Positions 1 to 64,000 of a DNA stretch of 64,000 bases are shown in pieces. Position 1 is the stretch's first letter. Every line of letters begins with the position of its first letter. This DNA comes from Adineta ricciae. Taxonomy: Eukaryota > Rotifera > Eurotatoria > Adinetida > Adinetidae. The stretch lies in NCBI GenBank assembly GCA_905250025.1, contig CAJNOJ010000074.1, positions 186,001-250,000 on the forward strand. Reading direction: 5' to 3'. Made by a program: the position numbers and the translations under genes. Under the pieces are notes generated by a model, which searched no databases, was not told the DNA's origin, and saw only the letters and a list, made by a program, of their open reading frames with translations.

Positions 1-87
1 TAATTCTAATAACGATAAAAGGATGAAAATTCAGCAATATTCCGGAGAAATGAGTGTTTGTTTACTGTCATTTGTTTTTGTTAACAG

Positions 88-676
88 GATTCCAATTCCA
101 GTTGCGTATAGTTTGTATTTATATCGATACAAAACTAAACGAGATTACATGGATTTTGCATTTACATTTTTATTTACCAACATGCTCGGATTTGTTGTTT
201 ATTATATCATTCCAACGGCGTACGTTCATCTTTTAAGCGATGCTCTCTTTCGATTCGAACTATTCTTCTCTTTTAGACCACCATGGTATGTGGAATTGTA
301 TGGATTTGAATTCAATATCAAAGCACGTGGTAATCCAGCAGGTTTCATACATTTCGATGAAGTCACTGGCTTGAAAATTTTTTCATCAATGTATTCCAAG
401 AATGCCAATGTATTCGCTGCTATTCCATCTTTGCACGCTGCCTACCCGTTAATTACTGTACTCTATGGTTCATTGAGTAAAAAGCTCTGGTTACACATTA
501 CGTTTGTTATATTTACCCTATGTGTTTGGTTTTCTGCAGTTTATTCTCGGCATCATTATGTCTTAGATGTCCTCGCTGGTGGAATGTGTGCTATGTCCGC
601 ATTTGTACTCTATCGTATCCTATCTCGTGTTCCAGCAGTAAATCGACTCTTAGCTGCGTACAGTAAATTAATCTAA
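88..676 (+). CDS. PAP2/AUR1-like membrane phosphatase, 3' part
   Basis: Last exon of a multi-pass lipid phosphatase or transferase of the PAP2 superfamily, in the branch that includes inositol-phosphorylceramide synthase-like enzymes. The exon starts after an acceptor (ttaacag) at 81-87; an in-frame ATG at 23 lies before that acceptor and is probably not the true start, so the 5' end is outside the window or in unresolved exons. Visible motifs are RPPWYVELYG, then PSLH (phosphatase motif C2, usually PSGH) and SRHHYVLD (motif C3 with its catalytic His and Asp). Hydrophobic segments lie before and after these motifs, as expected for active-site loops between helices. Substrate cannot be told from this fragment; ceramide or phosphatidate-type lipids are guesses from family. 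Stop at 674-676. Confidence 0.75.
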
Positions 677-1485
677 ATGTGATCGATTGATGTCAAAGCG
701 AAACAAAACTATTGTGTGTGTGCATGAAATAATGATTGTTTTCTCATGGTCAGATTGCTAAATAGACGAGTATATCAAGAAACGCATATCTGTGTTTAAC
801 TTGGTGTTTTCGTCGATTGCTCGCTGGTTCTTTCTTTCTTGTTTGTTTGTTTGTTTGTTTGTTTTTCCTGGACTCTTTCTCATTCACTTCCTGATGTTTT
901 TTTTAATAAACAAGTTCAATGAATGACATTCTTTCTCATTCACTTCAAACGAGAAGCGTCGAAGTCTTTGAATTCATCCACTCATGTCAATAGTAGATTG
1001 ATCATCTTATATAATTTCAAGAAAGAAATCATTCGTACTTCCAGTCTTTTTACTAAATCAAGTAGGATTGTCTTTAACGATTAGAAACGATTGATGAAAA
1101 CTATTGTTGACATCGTCATTGATCACAAAAACGAAGTTCACTTCAACACCTGACACATACTTTTCACTGGTTCTAACCGTATCCAATAGGTAAACGATCG
1201 ACCGTTCATTCATTCATTCACACTGGCCATGCGCTCGTTTAATACGATTGTTGTCTTGAAAATAATCTTTCTGATTTGTACGTCTCATTTGACTTATGTA
1301 ATCATTCAATCTGCATGATCTTATGAAAGTATACTTGAGTAGGTGTATCGTTTTATTCAAATCACAAATGTTTGCATGTTAATGATTAGAGTTACTTTCA
1401 ATAGTGACCTCTGTTCGCGGTAGGCGTTCGTATGTGTGTCTGTTGGCAGCACAAGGACGAACAAGTGAATGTCTATTCTGATTTC

Positions 1486-1525
<40 letters not shown>

Positions 1526-2878
1526 GAGGAAGTCAGTATTAGTGGTAGGTGTTATTCAACCGTTCATGACAATTCTGTTTTGTCAGACAAAATCGCCGTT
1601 ATTATTGTCAAATTAACGAGAGAATTACGAGTAGACGTGAAGAAAAAATATTTTCTATATGTTCTCTGCCATATATTTCCACACAATCGATAAGCAAATA
1701 AATATATTTCTTTCAATCATTTTCTCGAACGTAAATTTGATGACTAATATTAGCTGATTTATTACTATGTATATTATGATTGTATTCGATTTCGTTTTTT
1801 TTTCTTTCGTTGATATGTAGAAAAATACAATAGTGCCAAGATGATGTATGACTCACTCCACCTGTCACTCTTTAGTCAACGACGTGATTTTCGTTTTCTA
1901 ATGTGTCATCGTCTGTTCCGTCGAATATTTCTTGCTGATTCAATCAATTTTATCAATTTCTATTTCAACAGGAGGTAATCGATTAGGATATAGAACAGTT
2001 TGCCTTTGAGTGTGTAAGTTGACAGAAAAAATTTTTCTTTTTCTTTTCTTTTTCAATAGAACTATCGACGATCTTTCTGTCTCAAACGTCATGCAAGTCG
2101 AGCGAACGAGAGCGTAATGAGCATAAATCTCTTTCTTCGATCGAACGAGATATACGAAGAATTGTTTGCTAGCTCCTGTCGGAATGACAGATGCATATAT
2201 TTAGCACTTTCTATCATTCATCATTGTTAGAATGAATGAGTGAACGATTATCATAGTTTACCATTCCCTTTCCAACTCATTTTCTTTTCTCTAACAGCCT
2301 GTTCGCATCTTTCACCGAAATGATGTGATGCAACAATCAATCGATGTATATATATTTGAAGTTAATAGTTGCCAGACATGAACCTATTGAACAGTTCTTA
2401 TCACAATTGAATCTTTTTCTTGTCGATACTTCGTGATGACTACGTTTCTTTTCTTCCCTGATTGTCAATTATTGTCTCTTTACATGTAAACTTTATACTA
2501 ATAATGTTTATTTGATTCATTCTCTTCGTCCCATATCGATGTACAAGTCAGTAGAAAGTTTTCTTCCCTGTACATTGAACTGTTCTCAACTTGTCAAAGG
2601 AGGAAGTCAAACGTTTTTTTTTCTATCGCCTTTCGTTTAATTGGTCTGTTGAAAAACGAGCAAGCGAACGGGCGAGAGAGAGAGAAGAGGTGAAGATTGT
2701 TCGTCCTTTTGTCTATAGAACAAGGCAATAATGGTAGATAAATAGTTGTGTGAACGGTGGTGTGGATATATGTATACATCTAGTTAGTCGAAGAAGATTG
2801 TTCTTTGTTATATTTCAGATAAAATGATGCGATTGTTGCTGATACTATAACATTTTTTACGATAAGAGATCTTTCAAG
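677..2878. other. Intergenic 2.2 kb with simple repeats
   Basis: No coding region is supported. Contains a GTTT run (about 841-863), CATT runs, and GA-rich tracts. A pyrimidine-rich stretch ending in cag at 2816-2818, 61 bp before the next start codon, could be a 5' UTR splice acceptor. Confidence 0.6.
1489..1520. repeat. (AG)n microsatellite
   Basis: Sixteen uninterrupted AG dinucleotides. It creates a spurious glutamate/arginine-rich reading frame across the repeat. Confidence 0.9.
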
Positions 2879-5800
2879 ATGATGGAGTTCGATTTGAACG
2901 AAGTTTTTTCAATTCTTGATGAAAACGACGAGGGTCAAATTCAATTACGTCGTTTTGTCGATGTTGCGAATAATTACTATTCGGATGCAGAAGTAAGTGA
3001 CTGTTTCTTTCTTCTTGGTCTATTGTTTCGCTTTTAATTTGAACAACTGTTCAAAAAGAAGAGAGAAATACAAATTCTAACCAGTTCTTTCAATTGTAAA
3101 AGAAGAAAAAATCTCTTTCATGATATAAATCAGAATGTATACTAAACATTTTTTTGCGAGTCAGGTGTGTACGTGTGTCGCCTCATGTTGATGTATATAT
3201 GCATCGACGTACAAAGGTTACGATCCTTCCTTTGATTTGCTTTCCTTTTTCCCCGTCGTTTTTTTCTTCTATTCTGTCAACATTATATCACATTCATTAC
3301 TTATACTTATTCTGTTCTAGCAACTTGCGCGTATTACTAAAGCGCTAGATCCGAATAATACAGGTTTAATCAATTTCGATCAATTTTGTCAAGGAATCGC
3401 CCAGATCAGTTCGTTACAAGGTGTGTCTTTGAAAGACGTGGCATCCGATTTATCACGACGTAGTCGAGAAAATTCCTTGGCCGAAGATTCTGATCAGCGA
3501 AGTTTGGTAATTGAAATACTATTTCATAAATACCGTGTAATTTGAATGTTTTTTTTTTGGTTAGAATCAAGACGGCAGTACAACAACATTTAACGAGTAC
3601 GACGTTGAAACTGACGAGACATCAAATCAACAGAATAATAGTAAAATACAACCAATAATCAAGAAAAGCAATCATACGAATCACGATACTGATAAAAATC
3701 AGAACAGTCATAGAAATATTCAATCAAGTTCACCAATATTGGATTCATCCGTGTAAGTTATGTTCGGCTATCTTCGATTTAGATACGATCTTGACTATGG
3801 AGGATGAATCATCGATTAGGATATCGTTTGCGTCGAGACGAAACCGCACGCATGTGAAAAATCTCCTGTGATGAGCGAGAGATCAATGAAGTGTCAAATG
3901 AAAATCTTTCCTTTACATTAGCTATTCGATATGTAGTGATAAAGCGACATACAGAGAGATTAACTTGTATAGGTCATGAAAATGTTTTATGAGGGCCAGA
4001 CAATTTGAATTAGCAATGTTTCTGACGTATGTGTGCGACCAAACTCGTGGGGAGAATCGAAGACTTCTATTGAGTTTTGTAGTTTCGGTGAAGAAGAAGA
4101 ATTCAGCGGTGTGGCTGAACCAGATGCGACCAGTTATATATCTGAAATATCACATATACGTGCAACGACGCCTCAACGTGCTTCGTATGTTTCAAAAATG
4201 CATATTAACATATCGATAATGTGTTCCGTTTTCAGACAATTGTTAAAACGAAACTCTCTTTTACAATCGAGTCATCCTTCTGAAGAAAACGGTCAAATAC
4301 TACAAGAAACAGTTTGTGGAAAATTGATTGCAACAAAATAGAACTCGCGGAATTTTTTCGTAGGTAGACGAGTTACAAAAAACGGTCGAAGTCTTAACGG
4401 AACAAAAAGCCACGACCACTGATCGTTTATCGAAAATCCAAAGTGAAAATTCTGATTTGAAGAGCAGGTACGAAGAATATCTTTGCACGAAAATTCCAGT
4501 CGTACTCGGAATCTTTTAGACTTTTAGCACTTGAAGATCGTTTTCACGACCTCGAAGGACAACAGGCACGTTCAACAGAAAGTGAACATCAAAAATACAC
4601 TGAATACATTGTAAGTAGCAACGAAACTATCATTTCGTTCATCATTTCTTTTCCTTAGACCCAAAAAGACCGATCTTTTCTTCAAGAAAAAGAAATTCTT
4701 CAATCGAGGTAAACATTTTCTCCAATCTCATCTAGCTTCAAACTATGCGTTTGATTATTCTAGTATCATGAGGTCTGTTATTCGGAGTATCTATGTTTGC
4801 ATGCCTTCTTCATTTTACCTCTAGCTTCTTTCCCTTCTTGAACATAAATATATGTTAGAAACCACTCAGCTTTATTGGTTAATCGAAAAGAAAGAACGAA
4901 CGAAAAATGAATGTTCTCGTTTTCTCAATTTAGAATCAATGCAATCGAAACTGAATTGAAACAAACCCATACGGCCAATGGGCAGATGAAAAAGGATGTC
5001 AAAGATTTACAAAAGGTAAATAAGAAAACGTGTTGTTTACTCTTCCCTCTGCTCTAATGAATTGATCTCAAATATTGGGAATTTGAAAGACGTTTGTCTC
5101 AGTATGAAAATTCATTTAGAAACTTGAGAATGTTGATAATCAATTACAACAAAGTCAACTTCGATGCGATGATTTGGCCGATGATAATGAAAAACTAATA
5201 GAACAGTTACGTCTTCAACGTGAAGAACTTGAAGCTCAAAAATTGGCCAATGAACAGGTATAGACTAGCGCACTCACCCTCACTTATGCAAATACTCATT
5301 ATTATACTTTTCTGCTTTTAAGCTTGTGGAACAATTATCATTTGATTCATCGCGACAAATGTTCGGACACACATTAACTCGAACGGAAAATATCATTAAA
5401 AGCTCAGAAATACGCATACAAGACCTTGACGCTCAAGTTCGTGCATTGAAACAAGTATGTCATTGTACGTCTGGCGCAGAGCACCAGAAATGATTTTTAT
5501 CTTCTAGGAAAATGAAATACTCAAACTTGAAAATGAGAAAATGAAAGAAGATGCTGTTATTTCGTACGTTGTCCAACGTTTACATGAACTCTTAACTAAA
5601 TTCGTTTGTTTTTCATCTAGTGGTATCAAAGAAGGTCGAGGAATACTCAACGATCACGGATCACTACCATGGGATGAACAACTTGAACTTCTCTCAAAAG
5701 ATGAGGTAAGACTTTGTTTGTTTGTTGAACATATCCACTTATTGTTTCTGTAAAACAAAACAGAAAGAAAAAAAAAAGCATGATCTTTCAAACTTCTAAA

Positions 5801-6466
5801 ACCGTCATATCTCTCTTTCTTGTATAAAACCTAATCTCCATCATATTTACAGTTGATGAGCAAATTGAGAGAACAACATTTGGTTAATAATCGTTTACGC
5901 GAATACATCGAACGAATGCTCAGTGTAATCATCGACAATAGTCCTCAATTACTCGAAGTGACCATGAATGGTGGCGTCTCTCTTGCTTCTTTTGGCATGC
6001 CATCCTCTTCGGCAAACGATAATCGAAAAGCACCGTTAATCCCATCATCGAATGATACTGAGAATAAATCTCTCCCCGTTGAATCATTGAAACCTACTGA
6101 ATCAACATCGAATATCAATGGCAAATCAAACGACAAGTATTGCCGCCTGTAACGTCACATTACTTATTCGTTGCCGCTTCATACCTCTATGTCTAGCTTT
6201 CATCCTAGTCATTCTTTCGTACGCACCTTCTTCTCCTTTACTGCTTCTTTGATATTGCGTAGCCTCTCATATATATATATATATACTTTGGTTGCATGCT
6301 TTTCTCATTGTTGTGTGTTAGTATCAGATCTAATTATTGCGTCTAAGTAATCACCTTTGTTTTTATCTTTTAGCTCTTGAATATCAATCAACGGTTACGT
6401 GAATACATCGATTCGTTATTACTTCAAATTCTTCTCAATAATCCAACAATATTAGAAAAACATTGA
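2879..6466 (+). CDS. Class II Rab11-family interacting protein (FIP3/4-like)
   Basis: Adaptor that links Rab11/Arf endosomes to motors in recycling and cytokinesis (family knowledge). Exons: 2879-2992, 3321-3506, 3565-3752, 4083-4184, 4236-4311, 4364-4467, 4520-4610, 4659-4708, 4934-5015, 5120-5257, 5323-5454, 5508-5563, 5621-5705, then either 5853-6152 or 6374-6466. All phases agree. The N-terminus carries two EF-hand-like loops (LDENDEGQ and LDPNNTGL), then a disordered Asn/Ser-rich part, then about 230 residues of coiled coil. Each alternative last exon encodes the Rab11-binding helix (RLREYIERML..IIDNSPQLLEV or RLREYIDSLL..LLNNPTILEK). Predicted lengths are 567 or 498 residues. Start is the first of two tandem ATGs. 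Human FIP3/4 share the EF-hand, coiled-coil and C-terminal RBD order. Confidence 0.85.
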
Positions 6467-7077
6467 ACTAGAATAAATACTTCGCACATTCCATATTTTT
6501 TTTTCATTTCTACTGTATAGTTTCTTTTTTAAACCACACGAGAATGTTGTTCTTTCTCATATGTTATTGTTATACTATAATCTTCGAGCTACTTCTCTAA
6601 TGCTTGTATCCATATACATATAAGTTACATCTACAGAATTTGAACTTTTCTCTACACCTAGTCACTCGGACTGAATTTTTGTTGAGAAAGAGTGATCCAT
6701 ATGAACATTCCCTTGTTCGCGAATTCTTAGTATTTCTCTATGTGTGACAGAACGAAAAGTTTATCAATATTCTCTTCTATCGTCGAAACAATTTTATTTC
6801 TTACTCTCTTGTACTTCTATTTATTTTTCCGGTTATGTACTTCTCTAACTTGTAATAAGTCAAATAAAACAAACCTTCTTTCTTGTTACAAGAAATTGTT
6901 ACGATTTCGAACAACGAGATTGAAGATGGCGGGAGATATGCTCACGAATGATCGATGAGTACTGATTGGTCATTATACGATTAGACAGTCTTGATTTATG
7001 AATCATGTGTACTTCGCTTCGCCGTTATTCTTTTTCAATCCCATTTCCCTTCTCTTGAGTAATATCACATAATTACA
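6467..7077. other. Intergenic, no gene seen
   Basis: AT- and T-rich, likely 3' UTR of the FIP gene and promoter of the next. A short reading frame at 6740-6958 has no splice context or recognisable domain. Confidence 0.5.
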
Positions 7078-7875
7078 ATGAGTTTTCTCGGTAGTCTCGG
7101 TAAGAAGGCCGTTGAAAAGGCTTATGATCTTGCATCGAAGGTCGAAGGTGGTCGTGACTATCTAACAACAGCAGCGAATACTGTAAATTCACTAGTGAAA
7201 GGCAAAGATCCACGGTAAAATCGAGTATTTATCGGTAACGAAAACACGTTTGATATGATATTTTTAGAGTTTTTTTAAAACCTGGAAATGTCGTTCAAAT
7301 CCTTTCGCGATCATCAGGTCGAACACTTCAAATCGTTGTTTCTAAAACTACAAATGAATTGATTTGCGATGCAATCGGTGGTACTGGCTCGTATTATCCC
7401 AATGCTCATTGGCTCGTTGTTTGCACACCGAACAATCATTACTATTTTCACAATAATTACAACTATCTCGCAGTTAAAAATGGCAAAATTATCATTATCC
7501 CATCCACCGCGAATGAGAAGGCACCAACCGAAGGAGAGTTTCGTGCTCATGACGTCTTGGGTTCAGCGCAAGCGATCTATCTCGAATCTGTACATATGCC
7601 GGGTTATTTTCTCAATTTTGATGATGATGGTGTGCCATACGAAGATGCAAAATTGAAGACAAAAGAACGCTTTGCTCAATTCGAACTTCACCTCGTAAGT
7701 CGCTCAGTCAGTGCCAAGGACATCCGGGTTTGATGCTTCTCAATCTATTTAGATTGCTTACGGACCTGGCATTCATCCAGAAAAAGACGATGCAACAATC
7801 GAGAAATCAGAGGAACTACCCCCACCATCCTATTGGGCAGCAGCCGCTTCATCAAATAATTCAGCATCCTCATAA
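7078..7875 (+). CDS. Unassigned compact protein, beta-rich core
   Basis: Three exons (7078-7214, 7268-7694, 7753-7875) give 228 residues. I do not recognise the family. The first 45 residues form an amphipathic helical leader (MSFLGSLGKK..YDLASKVEGG). The middle 140 residues show short strands separated by turns, with repeated hydrophobic-aromatic positions (RTLQIVVS, HWLVVCTP, YNYLAVKNG, AIYLESVHMPGYFLNF). This spacing is reminiscent of a beta-trefoil (FGF/IL-1-like or fascin-like) but that is only an impression. The tail is Pro/Ala/Ser-rich. No signal peptide and no transmembrane segment are present, so cytosolic location is likely. The ATG is the first in the exon and follows a short UTR; a sharp donor (gtaaaa) follows codon 45. 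Confidence 0.7.
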
Positions 7876-8114
7876 AGTATTCCTTCTTCGAGTTCTTGTT
7901 TTCAATATCTAGCGCCATCTGGCGTTGCGCATTTTATCCTTTTGTTTTGTATTTGTATTTTTAATAATTGGTGGTTGGTTGCAGAGTTTCTAGCCAATAA
8001 AAAACTGAGAAAGCAGCAAACATAATGATGTATGACCTCATATCTTACTTAATCAAGAAAATGACATTGTTTATTTGATGTCTCTTAGATGTTTCGTTTG
8101 AATTTGAGGAAATT

Positions 8115-9851
8115 ATGAAACGCTCAATTATAATCAATAATTCTAATGAGAAAAATCAAATAAATGATAATCCAAAACGAGTGCGAAAACGTTCGTTAGA
8201 AGATAATGGTTGTATGAAAAAGTCAAAAAAACGTCGACATATTTCACCACAACATGAAAATCATTTGAAAATATCTCTATCACCGAAGAAAACGTCAAAG
8301 AAACGATCATTAATCAATAATACATTTCTTTCCACGAAAAACAATAGTCATACAACACGAGTACGTTGATAATTTCGTTTTCTGAATGCGTCATGTTCGT
8401 CTATTTGTAGAAATCGTCTTCGCGTCGTCAACCATTTTCTACAGAACATTTCGTCGATATTACATTACCAAATTGGGAATGTATTTCTCCGAATATCGAC
8501 CAAATTCTCTCGAATAAACACACTCAATCAGGTGTTTTTGCTCATGAAGTTCATCTTGTTCAACAAGAACTCGAGGCACTACTCTCGATGTCCATTGTTC
8601 GTGAAGATTTTCTCAAAGATCTTCTTCATCCAATGAAACCGATCAATAACGAGAGTCTTCGTTCGAAAATTCGACAACATCAACAGGCGGAATATATCTA
8701 CTCGTCGAAAAAAGTTCCGAAAAAACCGTTACCGTCATTGACTAATCAACTGCAAGCACGTCATTACCAACCGAATCTACTACTGGACCGGCAAGTATCC
8801 ATGGCGCCTATAATCGGTGCCCGAATAGATAAAATTTGGTCTGATATCAATACATATTTTCGTAAAACATCATCTAATGATCTTTTAATACTTCGAAATC
8901 TGATCGAATTTCATCAACTTTTGGAAGAAAAACTCGAGCAATATAGAACTGACTATCAAAATCAAGTGTTAACTCCGGCGAATATTACCGAACAACTGAA
9001 CGAAGAGAACTTTCATGAGCTAGATAATATTACCGAATTAAATCCGTTAGTTACGCACTACGTAGAACGAACAACAATGGGACGATTTCAAAGGAAATTG
9101 TACGATCGTGTGCCTCATAACTCACCTGTGTATAAGACTCCTATTTCAAGTCCATTCTATCGAAAATCGATTACAAATGGTTTAGACATCAACTCTTCCG
9201 TACGGAGTTCACCTCGACTTCATCCGAATCTTCGAATAGACGCATCCAATGTAAGTATAACGACCCTGACAAACCCAAACTTTACTCACGTATCTGTTCT
9301 TGTTTCTCTAGGTAAAATCCAGTGATGACATGGATCCACTTCGATCGAAAATAAAAGGTCGAACGACTCCTACTAGTCCACCATCGCCAGCTGTACCCTT
9401 TCACGAGCGTGTGCAAACAGTTCATGATTATCTAACTGATCAGCATCCCTTAGAGAAACGGCAACTATTCAATGAACATCGATCAACTCGAAAGCGGAAA
9501 GCTTCACTCACAATGTCCAACGATCAGTGTACAGATACATTCGAGTCGAAACTTTCAGCGTTAATATCATTATTACATGAATCGTCCGCAATAATTTCAT
9601 CGGCATTGACTCGTGCACGAGTTCAATCATCGAATGAGCAGACCTGGCAAAAATTGACAAATATCGAACACGAACTAGAAACATTAATACAAAAAGTGGA
9701 TTCGGCCCTCACCGGTGGATCTGATAATTCCAATAGTATCAATCTGGAGAAGACATTTCAAACGTTAGAACATTTATTGAAAGATTGGAAGAAACATGAA
9801 GACGATTTCGATGATCAACTTGATCAATTACATTTCGAGATGATGAATTAG
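8115..9851 (+). CDS. Unassigned basic nuclear-type protein
   Basis: Exons 8115-8360, 8411-9250 and 9312-9851 join in phase 0 to give 541 residues. The N-terminus is rich in KR clusters (KKSKKRRH, PKKTSKKR), so nuclear import is likely. A short conserved-looking segment (FVDITLPNWECI) follows, then a Leu-rich helix (LVQQELEALL), an IWSDINTYF segment, Ser/Pro-rich linkers and a C-terminal helical region ending about EHLLKDWKKHEDDF. The order of a Leu-rich helix, a FW/IW-type helix and a C-terminal helical part is loosely like Ada3/TADA3 of SAGA-type acetyltransferase complexes. I would not assign that without a profile search. A potential PEHE-like W motif was considered and not supported downstream. 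Confidence 0.75.
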
Positions 9852-11168
9852 GATCGATCCGGTTTGTTTTATTTTCTCATTGGTCTTGTCCGGCAAGTGA
9901 TGCGTTGAAAGAAAATGCAACTGAATTCAATCAATATTCGTCTCTATTGCATTCGATTTTTTTAGGATTTTGTTTTCTTTCTCTCGTTTTTCTTGTGAAT
10001 AATTCATTGATTGAACTTGGAAAACAACCTTCTCCGATTATTTCGAAGATCTGTTAGCAAAAAAAGTCCAAATTATTTCGTTTTTCTGTTTCAGATTCAC
10101 TTTATTTTCGATATCTTCTGTTCAAGTTCATCTAATCGTAAGTTCCTTGTTCATTGCGTATATGTGCTTTTTTTCGCATCGAGTGCCCTAGATATCATAT
10201 CTGTACATGAAGACAATCACTGCCTTTATACGTGTCCGTATATGATTGCGAGATTTGCTTCAGATGAATTTCTCAGGCAATCGACAGAATTTGAAGGGAA
10301 ACTGACGAAAAGAAAATATATAATTTTTTTCTTTATCAACGTGTCAGAATCATTGCGAGACATATTTCGATCGAATATGTATGTTGTTTCAACTACCATC
10401 AAATTTTCCAACCTTGCAATTAACAACTGATACATTCCGTTTGCTCATTGACACGACTAGGATACGGACACATTGAAATGAAATTTTCTTTAAAACCGAC
10501 TAATTTGATTGAGAGAAGAAAGATATCTATCATCTTTTGTCTTCATTTTACGCTCACAATTCGAATGTAAATGTCCCCGTCATTTGTTATATACGAATTG
10601 TATTACATCATCGACAGATAAGAATTTTTGTCATTGAAGTCAATGGTATTTAATCTATGAGAATCAACGAATGAGTTATTTTCATTTTCTTCTTCTCCTG
10701 TCGTGTTTATTTTTTGATTAGAATAAGCATTTTATTCTCCTTGACTTGTGTATTAAGACAGACGACCTACTTTTCCCGGTTGGACAAAAGAAACACGATA
10801 ACGACGATGAAGAACGATCATCGTGGTACTGACCCTCATCTCTCTCGCTTGCCGTTTTTTCTTCTCTTTTCATATATGTAGACGCGCATATGTATGTATG
10901 TCGGTGTTGTAGCGACGCGAGTATGCACTCAGTATTCTCCTCCGCTTCTTGTCGCCTACGCTCAATATGGGTACGCGTGAATCAGCCGACATTCGTATTC
11001 TTTTTCTATTTCTCTTCATTTTTTTCCTTCTCCCTCTTTGCGCTTGCAAACGAGTAGTGTTAGGGGCGTCAATTGTGTGTACATATACATTGATAGATCG
11101 AATTTGCTTCTTTACCTTCTCTTTCTCTTCTTTTTTTTAGAATGATGATGTTTTAAAAAGTCAAAATC
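9852..11168. other. Intergenic/UTR, no supported gene
   Basis: A 139-codon open frame at 10011-10430 has no start context, domain or splice partner and looks like 3' UTR. The stretch 10850-11140 is TC-rich and ends in a strong polypyrimidine tract plus AG at 11139-11140, 29 bp before the next ATG. Confidence 0.5.
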
Positions 11169-12521
11169 ATGGATGAAAAACAAACCAATCCAACTCTGAG
11201 ACGATATCATCTGTTGAGTACCGAGCATCACGAGGACGAACAACAACAACAACAACAACGAATGCTTTCAAATCACCAACAGATTATTCCCATTTCGATC
11301 GATCATCATTTAGCAACACCTACTACTCTGTCAAACAAACGACGGCGTTGTTCGATAACCACTGAACCAACACTCTCCTCGTATTTACCATCGAACACTC
11401 CCGATTTTATTTACCACCAGAATCTACCAATAACAATAGCACGAGGTGCTCGAAAACGATCAGCACAGGACGATTTAGATACTGATGCAACACATCATTT
11501 CCTTCGCGACCATGAACACTATGTAAACTAGTTCACTTTCGTTGTTCGAATTTGATCTCATCTTGCTCTTCTTCTAGGCTCATAAACGCGCTCGATACGA
11601 ACCGTCAAGTAATACAGAACTAGAAAATCAACCTCCGCATGCAACATTGAAACGGCGGTCATTACACTTTCAACATCAACAAGAGCAAAACTTTCTTTCA
11701 ACAACATGGGACCATCTCCGAGCGTCCAATGAAATTCCATTATTGTTTAGTAACATTCTCCCAGCATCACCACGGTTAAGTACGACGACGACAGCGGCGT
11801 CATACCATCGAACAAATAGTGCGCCAAATCACGAGCAGACTTTATCTGATCATTATTCGTCATTATTAACCGAACATCATCATCATTCTTCAATTTTCCA
11901 TAGTAATTCATTGATAACATCGAATCAAAAGAGTAAATAAGAAAGTTCTTGTTGATCAACAAACTCATTTACTCGTTGTTGATAGGTACAATACCAAAAT
12001 CATCGAAAACAAATTTACGTTTACTCTCACCTCAATCGAATGGTTCTAGTCCACTACGAGCAACAAATTTCATACTTGACAACAAACAACAAACAACACT
12101 TCGCACAGGAAATATTTCTCCAGCTCACTCGGATTCATCGAGTGAATCAACATCGACTTGCTCATCCGATGAGCAATTGCATCATCATCACTATCACATT
12201 CACCAGCCACAACCGTGGCGTTCGTATCGTGAACGTGAAAACTACGAACAATTGCTAGATCTAGCCGAGAAACTCTCCGACCCGAATCGTTTTAATCAAG
12301 TGGACGTTCAACAGTTCTTTTCCTATCGTTACAAAATATGCACATTATCCTCAAAACAAACAGCCTGCGTTATTTGTATGTCACATTTTAAAAATGGACA
12401 ACATATTCGTGTACTTCCATGTCAACATGAATACCATTCGAAATGTATTGCACGTTGGTTTACAATGAATTCATCGTGTCCTATATGTCGTCGCAATAAT
12501 TTCCTCTCCTCTTCTTGCTGA
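11169..12521 (+). CDS. RNF38/RNF44-like RING-H2 E3 ubiquitin ligase
   Basis: Exons 11169-11522, 11578-11932 and 11986-12521 give 414 residues. The first 300 residues are low-complexity (poly-Gln, His, Ser, Thr) with KR clusters (NKRRRC, HKRARYEP), as in nuclear RNF38/44. The C-terminus has a helical segment YEQLLDLAEKL followed by a RING-H2: CVIC, then PCQHEYHSKC, then CPIC. All eight zinc ligands are present (C3H2C3). The combination of the pre-RING 'LLDLAEKL' helix and this RING matches RNF38/RNF44 in vertebrates; general E3 function through an E2 is family knowledge. Its RING resembles that of the next gene downstream. Confidence 0.88.
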
Positions 12522-13564
12522 TATAAATATCAATATGTATAGTTTATTGCACATAGCGTTTATGGATTTAGGTAGATTTCTTTCGTTGTGTGCAACAGTA
12601 AAATATTCGATTATGTCTCCATGTACATTTTCATGATGTGAAGCAAGAAAAAATACGGGTTCTCTTCTGTGCGCGCGTGTATTTGTCTTGTCTTCTTATT
12701 TACATTTTTTTCTCTTTCTCATTTGTTTGTATGTACCAAAGACAAGAATCTTTTGTGAGAGAATTAACTATCCGCTCTACAATGTTAGGTCATTTACTGT
12801 TCTTTCTATTCAGTCGGTTTTTTTTGTATTTCAAACGAGGAAAAAACGTAATAGACAAATGTACAAAAGATTCTTTTTTTCTCTCTCGTTTCATTCTTTT
12901 CTTTTTGTTATTCGTGCGTAAAAAGATATAGGCTAGAGAGATAGATAGACAGATGCTCACATTTTTAACCTCAGGGAAAGAACGTAAACCATTGAAGCTT
13001 ACAGATGAGAGTGATCAATTATCATTTTTGTGAGTTATAACTAGCTTGACAGTAGTGGTCATGCATCTTATATATTTGTCTTATCTAGTCCGACACGAGA
13101 GCGAAAGAGGAGAGAGAGAGAAAAACGGCGAGAAGCGTCCGTGCGCATTTGTATGTATGTATGTACATATATTGCGACGGGCGATTTCAATAGGATGTCG
13201 ACCGCCATCATAAATAACAAGAGTATAATTAAAGAAAAAGAAATGAGAAAAGATAGCATAGTTCCATTTTCCATTGCCTTGTGAATAAAAAAAACTCGAA
13301 GGAAAGAGCGAACGGGGGAAAAGAGAAACAGAACGAAAGAACAAACTGTATAATTAAGAGAAAGACGAGACGTCGAGCATCTCTCTTTCTCCCGCATTTG
13401 TTCGTTCAGAACGAACAAGCGTCTAGAGAAAGAGAGAGAGAGGAGGGAGGCATATACACAGTTGTCGTGACGAAGTGGGTCTATTTTTTTCTCCTTTGTT
13501 TGCAATGAATGAACACATATACATTCAACATGGCGCCGTTGTTTCTTTCTTTTCATTTTAGATC
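12522..13564. other. Intergenic with GA/TC tracts
   Basis: No gene supported. Purine-rich tracts at about 13111-13122 and 13421-13450 lie 110-450 bp before the next start. The region ends in a polypyrimidine tract and AG at 13560-13561, three bases before the start codon. Open frames here in both strands are low-complexity. Confidence 0.55.
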
Positions 13565-14903
13565 ATGATGACAGTCACAGAAAACACCGTTTCCCAAATG
13601 TCCCAGATGATCGGTGAGTTGAATGATAGAAGGCATGGAAATTTACAATAAATCTGTCATCTCTATTGTTCTGTAGATTATGCAAACTATGCAAGTAATC
13701 GATCATATCCAACTGCATACGACTATCGTCATCATCAGTATCCTTGGGAAAAGTCGAACTATCCGACGTATACCCCAAATCAATCGACTTCCTTTTCAAC
13801 CGGTACTATTTCGACAATGAACAAACCTCAGCCATCGTCGTTTGATACAATTCCAAATTTAAACAATACGAATCCAAACTTTTATCGCCGTCATAGTAAA
13901 TATTAAAGGATTCTCTACTTTGGAGATAAAATTTCCATTCTGATATCTAGCTGAATCGACTTTACCAACGTCAACGTCGATCTATCCGTCGACAACCAAT
14001 CAATCTTCGACAATTCCATTTCCTTATTCACATCCATCATCAGATTTATTTTTCGGATGGAATAATGGTTCATCTTTGATACGTACACACAGTGCTAGTT
14101 CATATGCAGATCATCCCGGATCATGTATGTCATTGAATTCTGATTTTCAGTGTGGAAAAATCTAACTGAATATTCATTTCAGCTTCATATTCGTCCTATA
14201 ATCCAATGTCAAGTTTAAATGATAAAACTTCTGTGAATTCACGTATACCGTCGATGTCATCGACAAACACATATCCACCGTTTTTCAATCTCTTGCCTGC
14301 AATGAATTTTTCGTTGCCGTTACCTTCGGCAGCATCGGTGCCAATATCGAAACGATCGGTTCCGTCCAAAATCAAACGTCCACGTGTAACAGCTCATATT
14401 CGTACTGAAATTCTTAAATTAAAGACTACTAAACCAACAGTATTTGTTTGGGAAATTCAACAGAATCTATTACAAAATGGTATTTGTACCGCCCAAACAT
14501 TACCAAACGTAAGTGAATTTGTTTGTTTCATCTTAGACTATAAATCTTGTTTTCCCAGGCCGCTGCTATTCAACGAGTTCTTAATGAATCTCCAAAAGCT
14601 GTCGCACCTGTCAAAGAAGAACCCAAAGTAAATGTCAATCTTCAGACAATATTTAATACGTCATCTTCTGTTACGATTTGCCTCTCCCCATCGCGTTCTC
14701 CAACGTTATCCAATGGCGAAACAGGTTCTGAATGTTCGATTTGTCTCGAAAACTATCGTAGTGGTCAAGAAGTTAGTATCTTGGCATGTTCACACGAATA
14801 TCATTCATCCTGTATTGGAGAATGGATGTTGAAAAATCGTTCGTGTCCAATGTGTCGAAAAGATATTCATAATCAACCGCAATTCGTTACATTGCTTATT
14901 TGA
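13565..14903 (+). CDS. Pax RED-subdomain / RING-H2 fusion protein
   Basis: Exons 13565-13613, 13677-13895, 13951-14124, 14183-14508 and 14559-14903, all in phase, give 370 residues. Residues 1-205 are low-complexity (Tyr, Ser, Thr, Pro, Asn). Residues about 208-268 match the C-terminal RED subdomain of Pax paired domains: PRVTAHIRTEI, FVWEIQQNLL, NGIC, LPN, then AAAIQRVLNE after the intron. Residues 315-355 form a RING-H2 with CSIC, CSHEYHSSC and CPMC, all eight ligands present. The last exon contains both the end of RED and the whole RING in one frame. There is no PAI subdomain and no homeodomain. RED binds DNA in Pax proteins and RING-H2 recruits E2 enzymes, so a DNA-targeted E3 ligase is the simplest inference. 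The start is the first of two ATGs right after an acceptor-like site. Confidence 0.85.
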
Positions 14904-15141
14904 ATCGTTTTCGTTTTTTTTCCTTCTTATTTTTCTTGTGTCCGTGTTTGTGTTTATTGTAAATACGAAAAACAAAAACTAATGTGAATCATATTCTGTC
15001 GAGCCACACTCATGTGATTGAACTAGAAGAGGAGAAGAAAAACAATAATAAAATCTTGTTTGTTGCTTTCGATAAAATTCTATTAATTGGATAATAAATG
15101 GAATGAAATATTTTCGTGTTATTCAGATATAAAAACAAACG

Positions 15142-17846
<2,705 letters not shown>

Positions 17847-17847
17847 N
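17847..17847. other. Single undetermined base at a sequence junction
   Basis: One N. To its left is DDX41 coding sequence in mid-domain; to its right is non-DDX41 sequence leading into a Pax6 gene that lacks its 5' half. It most likely marks an assembly join. Confidence 0.8.
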
Positions 17848-18142
17848 TGACCATTTTGACATCAATGTATTTTATCTATACACTAATTAAGACAAATACG
17901 TACACAGTAGGACAGACGGAAATGATGTTTTTATTTAATTAGATGTTTCGTTTATCTCGACGTTAAGATATCTCTTTTCTTTTTCATTGTTGTCAAACGA
18001 AAAATCATTACATATATCATCAGTTCGGCATCTGATTGAATATTAGCCTTTTTGCGTCTTCAGTTTGATTATGACCATAAGGTTCATCATCACACCTTGA
18101 CGATCAAAGACATATTTCATTCTTTTCTTGTCCTCTATTTAG

Positions 18143-19083
18143 ATTTATCTGATGAAAGTAGTGACAGCAAGATTGGTATGAGAGATGATCCAAATGAAAA
18201 TGACGAGTCTGTAGAGAAACGTTTGAAATTAAAACGAAAATTACAACGGAATCGAACATCATTCACTCAAGAACAAATCGACGCATTGGAACAAGGTACT
18301 TGTTTTCATCGCTTTCACAATCAACGAATCGCAACATTTTTCTCCGTTCTTAGCTTTCAATAGTACACATTATCCAGATGTTTATGCACGAGAAAAACTT
18401 GCATTGAAAATAAGTTTACCCGAAGCTCGAATTCAAGTAAAATAGCAGATCATTCTCATGACTATTGATTCGAACTTTGCATTCATCAATGTAGGTATGG
18501 TTTTCTAATCGTCGAGCAAAATATCGCCGAGAAGATAAAGTCAAAGGCCGTCGACAACATCAACAACAAATGATGAATGACATGGGTGAAAATATGCGCC
18601 CATTAGGTTCAACACCGCCGCCATTACCACCTCCACCATCCACTTCTTCCTCTGGTTTACTGTATCCTCAAGTATTTCCCTCGAATAATCCTTCCATGCC
18701 GAATGATGCACACCCTCAATCTCACCAATACGGAACATTTGGTTCTGGCTTCGGTGCTGCTATGGCATGCAGTTCAAGTGGTTACCCAACGTTTTTTCCC
18801 AGTAAGACTTAATTGCTCTTTATATCCTCAAGGAATTGTAATCATTTCCCTTTTTCTCTCCTCAGCTTCAACACGTGGTTACGATGGACTTAGTCCATTT
18901 AGCACACCTTATAATCGTTCTTGTCCAACTTATCCGTCAGGCATTCAAACAAATCTCTCTCCAGGTAAGAAGAAAAGAAACGCTAGAATATGAAAATGTT
19001 TATCTTTCTCTGTAGATCATATGAAAAATATGTCAGCGTATGGCGGTGCTCCACATCTTTGGTATTCACCGATATTGCCGTGA
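18143..19083 (+). CDS. Pax6-like homeodomain protein, 5' part absent
   Basis: Exons 18143-18295, 18354-18436, 18495-18801, 18866-18964 and 19016-19083 give about 236 residues, entering in mid-codon after the acceptor tcctctatttag. An acidic linker (DLSDESSDS) precedes the homeodomain, which starts at [16 protein letters not shown] and continues [19 protein letters not shown] and [14 protein letters not shown]. Serine at homeodomain position 50 and these blocks are Pax6-type. The tail is rich in Pro, Ser and Tyr and ends YSPILP, like the transactivation domain of Pax6. No paired domain occurs between the N at 17847 and the first exon. An ATG at 18052 is open into the exon but crosses the acceptor. 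It may be an internal, paired-less isoform or simply a truncated gene. Confidence 0.9.
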
Positions 19084-19933
19084 AGAAAACAAAAGGTATG
19101 TGTTGTGTCTCAAGAGAGATGAGGTTTGATTGAAAAAGTGATAATTTGCTGAATAAATAGAAGAATCAAGCGTGTAAAGTATGAAAAAACAATTGTCATT
19201 TTGTTTTGTTTTGTTTCAGATTGGAATCGACACATTTGGACTTTCGTCAAGATTAATCTGTATTATAATTGTTTGTTTGTTTGTTTGTTCTTGTTTTTCT
19301 ATATTGTCTCCTCTTCTTCTTCTTCTTCTTCTTCTTTTCTCACTGCTACTCCTTGGCCTTTTTTATATTTTGAATGAAATACGTATTCTGACTGATGCCT
19401 TAACTATTCAAATAAATATATGTTCAAATAACATTGATTGCGACGTTTGTTTGCTTAGAAGTGGAACAGCCTGTTTTGAAAAGATTCTTCAAATCGTCAA
19501 AATACGTATATTTCCCGCGTCGCAAGGCCGAATAGACTACTGCATTCGTTTGATCCGTGTAACATGTCGATTCACATTGTACCATTCTCTAAATGGTTCG
19601 TTTGTACATGTCGTGTTTACATCTGTTTCCTTCGTGTACATACGACAAATGCCTTTAGCGAGCATCACATTACATAATGTTACAATCACCAAATCGTATT
19701 CGATAAACGATCGATGATTAACATGTCGATGGCGTGTGCATACACTGCATACATTTTTTTCTTTCGTTTTCGTAAGAACACAAGTATAGATGGGCATGTC
19801 GCCCTTGACCGCAACTATTTCTTATTTAAATAGGCCTAAGACGAAGTGAAAGTTTCATTTCTTTCGCTCTATCTCAAAACAAAAACAGGGTGTATATATA
19901 CATTTTACATTGATTCAATAAAATCTAAAGAAG
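19084..19933. other. 3' UTR / intergenic
   Basis: T-rich sequence with a CTT run around 19312-19335. A 178-codon open frame (19181-19717) is low-complexity Leu/Ser caused by that run and is not supported as a gene. Confidence 0.5.
19893..19900 (+). promoter_or_regulatory. TATA-like box
   Basis: A TATATATA motif about 34 bp before the start codon at 19934. If used, the 5' UTR would be only a few bases. This spacing is unusually tight. Confidence 0.4.
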
Positions 19934-20542
19934 ATGAACGTAAAGCATTCAAATCGAGATAAAATCATCACAGAATGGTTCTTTCACGAATGGATCGGTG
20001 ACAGCAGCCATTTACCTGGACCTGAAGATGTGTTGCTTTTTATGAAGATTGTCATCGATGTTGTCTCTATGAACAGAGCAATCGACGATTCCGAACGAAA
20101 CTATCTCATTGGCCGAGCTGCGATACTTGGTACTGATATTCATCGGATTTCTCCTTTTTCATTCACATTTTATGTTTTTTTTTCCACAGGAGTACCCGAA
20201 GAGATGCTAGAAGAACTTCAGACATATCAAGGAGGCCTTGTGGAAGACGTTGCTAGCCTTGATATGCCTCATATACGGAAGACTCGCATGGGTATCATTT
20301 ACAACTTATTTCGAATATTCGGTATTGAACGTAAGATTAGTCCCAAAGAACTTAAATTGATACATAACTTTGGCAATCAGTTGGATGTTACGAAAGATCA
20401 GATAAATCAGATTAAAGATTTGTTCGAAGAAGAAGAAAAATTACGGCAAAGACGAGCACAGCTGCTTTTCCCAAAAGGATTCGATGATGTTCTGGTCGAA
20501 TATCAAAAATACAATATCGGAAAAGGCAAATTCGGTATATAA
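19934..20542 (+). CDS. TerB-like all-helical protein
   Basis: Two exons (19934-20129, 20190-20542) give 182 residues. The sequence is all helical. The motif DDSERNYLIGRAAILGVPEEMLEEL, in a segment of about 45 residues, has the pattern of the TerB/DUF533 fold (acidic turn before a helix, then 'G-P-E' turn). A second helical half follows (RMGIIYNLFRIFGIERKI..ELKLIHNF), so the protein may be two TerB-like halves. It ends in a charged coiled segment (EEEEKLRQRRAQLL). No signal peptide. In bacteria the fold is linked to tellurite resistance and membrane stress; function in animals is not known to me. Family assignment is by pattern only. Confidence 0.75.
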   Translation: MNVKHSNRDKIITEWFFHEWIGDSSHLPGPEDVLLFMKIVIDVVSMNRAIDDSERNYLIGRAAILGTDIHRISPFSFTFYVFFSTGVPEEMLEELQTYQGGLVEDVASLDMPHIRKTRMGIIYNLFRIFGIERKISPKELKLIHNFGNQLDVTKDQINQIKDLFEEEEKLRQRRAQLLFPKGFDDVLVEYQKYNIGKGKFGI

Positions 20543-21567
20543 TAGATACTGCTTTTTCTTTTTATAATAAACATATTATTCGTCTTCATCATATAAAAGA
20601 AATTTTAGATTTTATTTGAGCATTATATGGAGAACTTTTCTACAAATGTATTTCTTATCTTCTCAACTAGTTTTTGAGATGCAGCAGCAAGTAATCGTTA
20701 CCAATTATATTCTATGCACTCAATTAGTAGTCGATCGGCGGTATTAGCAATGTCTGACATCGATCATATAGTCAATTACATACAGAAACACACATACATA
20801 CTATAATGATCAACTACATGGCTCGATTTCTCGTAGTCGATTGTAATTTAGAATAGGGATTGCGGCGATATTGCTTTTTACTCAATTGCCCTGTCTTGAT
20901 TTCTACATGATAGAAACCTTTCATTGATAGTAGTTCTAATATTAACTTGCTATTTGTTTATCTATCTGCCTTCTAATTTACTATTATCATCAAGTAGGGA
21001 AAAAGTAGATTTTCCGAATCCAGAGCTATCAACCTGATAAGAACGGAAGAGAATTATTTCATTCCTTTTGTCTCGCAGTCTCTAGATCGTTGCAAGTGAT
21101 ATTTCTCAGCAATGATAACCACATGAGAAAAAGAAGAAAATGTTCCTTCAGTTGCAAGTAGATTAAGACGATTTTTATGTTTCCTTACGCGTATACAAGC
21201 GAAGAAAGATGAGCTCGTTTTGGGTTACACAGCAGCTTCGCCATTTGTCAAGAATATGTGTATATGCACCAAACTTCATACATATATGCATAAGCGTCAT
21301 GTCCGCGAAAGAGAAATTACGTGAATATCAACAGTAGCTATCCATTTTCTCTCGCCTTCTCTACCTACACATGAGTAAGATGAAAGACTAAAATAGATAA
21401 TTCTTTCTCTGGCAACAACAAAGAAATCATCGAGTCGAAAGAAAGAAAAGAAAGATAAAATCAACTGTACTCTTGCTTGTAATCTCAACTAGTTCGGTCA
21501 GTTCTTTTGTGCATACCAGAACAAACAGTCATCATCATTAACAATATACAACGACTCACGCTCAACA
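20543..21567. other. Intergenic 1 kb, no gene seen
   Basis: 3' UTR of the TerB-like gene and upstream region of the myosin light chain gene. Purine-rich runs near 21430-21450. No supported open frame. Confidence 0.5.
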
Positions 21568-22498
21568 ATGGCAGACGTAAGTAGCATTGAATAAGACAAA
21601 AAAAAGGAAACAGATTCGTACCATACTTTTTGTTTTTACTGATGATCATTCTAATCGAAATCGAGATATGAGTTCATCTGTACTTCTCACTTCGTCATAA
21701 ACATATACACATGTGTTCCATTTTCGCATGTTAGGTCTCATTTCATTCGAAAACAGAAAAGATTGTTTTTCATAGAAAAAACTGAAGAAGAAAGCTCAAC
21801 GTGCTACTAGCAATGTATTCTCTATGTTTGATCAAAAGCAAGTTCAAGAATTCAAAGAAGTAACGATCAAGTACACTTATCTATCGTTCAACGAAGCTTA
21901 CATTTTTCTCCAATAGGCGTTTAATCTCATGGATCAAGACCGTGATGGTACGGTTAGTTTAGATGACTTAAAAGAAGTATACGCTTCACTTGGCAAATCG
22001 CCCAAAGAAACTGAGTTGAAGAGTATGCTCGAAGAAGGTCAAGGTCCAGTTAATTTTACAACATTATTGACTTTATTTGGTGACCGACTAAATGGTACTG
22101 ATGAAGAGAATGTCATCCTGAACGCATGGAAGAACTTTGATCAAGATGGAACTGGACAAATTAATCAAAGAGCGTAGGTGAACATCGTTTGAATTCATGA
22201 AATATCTCTGTGTGTTTTCAATTTAGCTTACGAGAAATTCTTACAGGCGAAGGACGTCAGGAAGATCGTAAGTGTTTTCATTGAATATATGATTAATTAC
22301 AGTTCTCATCTTTTCTTTTCAAAGGATTGAGCGACATGGAAGTAAGAATGTCATTTGTGCCTTCAAATATGATCTACATATTCGTTAATACGTTTTTAGT
22401 TTAGTCAAATGCTTGAAGGCGCACCATTAGATCCAAAAGGCAATTTGGATTATGCTGCGTTCACTCGACAAATTAAACGTGGCAAAGAAGATGAATAA
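21568..22498 (+). CDS. Myosin regulatory light chain
   Basis: Binds the neck of myosin II heavy chain and gates motor activity when phosphorylated. Exons 21568-21576, 21776-21859, 21917-22173, 22227-22267, 22325-22341 and 22400-22498 give 168 residues, the usual family length. The phosphorylation site is intact: QRATSNVF, where the T-S pair corresponds to Thr18/Ser19 of vertebrate smooth/non-muscle RLC, preceded by a Lys-rich leader. EF-hand 1 (DQDRDGTVSLDD) keeps the Ca/Mg ligands. Later EF-hands are degenerate, as in the family, although FDQDGTGQIN is well kept. The C-terminus reads APLDPKGNLDYAAFTR. The first coding exon is only 9 nt and the fifth is a 17-nt microexon. Confidence 0.95.
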
Positions 22499-23222
22499 GA
22501 AACTTTTTTAGGACGTTGATTTAAAACATTCGTTTTTTTTCTCGCGCTGCTTATTCTACCCTGATCTTATATAAACCTGTTTAAACATCTCTATTAATAA
22601 AATTGAATGTTAATTTCAAGAATTGAATTTTCATAATAATGACGAAAGGAATGAAGGAGAACGTCGTTTCTTCAAGTGTTCGATTACTTCGACAGCAGTT
22701 TCATTGTAGACGATACCGTTAAGTCAACATAATCGCGTCAACAAAAAGCTTCAATCGGCAGTTATAAGGAGTTCGGAATTTGATCTATCGCTAATCTTCG
22801 ATTATTTTCCTTCTTTGCGAACGCATTCGCTTTCAAAATCAACGTTTGTTGAGAATTCCGTTTATCAATATTCATGCCGATATCAAGTGGATTTAGTTTT
22901 CATCGAACAAACCATCCGATTATCAGACCCGTTGTGCATCCTCAAATCGCGGTTCGTTCGAGGAAGGTAAATGTCGTTTTGATTAAATTGTCAGTCAGTC
23001 AAATCAATAATTGACAACGAGAAGAAAGAACGAGAAGTGCATCGGGCAAAAAATCAGTGTATGTTTATTTCAGACAACTAATAGCAACCGTTTTAAACAA
23101 CGGCATTGAGTAGTTTCAATCAGAGAAGAAAATAAAAGGAAGTAGGCATTTTTCCTATTCATGGTTCATCGACGAGGTTAAAGGGAACTTTAAAATACAA
23201 AAAAGAGAGAAAAACACTTTCG
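22499..23222. other. Intergenic, no gene seen
   Basis: Contains the polyadenylation region of the light chain gene (AATAAA near 22597). No supported coding sequence. Confidence 0.5.
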
Positions 23223-24041
23223 ATGTTAAAAAGTTATCATCAACAGTTTCGAGCTGAACAACGAGACAACTATCCAAATGCCTTATCGCCAACTTCGAAA
23301 TTCATACCAGCTGATAGAATTCTACCACAACGGCCAACTGCTGTGGGTAGACAACCATCACGTTCGGATACATTCACATTATCGGCTAGACATCATCGAA
23401 TCAACCCAAAAGCTCCAAAGATCGATCCAAGACCAAATTCTCCTTTCCAACAGAAAACAAACTCCAATAATACTGATAGCATCCGTTCCGTATTAAAACA
23501 GGCCAATTCTCCCAATCGACAACGAAATCCTGTACGTTTTGCTAAACAATTGGATGCTTCTTTCTCTTCTTCATCTTCTGTTCACAATCAAACTTCTCGA
23601 AATAACACCGATCGATCACGGCATTTGCGTATTGGTGTCGGCGAACATCTCCTACATCAACAAGCACAATCATCACCTCACACCTATCGTAATAATCATT
23701 CTACAGTAAGACAACACTCCACAGCCGTAAGGCATACTAAAATTGGTTTGAATTTTTATTTTATTTAGGAGAAACGGATTGTTTATACTACTCGTGATCG
23801 TTCACCTCGAAACACTAGTTCAAAATCAAAACGTACTGTTCCTGCATACCACCCAGCAATTCGATCCATTGTTGCTCCCCGTAAATATCAACCTGCAAAT
23901 GACAGAGATGAAATCGTGTATGTCGACGATCATGGAAATGAAATTCCATACATACACGAAGATGAGCGGATACTCCGTCGTCGACGCAATGAAAAGAAAA
24001 GTATAGTTTACCATTCATCTCCACACATTGCTTATGAATGA
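23223..24041 (+). CDS. Orphan basic disordered protein
   Basis: Two exons (23223-23705 and 23769-24041, 63-bp intron with gtaaga..tttag) join in phase to 251 residues. I do not recognise it. Composition is Arg, Ser, Gln, Asn and Pro with almost no hydrophobic core, so it is probably disordered. The C-terminal 90 residues look more structured: RSIVAPRKY, then DEIVYVDDHGNEIPY and ERILRRRRNEKK. A continuous frame running through the intron also exists but ends early; the spliced form is preferred because the second exon has an even, non-repetitive reading frame ending at 24041. Confidence 0.6.
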
Positions 24042-24112
24042 ATTTGAAATCAGAACAATCGATTTATTTCTATAAGTTTTATTTTATTATTTGAATAAAG
24101 AACATCACATAT

Positions 24113-27017
24113 CTAAGTTGTAACAAAATCCGGATATTGATGTAAATCATTCGGTGTTCGATATTGTTCTTTCTTACAGTAACTTTTACAAATCAAATAA
24201 ACAAGTATAATCAATAGCAAACTCGAAAATAAGATAGAAAATGGTACAAAATGTCTCTTCATTTTCGTATAAAGATTTGACTTCGTACACCTACCATTGG
24301 CTTCGATTTGAAAGCATTGTGACCAGAATGAGTACATTGAACTATAGTAGTCACGCTCGTTACGGATATTATTCAATTCGAAAAACATGTAATTGTGTTC
24401 ATTAGCTGTGTACGGCTTCCATTCCGATTGCGAATCCGTTACGACCAACGAGGAGTCTTGATTGGGATTTCTAATCAGGCCGAAAAAGCAAATTTCAAAA
24501 GAAGAATTCAAACAAAACGAACCCCGTTTTGATAAAATTTGACCAATAACGGATCAACTGTCGACTGAATTCCTCTTCTTCGTTCGAAAAGTTATAGTAA
24601 CTCATGTTAACATTACGATGAATTCGTCGATAACCACGTGCTAATGGTACACCAAAGACATAGTCTAAACGAGAATTCATGTCATTGTTTTCGAGATTCA
24701 AATTGCTAACCTAATTCAGCAAAATGTCCAATCACTTGAGGTAATAATTTCAAATGATCACGAAATAAACTTCGTGATTTGAATGTCGGCCAATGCGCGT
24801 AAACGTAAGCATAGTTTGATGTGTTTCTATTAGGTACTTGTGTTCGTAAATTTAAAGAATGAACCATATGATAATTAAACATTAAATCCGAAACGAGGTC
24901 GATGTAAAGTTTCAGCCTTATCGTGCTATTATCCTTTCCTAAAAGAGATTTGTCTATGAAAGAATCTAACTTAATTTGGAATTATTCTTACCCGGACGTT
25001 CATAGATTTTCCTTGTTTCGTCAAGAAAACATGAACCGTGCTGAAAGTTTGCCGCAATGTAACGTTCAATGTAATCGATACGAGAGAATTGAGCAAGAAC
25101 CATTTTTGGATCGTAGCTTAAGATTTGTTCCACATGTGTTCGACTATCATAACTCATTTGATCATCATGATATTCTTCTTCATCATGATCTTCGTAATCG
25201 TTCTCTTCATTCTGTTGATCTCCAGTTATGATTATATCAGGCGGAATGATTGCTGGCAAATGTCGTGATGTCGAACGTTTTTGCCGACTGCTTGGACGTT
25301 TACCAATGGATGCTGATTGAACATTTAAGTCACCATAGAAATGTCCGATATGGTATTCCGCGAAGTAGAGACCTTCGTTAAGAGTTACACCTGTGAGAAA
25401 ATCGATATTTTCATAGATATCACTTTGAATGAGATTTTCAATTGAATCATCTAGAAAATCATTGTCGATCACAGGATATGGATTGTCATCCGCTAGAAAA
25501 GAAGACGAAACTCGATTGTAATCATACACATTCAAAATTACCCACCAATACTAAGACTTAAATGTAGACGATAAAAATCTCCGTTTTTATCTTGTAATAA
25601 TCTATTGATACATTCAAACATTTCATTATCATCAGGATATTGACAATAAAATTCTCGCGATAAACGTTCGATTAGCTTCATTGGTTGACGATTGACACTC
25701 CATGCTGCTAGGCCAGTACCAGATTGAGATATAACACGTTTAATCATACCACGGCAATGTCGACTTGCTAAAAATAGTTTGATAATATTTTCGATAGGCA
25801 TCTTATGAAACCTACCCGGGATGAGCATCGCATTTCCAGCACCAGCTGAATGACCAGCCAAAGTTATACGTTTCGGATCACCACCAAACAAATGAGCATT
25901 CTCATATATCCATTCGACCGCTAATAATTGATCCCAAAGACCATAGTTTCCTAAAAACAAATTTGATTAAAGTACATCCTATTATGCCGTGTAATAGTCA
26001 TCAGCTTTCAAAGTCGGTTTTTATTTGATCTTCGTAAAAAAACGGCTTCAGTTAAAAGCCTCCTCCGTAATTTACCTATTATGATAGATCATGCAAAACT
26101 CAATGCGCATGTCAGTTGCCATCTGATTGTGTTAGTCATCCTTCAATCAGAGTAAGAATATTTTACGCTCGGTTGAATGTATAAATTAATTTAAACTTCT
26201 ACTCCAAAAATAACACCCTATCATTTCATCCTCAACCTATAATCTTGATATTCTGAGAAAACCATTCGTATGATTTCATACCTTTGATTCTCTCGTCGCC
26301 ACTCGAGAGAAATCCGTGATAATTTAATCGAAAATTCATTGTGATTACAATAATATCACCTTCACTAGCTAAGATGCTTCCATCAAACAACGATCCGCCT
26401 CCGATCTGGTTCGACCCACCATGAGAAAATAACATAATCGCCTTACGTTTTTCTCCGTAACGTAGATCAGCTCGGTAAATGTTCAACGAAAGACAATTTT
26501 CATGAAAGTTATGTTGCATGATAAATGAACCGTATGAAAGATTCTCTGTCATCAGTAACGATTGCATACAATACGGAGAGAACTTCGTTGCATTCTGTAA
26601 TGAATAGTTGAAACTTTTTCGAACTGGCTTTTCAAGTGATAACGGCGTTTCAGCATAGTAAATACCAAGAAATTGATCAATATAACGGTTCTGAGAGTAT
26701 CTTATTCGTCGACCACGATAGATGCCCGTTGATGAAATAAGATACGGTCCTGCCGATGGTTTCGTTTTCTGAGAATGCTTTTCATAACCCGATAGTTTCA
26801 ATAGACTTTCATGTGTGATATCAACAGTTGAAAAATTGGCTTGTGTTAACGTTTTTCTACATGTTGCTAATGTACAAGTTGGTAGTGTTGAATTCAATAC
26901 TAATTGATCAACAATACGTTCGAATGGTGGGTAGAGAATAACCGCTGATGTAAGTTGTAATGGAACAACTCGAAGTAGTAAAAAACACAAGACAGTGTAG
27001 ATCGATCCATTATACAT
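24113..27017 (-). CDS. Membrane-anchored carboxylesterase type B (cholinesterase-like)
   Basis: Exons (5' to 3'): 27017-26282, 25950-25546, 25492-24992, 24938-24711, 24664-24523, 24470-24113; 789 residues. An N-terminal hydrophobic segment acts as signal peptide. The alpha/beta-hydrolase core has the oxyanion loop HGG (about 199-201), nucleophile elbow GHSAGAG with Ser280, acid NEG with Glu420 and His619 in GHFAELDYVFG, so the full triad is present; the usual Gly after the His is Phe. A Ser/Arg then Asp/Glu-rich insert (about 440-497) lies between acid and His. After residue 700 a single hydrophobic helix ([16 protein letters not shown]) and a short basic tail make it type I membrane bound. 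Neuroligins share this topology but lose the serine, so this is more likely an enzyme. Substrate unknown. Confidence 0.88.
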
Positions 27018-27850
27018 GATAACGAAGATTGAATGTAAATTAATAACAAATGAAAGATTGCTGACAAGAATGAAATCGTGTTAATATAAACATACAGATC
27101 TGAAAATGTTCTATAGGAGAATCATTGTCTGAGCAAGTTGGCCGTTGTTTTAATGAACACTTCTTAACATTTAATATTGATAGAAATAATCATAACAACA
27201 TAGACGACAAATCCATTAGAGATACGTATATGAAGCAAACTGGTAGAGAAAGAAAAACGACGACAGCGACGATGATGGTGACGGATAAAAACAAGCAAGT
27301 CTGTTATTCTACTTCATTGCAAACTTTTATTATCGTTATATGAAGGAAGAAAGTAAGCGACGAAATTCTTTCTTCAATACACAGCAAAGAAGAAACACAT
27401 TTTTTTGTCATGATAAGATATTTTTTATATATCACTGTACGATTTTGAGAAGCATATTTTCACAGACATAAAAAGAAATTATCTCGAATCTACTGACACC
27501 TGATATCAATTGATATTATCATGCAAAAATAAAGAAGATTGACATGTTTTCTTTCCAGCGTCGATAACGATATTCATCCATCTTTAGCTTCTTGTTACAC
27601 ATTCACCGTAAACGAATGTGAACTGACAATTCTCTTGTGTGTATACAGATTGATGAATTGATAGCCCAACACATCAGACAGAGTTTATGCATAGTGAGAG
27701 TTACGGTCATGAAGACGATAAGATATACAAGACGCATTCATTTAACATATTTCTTTCATTTGTTTGTAAATATCAGTATTATCATCGAATAGATGAGAGC
27801 AACTCTACAAACATAAACGCAGCAAAGAATGATGATGATGATGTATAAGT
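27018..27850. other. Upstream region of the esterase gene, no gene seen
   Basis: AT-rich; a 72-codon frame at 27125-27343 has no supporting features. A GAT run lies at 27831-27843. Confidence 0.5.
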
Positions 27851-28170
27851 GGCTATACAATTCTGTGAGAACCAAGTTGTATCATAAGAGAGTATCGCTA
27901 GTCGCTCGTCAGAACTTTTCCTACGAAGTTTTTCCATGAAGAACCCGTCACACAGATATTCCTCTCCAACTCAGTACTCGAATAGAAAACTGTTTTCTAT
28001 CCGAACCAGAGATAACATTTCATACGAAGGTCAATCATCTCAGTCTATTAGCAAAGTTGATATGGGTCGACTGCGCCTAAGGATCTTTCTTTGTCGATAC
28101 AATCTTCGAAATACGATGGTGATAAATAAGGCAAAAGTACATCACAAATGGGTATTAATCATCGCCAGTT
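27851..28170 (-). pseudogene. Degenerate copy of ABHD13 last exon and adjacent intron
   Basis: On the minus strand, about 27851-27890 matches part of the ABHD13-like last exon (the segment encoding HNTTWLSHDYT) but with changes that break the frame. About 27923-28170 is nearly identical to 29514-29702 plus 29755-29865, which lie in the last intron of that gene. Together this is a partial tandem duplication of the 3' end of the gene. The open plus-strand frame at 27936-28217 is a by-product of this repeat. Confidence 0.7.
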
Positions 28171-29348
28171 ATTGTATCGATCAATTGAGATTCTCCCACT
28201 TTTCTCTACTTTATTAGTAATTCACAAAACTCTTAGATAAAAGGTCATAATGTAAGATTATGTACCATTTTAGCAAGTCGAATCGATCGAGATGTCATGT
28301 TAGATATTTACATTCATAACCTCACCTTCTAGCACCACTGATATTTGTTGAAAATAGCTGAGAAACCTTTAATATTCTTCGATATGCTCATCCAATCAAT
28401 CAACTATGCGCCCACTAAAATACATTAATTTTCTTGAGAAACACAATCAATTCAACTGCTATGAGCATCAGTTTCCATTACACTCAAATTCATTCGCGTA
28501 TAGTACTTTTCAAAGATTGCTACTTTTGACGTCGTTCATATGACAATGAAAAACATGTTCTTTTTGCAAAACATACGCTCGTACGTAAGTAGTTTCTTTC
28601 TTTTTCTTGACATATTATACATGTGTGTAAGAGTCGCACGTGATTATGATTAAAGTGCCAAAATAAATCTTTCGAGCTCTACAACGACAAGTGCAGTATT
28701 TTCATGTTTCGTTCTTCGCTTACCTATTTGTCAATCATACACGTACTGAACCAGAAGAAGCGCTCAAGAGATCTGCTCTTCGATAAACTATTTTTAAACA
28801 CGAGAACATAGAACAAAAGAAGATAATTAGTGTTGTGTACTGCGAAAGATTCAACAAAAGTCAGCGCCAAAACTCGATATTATGATATTCTCGATTGATG
28901 AAATGGCATTTATTGGACGACGCCTATGTTTGTTCTCAGAACAGAATCACTCGGTACAGTCCAGAATACAGCCAGAAACATATATAGATATATTACAAAA
29001 AGACAAACATATACCGCATGCTTCGTATACGTAGATATCGCATATATTTATTTGTAAATATCATTATTATCTTCGAATAGAAGAGAAGATCTTGCTTTGG
29101 AATAAATAGTACACAGTGATTGTATAAACATAAAGACAACAACAAAAAAAAAATGATGATAATGCAGAAACATGAATCAAACAACACTGACAAATACCTA
29201 CAAGACTGTACAGTGATTATTTATGTATATATTTGGTGGCAGAAAGAGAGAGATATAGTATAAAAAGAGGTTTCTTAGCATGTTTAATTGGCATTTGATG
29301 CTGTTGGTTCACTTTGCCTGCCGCACTACATCGATAACGATTAGTTTT
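28171..29348. other. Spacer between duplicated segments
   Basis: No gene found. Around 29050-29085 a short stretch resembles 27768-27800, so the duplication may have extended further and decayed. Confidence 0.45.
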
Positions 29349-31111
29349 TCACCCTTGGAAAGTTGAATCACTTACGTCAGCAAGAAAATTTCGTATTTGA
29401 TTGGTATAGTCATGTGAAAGCCAAGTTGTGTTGTGCTGGCCATCAGGAAATATCGCCAAATGCTTTTTTGAACTTTTACATTCCTACAGGAACCACAAAT
29501 ATGCACATTTCATACGAAGTTTTTCTATGAAGAACCCGTCACACAGATATTCCTCTCCAACTCAGTACTCGAATAGAAAACTGTTTTCTATCCGAACCAG
29601 AGATAACATTTCATACGAAGGTCAATCATCTCAGTCTATTAGCAAAGTTGATATGGGTCGACTGCGCCTAAGGATCTTTCTTTGTCGATACAATCTTCGA
29701 AANNNNNNNNNNNNNNNNNNNNNNNNNNNNNNNNNNNNNNNNNNNNNTCTCGGTAGACTGCGCCCAAGGATCTTTCTTTGTCGATACAATCTTCGAAAAA
29801 CGATGGTGATAAATAAGGCGAAAGTACGTCATAAATGGATATTAGTTATCTTCAGTTTCTCTAACGTTTTACGCTGTTATCGATACAAACCTCGTGCAAC
29901 TTTTCCATCATTTGCGGCGGGACTAGTTCATCTTGCCCGCCGGAGAGAAAGAGCACAGGCGCCTTGATATGCCGGATTTTCGACAGCGTTGGAAACTAAA
30001 CGAAAACTCGTGGATAAAAATACATCAACGAAGCAGATTTGTTTACCAGATTTTTATAACACCAATTAGGTACATAATCAAGAACAGCTACTTGAAAAAG
30101 TCGTTTAGCCATATCAGGAATTGATGTAAAAGTATTCTCAACTATCACACAGTACAATGGTGGTGTTACATTTGTCTGAGCTAGATGAGAAGCTGCAAAG
30201 AAAAGTGAAGAACTAATAACACTTGAATGATCCACTTTGCTTTTACCAAGATGCAATGCAACAGCACCGCCTAGTGATCTTCCGAACAGGAAGATTTTTT
30301 CTTGGTTTAAATCATTTCTTTTTCGAACATAATCATAGACAGCTAAAGCATCTGTGTATAAACCAGATTCGGATGGCATTCCAGTGGATTTGCCGTATCC
30401 ACGATAATCGAAGAGAAGAATATTGATATTGCATGTTCGGTATAAAAGATGAGCATTTTGTAAGCTAGATTAAAACAAGAAACGTTACTATAAGCAGAGC
30501 TTGGAGCAATTTCCGTCATCTCTGTTCTTATCAAGAACTTTCATTACTCAAAAGATTTCCTCATTAACTTCAGCCTTTTATTCCCTGAGACTTCTAAAGA
30601 AATGACGTTTTTTTGTGTATTCTGTTATCGAAGAGTACATCTGGCCCGAAAAAAACAGTGTTTGACATAATCGTATCCGTATAAAATCTAACGGCACGAA
30701 ATAAACAAACATGTAGTGTTAGTCGTCTTTTTATTCGAGTTGCGAGACGTATTTTAGGGTTCATTTCATCATACCGATGTCCAATATTTCCAGCATTGCC
30801 GTGAAAAAAGACTAATGTTTCGCGTTCACTTGTTCGACTAGGTTGTTTGATTAAAAATCCATGTAATTTCTCATTGTCAGGTGTTTCAATAGTGATTGTT
30901 TCATAGGGCATATGAAACACATCGGGTGTTTGAACAATTGTTCGCGATGTATCGGGTTCATTTGGTTGGAAAAGAAGAGCATCTTGAAAACCATACAATG
31001 ACGCTAGGAGAAAGATCTTTTTTTATGTTTTATAGATTATTTTGCGAATCGCATACTTATTTGTTGCTGTGCATTTGTGAAAAAGCTGTTTATGGATTGC
31101 ATGAAATTCAT
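29349..31111 (-). CDS. ABHD13: ABHD13-like alpha/beta hydrolase
   Basis: Exons (5' to 3'): 31111-31057 (tentative), 31003-30775, 30464-30047, 29995-29891, 29483-29349; about 313 residues versus 337 in human. Motifs: FQDALLFQP, FFHGNAGNIGHR (oxyanion region), DYRGYGKS, nucleophile elbow GRSLGG, VENTFTSIPDMA, SGGQDELVPP (acid) and FPDGQHNTTW (catalytic His). These are specific to ABHD13, a serine hydrolase of uncertain substrate. The first exon was chosen because it supplies an in-phase ATG; the membrane-anchor helix of human ABHD13 is not evident, so a further 5' exon may exist. The last intron (29484-29890) is enlarged by a repeat and a 45-N gap. Within exon 3 a 42-nt stretch, open in frame, has GT..AG ends and may be an optional intron. 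Confidence 0.85.
29514..29865. repeat. Direct repeat copy, interrupted by gap
   Basis: Left part 29514-29702 and right part 29748-29865 match 27923-28170. About 45 bp next to each side of the gap are the same sequence (ending gatacaatcttcgaa), which suggests the two flanks overlap and are one copy split by assembly. Confidence 0.75.
29703..29747. other. Assembly gap of 45 N
   Basis: Run of N in the last intron of the ABHD13-like gene, bounded by near-identical sequence on both sides. Confidence 0.95.
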
Positions 31112-31305
31112 TCAAGAAAATAAGTTTGATAAAAACAAAAGAAGAGAAATCTAGAAAGAAATTATTTCAATACAAGAAAACAGATTTTTTTTGTGTTATC
31201 TTGATTTCGCAATTCGAAACAGAAATAAATGTGTACAGATATATATATATAGCCCCGTAAACAAAGAAAAAGAATAGACTGTTCGACGATTCCAAAAAGT
31301 ATGAT

Positions 31306-33062
31306 CTAAGCACGTTGAGGTCGTTCAGGAATTAATGAAGAGAAAAAGGTCGATACGGCAGTCATTAGAAGGCGTGATGTCGTCACTTGATTGTCAACCA
31401 CAGGAGCACGTGGAGGCGTAGAAGACTAAAAAAACAAAGTCACATTGATATGCGGGTATTGAATTAGAATGTGAATATCTTCATTCTGTGTTGGGTTTTT
31501 AGTGACTGATTATAGGATCTATCTGAATTATATATATATTTTGAAAAGTAATTCAACATACACGTTGACGTTGAATATCGTTCTGGTTTTGTGCTTCATT
31601 TGTTGCGGGTTCATGTTCATTATCATCCTCTCCATCATTTTCAGCAGCTTGTTCTGGAGCAGCAGGAGTAGCAGGAGCAGCAGCTGGTGCTGGTTGTACT
31701 TGAGCACGTCGACGTCTTTGAATGGATAAATAGCCACGGCAGTGTCTATTGACAAGTAAAAGAACAACAGAGATACTATTTTTATCGAAAAACTCAGCTG
31801 TCAACACTTACAAGTAAAGAACAGTAAAGAAAACGAAGACAAGAAGAAAACGACTGAATGTTGAGTAGAAATAGATAATTGAACACAGAACGAATAATTC
31901 CACTAGCATATTTAATACACCTAGTAAGTCGTTTTCTTGTTCAACTTCGTTATTATTCCCAGCAGCCGGTTGTGCCGGTGCCGCAGCAGCAGCAGGTGGT
32001 GGTGGTGGTGCTGCTGCTGCTGTATTACTAGTAAGATTCACTCCTATATTCGGTGATGATTGATTCAATATTGTCATTCCTGGTGTGACTGTTCTTTGAT
32101 AATCAAGTAAATTTTGACTAATCGAAAAAGAAATGTATATATTTGGAAATCATCGACTGGTATACTTACTGCATTTGGTAATGCGTATAACAGTATTGCA
32201 AATAGGCTTGTGTTTCATAATTTGATGTAGGCGTGTAGCCGCCAGGGTTGCTTACAAATCTAGGCGTAACGGTTTGTTTGTTTATTAATAGAGAAAATGA
32301 AGTAGACATACTGATGCAATTGCTGTTGATATTTGTTTAACTCTTGTAAATATTGCTCGTATGTAGAGGATGGTGACGGAGGAGCTGCTTTTTCAGACGG
32401 TTTTGGTTGTTCGCGAACAGAAGATGATGATTGACGAACTTTTGGTGTCTAAAGCAAAGCAAACATTCATCTGTAGATGACGTACGCGCTGATGAACTCA
32501 CTGTTGCATTTTTGTCTGAGTCAAGTACGAGATGAACCATAAACGACGATCCTGTTGTTGCCTAAAAAACACAACGAACTAGATAAAAACATTCGCGACC
32601 AAGAAAACAAGAATTGTCACAAGAGTTGAAGTTCTGCGAACATAGTACTTGAAATATCTATCAAAGCACTCAATATATAAATATTTGCCAATAACTTGTA
32701 CTTAAGTCAACTATGTTATTAATATGAATTGGATTGTGGTTAGTTTGTCAAGAATTACTAGAGGAATGTGAAACGATCTTTACTTTGAGAAAAATTTGAC
32801 TGAGCAAACTGGCATCGTCGAGAAGTTTACCAGAAAATATCAATCGTTGGTCTTTAGGTATCTAGAAATAAACCGAGCAAATGTTAAATTGATTGAATGA
32901 ATGCGTATCAATGGTTCTTACTGGTTTTGTTGGATGATTTAATGCTATTTTCTGCTTAAGATCATAAACAGTTAACAATAATGGAAGTTCAAGATTGAAA
33001 TCAGCATATTTATTATTTGCTGTACGAATAATCAATGTAATCGTATCGCTGCTCGTCGCCAT
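31306..33062 (-). CDS. HERPUD1: HERPUD-like ER membrane ubiquitin-like protein
   Basis: Acts in ER-associated degradation with HRD1-type ligases. Exons (5' to 3'): 33062-32922, 32861-32784, 32561-32502, 32448-32312, 32250-32170, 32117-31812, 31745-31562, 31425-31306; 368 residues. Residues 8-95 form a ubiquitin-like domain (TLIIRTANN, LKQKIALNHP, DQRLIFSGKLLDD, FMVHLVL), matching Herp in length and the RLIFSGKLL block. A Pro/Ser/Ala-rich linker follows, then a hydrophobic hairpin (LLGVLNMLVELFVLCSIIYF and RFLLVFVFFTVLYL) that inserts in the ER membrane. The C-terminal tail ends FFSSLIPERPQ, a Herp signature. Human Herp is induced by ER stress; no ER-stress element was identified here with confidence. 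Confidence 0.9.
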
Positions 33063-33592
33063 ATGAACGCAAGAAATCTATGTGATGAAAGTGTATTTTC
33101 CCTTTCGATTTTGTAAAACTTGGAAATCAAGAAAGAATAAACATTACGCATATATACATATACATTCATTCACAGGTGTTTGATTTTCTATTGATAAGTT
33201 TTTTGACCAATCAGAATTAGAGGAAGCACGTTTTCTAGAGGTCACATTTATATACTTGGCACGGCAGATAAATGAGTCATGTCATTATTTAAACTTTATA
33301 ATTAGAAAAAAAAGAACGTTCTTTTTCGTTTATTTCATTTTAATATTTTAAGAGACACAAATCTAGTGATTCCATCTAAGTCATTTTCATCTTGTATTGG
33401 TACTCTAGTTACATCAATTTTTCTTTTTCTTTCTGTCTTTTTTTTTTATGATGATAAAAAACAGCAGCAAAAGAACGTCGTGACATTGGCAAGAACAAGA
33501 TCTCCATGTCAGAGAGTGGCTTATTTTTCTTGTAGAAAGGCAATATTAATAAATGGATAAAATATAGATTTGTAATATAATGTTCTATTTAG
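33063..33592. promoter_or_regulatory. Divergent promoter region, HERPUD / PTEN
   Basis: About 530 bp between the two start codons, which face away from each other. AT-rich; no open frame of substance. A polypyrimidine stretch and AG at 33591-33592 directly abut the PTEN start codon. Confidence 0.45.
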
Positions 33593-35680
33593 ATGAATCG
33601 CATGAGAAAAATTGTCAGTAAAAAAAAGCGAAGGTATCAACAAGATGGATTCGATTTAGATTTATCATGTAAATATATTTCTATCGAAAACTCCGTATGA
33701 TTCATTGTTAATCTGTATCGTTTTATTAGATATTCGACCAAATGTAATCGCTATGGGATATCCAGCTGATAATTACGAAGGAGTTTATCGAAATACAATT
33801 GGTGACGTTAGTCGGTGAGCAGTTTTTTTGCTTGTATTCAAATTGATTTTCTTATATTTGTTTGTTCAACAGATTTTTATCGTCTAAACACGGAGATAAA
33901 TTTTATGTATATAACTTGTAAGATTTTTCGTTGTAATCAGAAAAGAAAATTTGATTTCTGTTCTTCTTTTGCTTAAACAGATGTGTAGAAAGTGAACGAC
34001 ATTATGATGGTTCCCGTTTTAACAATAACGTGTCAACCGAATTCAGTTTCGAAGACCATAATCCCCCTACAATCAAAATGATTTTAGCATTTTGTCAACA
34101 TGCTGAAACACAACTCAAATCAATGACAGACCGAATACTTGTTATTCATTGTAAAGCTGGAAAAGTATGTTTAATACAAGTGCAATCGACAGAATTCACA
34201 AATGATTTTCTTCTAGGGAAGAACAGGTGTGATGTCTTGTTGTTTTTTACTCTACTATTATCGTGATGAATACAATGATCCATTGCAAACTTTACAATTT
34301 TATGCTCAACAAAGAACATCGAACGAGAAAGGTGTGACTATTCCTAGTCAACGTCGTTATGTAGAATATTTTGGACATTTAATGAATAGTCAAGTTCTCT
34401 ACTCACCTAGACAAATTGTCTTTACTGGTCTATTGATAACTTACAATCAAAATCATCTTCGAAATTGTAGTAAGCTCATCGTCTCTTCTTATATTGCATT
34501 CATTCATTCATTTATTTGTGCAATTTCAGGTCTCTATTACACAGTTAGCTATTCAAATCATCGACGACAGTACAAATCTTTCGAAATTCCATTGGAATAT
34601 GACATAACAACTACTAGGGATTCCATAGCAAGTTATTCCGTGCTAACTGCAGGACATAAACATTTCATGCCTCCCGCTCATCAACAATGTCGTATTCCTT
34701 TGGAGGAAGATGTTTTAATTGAAATCTTCGTAATTAAAACTAGGCGAGGAAAATCTGTAAGTTAATTTAGTCAAAGAGATATGTTTATCCATTTATTTAT
34801 CTATCTGTGTTCTTCTTCTAGGAAAAACTATGCCATTTCTGGTTTAATACGTTTTTTCTCGTCGATCCTCAAATGCAAAATGTTCTTAGTGTCTACACAG
34901 AAAAGCATTCAGAGAGCAATCTAGGCGTACTTAGTGCTTGTCTCATACCAGAATACGGACATAAACATTTGTATACTCTAATCAAAAAAGATATTGATGG
35001 ATTACATAAAGATAAGCTACATCGATTGACGCCATCGTCATTTACGGTAAGTTTTTATATTCATTTTATCAAACTATTAGTAATTAGATATGTTGCCGTC
35101 CATTGACAAGTCTATTCTGATGATCTAGTTCGCTTTAGTATTTCATGCAATAGTAGCTAACTTTCTATTCCTTCGTTATAGATCTTTCCGATCCGTTAAG
35201 TCTAAAAAAACGAATATTAGAGTACTTGTCTGTATTCTTAGCCGATTTTCAATCTATAAAATAATTATTTTCTAGGTATCTGTACTGTTTGATTACGATC
35301 TTACTCTTCCTGCTAACCTTTCTCAACCCGATCAATCGTCGGTACTGATAGAAAACAAATCCAGCACGAATCTGAAACTGATCGAATCCGATGATCAATC
35401 GTCGATTCTTATTGGTCCATCCGACAAGTTGATAGATAGAAATGACATCGAACAAACGAATCATTTCAATGAAACAAAGGATAATCTAACAATCCCGAAC
35501 GATAGCAACACTTTTCGTGAACCGAAACGTCGTAGTCTTCGACCAGTCTCTTATCCAACACGTACATTTTCTCTATATCCCAACGGAGTGTCCGATTGGG
35601 ATAGTACAGATTCCGAAACAGGTATTAATGAAACAAATGGTAATCATGGTGAACAAGAAACTCGTCAAACACGTTTTTAA
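33593..35680 (+). CDS. PTEN: PTEN phosphatidylinositol 3-phosphatase
   Basis: Removes the 3-phosphate of PIP3 and opposes PI3K/Akt signalling. Exons 33593-33668, 33730-33814, 33873-33917, 33981-34164, 34217-34469, 34530-34756, 34822-35046 and 35276-35680; 499 residues (human 403). The N-terminus has the PIP2-binding stretch [16 protein letters not shown]. The P-loop HCKAGKGRTG is intact, split by an intron after the second Lys. The TI-loop region ([15 protein letters not shown]) matches. A C2 domain follows ([11 protein letters not shown]). The tail is longer than in vertebrates, Ser/Asp-rich with potential CK2 sites (SDWDSTDSE), and ends TRF, compatible with a class I PDZ ligand (S/T-x-hydrophobic). 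An acceptor-like site touches the ATG, so a 5' UTR exon or trans-spliced leader is possible. Confidence 0.96.
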
Positions 35681-36390
35681 TTCTACACTGTGTGTGAGAG
35701 TGCGCGTGTGTGTGTATCTATATTTTTTTCCTTCTCTTCGTGTACTTTTTCTTCTCATTCAAATTGTACTGCACATATTATTTAAAAAGAAAATAATTTA
35801 GAACTTTTTATTTCGAATCTCATTGTATGAGTTTATTTTTCATTGTTCGAAATTTTTATTATAAAAAATGCGAAAGATAACAGAACGAATGTGTAACAAA
35901 CAATTGAAAAAGATTCTATTCCGCACTAAAAGGTTTACGAGTCCAATCGACCTGCTGACAAACATAAAGAACGGATGCACTGTAGAATTTAGTGTGAGAA
36001 ATGGGACTTACACATTGCTATCATCTAAGAGTGACAATTACCAAATATTTATAGATCTCTTGTGCGTGACATAGTAATTTATGTAGTTCACGAAGAAAAA
36101 TATTACCTTTATTTAGTAAACTAATAGTTTTCGTATTTTGTATCCAGTATATTACCTCTTGTTTGCTTGCAAAAACATATGTTACTATTTGTGACACATA
36201 AAGGTGACACGTGAAGGTGTAAGTGCAATCTTTTGTTTTCTGTATAAAGATAATTGCTTATCTCTCATACTGGTCTCCATTTACCATAAGACGACTATGG
36301 TGAGATGTTTTCTATTGGATATTCGACCGAATAAAATTGTGACATAATGAGTATAAGTAAAGATCTTATTGTTAATCAACCTTCAAAACA
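35681..36390. other. Intergenic, no gene seen
   Basis: 3' UTR of PTEN with a GT-rich run near 35690-35720. A 68-codon frame at 35868-36074 is unsupported. Confidence 0.5.
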
Positions 36391-39300
36391 ATGATGAAGT
36401 TTTTGACAATTCTCGTCTGTTTTCTGTTATCATCTGCACATAGCGAGGTAAGATTCTAGATTTCATTGTCGAGGTTCTATGAAGTAAGCCGTTCTTTGAA
36501 TTGAAAGGAAGGCCATTGTGTTTGGTATGGTCAATGTGGAGTTAATCCATTGGGCAAAGTTACGAATTGCTACTATAATGGTACGGCAAAACAATTGACG
36601 GACCAAGTGGCATTAGAACAGTTGCGATCTGCCTGTGGAATGATATATAATGGTAGGGATCGGAAACTTTCGAACGTCTGAACATTTCATGCCCCGTCAA
36701 TTTAAGGTCCAAATGATACATTCACTTGTTGCGGTCCTGATCAAATCGAAACATTATCAAGCCAATTCGGCTTGGCAAAAATGATGCTTGGACGTTGTCC
36801 ATCGTGTTTCTACAGTTTTCGTTCGCTATTCTGCAGCATGTCATGCAGTTCAGACCATAGTCGTTTCATTCAAGTCACTCAAATGGGCAATAGCTCACTC
36901 TATCCTGGCCGTCAGACTGTAGAAGAAATTCACTATAGAATTGCGGATGATTTTGCTGAACGGATACTTTCTTCATGCCGGTAGGTCGATGGTTTTCAAT
37001 CGAAATAGATTCAAGACTAAGAAAAGTTTCTTTTCATCTAATTAGTGATGTATTATATCCAGGTGGTAATCAACATTCACTTGATACGATGTGTGGTCGA
37101 CCTTATGATAAATGTACTAAAGAAGACCTAATGAGATATTTAGGTATTGATAATCCAGCAGTCCCATTTCCAATCTATATTGAATTTTATAATGATACCA
37201 GCGAGCAAGAGACATACTACAATCAAACTACATTCTCATGCGATGAACCGGTCATTACACGATATGAAAATAAAACTGCCTGTAGCTGTTTGGTAAGTTG
37301 AATAGTTTTTGAATGGAAGTGTAGGAGATGCGAAGAGTACCTTGTAGGATTGTGCAAAATCATGTAGTCCACTACCGCCTATTGTTCCAGATAAGGAATT
37401 CTTAATTGGTAATCTCGATGGGTGGTTGGTGATTGCTTTAATTGTTATCGCTGTTATATTATTGATCTTCTTCACTTCGACATTCACTGTAGCGAAATTG
37501 AAGAAACAACGTCAGGATCCCTATCGATCAACAGGTAGGGATGAGATTTCGATGTTAATGCGTGATTGATATCGTTTTCTATTTGTATAGATGTGACTCC
37601 ACTAGTTTCAGGATCAACGCAAAACGAATCTACTGGACGTTTGTGCAACATCCAAAAGCGAACTGAACTATTCCTTGAGCAAATATTCTATCGGTGGGTT
37701 ATTTGTCGAATTTTCATTTGTTTGTTTTTGATGAAATTCTCTTTCCAGACTAGGTCTCTTCTGTGCTCGGCGCCCTTACTTTGTTTTAATCGTTGGTTTA
37801 GTTATCATCACTGGTCTGTCCTGCGGATTAATTAAATTCAAAGTCACTACCGATCCTGTACAACTATGGTCAGCTAAATCAAGCATCGCGCGACAACAAA
37901 AGGATTTTTTCGATCAACACTTCAGGTATGCCCTCTAATATAAGTTTATTCTCATCATCCATAATGTTTTCCTTAGACCATTCTATCGAACTGCTCAGCT
38001 AATTATTGTTCCACACGATCAATCATTCGTCACCCATACATATCTATCACCTCCGGCGCCATTCAATGAATATACATTTGGTCCTGCTTTTGAATTGCAA
38101 TTCCTGTCTGATGTACTAAATCTTCAAACGGAAATTCTCGCACTCACGACAGGATCAAACACGACCAACCAAACAATTTCACTGTCCGACATTTGTTTGA
38201 AACCATTGGCACCGGATAATGAAAACTGTACTGTCTTCTCACTTTTACAATACTATCAGAATTCGAAGGAAAACTTGTACAAACGGATAGGTGATGACTT
38301 CTTTACCTATTTCGATTATACCACACACTTCTTGACTTGTTCACAAGCACCTACGACTACACGAGATGACCCGCTAGGTTTGTCGTGTTTCGCTGATTTC
38401 GGTGGAACAATCAATCCATTCATGGTGCTTGGAAATTATTCAAATGAAGTTTATGCAAACGCTACAGCACTTGTCATCACAATCGTGATTGAAAACTCCA
38501 ATGATCCTGAAAAAATTCAGATGGGTATGTCAACGATTATCTTCTTTCTTGATTGAATTATTCACTTCTTTTCCGTAGCTGAAGACTGGGAAGCGGTTTT
38601 CCTTGATTATATGAAAAACTTTACCGAAACTCAAAAGTCATTACGTGAATCTGGTCGCTCACGCGAAGCTGCTAACTTTACTGTTTATTACAGTGCTGAA
38701 CGTTCAATTCAAGATGAACTGGATCGTCAGAGCCGCTCGGATATTCTAACCATAGCGATTTCGTACACCATTATGTTTCTCTATGTGACATTGACTCTAG
38801 GTCATATTCGTTCATGGCGAACATGTCTAATCGATTTGAAAATCACAGTTGGATTTGTCGGTGTTCTTTTTGTTCTACTCTCAGTGATGAGCTCAGTTGG
38901 ATTTTACTCCTACTGTGGTGTAGCTGGTACGTTGATCATCTTCGAAGTCATACCATTCCTGGTATTAGCTGTCGGTGTTGACAATATATTCATTATTGTC
39001 CAACATTTTGAAAAAACGAAAGAAGAAGAAGCTGAAGGAAAATCGTCGCCGGTAGACATAAGACTGGCGAAGACGATTAGTCGTGTTGGCCCATCGATAC
39101 TGTTAACAGCAACAAGTGAATCGATCGCTTTCTTACTCGGAGCATTGACACCGATGCCAGCAGTACAGATCTTTTCGTTGTATGCATTCATGGCCGTGTT
39201 CATTGACTTCTTCTTGCAAATAACCTGTTTTGTATCTGTGTTAGCAATCGATGGTCGACGACAAGATTCAGATCGTCCAGATCTATGCTGCTGTGTTCAA

Positions 39301-41040
39301 GTGAATATGAAAGAAAAATCGACTGAAAACAAACCGAAACGACTTTTACAACAAATATTTACGAAAATAGTCACTCCAGTCATACTTGGCCATTCGATTG
39401 TACGTGCTATTATCTTTACAGTATTCATCATCACAACTTGTTTATCGGCTGCGGTTATACATAGAATCCCGATTGGCCTGGATCAAAAATTATCGATGCC
39501 GAAAGATTCGTATGTTCTCGATTATTTTTACGGTCTCGAAAACTATTTAAGCGTTGGTCCACCTGTTTACTTTGTCGTCAATCAAGATGCTCTTGATTAT
39601 AAACGTATTTCTGATCAAGATCTACTCTGTGGTACATCCGGTTGTTCGCCTATCTCATTGCTCGGCCAAATCGGGCAATCACTACGACAACCCGAACGGT
39701 ATTACCTCGCTCAACCGCCATCATCATGGCTAGATGACTACTTCGACTGGTTGCAATCTACAAATAATCCGCCATGCTGTCGAATTCATAATCAAACAAA
39801 GGAGTTCTGTCCGGCAACATTGGATGATCCTTCGTGTACACATTGTCCAGTCACATTTATCGATAATCAACGTCCATCGCCTGATGATTTTCCTCGTTAC
39901 ATTAACTTTTTCCTACATGATAATCCGGGAGAAAAGTGTCCTAAAGGTGGCCATGCAGCATATAAAGATGCAGTGCAGTTGATAGCAAATTCGACAGTGA
40001 AAAGTTCATATTTCATGGGCTTTCATTCCGTACTGAAAACATCAGCGGATTTTATAAATGCAATGAAAAGCGCAAATGAAATCGCTAAGAATATTTCGAA
40101 AACGATCTTGAGTAATCAAAGTAAAACATTCACAGAATCCAATCAACTTCAAGACTATCCCGTTTTCCCTTATAGGTAAATCTCGAGAAACTTCCTTTCT
40201 TCAACTATTGTGACTCTAACCTCTGTATTTTAGTATCTTCTACGTATTTTACGATCAATATTTAACCATTTGGCGTAATCTAATTATCAATCTCTCATCC
40301 TCTTTTGTCGCCGTTTTTCTTGTCACATGCATACTATTGGGTTTCGACATTCACACCTCGTTTCTTATTATTCTCTGCGTATTCATGATCGTTATCGATA
40401 TGTTTGGCGTCATGTATTTATGGCACATTGAATTGAATGCTATTTCCGTTGTCAACATTGTCATGGTATAATACGTTTCCTTCCTGTTCACGATAAATAA
40501 TCTCTTTCTATTTTCAGTCGGTCGGTATCGCAGTGGAATTTTGTGCACATGTAGCTCGGTATTTTGCCGTTACACGAGGTCGCAATCGGTTAGACCGTGC
40601 GAAAGTCGCACTAGCAGAAATGGGTAGTTCGGTAAGTTTCAAAACTTAACTTTTCTTGACATCTATGAATAATTGATTCTTAGGTATTCAGCGGCATAAC
40701 ATTGACAAAAGTCGGTGGCGTTGTCGTGCTTGCTTTTGCTAAGTCACAACTCTTTCAAGTATTCTACTTTCGCATGTATTTCTCTTTGGTAATTATTGGC
40801 GCACTGCATGGCCTCATTTTCCTACCAGTTTTGCTGAGTTATTGTGGTGAGTGTCTTGTCGTAATACGTTTGTTTTTCACTGACATGTTGTTTATAGGCT
40901 CGTCATTGTCAGCGCGGGCTGATGAGAAAAGGCAGGAGCACCACCGGGACACAATTGCTGATATTGTCACGCCCGGAAATCTGGTTGATGGAAATGAAAA
41001 TTCTTTTCAAGTGAATTCAAGAGAAAAATATTATCAATGA
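36391..41040 (+). CDS. NPC1: NPC1 lysosomal cholesterol transporter
   Basis: Exports cholesterol from late endosomes/lysosomes. Exons 36391-36447, 36508-36652, 36707-36980, 37046-37292, 37348-37534, 37591-37693, 37749-37925, 37977-38524, 38579-40175, 40234-40465, 40518-40631, 40684-40846 and 40898-41040 give 1328 residues (human 1278). The signal peptide ([15 protein letters not shown]) is followed by the Cys-rich sterol-binding N-terminal domain ([29 protein letters not shown]). The sterol-sensing domain keeps [22 protein letters not shown] (the Pro that corresponds to human P691) and MPAVQIFSL. The Cys-rich luminal loop ([18 protein letters not shown]) and the final RND helices are present. 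The C-terminus ends EKYYQ and lacks the di-leucine LLNF lysosomal signal of vertebrates; Tyr-based sorting is possible. Confidence 0.97.
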
Positions 41041-43354
41041 TTGTCTAATTTCCTGTTTTCAGTCGATTCTCGAATGTCAGATAGATTTTCTTCCTGTTTT
41101 CTGTTATGTTCAGACAATACATGAAATAAAACACTTGAAAAAACTGCTAGAAGATTTTATCTTACCGCTTGGTTTGTTTTTGTCTTAAGAATGCTGACTT
41201 TAAGGTGAGAAAACATGCATGTTTTAACATTTCTTCATTGTGAATGTCATGCGCACCCGAACAGCCAAAGAACGATTAAATAAATAGACGGCAAACAGTG
41301 AATAGATTATTACCTTTCTTTTTCTTCTTTCGTAATGGGCAGACTCAACGGTAATTAATTTTATGTGAATGAAGTAGGTAGGACTGATATATATCATCTT
41401 ATGAATTATTAAATTTGAATATTCTCATATTGACGCTTGAGAAATTCTTCATTTGTTTGAGATGTCATTTCAAGAATCCTACTCTCACTTTCCTTCGCGT
41501 CTCTGAACATCTAATATCCAATTTCACCATAATCTATCTGAGAAAGTCATTTCCGACGAAAGCTCTAGTTGTTTTTGAAAGATATGCGTCGTTGATAGTG
41601 AGCTGCTCTCTTTCACCATCGCTTTTTATTTATTTCAATGAAATTCACTGACATATGGTGTCCGTGTTCGTTTTGTTTTAAATCAACATAGTACTTATCT
41701 AGCGCCGTGTATACATATATCTATAAAAACAATCAATATTGAATATTGTTAATCTTTTTCGGTAAGCAACAACGTCTGCGATTGTGTTCCTAAACCTTTT
41801 TTTTTATTATGACAGATTTGAGTGATATAACGCGAGGCAGAAGACATTGAAGAGATGTGGCGTAGGCATTGTAGGCGATGAGTGACATCTATCGAAGACG
41901 TGGGAGTAATTTTCTTTTGAAACAATTTTGTTGTTTTTTTTCTCGAATGAAGAAATGAAAATGAATCCATGTTTACTTGCAAACGAACCTTTTAGCCGTA
42001 CGACTGCTAATGCATTTCTATCCAATCGTGAGTAGTATTTTTCACTAAGTCATATGGGGAAGAAGTCAATCTAGCTTGAGTTGTCTGATATAGAACAAAG
42101 TTCGTTGAAAAGGAACAAAACAAGGCGATTGTTAGTACTTCTGTTGCTTTAGAAGTCGTTCTATTATTGATGACAAGCCAGTGTGATCAGAGTACTGGTT
42201 TTTGTTCTTTATTGCGAATAGTAGATGTTCCTAGTGAGTATCTGTGAATATGATAGCATCATTTACGCCCTCAAACTTCGCAAGTTTTGTGTAATTATTA
42301 TTTCGTTCATGACTCTGTAGTTATTTTACATACGATAGTTTCCATTTATATTTACCTAGATTAAATCAACAGAAAGGCTTGTTTGTCGTTTTCCTTTTCT
42401 CTCTCTTTCGCTATCGATATTTTTTCTCTTTCATATTTGATGTATGTGGAAAGAAAGAGATCGCTTCTAGTAGGTTTTTAATTATTATTTTATCACACAG
42501 ACGGAACAATTAGGAAAAAGGTATGAAGAAATTTTTTTCTATGCATTTGGTAGCTGGGTGCAAGTGAAAAACAACGATATTCGTTTTGCATGTATTTTTA
42601 GCTATTATGTTTGCAGCGTAGAAGCGGAGAAAAAGAAAAGAAGGTGATAGAAATGACGTCGGACGCTTTGAAAAAAAACAGAACGAAATATGGTGAATAA
42701 ATAAGTAAAATAAAGCGTCGTTGTGATGTAAAGGAGAGAGTGTATGAAAAGCGTACTCAGACAGGAGAGAGAGAGAGAAAACGAAAGAGAGAACGTGAAA
42801 TACATGACATTTACTGATTATGTTACAAAGTCATTCTTTTTATCAATGATGTACGATTTGTTTTCTGCGTTTGTGTTTTTCTCGACAATTACCACACCGT
42901 CTTATGAGTCTGTTGAGTAAACATAATGTCATTTTTGATTTTTCAAACGGTGAGTAGACTGGAGAAAGTCGATATTGCAGCAAAATAATCCAGTAAAAGA
43001 AATTGAAGTAGCATGTAATGATATTCGCTCAGTTTATCTTACTTAAAGTGTAGGCGTGAATATTACGAAATGAGTACTTATCTGACACGAGATTGTTATT
43101 TATTTATAAATGCATGATATATCTTCTCGAATTTTCTTTTGTTCAATAACTGCTAGAAATCTGTTTATCAGGCTTTGTTCCCGTACGCTTACTTTTTCTG
43201 TCTGTCTTATATTCTCATGTTCTAGATGGTACGGTTGTTGAAAGAAAATTCTATCTTTTAAAGTACATCATCAACAGCGAAATTCGTCCAAAAATCGAGA
43301 GGTATTTGTCCACGTGGTGTCAATCATATTCAACAAAAGAAGCTCTCTCTCTCG
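41041..43354. other. Intergenic 2.3 kb with GA tract
   Basis: No gene supported. A GA run lies at about 42764-42790. A site with tctag at 43221-43225 could be an acceptor for a 5' UTR exon of the next gene. Small frames have no splice context. Confidence 0.5.
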
Positions 43355-46165
43355 ATGGCAATGTATACATCATCCGACAGATATTCTGAACAATTTACTC
43401 TAGTGCAGCAGCAATTTCAAGAATGGTCACCATTTGATCAGCTGTGTGCTGTTATCGAATTAACACGCACATTTCAACTCTCCTACCGTCATTTTCTTTC
43501 ACAATTATGTCAATCTCAAATCTTGAGTGAAAACAATGATATATTCAAACACATCGTCGATGATGCCAATGCACCAGGTAACGAAGAAAACCCTCAAGGC
43601 CATAAACTTGACGAAATATCCGTGTTCTTTTTTTTTAGACATCGTTAATTGTTTATTATCGAACTCATTAGATAAAATCATATTTACACTGCAACTCTAT
43701 TTACCTTTAATATCAACAACAATCATCAACGAGAAATTACTCGATGCCTATCGTAAAGTTCTCATGGCATTGGATTCGAATCTGAGCAATCCAGCAAATT
43801 TCACCCATAATGAACAACAAGTGATCCTGTTTTGCCAACAAATTCTGTTTTTCCTTCAAAACAATCCTGTTTTAACACGTCTGACGATTCATCTGCCAAA
43901 ATTGACACAACTTGTTCAAACAAAACAATTTCAACCTGATGCACAAAAGTCATCTCAATTACCGTTACAACGTTTCTCTGCTGTCCGATCACAACCTTCG
44001 TCGGCACGAACGAACATGTCAGGAGAAATTCATGAAAGTATCAGTCAACAAATGAATCGTCTTGAAGGGAATGATAGTGGGGTTGATTTGACCGAATCTT
44101 CAGTACCACATACGCGTCAAAGTTTCCTATCTGCGCGTTCAGTCCTGGATCGAACAACAAATAAACACACGTTCGTCGGTAAAACAACATCGTCACCTAT
44201 ACCAGAACATGGAAGTTTGAACACGCCAGCCCGTGTACCATTGAAAGGTGTTCTGAGTGCACCATCGACAACGTTTTACTCCGATGTTCGACAAAAGAAT
44301 TCAAATTATCAACAACTAAAACACAGATCGACGTTAGCCAAAAGTGACGAAGACGAACAAGAATCTCAAACACAAACAACTGAAGCAACAACCGAAGAGA
44401 ATTCGAATCATGTGGACAGCTCGAGACCATTGGGCCAATTCTGTTCATTACGTTATCGAAATGGCAAGAGCAACCAACAATGCCAAGATGTTTCACAGTA
44501 CTTAGGTGTCGATGCGCATGCCACTTCAGTACGCAATACGTTTCTTCAGTCAAATTCTGGCATGAAAGGTAAATTGATTATTGTTTGATTCATTGCTTTC
44601 TTATTGATTTATGTAGACGTTCCTAAATGGTTGAAAAACCTTCGTCTTCATAAATACGATGTTGTCTTTTCTCAAATTACCTACGACCAAATGATGAATC
44701 TAACCATGGAACAATTAAAAGAGCTTGGCATAACAGATGGTGCATGTTCGAAAATCATACTGAATATTAAAAAATTAAAAGAACGCTCCATCGCATTGAA
44801 ACAGTGCAGTGTTGACCTTGATAATCGACAAATTGAGTTATCAAATGCAATCTTACAATTGGCAGAAGTTCTGTCAACGCCCATACGTTCAAAACAACTG
44901 GAGTTAGACAACAACAGCAACGAAGACATACCGACATTAATCATGGAAATTCTCGAGAAATGTAACCATTCACCATCTGTTGACTTACCATTTCATGTTT
45001 TTTTTTCTTTCAGGTAATCAACAATTAACACCAACTACGTCATCAGATATCTGCAATAGTCTACTTGGCCTATTCGATCGATGTTATCGACATGAAGCAT
45101 TCGTTGATGCTCAACGCTATGTTCTTTTACAATGGCGTGGACGCCTTTCATCCATGCTTCAATCTATTGGCAAAATCGAATTTAAAAAAATTCAAGCCGT
45201 GTATAGTCATAACCAACAGCGTCGTGAGGGGAAACCGCCCATTCGTCCGATGAAAAGTGCTACAGGACCGTATCAGCAAACTCATGGATCAACTTCAATT
45301 CCGTTAAATAAACACAGTTCTGAACCTCAAAGCAATAGTTTAATGGATACGAATTTCACCCGTCGGCCAAACAAATCGCCGACGCAGATGTATCCAACAG
45401 TCGAAGAATCAATTGATAGTGTACATCTTCAAACCTCATTCACTTGTTTAACATCCACACTGCAACGTAACAGTGGAGCGTATTTAGCTAACAATCAACA
45501 TCAGACGCTAACTCGCAAAGCGAGTATTGATCCACATGGTGAAACAAATTCAAACAACCGAACGAAATTATGTAAGACATTCAGTGATCCAAATCGTATA
45601 CGATTTAATAATCCATCACAATTGTCGCACTTTCAATCATCAACAGGACGACCTCAACAGCAAAGTCCGCCTACAAGTTTGTTTCAAATGACTTCAACTC
45701 CATATTCTCAACAACAGCGGCAGTTCGTCTCTCGATCACCACCTTCCTCATCGACTGATACATCAACATCACCTATCAAGGAATGTTGTCCGGATGATGA
45801 ACACACAGATTATTTTGGTAAGTTGATGAATAAGTAATAATCAATATGATTACTTTATATATGTTCTTTTTCTTCGTTATTTCAGGACATCGTGACAATA
45901 TGATCTCGATGTCGAATATCAGTGAAGCAAATGATCTAGAAAATACAGATGAACAGCGACAAAAGCATACGGAAATGGAATCATTTTGTCGTGAAATAAC
46001 TGAATGTGCTATTGATGAAAATGGTAAGTAAATTTAGTTTTCTTTTCTCTGAAATTGACAGTATTGTTTTTCGTTTGAATAGTTTGTGACTCGTCAATTG
46101 ATCATCCCGAAGCTGTTTCAAATCTGAAACCGGCTTCAAATCATTCAACAGATACGGAACAGTGA
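43355..46165 (+). CDS. SAMD4: Smaug/SAMD4 translational repressor
   Basis: Binds stem-loops in mRNA through a SAM domain and recruits deadenylase. Exons 43355-43577, 43639-44568, 44617-44961, 45014-45817, 45886-46023 and 46083-46165; 840 residues. The N-terminal Smaug similarity region is helical (QFQEWSPFDQLCAVIELTR). The SAM domain near the middle reads DVPKWLKNLRLHKYD, YDQMMNLTMEQLKELGIT and GACSKIILNIKKLKER; the Lys-rich helix 5 that contacts RNA in Smaug is kept. Downstream, a pseudo-HEAT-like region (SLLGLFDRCYRHEAF and ALLQWRGR-type helix) matches the vertebrate protein, then a Ser/Asn-rich tail. Start: first ATG of the frame, with no upstream in-frame ATG before a stop. Confidence 0.93.
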
Positions 46166-47397
46166 TGAATTGACTTCTTTCAAGCAAAACATATTTTATT
46201 TTCTGAAATGTATATTTTTTCAACTGCACTTCTCTTTCTCAGAGTGTCTGGTACATTCAAAAGAAGCTTTTTTTCTCTTTGTTTCCTTCCCTCTAGCTTT
46301 TGTTATTAACAATCGTTGTTGTCTTGTCCGGTGACAAAAAAAGGCCACGTTTTCACGAAGCAATCGACAATAACGACTATTTCAGCCGGTGATTTACCCT
46401 CCCTGCCTTTCCTTTCTCACGTTTGCTGCTGCGCTGCTGTAATCTGGGGATATAGATGCTTATATACCACACAATGTTTATGATTATGGTCAATTTTCAT
46501 TCTTTATCTCTTTGTCTTTTGGTTTCTTTTTTTTTGTATTAGCACCTTTCGGCAGTGCCGAATACTTAGAAAAAAAAGGCAAACAAACATTTCTTGTTAT
46601 AGAGTTCACTTCTAGGTGTACACGCGGGAGGTGTCGTTGTTTTTGTTTGTTGTTGCTTCTTTTAAATGTACATTTATGCTCATCTATTTCTGTGTTCTAT
46701 CATTTATCGATTAAACATTTTAAATTTCATTCGTCACCGGTGTCTCACGTGCTTGGAGGAAGAAAAAAACCACTTCAATAAGATTGTACTTTCGAGGGTT
46801 ACGATTCGTTTCTATTTGCACAAGAAAATCACACGTTTTTTATTGATCGTCGAATAATATCATGCTTTTTAATCTTCGAAAAGCAAGGTAAAGTCATGCA
46901 CGTCTGTTATTACGTTGTCTTCGCATCAACAAGTAGATTTGTATGATTTTGTTGAAAAAGATTGCTTGATTTCATCGATCATTTGGAAAATTTCACGGTG
47001 TTTTCATGACATACGCTTGTTTACTTAACTTACACTTACACAAGGGATAGTGTGATTACTTTTCACATTGGAAAACGCCTTCTTCGTTTGGGAGAAACAT
47101 TGAATATCATAAAGCAACCGACTTTACCTTTCTTCGAGCATGACATCGCTCGCTGTTAGAACAATGAATTCTACTCATGTTTGTCAATCAATGTTTACGA
47201 TCGTTGATTTCAGTATAGTAGAATCATGACATGATTGAATACAAATTTGTTCCTGTGTTTACCACATAAGAATTATTTGTCAGTCAACAAGATTTTCTAG
47301 TTTTTTTACTTTAGATAGACAAATATACAAAAAAAAGAAAGAGAAAATAAAAACTGATAGATTGACAAAAAAAAGAAAGAAAGAAAGAAGAATGTTG
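46166..47397. other. Convergent 3' region, no gene seen
   Basis: Lies between the 3' ends of Smaug (+) and the tetraspan gene (-). T-rich; small frames only. Confidence 0.5.
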
Positions 47398-48203
47398 TTA
47401 CGCCGACGCACACTCGAATGATTGAACAGATTGAGGACCAGAACCCGACTGTTTTGATGATGGTGCTTTAGAAACGACCACAATTTCCTTTTCCGAAAGT
47501 ACCTGTACAAAAAATGCACCTTCTTTTTTACGAAATTTTTTATGAGCTGCATCGTAGGATAAACGAATACCCAGAGATAGACTTAACAAGCAAACTAAAC
47601 ATTCTATGGATGATATGAGTATGGCAACAAGTACAAGTATATCTTTCCGCTCTTTCAAATAAGCTTCGCCGTCGGTAGTAATATTAACAAGTCCTAAACG
47701 TAACAGTTGAATATTAACAAAATCCACAATCAGTGTGACGATGCTTAATGCTACATAGCATAATATCTAAATCGAAAGAAGACGGGGAGTGGAAGTGAAT
47801 GCAAGTCGGCAACATTGTTTACCACATAGAGACCTTTTTGACGTGCGCATATTATTCCAATTCCACCACAGGAAGCGAACTGAAGAGAAGAAACAAATAT
47901 TGATTTGAAGGAACATTGAGAAATTGAATCAACTTACGAAAATACCGGCCCATATCGGTGAGACACTATGTGCAATCCAAACAGTCGATCGACTTTGTGA
48001 AATGATGCCAATAATGATACTGGTGAAGGCAAGTAGGAGATGTAATGACGATATAGCATAGGTCAGTGTAATGAAAATGTACATGAGCTAAGCAGCATTA
48101 GTATCATCATCATCATCGGTTGAACATTTACCGACACGAGAAAAAAATGAAGAAAAGAAATCGGTAATACGAGGAATGAGAATAAGCGTACGTCACATCT
48201 CAT
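47398..48203 (-). CDS. TMEM196-like four-pass membrane protein
   Basis: Exons (5' to 3') 48203-48132, 48087-47938, 47879-47823 and 47766-47398 join in phase 0 to 215 residues. Four hydrophobic segments are visible: FSFLVLPISFLHFFLVSLMY, a second in LLLAFTSIIIGII, the third across ILCYVALSIVTLIV and the last ILVLVAILISSIECLVCLL. Between TM2 and TM3 the block VSPIWAGIFFASCGGIGIIC parallels the TMEM196 family. The cytosolic tail is Lys-rich (HKKFRKKEG) and then Ser-rich. Human TMEM196 has a similar length (about 170-180) and layout. Function of that family is poorly known; the MS4A/CD20-like superfamily is an alternative. The first exon is short and could be replaced by another 5' exon. Confidence 0.68.
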
Positions 48204-49426
48204 AAAAGATTAGAAACGTTCGCATTTATTTTCTCTCTCTCTCTCTCTATCGACAATAGAGAACAAGGTTTTTCAACGTCCGGAATAGGAAAAAGAAAAG
48301 AGACACAGAAGAGAAAGAGAAGAACATGAACGATTTTTCTCGTTTGTTGTTTTCCCGACATCTTACGGGGGTGTGCAAGCCATAGTGAACGAAATGCAAG
48401 CATTGATAGAATCTCTGTTCATAATAGCAAACCAAAGAACATACAATGTTACCCCTGAGAACAAGCCACAGCATCCCGATCAAGGACAACAACAATAACA
48501 AAGCCTTATTTTTCCTCTCTCTCTTCCTTTCTAATTGAACCCGGCGCCGCTTATTCGGCATTGATGACAACGACAATTGGCAGCTACTTCGACTGATTGG
48601 CACGCATTTAAGAAAACAGAGGAGAGCCACGAGACAGAGACGGAGTACAGAGAGACAAAAGGAAAAAATGCGAGAAATACAACTCAACAAACATAACCAG
48701 ATAGTATCACTTCTTTCAATCATAATCATTTTGACTATTCATCAGTAGAATTAATATAGCAATGATTGAATACTATAGAGAGAAAGAAGATCAGACAGAA
48801 AAATGTCGAGTCGGTTTCTTACATTTCAAACTAAAAGCATCGATAGTAATTTGCAACAAATAAGAAAAGACATGATTTCTTGTTTTTATCGTATATTAAC
48901 TGATTGTGAAATAATGAAAACATGAATGACTATTCGAGTAAATTAAATTAGTCTTTCCTATATTGTCGGCAGGATTCCCGAGCACCTCGAACAGCCTCCT
49001 AATAAACAATTACCATAATCGATAGAAAAAGCTTCAGGACATTGTAATAGTCTGCAAATCTCTCCGAGAACAGAAAGCGCATTTACTTTTGATCAGATCA
49101 TCAGACAAATACAATTAATATTTGATCCCAGAGGTCATTATGTTCCCTCAAATAATTCCATCTCTTTGGATCTCTCGCGGAGGAAGAGCACAGGTACACA
49201 GCTTGCAGTAAAAGTTCAACTGGAAATTCGATCGTTTGTGCTCTATTGAAATCACTCGATGGTTTGCTTGGTCGATTCTATAAGTGTAACTGAACACATC
49301 TATTGAACTCAATAGCATTTTGGAATAAATGTACTTGAAGATTTCCTTCTTCAGCATAATTCACGGTTCAAGGGACTTTTTTCGTTTATATATTAACAAA
49401 AATGATAAATACAAATAAAAATCATG
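48204..49426. other. Upstream region of tetraspan gene; GA/TC tract
   Basis: A TC run (GA on the gene's strand) at 48231-48249 lies about 30 bp before the start of the tetraspan gene. Long minus-strand frames at 48247-48729 are low-complexity. No gene supported. Confidence 0.5.
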
Positions 49427-51266
49427 TCATCGATGCGAGTTAGGATACGGTTGAAGAAAACGATTTTGTGTAGGCACAAGTCTCGTGTGACGTTTAGGCA
49501 CATCTTTCTCTATAGTCAATGGTCGTATTAGACCGGATTCGACATCCGGCTGATAGAAATCTAAGTAATCCCGTGAAAGAATGAGATGGTTCATTTTCGA
49601 ATCGCGGTTGGTTTCTTCAGTATAATGAGTTTTCAGCGACAGACAATTGTTTCCCATGGTTGACGAATGTCTCATACATTGATTTCGATCATTTCCAACT
49701 TGCATATGTGGCAGAGACACGGTTTTGTGTTGATCCATTCTTAGCGGTTGTTCAAAGAGCTCGGTTTTCCTTCGAGCAGTTTGGCGGAGTAGTTTGGCAC
49801 GTGAAATCTGTTTCTGTTTCGCTTGATTATATTTCGAAAGAAAACACGAAATAAATCCGATGAATATCAAACTACAAATAACTAATAATAGGATGGTTCC
49901 AGTAAGAAAACGTGATTTAAATAGAAGAAGCGTATCTAAATCGAGAGAAGATTTTCGTAACGAGCTTTTTTCCAATCAATCATTTTACTCTGATGATTTG
50001 TCACCATCTCGTCATAATCTGTTTCACATTGTTCACCGAAATATCGACGGTCGCATCTAATCAAATTTAAGACAGATCTTTCTCTAATCTTCAATCAATC
50101 AAAAAAGCTTACGAAAGAGACTTACAAGCATTTCAGCTGACTATCAATTACCAGGCATTGTCCTCGCTCGTGACAGAAATTCAAACTGTCGCATGTCACA
50201 TTCATCGTTGACCTGTTTATCAGTGTATTTTCATTCAAATCCAAGTAAATACTCGCTGTAGTGTAATTGAGAAGATTTTCTGCATCTAATAGCGTAGATC
50301 AACAATCGATACGGATATGAGAAAAAAACGGAGGATACTTACGACAAACATAGAATCCTTCATCGCTATTCATTAATGATTGAAAATATAGGGTCGACTG
50401 GTACCTAGATGAGATGCGTCAATAAATGAAAAATCGAAGGTGAAATTGTACTTATTCTGTATGGAATATATCCGACAGGGTGTTTTGCATTGTTTGGCCG
50501 TTGGATAATATTCGGATGATTGATTGTTTTTACTCCACAGTAAACGTGGAATGGGATTTCCACGAGCATTACATTGTAGTGAATAATCGTGCAATAAAAT
50601 TGGTTTATCAAGTCGAGTCTTGATGATTATTTGTGGAGAATAAGTTTCTAGAAGAAAAGAATGCATTCGAACACAGATTACAATAGAAACTAATTGAACA
50701 TTAACACTAATTCGGTTAGACACAGTCGGGTTCACGAAACGGAAATGCAAGGACAATGCCCTTTCTTTTCTTTCCATGTCAATAAATAGTGTCATGAAGA
50801 ATCTAACCGACAATCTTTATTTACCGTATTTTAGAACATTTTGAATATTTTCTCGAACGCGTAATGTGGATTCCACAGGTGGATATTGCAGGTGGAATTG
50901 TCTCCTGGCTGTATCATTGAGAAACAGGATGATATCGGCGTTTTCCATGCGAAGCAAGTGCCAACAGGAATCGTCAAGCATTTCGTCAAGTTCTTGTTCA
51001 ATTTGAAGGAAAATGGTATCGTTAATTTTCATTGAATGAAAAATTCGTGTCGGAATTTTCAAGATTTCACGTATGAAAACTTTCCGTAAAATGAAATTTT
51101 CTAGAATTTCTTCCGATGAATAAACCGGTTGCACACGTAAAATAATTGAATGACTATAGGTCGCTGATTGTAAATCAATAGCACTTAATAAATCACATTG
51201 ACTATTGGAATTTATGTGTAATATACAATTGATTAAAAGAATGAAGAGATTATGAACACTCGACAT
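49427..51266 (-). CDS. Neuregulin-like Ig-EGF transmembrane protein
   Basis: Exons (5' to 3'): 51266-50825, 50647-50452, 50404-50343, 50285-50126, 50056-49989, 49935-49427; all phases fit, 478 residues. A signal peptide (FILLINCILHINSNS) starts at the in-frame ATG 51266; an upstream GTG is ignored. Residues about 25-147 are an unassigned domain with two or more Cys. An Ig-like domain follows (LQCNARGNPIPRLLWSK .. SDEGFYVC), then one EGF module with six Cys (CDSLNFC, HERGQC, KCLC, RRYFGEQC), a TM helix (TGTILLLVICSLIFIGFISC) and a 130-residue cytosolic tail. This is the topology of type I neuregulins and, without the TM, of insect Vein. The Arg before the sixth Cys, needed by ErbB ligands, is Gln here, so receptor activation is uncertain. 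Confidence 0.8.
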
Positions 51267-52329
51267 GCAGTAATCAACCACATTGAGGTTAATTACAAAT
51301 GAAACAAAATCTTCGTATGAATAGGATAGTTGACTGGTATTTCTATGAAACTCAGTTTTCCTTTTTCTCTTCTTCTTCTTCTTCTTCTCCTTCGTCTGTG
51401 CATGCAGTCAGAGTTTTTTTTTGAAAATAGAGAGAGAACGAGGGAAAGAGAAGCGAGAGAGAGAGAGAGAAGTTATTGGTTAGAAAGTGGAATAGTATCG
51501 AAATCGATTCAAACATTGTTTAGCGGGAATTTCTTATTTTGTTATTCTTTTTCATCAATACCAAAATAGAAGAAATTAGTTCATTCATAATGATGTGATC
51601 GTCACCATCAAAGACAGTCAATGAGATACCATCGACATTGTCGTTTCAGGTTGAAGTGGTTTGTTTATCTGCATCGTCTCGACTACGATTTCATGTGCAG
51701 AAAAGCGAAGAATTTGCTATTGTGCAATGCTGAAAATGTTGGTAAAAACGAGTATTTCTACATCACTTTTGCAGTAATATGGTTTTGCGTGAGAAGTTTA
51801 ATTATGTTTTCTATGTAGGAGGACAAACGAGAAAGATGATTAGCAAGAAATTTAATTTAACCATCCCATTTGAAGATTATCACAGTCATGAGACATGTCG
51901 CAGACGATATTTCTAATGACTTTGTAAAGATAGGCAGCAAAGAATGAGAACAGGTAGGTTCAAATGCAGGAGTCGATTGATTGAAGGAACTCGTTAAACG
52001 TTTTTCAAGGTAACAAAAGAAGTGTTCCGAAAATCGGAAACCCTTGAAGCAGTGTGTATAATAACAAAATCGGAAATAGCTCGTTTTCACCACGATACGT
52101 ATCATGCTTGGAAAGTTCCGTAAGTTGCCGTCAGCATACATAATGTACATAGTATCTAGGCTTCTTTTTCACCAGTAATCTATTGCTATTCAACTTCAAA
52201 CAAACAGTTTTTCGTTTATTCATTGTTTTTATATGAAAAAGAAAAGCACCCGAATACGTGTATTTATTTGCTGTCAGAACAAAATACATTGATATGAGAA
52301 AGTCCTGATCACTCTTAAGCATATACCAG
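51267..52329. other. Intergenic about 1 kb
   Basis: GA-rich tract at about 51430-51471, 165-205 bp before the neuregulin-like start codon (minus strand). No supported gene; frames at 51330-51818 and 51857-52150 are unsupported. Confidence 0.5.
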
Positions 52330-55300
52330 TTAGAATTTATCCGTTGGCATTGTGCCATATGCAGAACCGTATATTGAATCTAAACGATATTGATATAGAG
52401 TTTTTTTTGTTGTTGTTGTTGCATGAAATCGAGTTCACTTACTTGAATTGGGTCGGTGAGTGGAAGTTTCAATCAGCGATCGTACACCTGACTTTGATCC
52501 AAACGAGGGACCAAGTGGTGTCCGAGGTGGCACATCACGTCCGCTCGTTAAGGGACTACTTCTGTCAAGATTAGATCGAGGTGATCTACCAGACTGTTTG
52601 TATAAATCTGATGAGTAGGTGTCGATTAAAGATTTGACTGCTGATGGAGGATGGCGTGGTGAGGAATCTGTTAGTTTTGCTAATAAGTCACGCTCACTAG
52701 CTGATGGTACGATACGTTCACTATGATCACGAGGATGTTTAGGAGATTGACTGGGGGATGCCGGTCGTCGGTTTTTGTCAAGAGATGATTCTTTAAGTTG
52801 ACTCAAAAGGTCTGATGTCCGATGGGATTCGCGTGCTTCAGATACGGGTGGTTTACCTGTTTCTCGTGGATAACGATCTGACGGTGTTATGCTTCGTGGT
52901 GATCGCAGTGGTATGTCTCGCTCTGATGGTGAAGAGCGTTTCGTATGCCGATCATCATGGTGCGTATCAAAGGATGATTTGAATTTCGTTTCATTACTCG
53001 AATGGCTTGATAATTGTGATGCTTTTGGTTTTAATGTTACTTCGAGTTGACCATCAGATTTGTCTTTAGCTAACCAGCAATTCGCTTGAAATTCATAGAT
53101 ATCATCATCTCGGCTGTTAACTGTCGTCTTTATTTTGTTGTCACTTGTTAGACGATCGGATAAGAGTAATGATTGTGTGGATTTGTCTAATTTCAAAGGA
53201 TTTGCTTCTTCAATGGATTTTATTCGCCATTTATTATCACGATAATTATGCGAAGATATCCAAGTCGCTTTATGGTCAAAATGACCTGCTTCGGCTTGTT
53301 GTGGTACTGGGCTTTTTTGACGTTTCTGATCAATGATTGCTTGTTTACTCTTCGATCGAAGCAAGTCATTAGAGTGCCGTTCGTCTTGAGAACCAATACT
53401 TTCTTCATCCCAGGTGACTTTCTTTGCTAGCGTAGATTTACGTGAAAGACTTCCATCCAGTGAATAATGATCTTTATCTTTCGAGGAAGAGAATTGAATT
53501 TTATGACTCCTTTTTAGTTGCTCGCAGGCTTGATTGTATAGAGCTTTACTAATTTGTGTCACACGTTGGATGAAAATGTTGGTAATCGAACGACAAACGG
53601 AATGCTTTTTACGAACAATGACCGTGTCAAGAAACCAAGCGGCGCCTGGTTTACTGTTGTCGTGCCAAATTTTGATGGCATTTATATTTCCGACGTCAAT
53701 ATCCATGACCTAGAAAAAGAGCGATATACTTCATCGCAACCGATTTCCGTATGTCATACTGTAAATTCTGATGTGGTATTTCGTTCGAAATCATTTTTGC
53801 CGATGTTATCTAAGAGATGAGTTGTACTACGACCACTTTCTCCATAAATAATGATGTACACATTCGCATCAGTACCAGCACCGCGAACATCTCCAGTTTT
53901 GATAGCAATATGATAACAGGTCGGTCCTGAATGAAAACATCTAGTAAGTTATTTTGCTCAGAAACACAAACAAAACAACCTCTGGGATGATGATCAACAG
54001 AACGATAAGTTTCTCGTTTCGCTGTCAATGTGCTTTTTTTCTTTCCGATCCATTGATTAAATGGAAAATAAACTAAAACTTGTTTAGATTCATTATCTGG
54101 CAAGATCTTCCAAATATTCATCTCTTTCAGATCCCAATCCGAAGCCATGTGTGTTCGATCAGATGTAACCCTAAGAAAAAAAAAATCATTTGCAATATCT
54201 CCAAATGTCTTATGTTCTATTACGTTAATTCTAGTAAATCACCCAGATCCCATCCAACTATCGCAAATGTATCTAATTGATTTTGTTCAAACAGATTCGA
54301 TGCATCACTTGTCAATGATAATTGACGTGTTTGGCTATCTGTTCCTTTGATCATCACTTGAATTAATGAATCCGTTCCAGCGAATTGTTTTCCACCAGTA
54401 CGAACTTGTAAAACGTAAACTAAACCGACAGAAACGAACTATGGGCATCGACTGGATCACCAAAGCATGGTACACATACCGCATAAATTCTTCAAATTTA
54501 GCTCGCTAGAGGGTTTTACGTGGCTATGTGGCTCTTGATCGTTTGTTTTAGGTAGCCAACAATTGAATTCACATAGCCATGTTTTCGAAGTATTTAAATT
54601 CGTTATTTCAATCTCCTTTAGAAACCATTCCTTACTGGAACGAGCACCCACAAGCTAAAATAGGAATTCGTAAAAGATGAAGCAGACAGATTAGCAAGCA
54701 ATTACATTAACATTGAGACGACGTAATTCGCCAATGTCCGGTCCTTTTAAACAGAATGTTCGCACTGAACCAGCGGGAAAACCATCGACCGTTTGATTTG
54801 TGCCTGCGCGTAGATTAATTGAAGTCCAATCTTGATCGGTTCCATACATATACAAAAAAACCTATTGAGACAACATAGAAGCAAATGGCAGAGCGAGAAA
54901 GTTCTTCGAAATACCTGTGCTCGTGTCCCGCTATCTTTGTCTTTCGCAGTTCGAACAATAAATCGATACGGGGTTGAGTTCGTCGTGGATAAACTCGATG
55001 CCGGCCGATTGAAGGATGCTGATCGAGCTTTGAGCGCTTTCGGATTATCGTACGGAATTAGTTTCCGTCTCTAGACGAACGAGTAGATCCAATCCGAACG
55101 TTTATAAAAACAATTCTCCTACTTGTGATTCAGCTCGAGGTTTGCTTCGTTCATGTTGATGTGCATTGATTGAACATAAGTAACAAAATGTATGTCCATG
55201 ATTATCAGAGAAATCTAGACAAGAGCTTGCTTTGATATGTACAAATCTTTTCTCTGACGAATACCTGTGTGGTGAATTCCAGTCATATCTGATTCGATGG

Positions 55301-55599
55301 TTTTGTCAGTAAATAAAATTCCTGTATTCATCCATTGAAGATTATCATTTGCAAACGGAAATCTTGGTTGCGATTGCTTTTCATTCGCTGAATACAATGG
55401 TTCAAAACCATGTCGACGTGCAATACTTTCTAATTCACTAGGTGATGTAGAGCCTAAACAAAATTCCTCGAATCGTACATGATTTCTTTCTGTCAATTCT
55501 GATCTATCTACTTGATTTGAATGTCTCGATCGGTGCATTGTAATGATCACCAAACGGAAGCGTCCACGGTTCATCTCCACCAATGTATTTGACATCCAT
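52330..55599 (-). CDS. LOXHD1-like protein with three PLAT domains
   Basis: Exons (5' to 3'): 55599-55512, 55453-55265, 55214-55123, 55070-54915, 54861-54712, 54654-54480, 54419-54224, 54170-53980, 53926-53760, 53709-52443, 52379-52330; about 906 residues. After an N-terminal region with a CYLC segment come three PLAT repeats: YRFIVRTAKDKDSGTRAQ .. FLKEIEI; YVLQVRTGGKQFAGTDS .. WDLKEMNIW; YHIAIKTGDVRGAGTDA .. PGAAWFLDTVIV. Each shows the 'GT-D/A' turn and W/F core of PLAT (beta-sandwich, lipid or protein binding). LOXHD1 has 15 PLATs, so this is a short relative. Part of the third PLAT ends FQANCWLAKDKSDG, interrupted by a Ser/Lys-rich insert of about 130 residues. A 270-residue SPR-rich disordered tail follows. 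The last 50-nt exon is inferred from a strong gtaagt donor; without it the frame stops at 52435. Confidence 0.82.
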
Positions 55600-55735
55600 G
55601 TGTGTGTTGTATATTGAGTAATGTTTTACTTCTTATGTATTATGTTGCCATTAGTTTGTAATACACCTTGACGATGACTTCATCGGTTACAACAAAAGAA
55701 CAGAAAAGAAATCGCATGTTCTCTTTCCCTCGCAA

Positions 55736-55981
55736 TCAGTGAGATATTATCAAAATGCTACGACATTCGTGTATACATGTATTAATCGACACGAACCTCA
55801 GCCATTCCTTGTAACCATGGATTTTATCGATAAAGTTAAGTTGAATGTCAAGTTCTATATCAACGTTTCGGTATCTTTTTCTTGAATTCACATTCATAGC
55901 GTGAAACAGAAAGACGAATACAAAACTTAATTTTACTAATGATGTAATAATTACACGTGTATTCTTTCCCGTCACCATCAT
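55736..55981 (-). CDS. Possible small secreted peptide or 5' exon
   Basis: An 81-codon frame starting with two ATGs has a signal-peptide-like N-terminus (a basic start, then VKLSFVFVFLFHAMNVNS), followed by a basic KRYRN site and a charged segment. It lies on the same strand between PGAM5 and the PLAT gene. No known family, and no clear splice partner. It may be non-coding. Confidence 0.25.
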   Translation of the reverse strand: MMVTGKNTRVIITSLVKLSFVFVFLFHAMNVNSRKRYRNVDIELDIQLNFIDKIHGYKEWLRFVSINTCIHECRSILIISH

Positions 55982-56176
55982 CTACTGATTGTTCTACTTT
56001 ACACAAAAAAAAACAACAATATTTTTGTAAACACGCCAAGACAAAAGATGTGTTTAGAAAAGATATCTTCTAATTTTCCAAAAAATCACTTGAGCGTATC
56101 AGAAGTAATTTAAAAATATGAAAGAACAACACTCGCTGATAACATTTTTCGAAACTGACTTCTCAATAATCCAATA

Positions 56177-57221
56177 TTAAAATGTCACTTTATTAGCTGG
56201 AATAAAGCCGCTATCACCCATACTTTTCATTATGATACTTCCATCGCTTAGAATCGTTATTTGCGTGATAGAACCATGATTCAATGTCATACGTAACCAT
56301 GCTTGAGTTGGAAATTGCATCACTCTGATGAATAGTGGAGGCAGAAGATTATCTGTACTTTCATTGATGCGAAAACTTACTTGCAGATGAAATAACGCAG
56401 TAGATTCGCGTGAAATACAAGAATATCGTGTGTTTCTCGAGGTTGATTATGACGTGCGCGATGGAAATATGTTGCGAATGCTGCGTCGATTCGAGCTTTG
56501 TCACCATAACTCTAAGAGTGACAATTTTTCATTGAACAAATTGAAAAAACGTTTTTCTCTTTTACATCAACATCTCGTTGAGAAATACCCGCATATGGAA
56601 CCGGTGCAACAGGTAAACCTTCAGTGAGATTCGCATCTTGAATTAAAGTAAGCTTTTGGTCGAGCTGCTCGTTAATTATTGTCGCGCTTTCCAATGCGCG
56701 AACCATACCGGAATGAATGAGACGATTAAATTGAATGTTCATTTGATTCAGACGAATACCAGTGTATTTCAATTGTTCTCGACCGAGAATAGTCAACTTC
56801 ATTTCACTTAAACTTTGAGCATTATCAAAATATTGACCATGTCGGATTAAATATAGATGCCGTAATGCAGATGTTTCTCGTTTTAAACTAAACGGAAAAA
56901 CTATTTATCCAATTGATGGTCACTATGATGATCTTACCCATCCCAAGAACTATTCCATCCTGCTGAAGTTTTGACACTAACGTCATCAGGCAATAATTGA
57001 TTCTTTTCATATTCAAATTTCGATTGATCAGCACGAAAATGCGGTTGTTTATCTACTACTGATTCATTACGATGATAGATAATTATTGTAAAAAAAATTC
57101 CCGTGAAAAGACCGAAAAGAAATCGTAGCGTTAAAAAGCGCTGCGTTAAATGCAAACAGATGACACACATTTGTGAGGCTAATGATCTTTGTGGCATAGT
57201 ATTCTTCGATGTTGCATACAT
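56177..57221 (-). CDS. PGAM5: PGAM5-like mitochondrial histidine-phosphatase-fold protein
   Basis: Exons (5' to 3'): 57221-56938, 56887-56566, 56511-56381 and 56324-56177 give 294 residues (human 289). The N-terminal membrane segment (RFLFGLFTGIFFTIIIYH) anchors it in the mitochondrial membrane. A short linker ends WNSSWDG, like the WDxNWD motif that drives PGAM5 multimers. The phosphatase core has LYLIRHGQY (catalytic His), the GREQLKYTGIRL block, HSGMVRALESA, ARIDAAFATYF, VFHANLLRYFIC (second His) and NHGSITQI. The C-terminus SMGDSGFIPANKVTF matches PGAM5. It acts as a Ser/Thr/His protein phosphatase in mitochondrial quality control and cell death. Two in-frame ATGs near 57221 and 57197; the first is preferred for length. 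Confidence 0.92.
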
Positions 57222-60200
57222 AATAGAAAATATTAAAAAAATGATTCGAACGAGACAAAACCTACACTATCAGAAAGTCATTCCGGAAGGAAGTAAATAG
57301 CAATAGTTTAGTTTCTACTGTGACAGCTGGTATGCATATCGATGGTAGCGTTGATGTTCGAAAGAGGAGAATGGTTGAAAAAATGAGCCATTCGCCATCT
57401 GTGCTCATGTAACTGACGACGAACAGGATCGCTAGTTGATTATATGAAAATATTCGGTTAAAAAACAAAGCATGCACGTGTAATTGTTTCATTTCATGCG
57501 TGTTTATGCAAATATTCGAAGGTCAACGGAATAATTATTGTATGCAGAAAATCTGCGACGAAAAAACGGCGTGTTCCGACTAAGTCAATTCATTAAATAT
57601 TTAACTTTTCTGAAAGCGTACGACATAAATACATCTTTTACTAAATAAGTCCTATCAATAAAAACATCACTATTCGATGCAGAATTAAATTCTAAGTCGA
57701 ATGGGCCGGTTTTTACGGGCGGGTCTCATTTAGAAGAAACTTCTTAGTTAATATATGGCTTCTTCGTGCTAGCTTCACACTGGTTAAGATTTTTGATAAC
57801 CGTGAACACTCCCTCAAAGTGTTGAACATAATCGGCTCTAAAAATAATTACATATATAAAATGCAGCGCATGAAAAGTTCTGCATTTTAAATGGTTTTTC
57901 CAGAGAGAACTCATGATGACTAAGAAAAACAACAGATCGTACATCGTTATACAATCTAATAGTCTAATGAGCGTTCTAATGCATCCTTACCTATATTATA
58001 ATGAGCTCATATAATTTGTAAACAGCTACACATTTTTCATAAATTAACAGAAAAGCAGCGAATAAAGACAAACTAGCAATACAATATAAGACAGCGACAC
58101 AAGTTGCAAACGAGTTCAGAACCCTTTCATCACATGATTGTTTCCATTAAAGTGCAGACTCCAGAAACTGTTCCGTCAACTGTGACTGATTTCAATGCTC
58201 ACTGGGCCAATGTCTCCAATACGATGCGGAAACCATTCATTTCCATGTCATCCCTATACTTACCTCTCTGTATTTCCGGAATCATCTAAAACGAGAAGTA
58301 ATAGTAAAAACAGCATGCCTGACTACAAACAAAGCAATTCATTGAAAAAGAACAAAATACTTCCTACAAGATAATTCGTAGCAAAACACTGAACCATCCA
58401 TACGGAAAAAATTCACTCGTTTTCAAGTCAAAACACCAGAGCAAGAGCAAAGACAAAATAACGAAGAAAAGCAAAAAAGCATCAACAGCGAGAAGAGGTT
58501 CATCGAAAATCAACCTTGGCGGAATTCGACACATACTATCGCCGACATCTTCATAGCGTGGCGTTCCCTCGTGAAGATTGGTCTAATTGTTTCGATACTG
58601 ATCTGCATTGAATTGCAATTATTTCACCACTTGTTCCTATGTTGATTGGTTATCGGCCGTGCGGGTTCGGCGAATATTTACAATTTGTTGAACCGTGTTT
58701 TGTCTTGTGTGAAAGAGAGGAACAGACATGCGATTGAATACTGGACTCAAATGCTTAAAGCTTGTCTCTCAATCTGATCCTATCAGGAATCAACATTTCT
58801 TAAATGAAGCCAATTGATTGATGATCATCACAGACTGACTACTAGTAGTACTGTAGAGGCCAAGCGGACTTGAATCTGAGAGTAATCTCAGCTAATAATT
58901 ATCTATTAATAATTTACTGACTGTCAACTAGAGATATATTGTAATTGTTTACAATGAGGATTGACCACTAGGTCATCGAGGTGAGAAAATTTTACGTGAT
59001 CTTTTTATTCGCTGAACTTCGGCTTCTTCTTTTCTCTTTTCAAAAGAGTTGTATTTGTGCCTTTCCTGAAGTGTTTCGTGGATGGTTGCGGGTTGAACGC
59101 TATTCTCTGATGTGATTTATGCAAGAAGCTTGCCAGCGCAGCCTCTTCGGGACTAAAATGTAGACTTCGCATGCTTGTGTTTTGAGAACGAGACTGTAGT
59201 TAACAATAGAATTTTCATAGAATAAATTCACTTTCAAATTCATATCCTCAGGCTCGTAGCGTCTGTAGGAGTCACGAAAATAACATCCTGTCGATTCAAC
59301 TAAAGAAGTCAATACATGGTTAATTGCCGAGCTTACTACCAAAAAATTAGTCTAAAATTATTCAGAATGGTTGATAGAGTGAGAGCACCATGAATACAAC
59401 GCACATGGGACGCTTTCTGTGTGAATGAAATATTAAAGAGGAACATCCAAGCAACAGAGCACACACAAAAGAACTTGAATTTGACAAGGAAACATGTTCA
59501 GTTCTAAACAGAGTGAAAACAATTTTTCAATTTACGTATCCCTAATGCTATTTTCATCACAAGTACGGGTGAGAGATCCGATACTTCTATAGTGGCAATA
59601 CTTCTGTAGCCCAAGCAGTATATTCAATAGCTTTATATGATTCTAGCGGTCGGGAAAGAGGTCCAATGATTCCTCGTTTAGAATTCACACTCACTTATTT
59701 TCAAAGTAAAATAAATGTGAGATCCATGAAATTGTTTATATATCCTAGATGAAGATATTTGTGATTCAAGCAATCAGAAGTAGTTGTATGAGGCTGATAT
59801 CATTTTTGCAGAGCCACGTCTCAAAAAGGTATACCCGTCAGTGCAATTCCATCTCGTTAGCTACAGGGACATCAACAACACAAATAAAGTTCTAAACATA
59901 TGAAGCACTATGATGAGTGACTTTTCATCATCTAGTTTCCTTCGAAAATCAAATCAATGAACTATCAGCATTTCGGAAGCGACAATGGAAGATATGAGTA
60001 GCCGTGAAAATCCCAGATTAGCCTGAACGTATGCATTTGGAACAATTTTAGCAAACACAATTCACACTCGAAAACGACTCGCTGACAAATGACTAATCGG
60101 TTCGAGTAATGGAAAACAAACAATCTTTATCTTCTATCCGCTCTAGCGTATGACATAGTACCATGATTCAGTTGAAGACCAGTAGTAATCGTATCATCTT

Positions 60201-61323
60201 ATCTGCTTTTCAAAACATCTGAATGTGCTCAGCACGAGGATAATTCTCCCCGAAAAGGATCATCTAATCCGAAGGATGAACGTTACTTGCGTAGACAACC
60301 GAATGAAATATTGTAAATATGGTCAGATTTTCTTTTGCTTCTTGGAAGATGTCAACCCTCAACGAAAACTCCTTGAATTCCGTTTAGCGAAGGATCATTT
60401 ATTCTAAATCCTTTTTACTTCTGGCTTTTTATTCAATGAATTGACATCGTGCGATAATTGAGATAAGAAAAATGATCGATGTACTTCCGATTGATACTGG
60501 AGAAACTTACACATTTGAAAGTGATTGAATGCGATCTCGGCGTCCAACGATCGAAACGATATGAATTCAATTAGTCGATAATGGTTTAGAATTGTCAAAA
60601 TGTAATTACGTCATGGACAACTTCCGAAAGTCTATTTTCTGAGAGACAAAGAAAAAAAGAAATGAATAGCACCTGAAGATATACACTCAGTCATCATACA
60701 TGGGTGATGTACTAAAATGACTGAAAAAAGACGAGAGATTGATGTTCTCGTATAGAAGATAGAACCATTAGTTTCTCTCTCTCTCCCTCTCTCGCCTTTT
60801 GTGCTTTAAACAATGTCTCTATGATTATTCCATTAAGAACTCCAACTCCTCTTCTCATAAGTATTTCAAACATTCGAGAAAATGTTCAATTTCTGCTCTT
60901 GCTAGAAATGGATCTTTATATATACTATCTTTATAATAAATCTATTCAATTCGATTGTAACCTCGACGAACTGCGAGCAAAACTGAAAGTAAGTGTGCAA
61001 GAAACTTGATTTGTCTGATTAACAGCTAACAGAATGGGAAATGTTCATTCAAAAATAAGACGTTGACATCTTCATGATAAAATTAATTACAATTCGATGA
61101 CAAAAGCGCTACTTGTTGTCATCATCGAATCGAATTTTTCTATCAGATAACAACAGTGCCGATGCTGATAGAATGACAATGAAATAACAAAAAAAAAGGA
61201 AAATCTTCTCCGTTTCTTTCTCCCTCTCGTCGTTGTCTCGGCCGGAAAAAGATTTGCAAACGATGATAAAACTACAAAATAAGCTCACTTGTCGCGAAGA
61301 ATCTTTTTACGATTGTTTCGATA
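57222..61323. other. Gene-poor 4.1 kb
   Basis: No recognisable gene, repeat family or RNA. Small frames (57744-57944, 58104-58289, 59100-59342, 60225-60407, 60404-60598) lack splice context and similarity. On the minus strand near 58290 a short acceptor-ATG-donor pattern exists but does not extend. A TC-rich tract lies at 60771-60795. At 60914-60990 there is a possible exon ending LDELRAKLK with a gtaagtg donor that may belong to the next gene. Confidence 0.5.
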
Positions 61324-62539
61324 ATGGTCTACAGAAAAACACGTTGGAAATGGCATGAATGTTTGCAAGTAATGTTCGATGAAGCTCGAAAGATCGATTT
61401 TCACAAAACAAAATTAACATCAATCTATTTAAATTGATCTTTTCATCTCTAGGCACGGAATGAAATAATCGACAACGATTCCGAATGTGACAGTGATGAT
61501 TATCTTGACAATGGGTCGATCACAATAGAATGGAAAAGTAAAGTACACAGCATTCGAGAGCAAACTTCAAGCTCCCAACCTTTAACTAAAGACGATGCCA
61601 TAGATTATTATTTATGATGTGAAGAAAAAGTAGATGACACTAAGGATATATCCATTAGGAAGAAAAGACATTAGACAGAGAAGAACGAAGAGAGGAAACT
61701 CATCATCTAGTTTAACAATGTTTCTTCTTTATCTGATGGCAAACGACAGATGTAACAAGATCTTGTTAACTATAGGCTCCATTGAAGAACATGATCAAAC
61801 AAGTTCTCTAGTCAGAATGAATGCGAATGACGATATTCTAAAGCAGCAACAAAAATTGAAGGTATGGTTGAAGTTTGTCATTGGATATAACGAAAAAGCA
61901 AGGTTTGATTGTCTTTCTAGGAAGAAGCAAAAATTGCGCTTGTATTAGGTGCAAAGATGGCTCGGATGCAAGTCGAACTGGAACGACAAATATTGGAAAA
62001 GAAACGTTCATCACTCTATGACCTCGTACATACACGGCCTTGTTTACTCGAAATAAATCTCATTAAGAATTTCTATTCGCATGTCAGATGGAAATCAATA
62101 TTGACATGGATAAGCCTTTAACAAGTGAAATTCTCGAAGAGATGAACATTGGTCAATTACAAGCAATTATCAATGATTTATATTGCTTGATCGAAGGTTC
62201 GTTTTTACTAATTACGAAAGATTGTTTTTTTTTGCAACAGAATGAATTTGTCTTCATAGATAATAATGATCAGTTAGTGAGTCTGTTGATTGAAAGAGAT
62301 TCATTAAGTATGGAACAAGATTCGATTCTTGTCGATATTGAAGATTTACAAAAGTAAGCAGTTTGATGAAATGCACATTGCAAGATTTGTCTTGATTTAG
62401 ACGAGTTCAAGAACGTACCATGAACGTCTCGTCAGTCTGCGAGTCGAAAGAATATGTTTATATACAAAAACGTCCACAAGAAACTCTTCCGAAAAAATCC
62501 ATTTTTCAAAATCTTCTACGGAAAGCTATGATTATTTGA
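61324..62539 (+). CDS. SCHIP1: SCHIP1-like (schwannomin-interacting protein)
   Basis: Exons 61324-61368 (start uncertain), 61453-61537, 61776-61861, 61921-62025, 62088-62196, 62260-62353 and 62401-62539 are in phase and give 220 residues. The acidic segment NDSECDSDDY precedes the conserved SCHIP1 block: KLKEEAKIALVL..KMARMQVELERQ, then LTSEILEEMNIGQLQAIINDL, then DQLVSLLIERDSLSMEQDSILVDIEDLQ. These correspond closely to the C-terminal coiled coil of SCHIP1 that binds merlin and ankyrin-G and forms dimers. Human proteins have a longer N-terminus; an upstream exon near 60914-60990 is a candidate for it. An apparent uninterrupted frame through 62088-62357 includes a 63-bp intron (62197-62259), removed here because the spliced product fits the family. 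Confidence 0.85.
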
Positions 62540-62757
62540 TATGATTTCCTTTGAGCAAAGCTTTACTTAACCGTTCTATTTGAAACGCTAATAAAATTGC
62601 AGGATTGCCGATCTATCCACTTTTGCTCGTTCGTTTAGAATAAAGAAAAATCAAATCAACGATGTTCTTTTCTTTTTTATTCCGTTATTCTCATGCTGCT
62701 GAAGATGAGCATTGAAAAATCGAGTAGAACGTGAAAAACAATACATTTGTAACACGT

Positions 62758-63743
62758 CTAAACCATTTTACGTAACAGTTGATTGATATATTGTTCACGA
62801 TTACCAAAATCACCTCCATCAGCAAAGTGATTAGCTTTCTTGCGCCAGCCACCTGCGAAAAGACAAGCCATAGAAAACCTATTCGGCAAAAACGTTTCGT
62901 TTCTCACCTTTTGGATTGTTCAATTTGAACGGCCAGAGAAAGTTTGTTGCCTTTTTGAAGTTTTCGCCAACGGTAAACACTTCATGAACAAGATCTTCCA
63001 TACAAATGATATCTTGTTTGCCGAGCGCTTTTTCTATGACGCTGTTATCGGATAATGGTATACGTTGCTTGTTGACTTTGCCGAAACCGCGTTTGTAGAT
63101 GAGTTCTCGAACGGATTTCAAGTTTGGATAACCCCAGGCAATGTAAGGTTCAGCAATACGTAACATTTGAACGGTAGCTTTGTTGAGTTTGACAAAAACG
63201 CCGTTGTTAATTTGACGTAAACGAAATAAGCGTAAGACTTGTTTCACACGTGGATGTACACCACGAATACTAGAGAAAAATGTAGTTGAGAAAAAGAATG
63301 ATTTGATTTGGCTACATACCCACGAATACGGATAACAAAGGCGAGTGAAGGTTCGGCTTCAACATGATAGTTGTTACGAACTTTAGCTGAACGTTTAAGA
63401 CGAATTAAATCTCGTTCTTTCTTACGATATTCACTAACATATTTTTCTGCACGTTTGAAGACAACTAAACGTTTGTATTTCTTGTTCTAAACCGAAAGTA
63501 ATCACGAGATCAACGATATGAATGAAAGACTAGTTTTTCGTACTTTTGTTGCTTGAACTTGAGAACGAAGACGTTTTGCTTTGAGGTCAGCGTAAAGTTT
63601 ACGTTTCTTCAATAAAACTTCAGGCACTTTTGCAACGGCCTTTTTTGTTGTTGTTGTGGATGTTGTGTCCATCTTTTTGACGCTAAAAAACAAGCCATAG
63701 AAATTAGGTAAGACCAAAAATACACGACATACGTAGAAGTCAT
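62758..63743 (-). CDS. RPL7: 60S ribosomal protein L7 (uL30)
   Basis: Exons (5' to 3'): 63743-63733 (11 nt), 63682-63544, 63486-63320, 63269-62908, 62852-62758; 257 residues. The basic N-terminus ([21 protein letters not shown]) and body ([115 protein letters not shown]) match eukaryotic L7 throughout. The 11-nt first coding exon is inferred because it gives an in-phase ATG with an A-rich context; a second ATG at 63672 is possible. An acceptor-like cag at 63773-63775 lies about 30 bp upstream of the ATG. Confidence 0.95.
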
Positions 63744-64000
63744 TTTAACGGGTAGATTCGAAAACGATGGATCTGAAAATAAAACATCGAAAGATTGATT
63801 TATTGTCAAAAAGAAATTTTCTCAATGAACTGGAAGAATACGACGATCTCAGATGGAGGAATTGTTTTCTTTTATTTCTCACTGAATCCATGTTTTGCCG
63901 TACGGGACAGTAAACCAATGAGAAACGACTTTTGATATTAGACTTGAAATAAATTCAGCAAATATTTTCATAAATTTTTTCTTAAAAGTCCACGAACATT
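63744..64000. other. Upstream of RPL7, no gene seen
   Basis: Likely RPL7 promoter and 5' UTR. No coding sequence evident. Confidence 0.5.

Follow-up and report, generated by a model that had tools for sequence, protein, structure and literature searches.

Results

A Pax RED subdomain and a RING-H2 finger share one reading frame

We analyzed a window of 64,000 nucleotides, positions 186001–250000 of contig C74 in an assembly of 130.5 Mb (other contigs of the assembly are designated in the same way). Its plus strand carries, in this order, a RING-H2 gene, a five-exon gene that we call RED-RING, a DEAD-box helicase gene that we take to be DDX41-like, and the 3′ half of a Pax6 gene (Table 1). The exons of RED-RING, at 13565–14903, are joined across predicted GT-AG introns of 63, 55, 58, and 50 bases into a single 370-residue frame. 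The start codon in exon 1 is putative, and in the copies on C66 and C179, where exon 1 offers two candidate donors, we chose the one that keeps the frame.

Table 1. Features of the RED-RING locus and its neighbors (window coordinates)
Feature	Position	Strand	Description
Upstream RING-H2 gene	11157..12521	+	Open frames of the 3′ part; RING about 12363-12491; PF13639 54.1 bits
RED-RING exon 1	13565..13613	+	Starts MMTVTENTVSQ; open frame, GT donor; similar first exon in 4/4 copies
RED-RING exon 2	13677..13895	+	S/T/Y/P-rich N-terminal region; GT-AG sites and phase conserved in 4/4 copies
RED-RING exon 3	13951..14124	+	Carries stretches common to both subgenomes
RED-RING exon 4	14183..14508	+	Basic arm SKRSVPSKIKRPR and first part of RED; PAX HMM 30.6 bits alone
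RED subdomain	14377..14582	+	Residues 213-264; interrupted by intron 14509-14558; PF00292 35.7 bits
RED intron	14509..14558	+	50 bases, GT-AG, phase 0, at the PAX6 intron 6 position; same place in 4/4 copies
RED-RING exon 5	14559..14903	+	Last RED helix AAAIQRVLNE, linker, RING-H2, tail QPQFVTLLI, TGA stop
RING-H2 finger	14730..14858	+	Residues 314-356; PF13639 52.4 bits
DEAD-box helicase gene	15142..17847	+	Limits approximate; PF00270 and PF00271; broken by a one-N gap at 17847
Pax6 3′ half (homeodomain and C-terminus)	18144..19083	+	tblastn/blastn to the Pax6 of C179; Homeodomain 77.9 bits

An hmmscan of the joined protein matched residues 213–264 to the Pfam PAX profile (PF00292; 35.7 bits, E 9.4e-9, profile positions 72–124 of 125) and residues 314–356 to zf-RING_2 (PF13639; 52.4 bits, E 6.1e-14). 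Set against the Pfam cut-off of 22 bits, the PAX score is well above background. A sequence-only reading of this DNA had proposed that the end of exon 4 (...QTLPN) and the start of exon 5 (AAAIQRVLNE) together complete the RED helix-turn-helix of a paired domain. The PAX score bears this out: it is 30.6 bits for exon 4 alone and rises to 35.7 bits when exon 5 is joined, so the junction completes the RED. The same reading had exon 5 running without interruption into a RING-H2 with all eight ligands, and the frame is indeed free of stops through a C3H2C3 finger whose eight ligands are invariant in all four copies of the gene that we found in the genome. Because the last RED helix and the RING lie in one unbroken exon, the fusion does not depend on splice prediction.

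Equally well founded was the claim that one protein combines RED and RING-H2 and has neither a PAI subdomain nor a homeodomain, an architecture that hmmscan recovered in 4/4 copies, each with a PAX match that identifies the RED subdomain of Pax proteins. The sole PAX stretch in the window protein is profile 72–124, so the full bipartite paired domain (PAI plus RED) is absent from it, and a genome-wide PAX search matched profile 72–120 or less at the four RED-RING loci. No homeodomain family was among the 17 Pfam families listed for the four proteins at E ≤0.1. A helix-turn-helix of the Tc1/mariner type was rejected, as the Pfam scan at E ≤0.1 returned 0 transposase families.

The basic arm and the RED together hold 11 K/R against 3 D/E among 64 residues, a charge that suggests nuclear localization and contact with nucleic acid. 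In the RING, residues I317, W345, P353, and R356 are invariant in all four copies; we take these to be the E2-contact and linchpin positions. The invariance of the ligands and of these positions makes an active E3 likely.

The remainder of the protein is less telling. Two N-terminal stretches, both within window 13677–14124, are shared between subgenomes: RRHTES.LPTSTSIY, which spans the exon 2/3 junction, and GWNNG.SL.RT.SAS. A genome search with the N-terminal 210 residues at E 0.01 gave 10 matches, all to the gene's own copies. A search of viral contigs with the alignment of the four copies turned up 64 stretches that fit a pattern and 0 relatives; it tests little because both patterns derive from the N-terminus. 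The linker in exon 5 is poorly conserved outside SSVTICLS (residues 292–299), which is invariant in 4/4 copies and is possibly a short binding motif; it fits the consensus of a SUMO-interaction motif poorly, and that identification was set aside. Structure prediction for exon 5 alone, run without an alignment, gave a mean pLDDT of 39.6, which has no bearing on the fold either way.

Four copies of the gene have been kept under purifying selection

A six-frame search of the genome with PF00292 yielded 43 matches, four of which are of the RED-only type (the window, C56, C66, and C179). At each of these four loci a RING exon follows the RED exon, and the five exons join into an open frame free of stops and frameshifts. 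The encoded proteins can be aligned over their full length, and all four retain the RED, the RING, the frame, and the splice junction. Since the RED-only match at three further loci also runs into a RING exon each time, the arrangement is neither a chance juxtaposition nor a one-off assembly error, and a real fused gene is close to certain.

The copies form two close pairs. Protein identity is 95% between the window and C56 and 57–58% between the window and C66 or C179; overall dS comes to about 0.10 inside a pair and 1.42–1.47 across pairs. In the four between-pair comparisons, dN/dS is 0.16–0.23 for the RED, 0.03–0.05 for the RING, 0.26–0.31 for the N-terminal 210 residues, and 0.22–0.23 overall; synonymous sites in the linker are nearly saturated, and its dS was not computable in two of the four. 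Within pairs, overall dN/dS is 0.20 and 0.35, values that come from few changes. Identical residues between the window and C179 number 42/56 in the RED, 94/202 in the N-terminus, and 20/42 in the linker. A between-pair dS of ~1.4 together with low dN/dS means that the gene is old and that purifying selection acts on both RED and RING.

The four-copy pattern, the pair distances, a GC content of 36.2%, and two loci matching PF01555 (N6_N4_Mtase) are consistent with a bdelloid, perhaps Adineta ricciae or a close relative, and on this reading we infer that the gene predates bdelloid tetraploidy. According to passages of PMC8885841, N4CMT occurs in all the major families of bdelloids, whereas the monogononts and the other eukaryotes sequenced lack it.

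The RED subdomain points to a Pax4/6-type or eyegone-type parent

The best match of the RED in the PDB is human PAX6 (6pax, 36.6 bits, E 4.6e-8), followed by Prd (32.6), Pax-8 (31.6), and Pax-5 (30.2). Identity gives a less clear picture and does not favor Pax6: the window RED is nearest to the Pax3/7 of this genome (22/55 residues) and to PAX6 (21/55), and it shares 19/55 with the neighboring Pax6 (18–19/55 when C179 is included), and the RED of C179 is closest to Prd and PAX8 at 22/52 each. The best tree of 18 rows and 56 columns joins RED-RING with Pax3/7 and paired (80/82) instead of with Pax4/6, a grouping that carries a long-branch warning.

Intron position is more informative. The RED-RING intron is in phase 0 at LPN^AAAIQR, where ^ marks the intron. 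Four loci that we classed as Pax4/6 type by eye, from their sequence and homeodomain (C179, C116, C37, and C11), have a phase-0 intron at the matching codon (IPS or LPS^VSSINR), as does the RED-homeodomain locus on C814 (LPN^VSAIHR). The codon is uninterrupted in the eight other loci that we read (C17, C25, C243, C74 at 43 kb, C174, C75, C125, and C21) and apparently also, judged by the hit table alone, in C60, a second C25 copy, C56 at 298 kb, and C66 at 207 kb. Human PAX6 intron 6 begins after c.357, that is, after codon 119, according to a passage of PMC9863980. The phase-0 position therefore indicates that the RED came from a Pax4/6-type or an eyegone-type gene; the shared intron fails to separate the two. 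A paired box of either type would be the source, with the neighboring Pax6 as the simplest candidate.

The genome holds other reduced Pax loci. At C814:15000-21697, about 19.1–19.8 kb, lies an eyegone-like gene with a RED and a divergent homeodomain (PAX 42.2 bits, Homeodomain 58.1). Since this RED-plus-homeodomain gene exists separately, we rejected the idea that RED-RING is a misread eyegone. C13:494600-495900 and C1:661600-662900 each show a PAI-type half and then a homeodomain, and we saw no RED between the two, the reverse of the RED-only arrangement. A Pax1/9-like paired box at C21:564600-565700 is degraded, has stop codons in frame, and is probably a pseudogene.

Whatever its parent, the recognition helix of RED-RING has diverged. 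It reads AAAIQRVLNE where PAX6 has VSSINRVLRN, ending in NE rather than RN, and departs from PAX6 (IPSVSSINRVLRN to LPNAAAIQRVLNE). One of the PAX6 residues lost is presumably R128. Extracts of PMC7599253 describe a change of PAX6 R128 to Cys as a RED mutation that was found in a patient and is also carried by the Leca2 mouse. The changed helix residues make binding at ordinary Pax targets, and thus simple competition there, uncertain, and the DNA binding of RED-RING may be altered or lost relative to PAX6. That a RED acts alone is not firmly established.

The RING and the RED may both have come from adjacent genes

Querying the genome with the RING of the chimera gave at least 85 matches at E ≤0.001 (a minimum, because scoring was confined to the best candidates): its own four copies, the four copies of the upstream RING gene (55–56 bits), and 77 others at no more than 44.2 bits. 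The reverse query with the upstream RING gave 21 matches at E ≤1e-6, comprising its own four, the four RED-RING copies (54.6–56.9 bits), and 13 others at no more than 48.0 bits. The two fingers, 46–49% identical, are thus reciprocal best non-self matches among those found in the genome. Human ZNRF3, however, scores 56.1 bits against the chimera RING, level with the neighbor's 55–56 bits, and because of this the case for descent from the neighbor rests on genome rank and position and not on a tree. Descent from the adjacent gene is likely, though not proven. The upstream gene differs in that its last open frame does not match PAX and its RING is followed by another tail.

Position is consistent across the genome on the upstream side, where the RING gene precedes RED-RING in all four copies. 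Downstream, Pax6 follows in two of the four, on C179 and, across a gap, in the window; the C56 and C66 contigs end first. On C179 Pax6 lies on the same strand, 3.75 kb downstream of RED-RING, with its paired box at 93431–93787 and its homeodomain at about 92.3–92.6 kb. The Pax6 of the window lies beyond the single N at 17847, and no paired-box exons were seen there. C56 has an N at the matching site in the helicase, after which it diverges from the window and apparently continues as helicase, with tail-like frames; for this reason, we regard 17847 as an assembly gap, one in which the tail of the helicase and the paired box of Pax6 are probably hidden. A Pax6 without a paired box was rejected on the same ground. 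The adjacency of Pax6 in the window depends on the join across this gap, and the join is supported at the block level by the order of matches beyond it, where 21.8 to 31.0 kb of the window follows C179 from 86 down to 77 kb.

C66 ends 1.9 kb past the RED-RING gene. Read in the same direction, C116 starts within the corresponding paired exon of Pax6; it is probably the continuation of C66. The C56 contig ends ahead of any Pax6; following its helicase, about C56:464965-465240 encodes a small helical protein rich in lysine, glutamate, and alanine, which looks LEA-like by eye and had no Pfam match at E 0.01.

Discussion

A RING ligase that may be steered by a Pax subdomain

The explanation that best joins these results, to which we assign a probability of roughly 0.5, is a five-exon gene that arose by local fusion and encodes a nuclear RING-H2 ligase steered by its RED. 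Before tetraploidy, a local duplication or fusion would have joined the RED end of a paired box to a copy of the neighboring RING. The basic arm and the RED would direct the protein to the nucleus and, once there, to DNA or Pax-bound chromatin. At that site the RING would recruit an E2 and ubiquitinate a chromatin protein or transcription factor, the leading substrate candidates being Pax6 and its partners. The sequence-only reading had suggested a DNA-targeted ubiquitin ligase or a dominant competitor of Pax targets, functions that are both inference. The parts of our reading differ in strength. From the conservation of the finger, we regard it as quite probable that the protein is an active E3; that the RED steers it to DNA or to Pax-bound chromatin has a little less than an even chance. 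Passages of PMC10011063 report RNF8 as a PAX6 ligase and cite TRIM11 as another, although the authors' test in COS7 cells showed no PAX6 decrease with the latter. A more specific proposal, that this ligase made from its own neighbors would go to Pax-regulated enhancers and degrade Pax6 or its partners, and so act as a linked Pax6 antagonist, is rather unlikely.

Other accounts of the gene share parts of this evidence. In the main rival, the RED would no longer read DNA and would instead form a protein-binding helix bundle that chooses substrates for the RING, namely, Pax proteins or their partners. The recognition-helix positions are altered relative to Pax6 (ending NE vs. RN) and yet AAIQR.LNES is conserved in all four copies, but the basic arm ahead of the RED is conserved in all four copies too and the PAX HMM match covers nearly the entire RED; this account is possible, if doubtful. 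It is improbable that the gene encodes an ordinary RING ligase in which the RED segment is a relic of little function. Such a relic would accord with a RING that is far more tightly constrained than the RED by dN/dS, but the RED is itself clearly constrained and better conserved than the N-terminus and the linker.

With neither PAI nor homeodomain, the RED could still occupy half-sites, and the protein might then be a dominant competitor that sits on Pax sites and recruits nothing, its RING serving structure only. Against this stand a RING that is the most conserved part of the protein, with the residues expected of active ligases, and RED helix residues unlike those of Pax6, so that we give such competition very little credence. 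The end of exon 4 (LPN, phase 0) also matches the Pax6 exon that begins VSSINRVLRN about 4 kb downstream on C179, and the RED exons could in principle be spliced to the homeodomain exons there as well, yielding an eyegone-like RED-homeodomain isoform; this transcript would, however, have to leave out exon 5 of RED-RING itself and, in the window copy, the helicase gene as well, and its chances are slim indeed. Slimmer still are those of an artefact, be it faulty assembly, a pseudogene, or two genes wrongly joined. Although a one-base N gap lies nearby, at 17847, the RING and the final helix of the RED occupy a single unbroken exon in 4/4 copies, the two pairs lying at dS ~1.4, and the joined frames have no stop or frameshift. 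We therefore return to the locally fused, RED-steered ligase as the preferred reading.

Relation to known proteins and significance

RED-RING has in common with the eyegone class a RED without a full PAI, but eyegone and twin-of-eyegone possess a homeodomain, which the RED-RING protein lacks, and to our knowledge they contain no RING. Passages from the literature on this type describe an intact RED, an N-terminally truncated PAI, and a homeodomain. Pax6 resembles RED-RING in its phase-0 intron at codon 119, supplies the best PDB match, and is the downstream neighbor, but its PAI and homeodomain have no counterpart in RED-RING, and RED identity is limited to the 21/55 and 19/55 residues noted above. 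With the RING-H2 ligases Arkadia, RNF38, RLIM, and ZNRF3 the protein shares all eight ligands and a RING near the C-terminus, and its finger scores 49–56 bits against solved members; we know of no Pax-type DNA-binding domain in any of the four. UHRF1 and RAG1 are ligases that also bind DNA, and in each a DNA-binding module and a RING are combined in one chain. Their DNA-binding domains are unrelated to RED, however, and the comparison is one of working principle and not of shared descent.

The earlier reading knew of no RED-RING protein, and we likewise found no Pax-RING protein by title or start of abstract among the matches listed in the openly licensed PMC literature for this architecture and for rotifer Pax. 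In passages of a lophotrochozoan Pax survey (PMC5333810), eyegone homologues are named and the word fusion is absent. RED and RING domains are each known; what is new is the way they are combined, together with the age and the probable local origin of the combination.

Pax genes rank among the best-conserved developmental regulators of animals, and the losses of Pax domains that we know of all leave a DNA-binding transcription factor. Here the DNA-recognition half of a Pax protein now belongs to what is likely a ubiquitin ligase, present in four copies with its probable donors adjacent. If the Pax6-directed proposal were true, an antagonist of Pax6 would be built in beside it, and both subgenomes would have retained it from before bdelloid tetraploidy onward. 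We predict that the RED-RING gene will occur in all bdelloid families. If the RED still reads DNA, the gene would show that nature has already directed a ligase with a domain taken from a transcription factor, and its neighbors would allow one to reconstruct how a regulatory protein was born.
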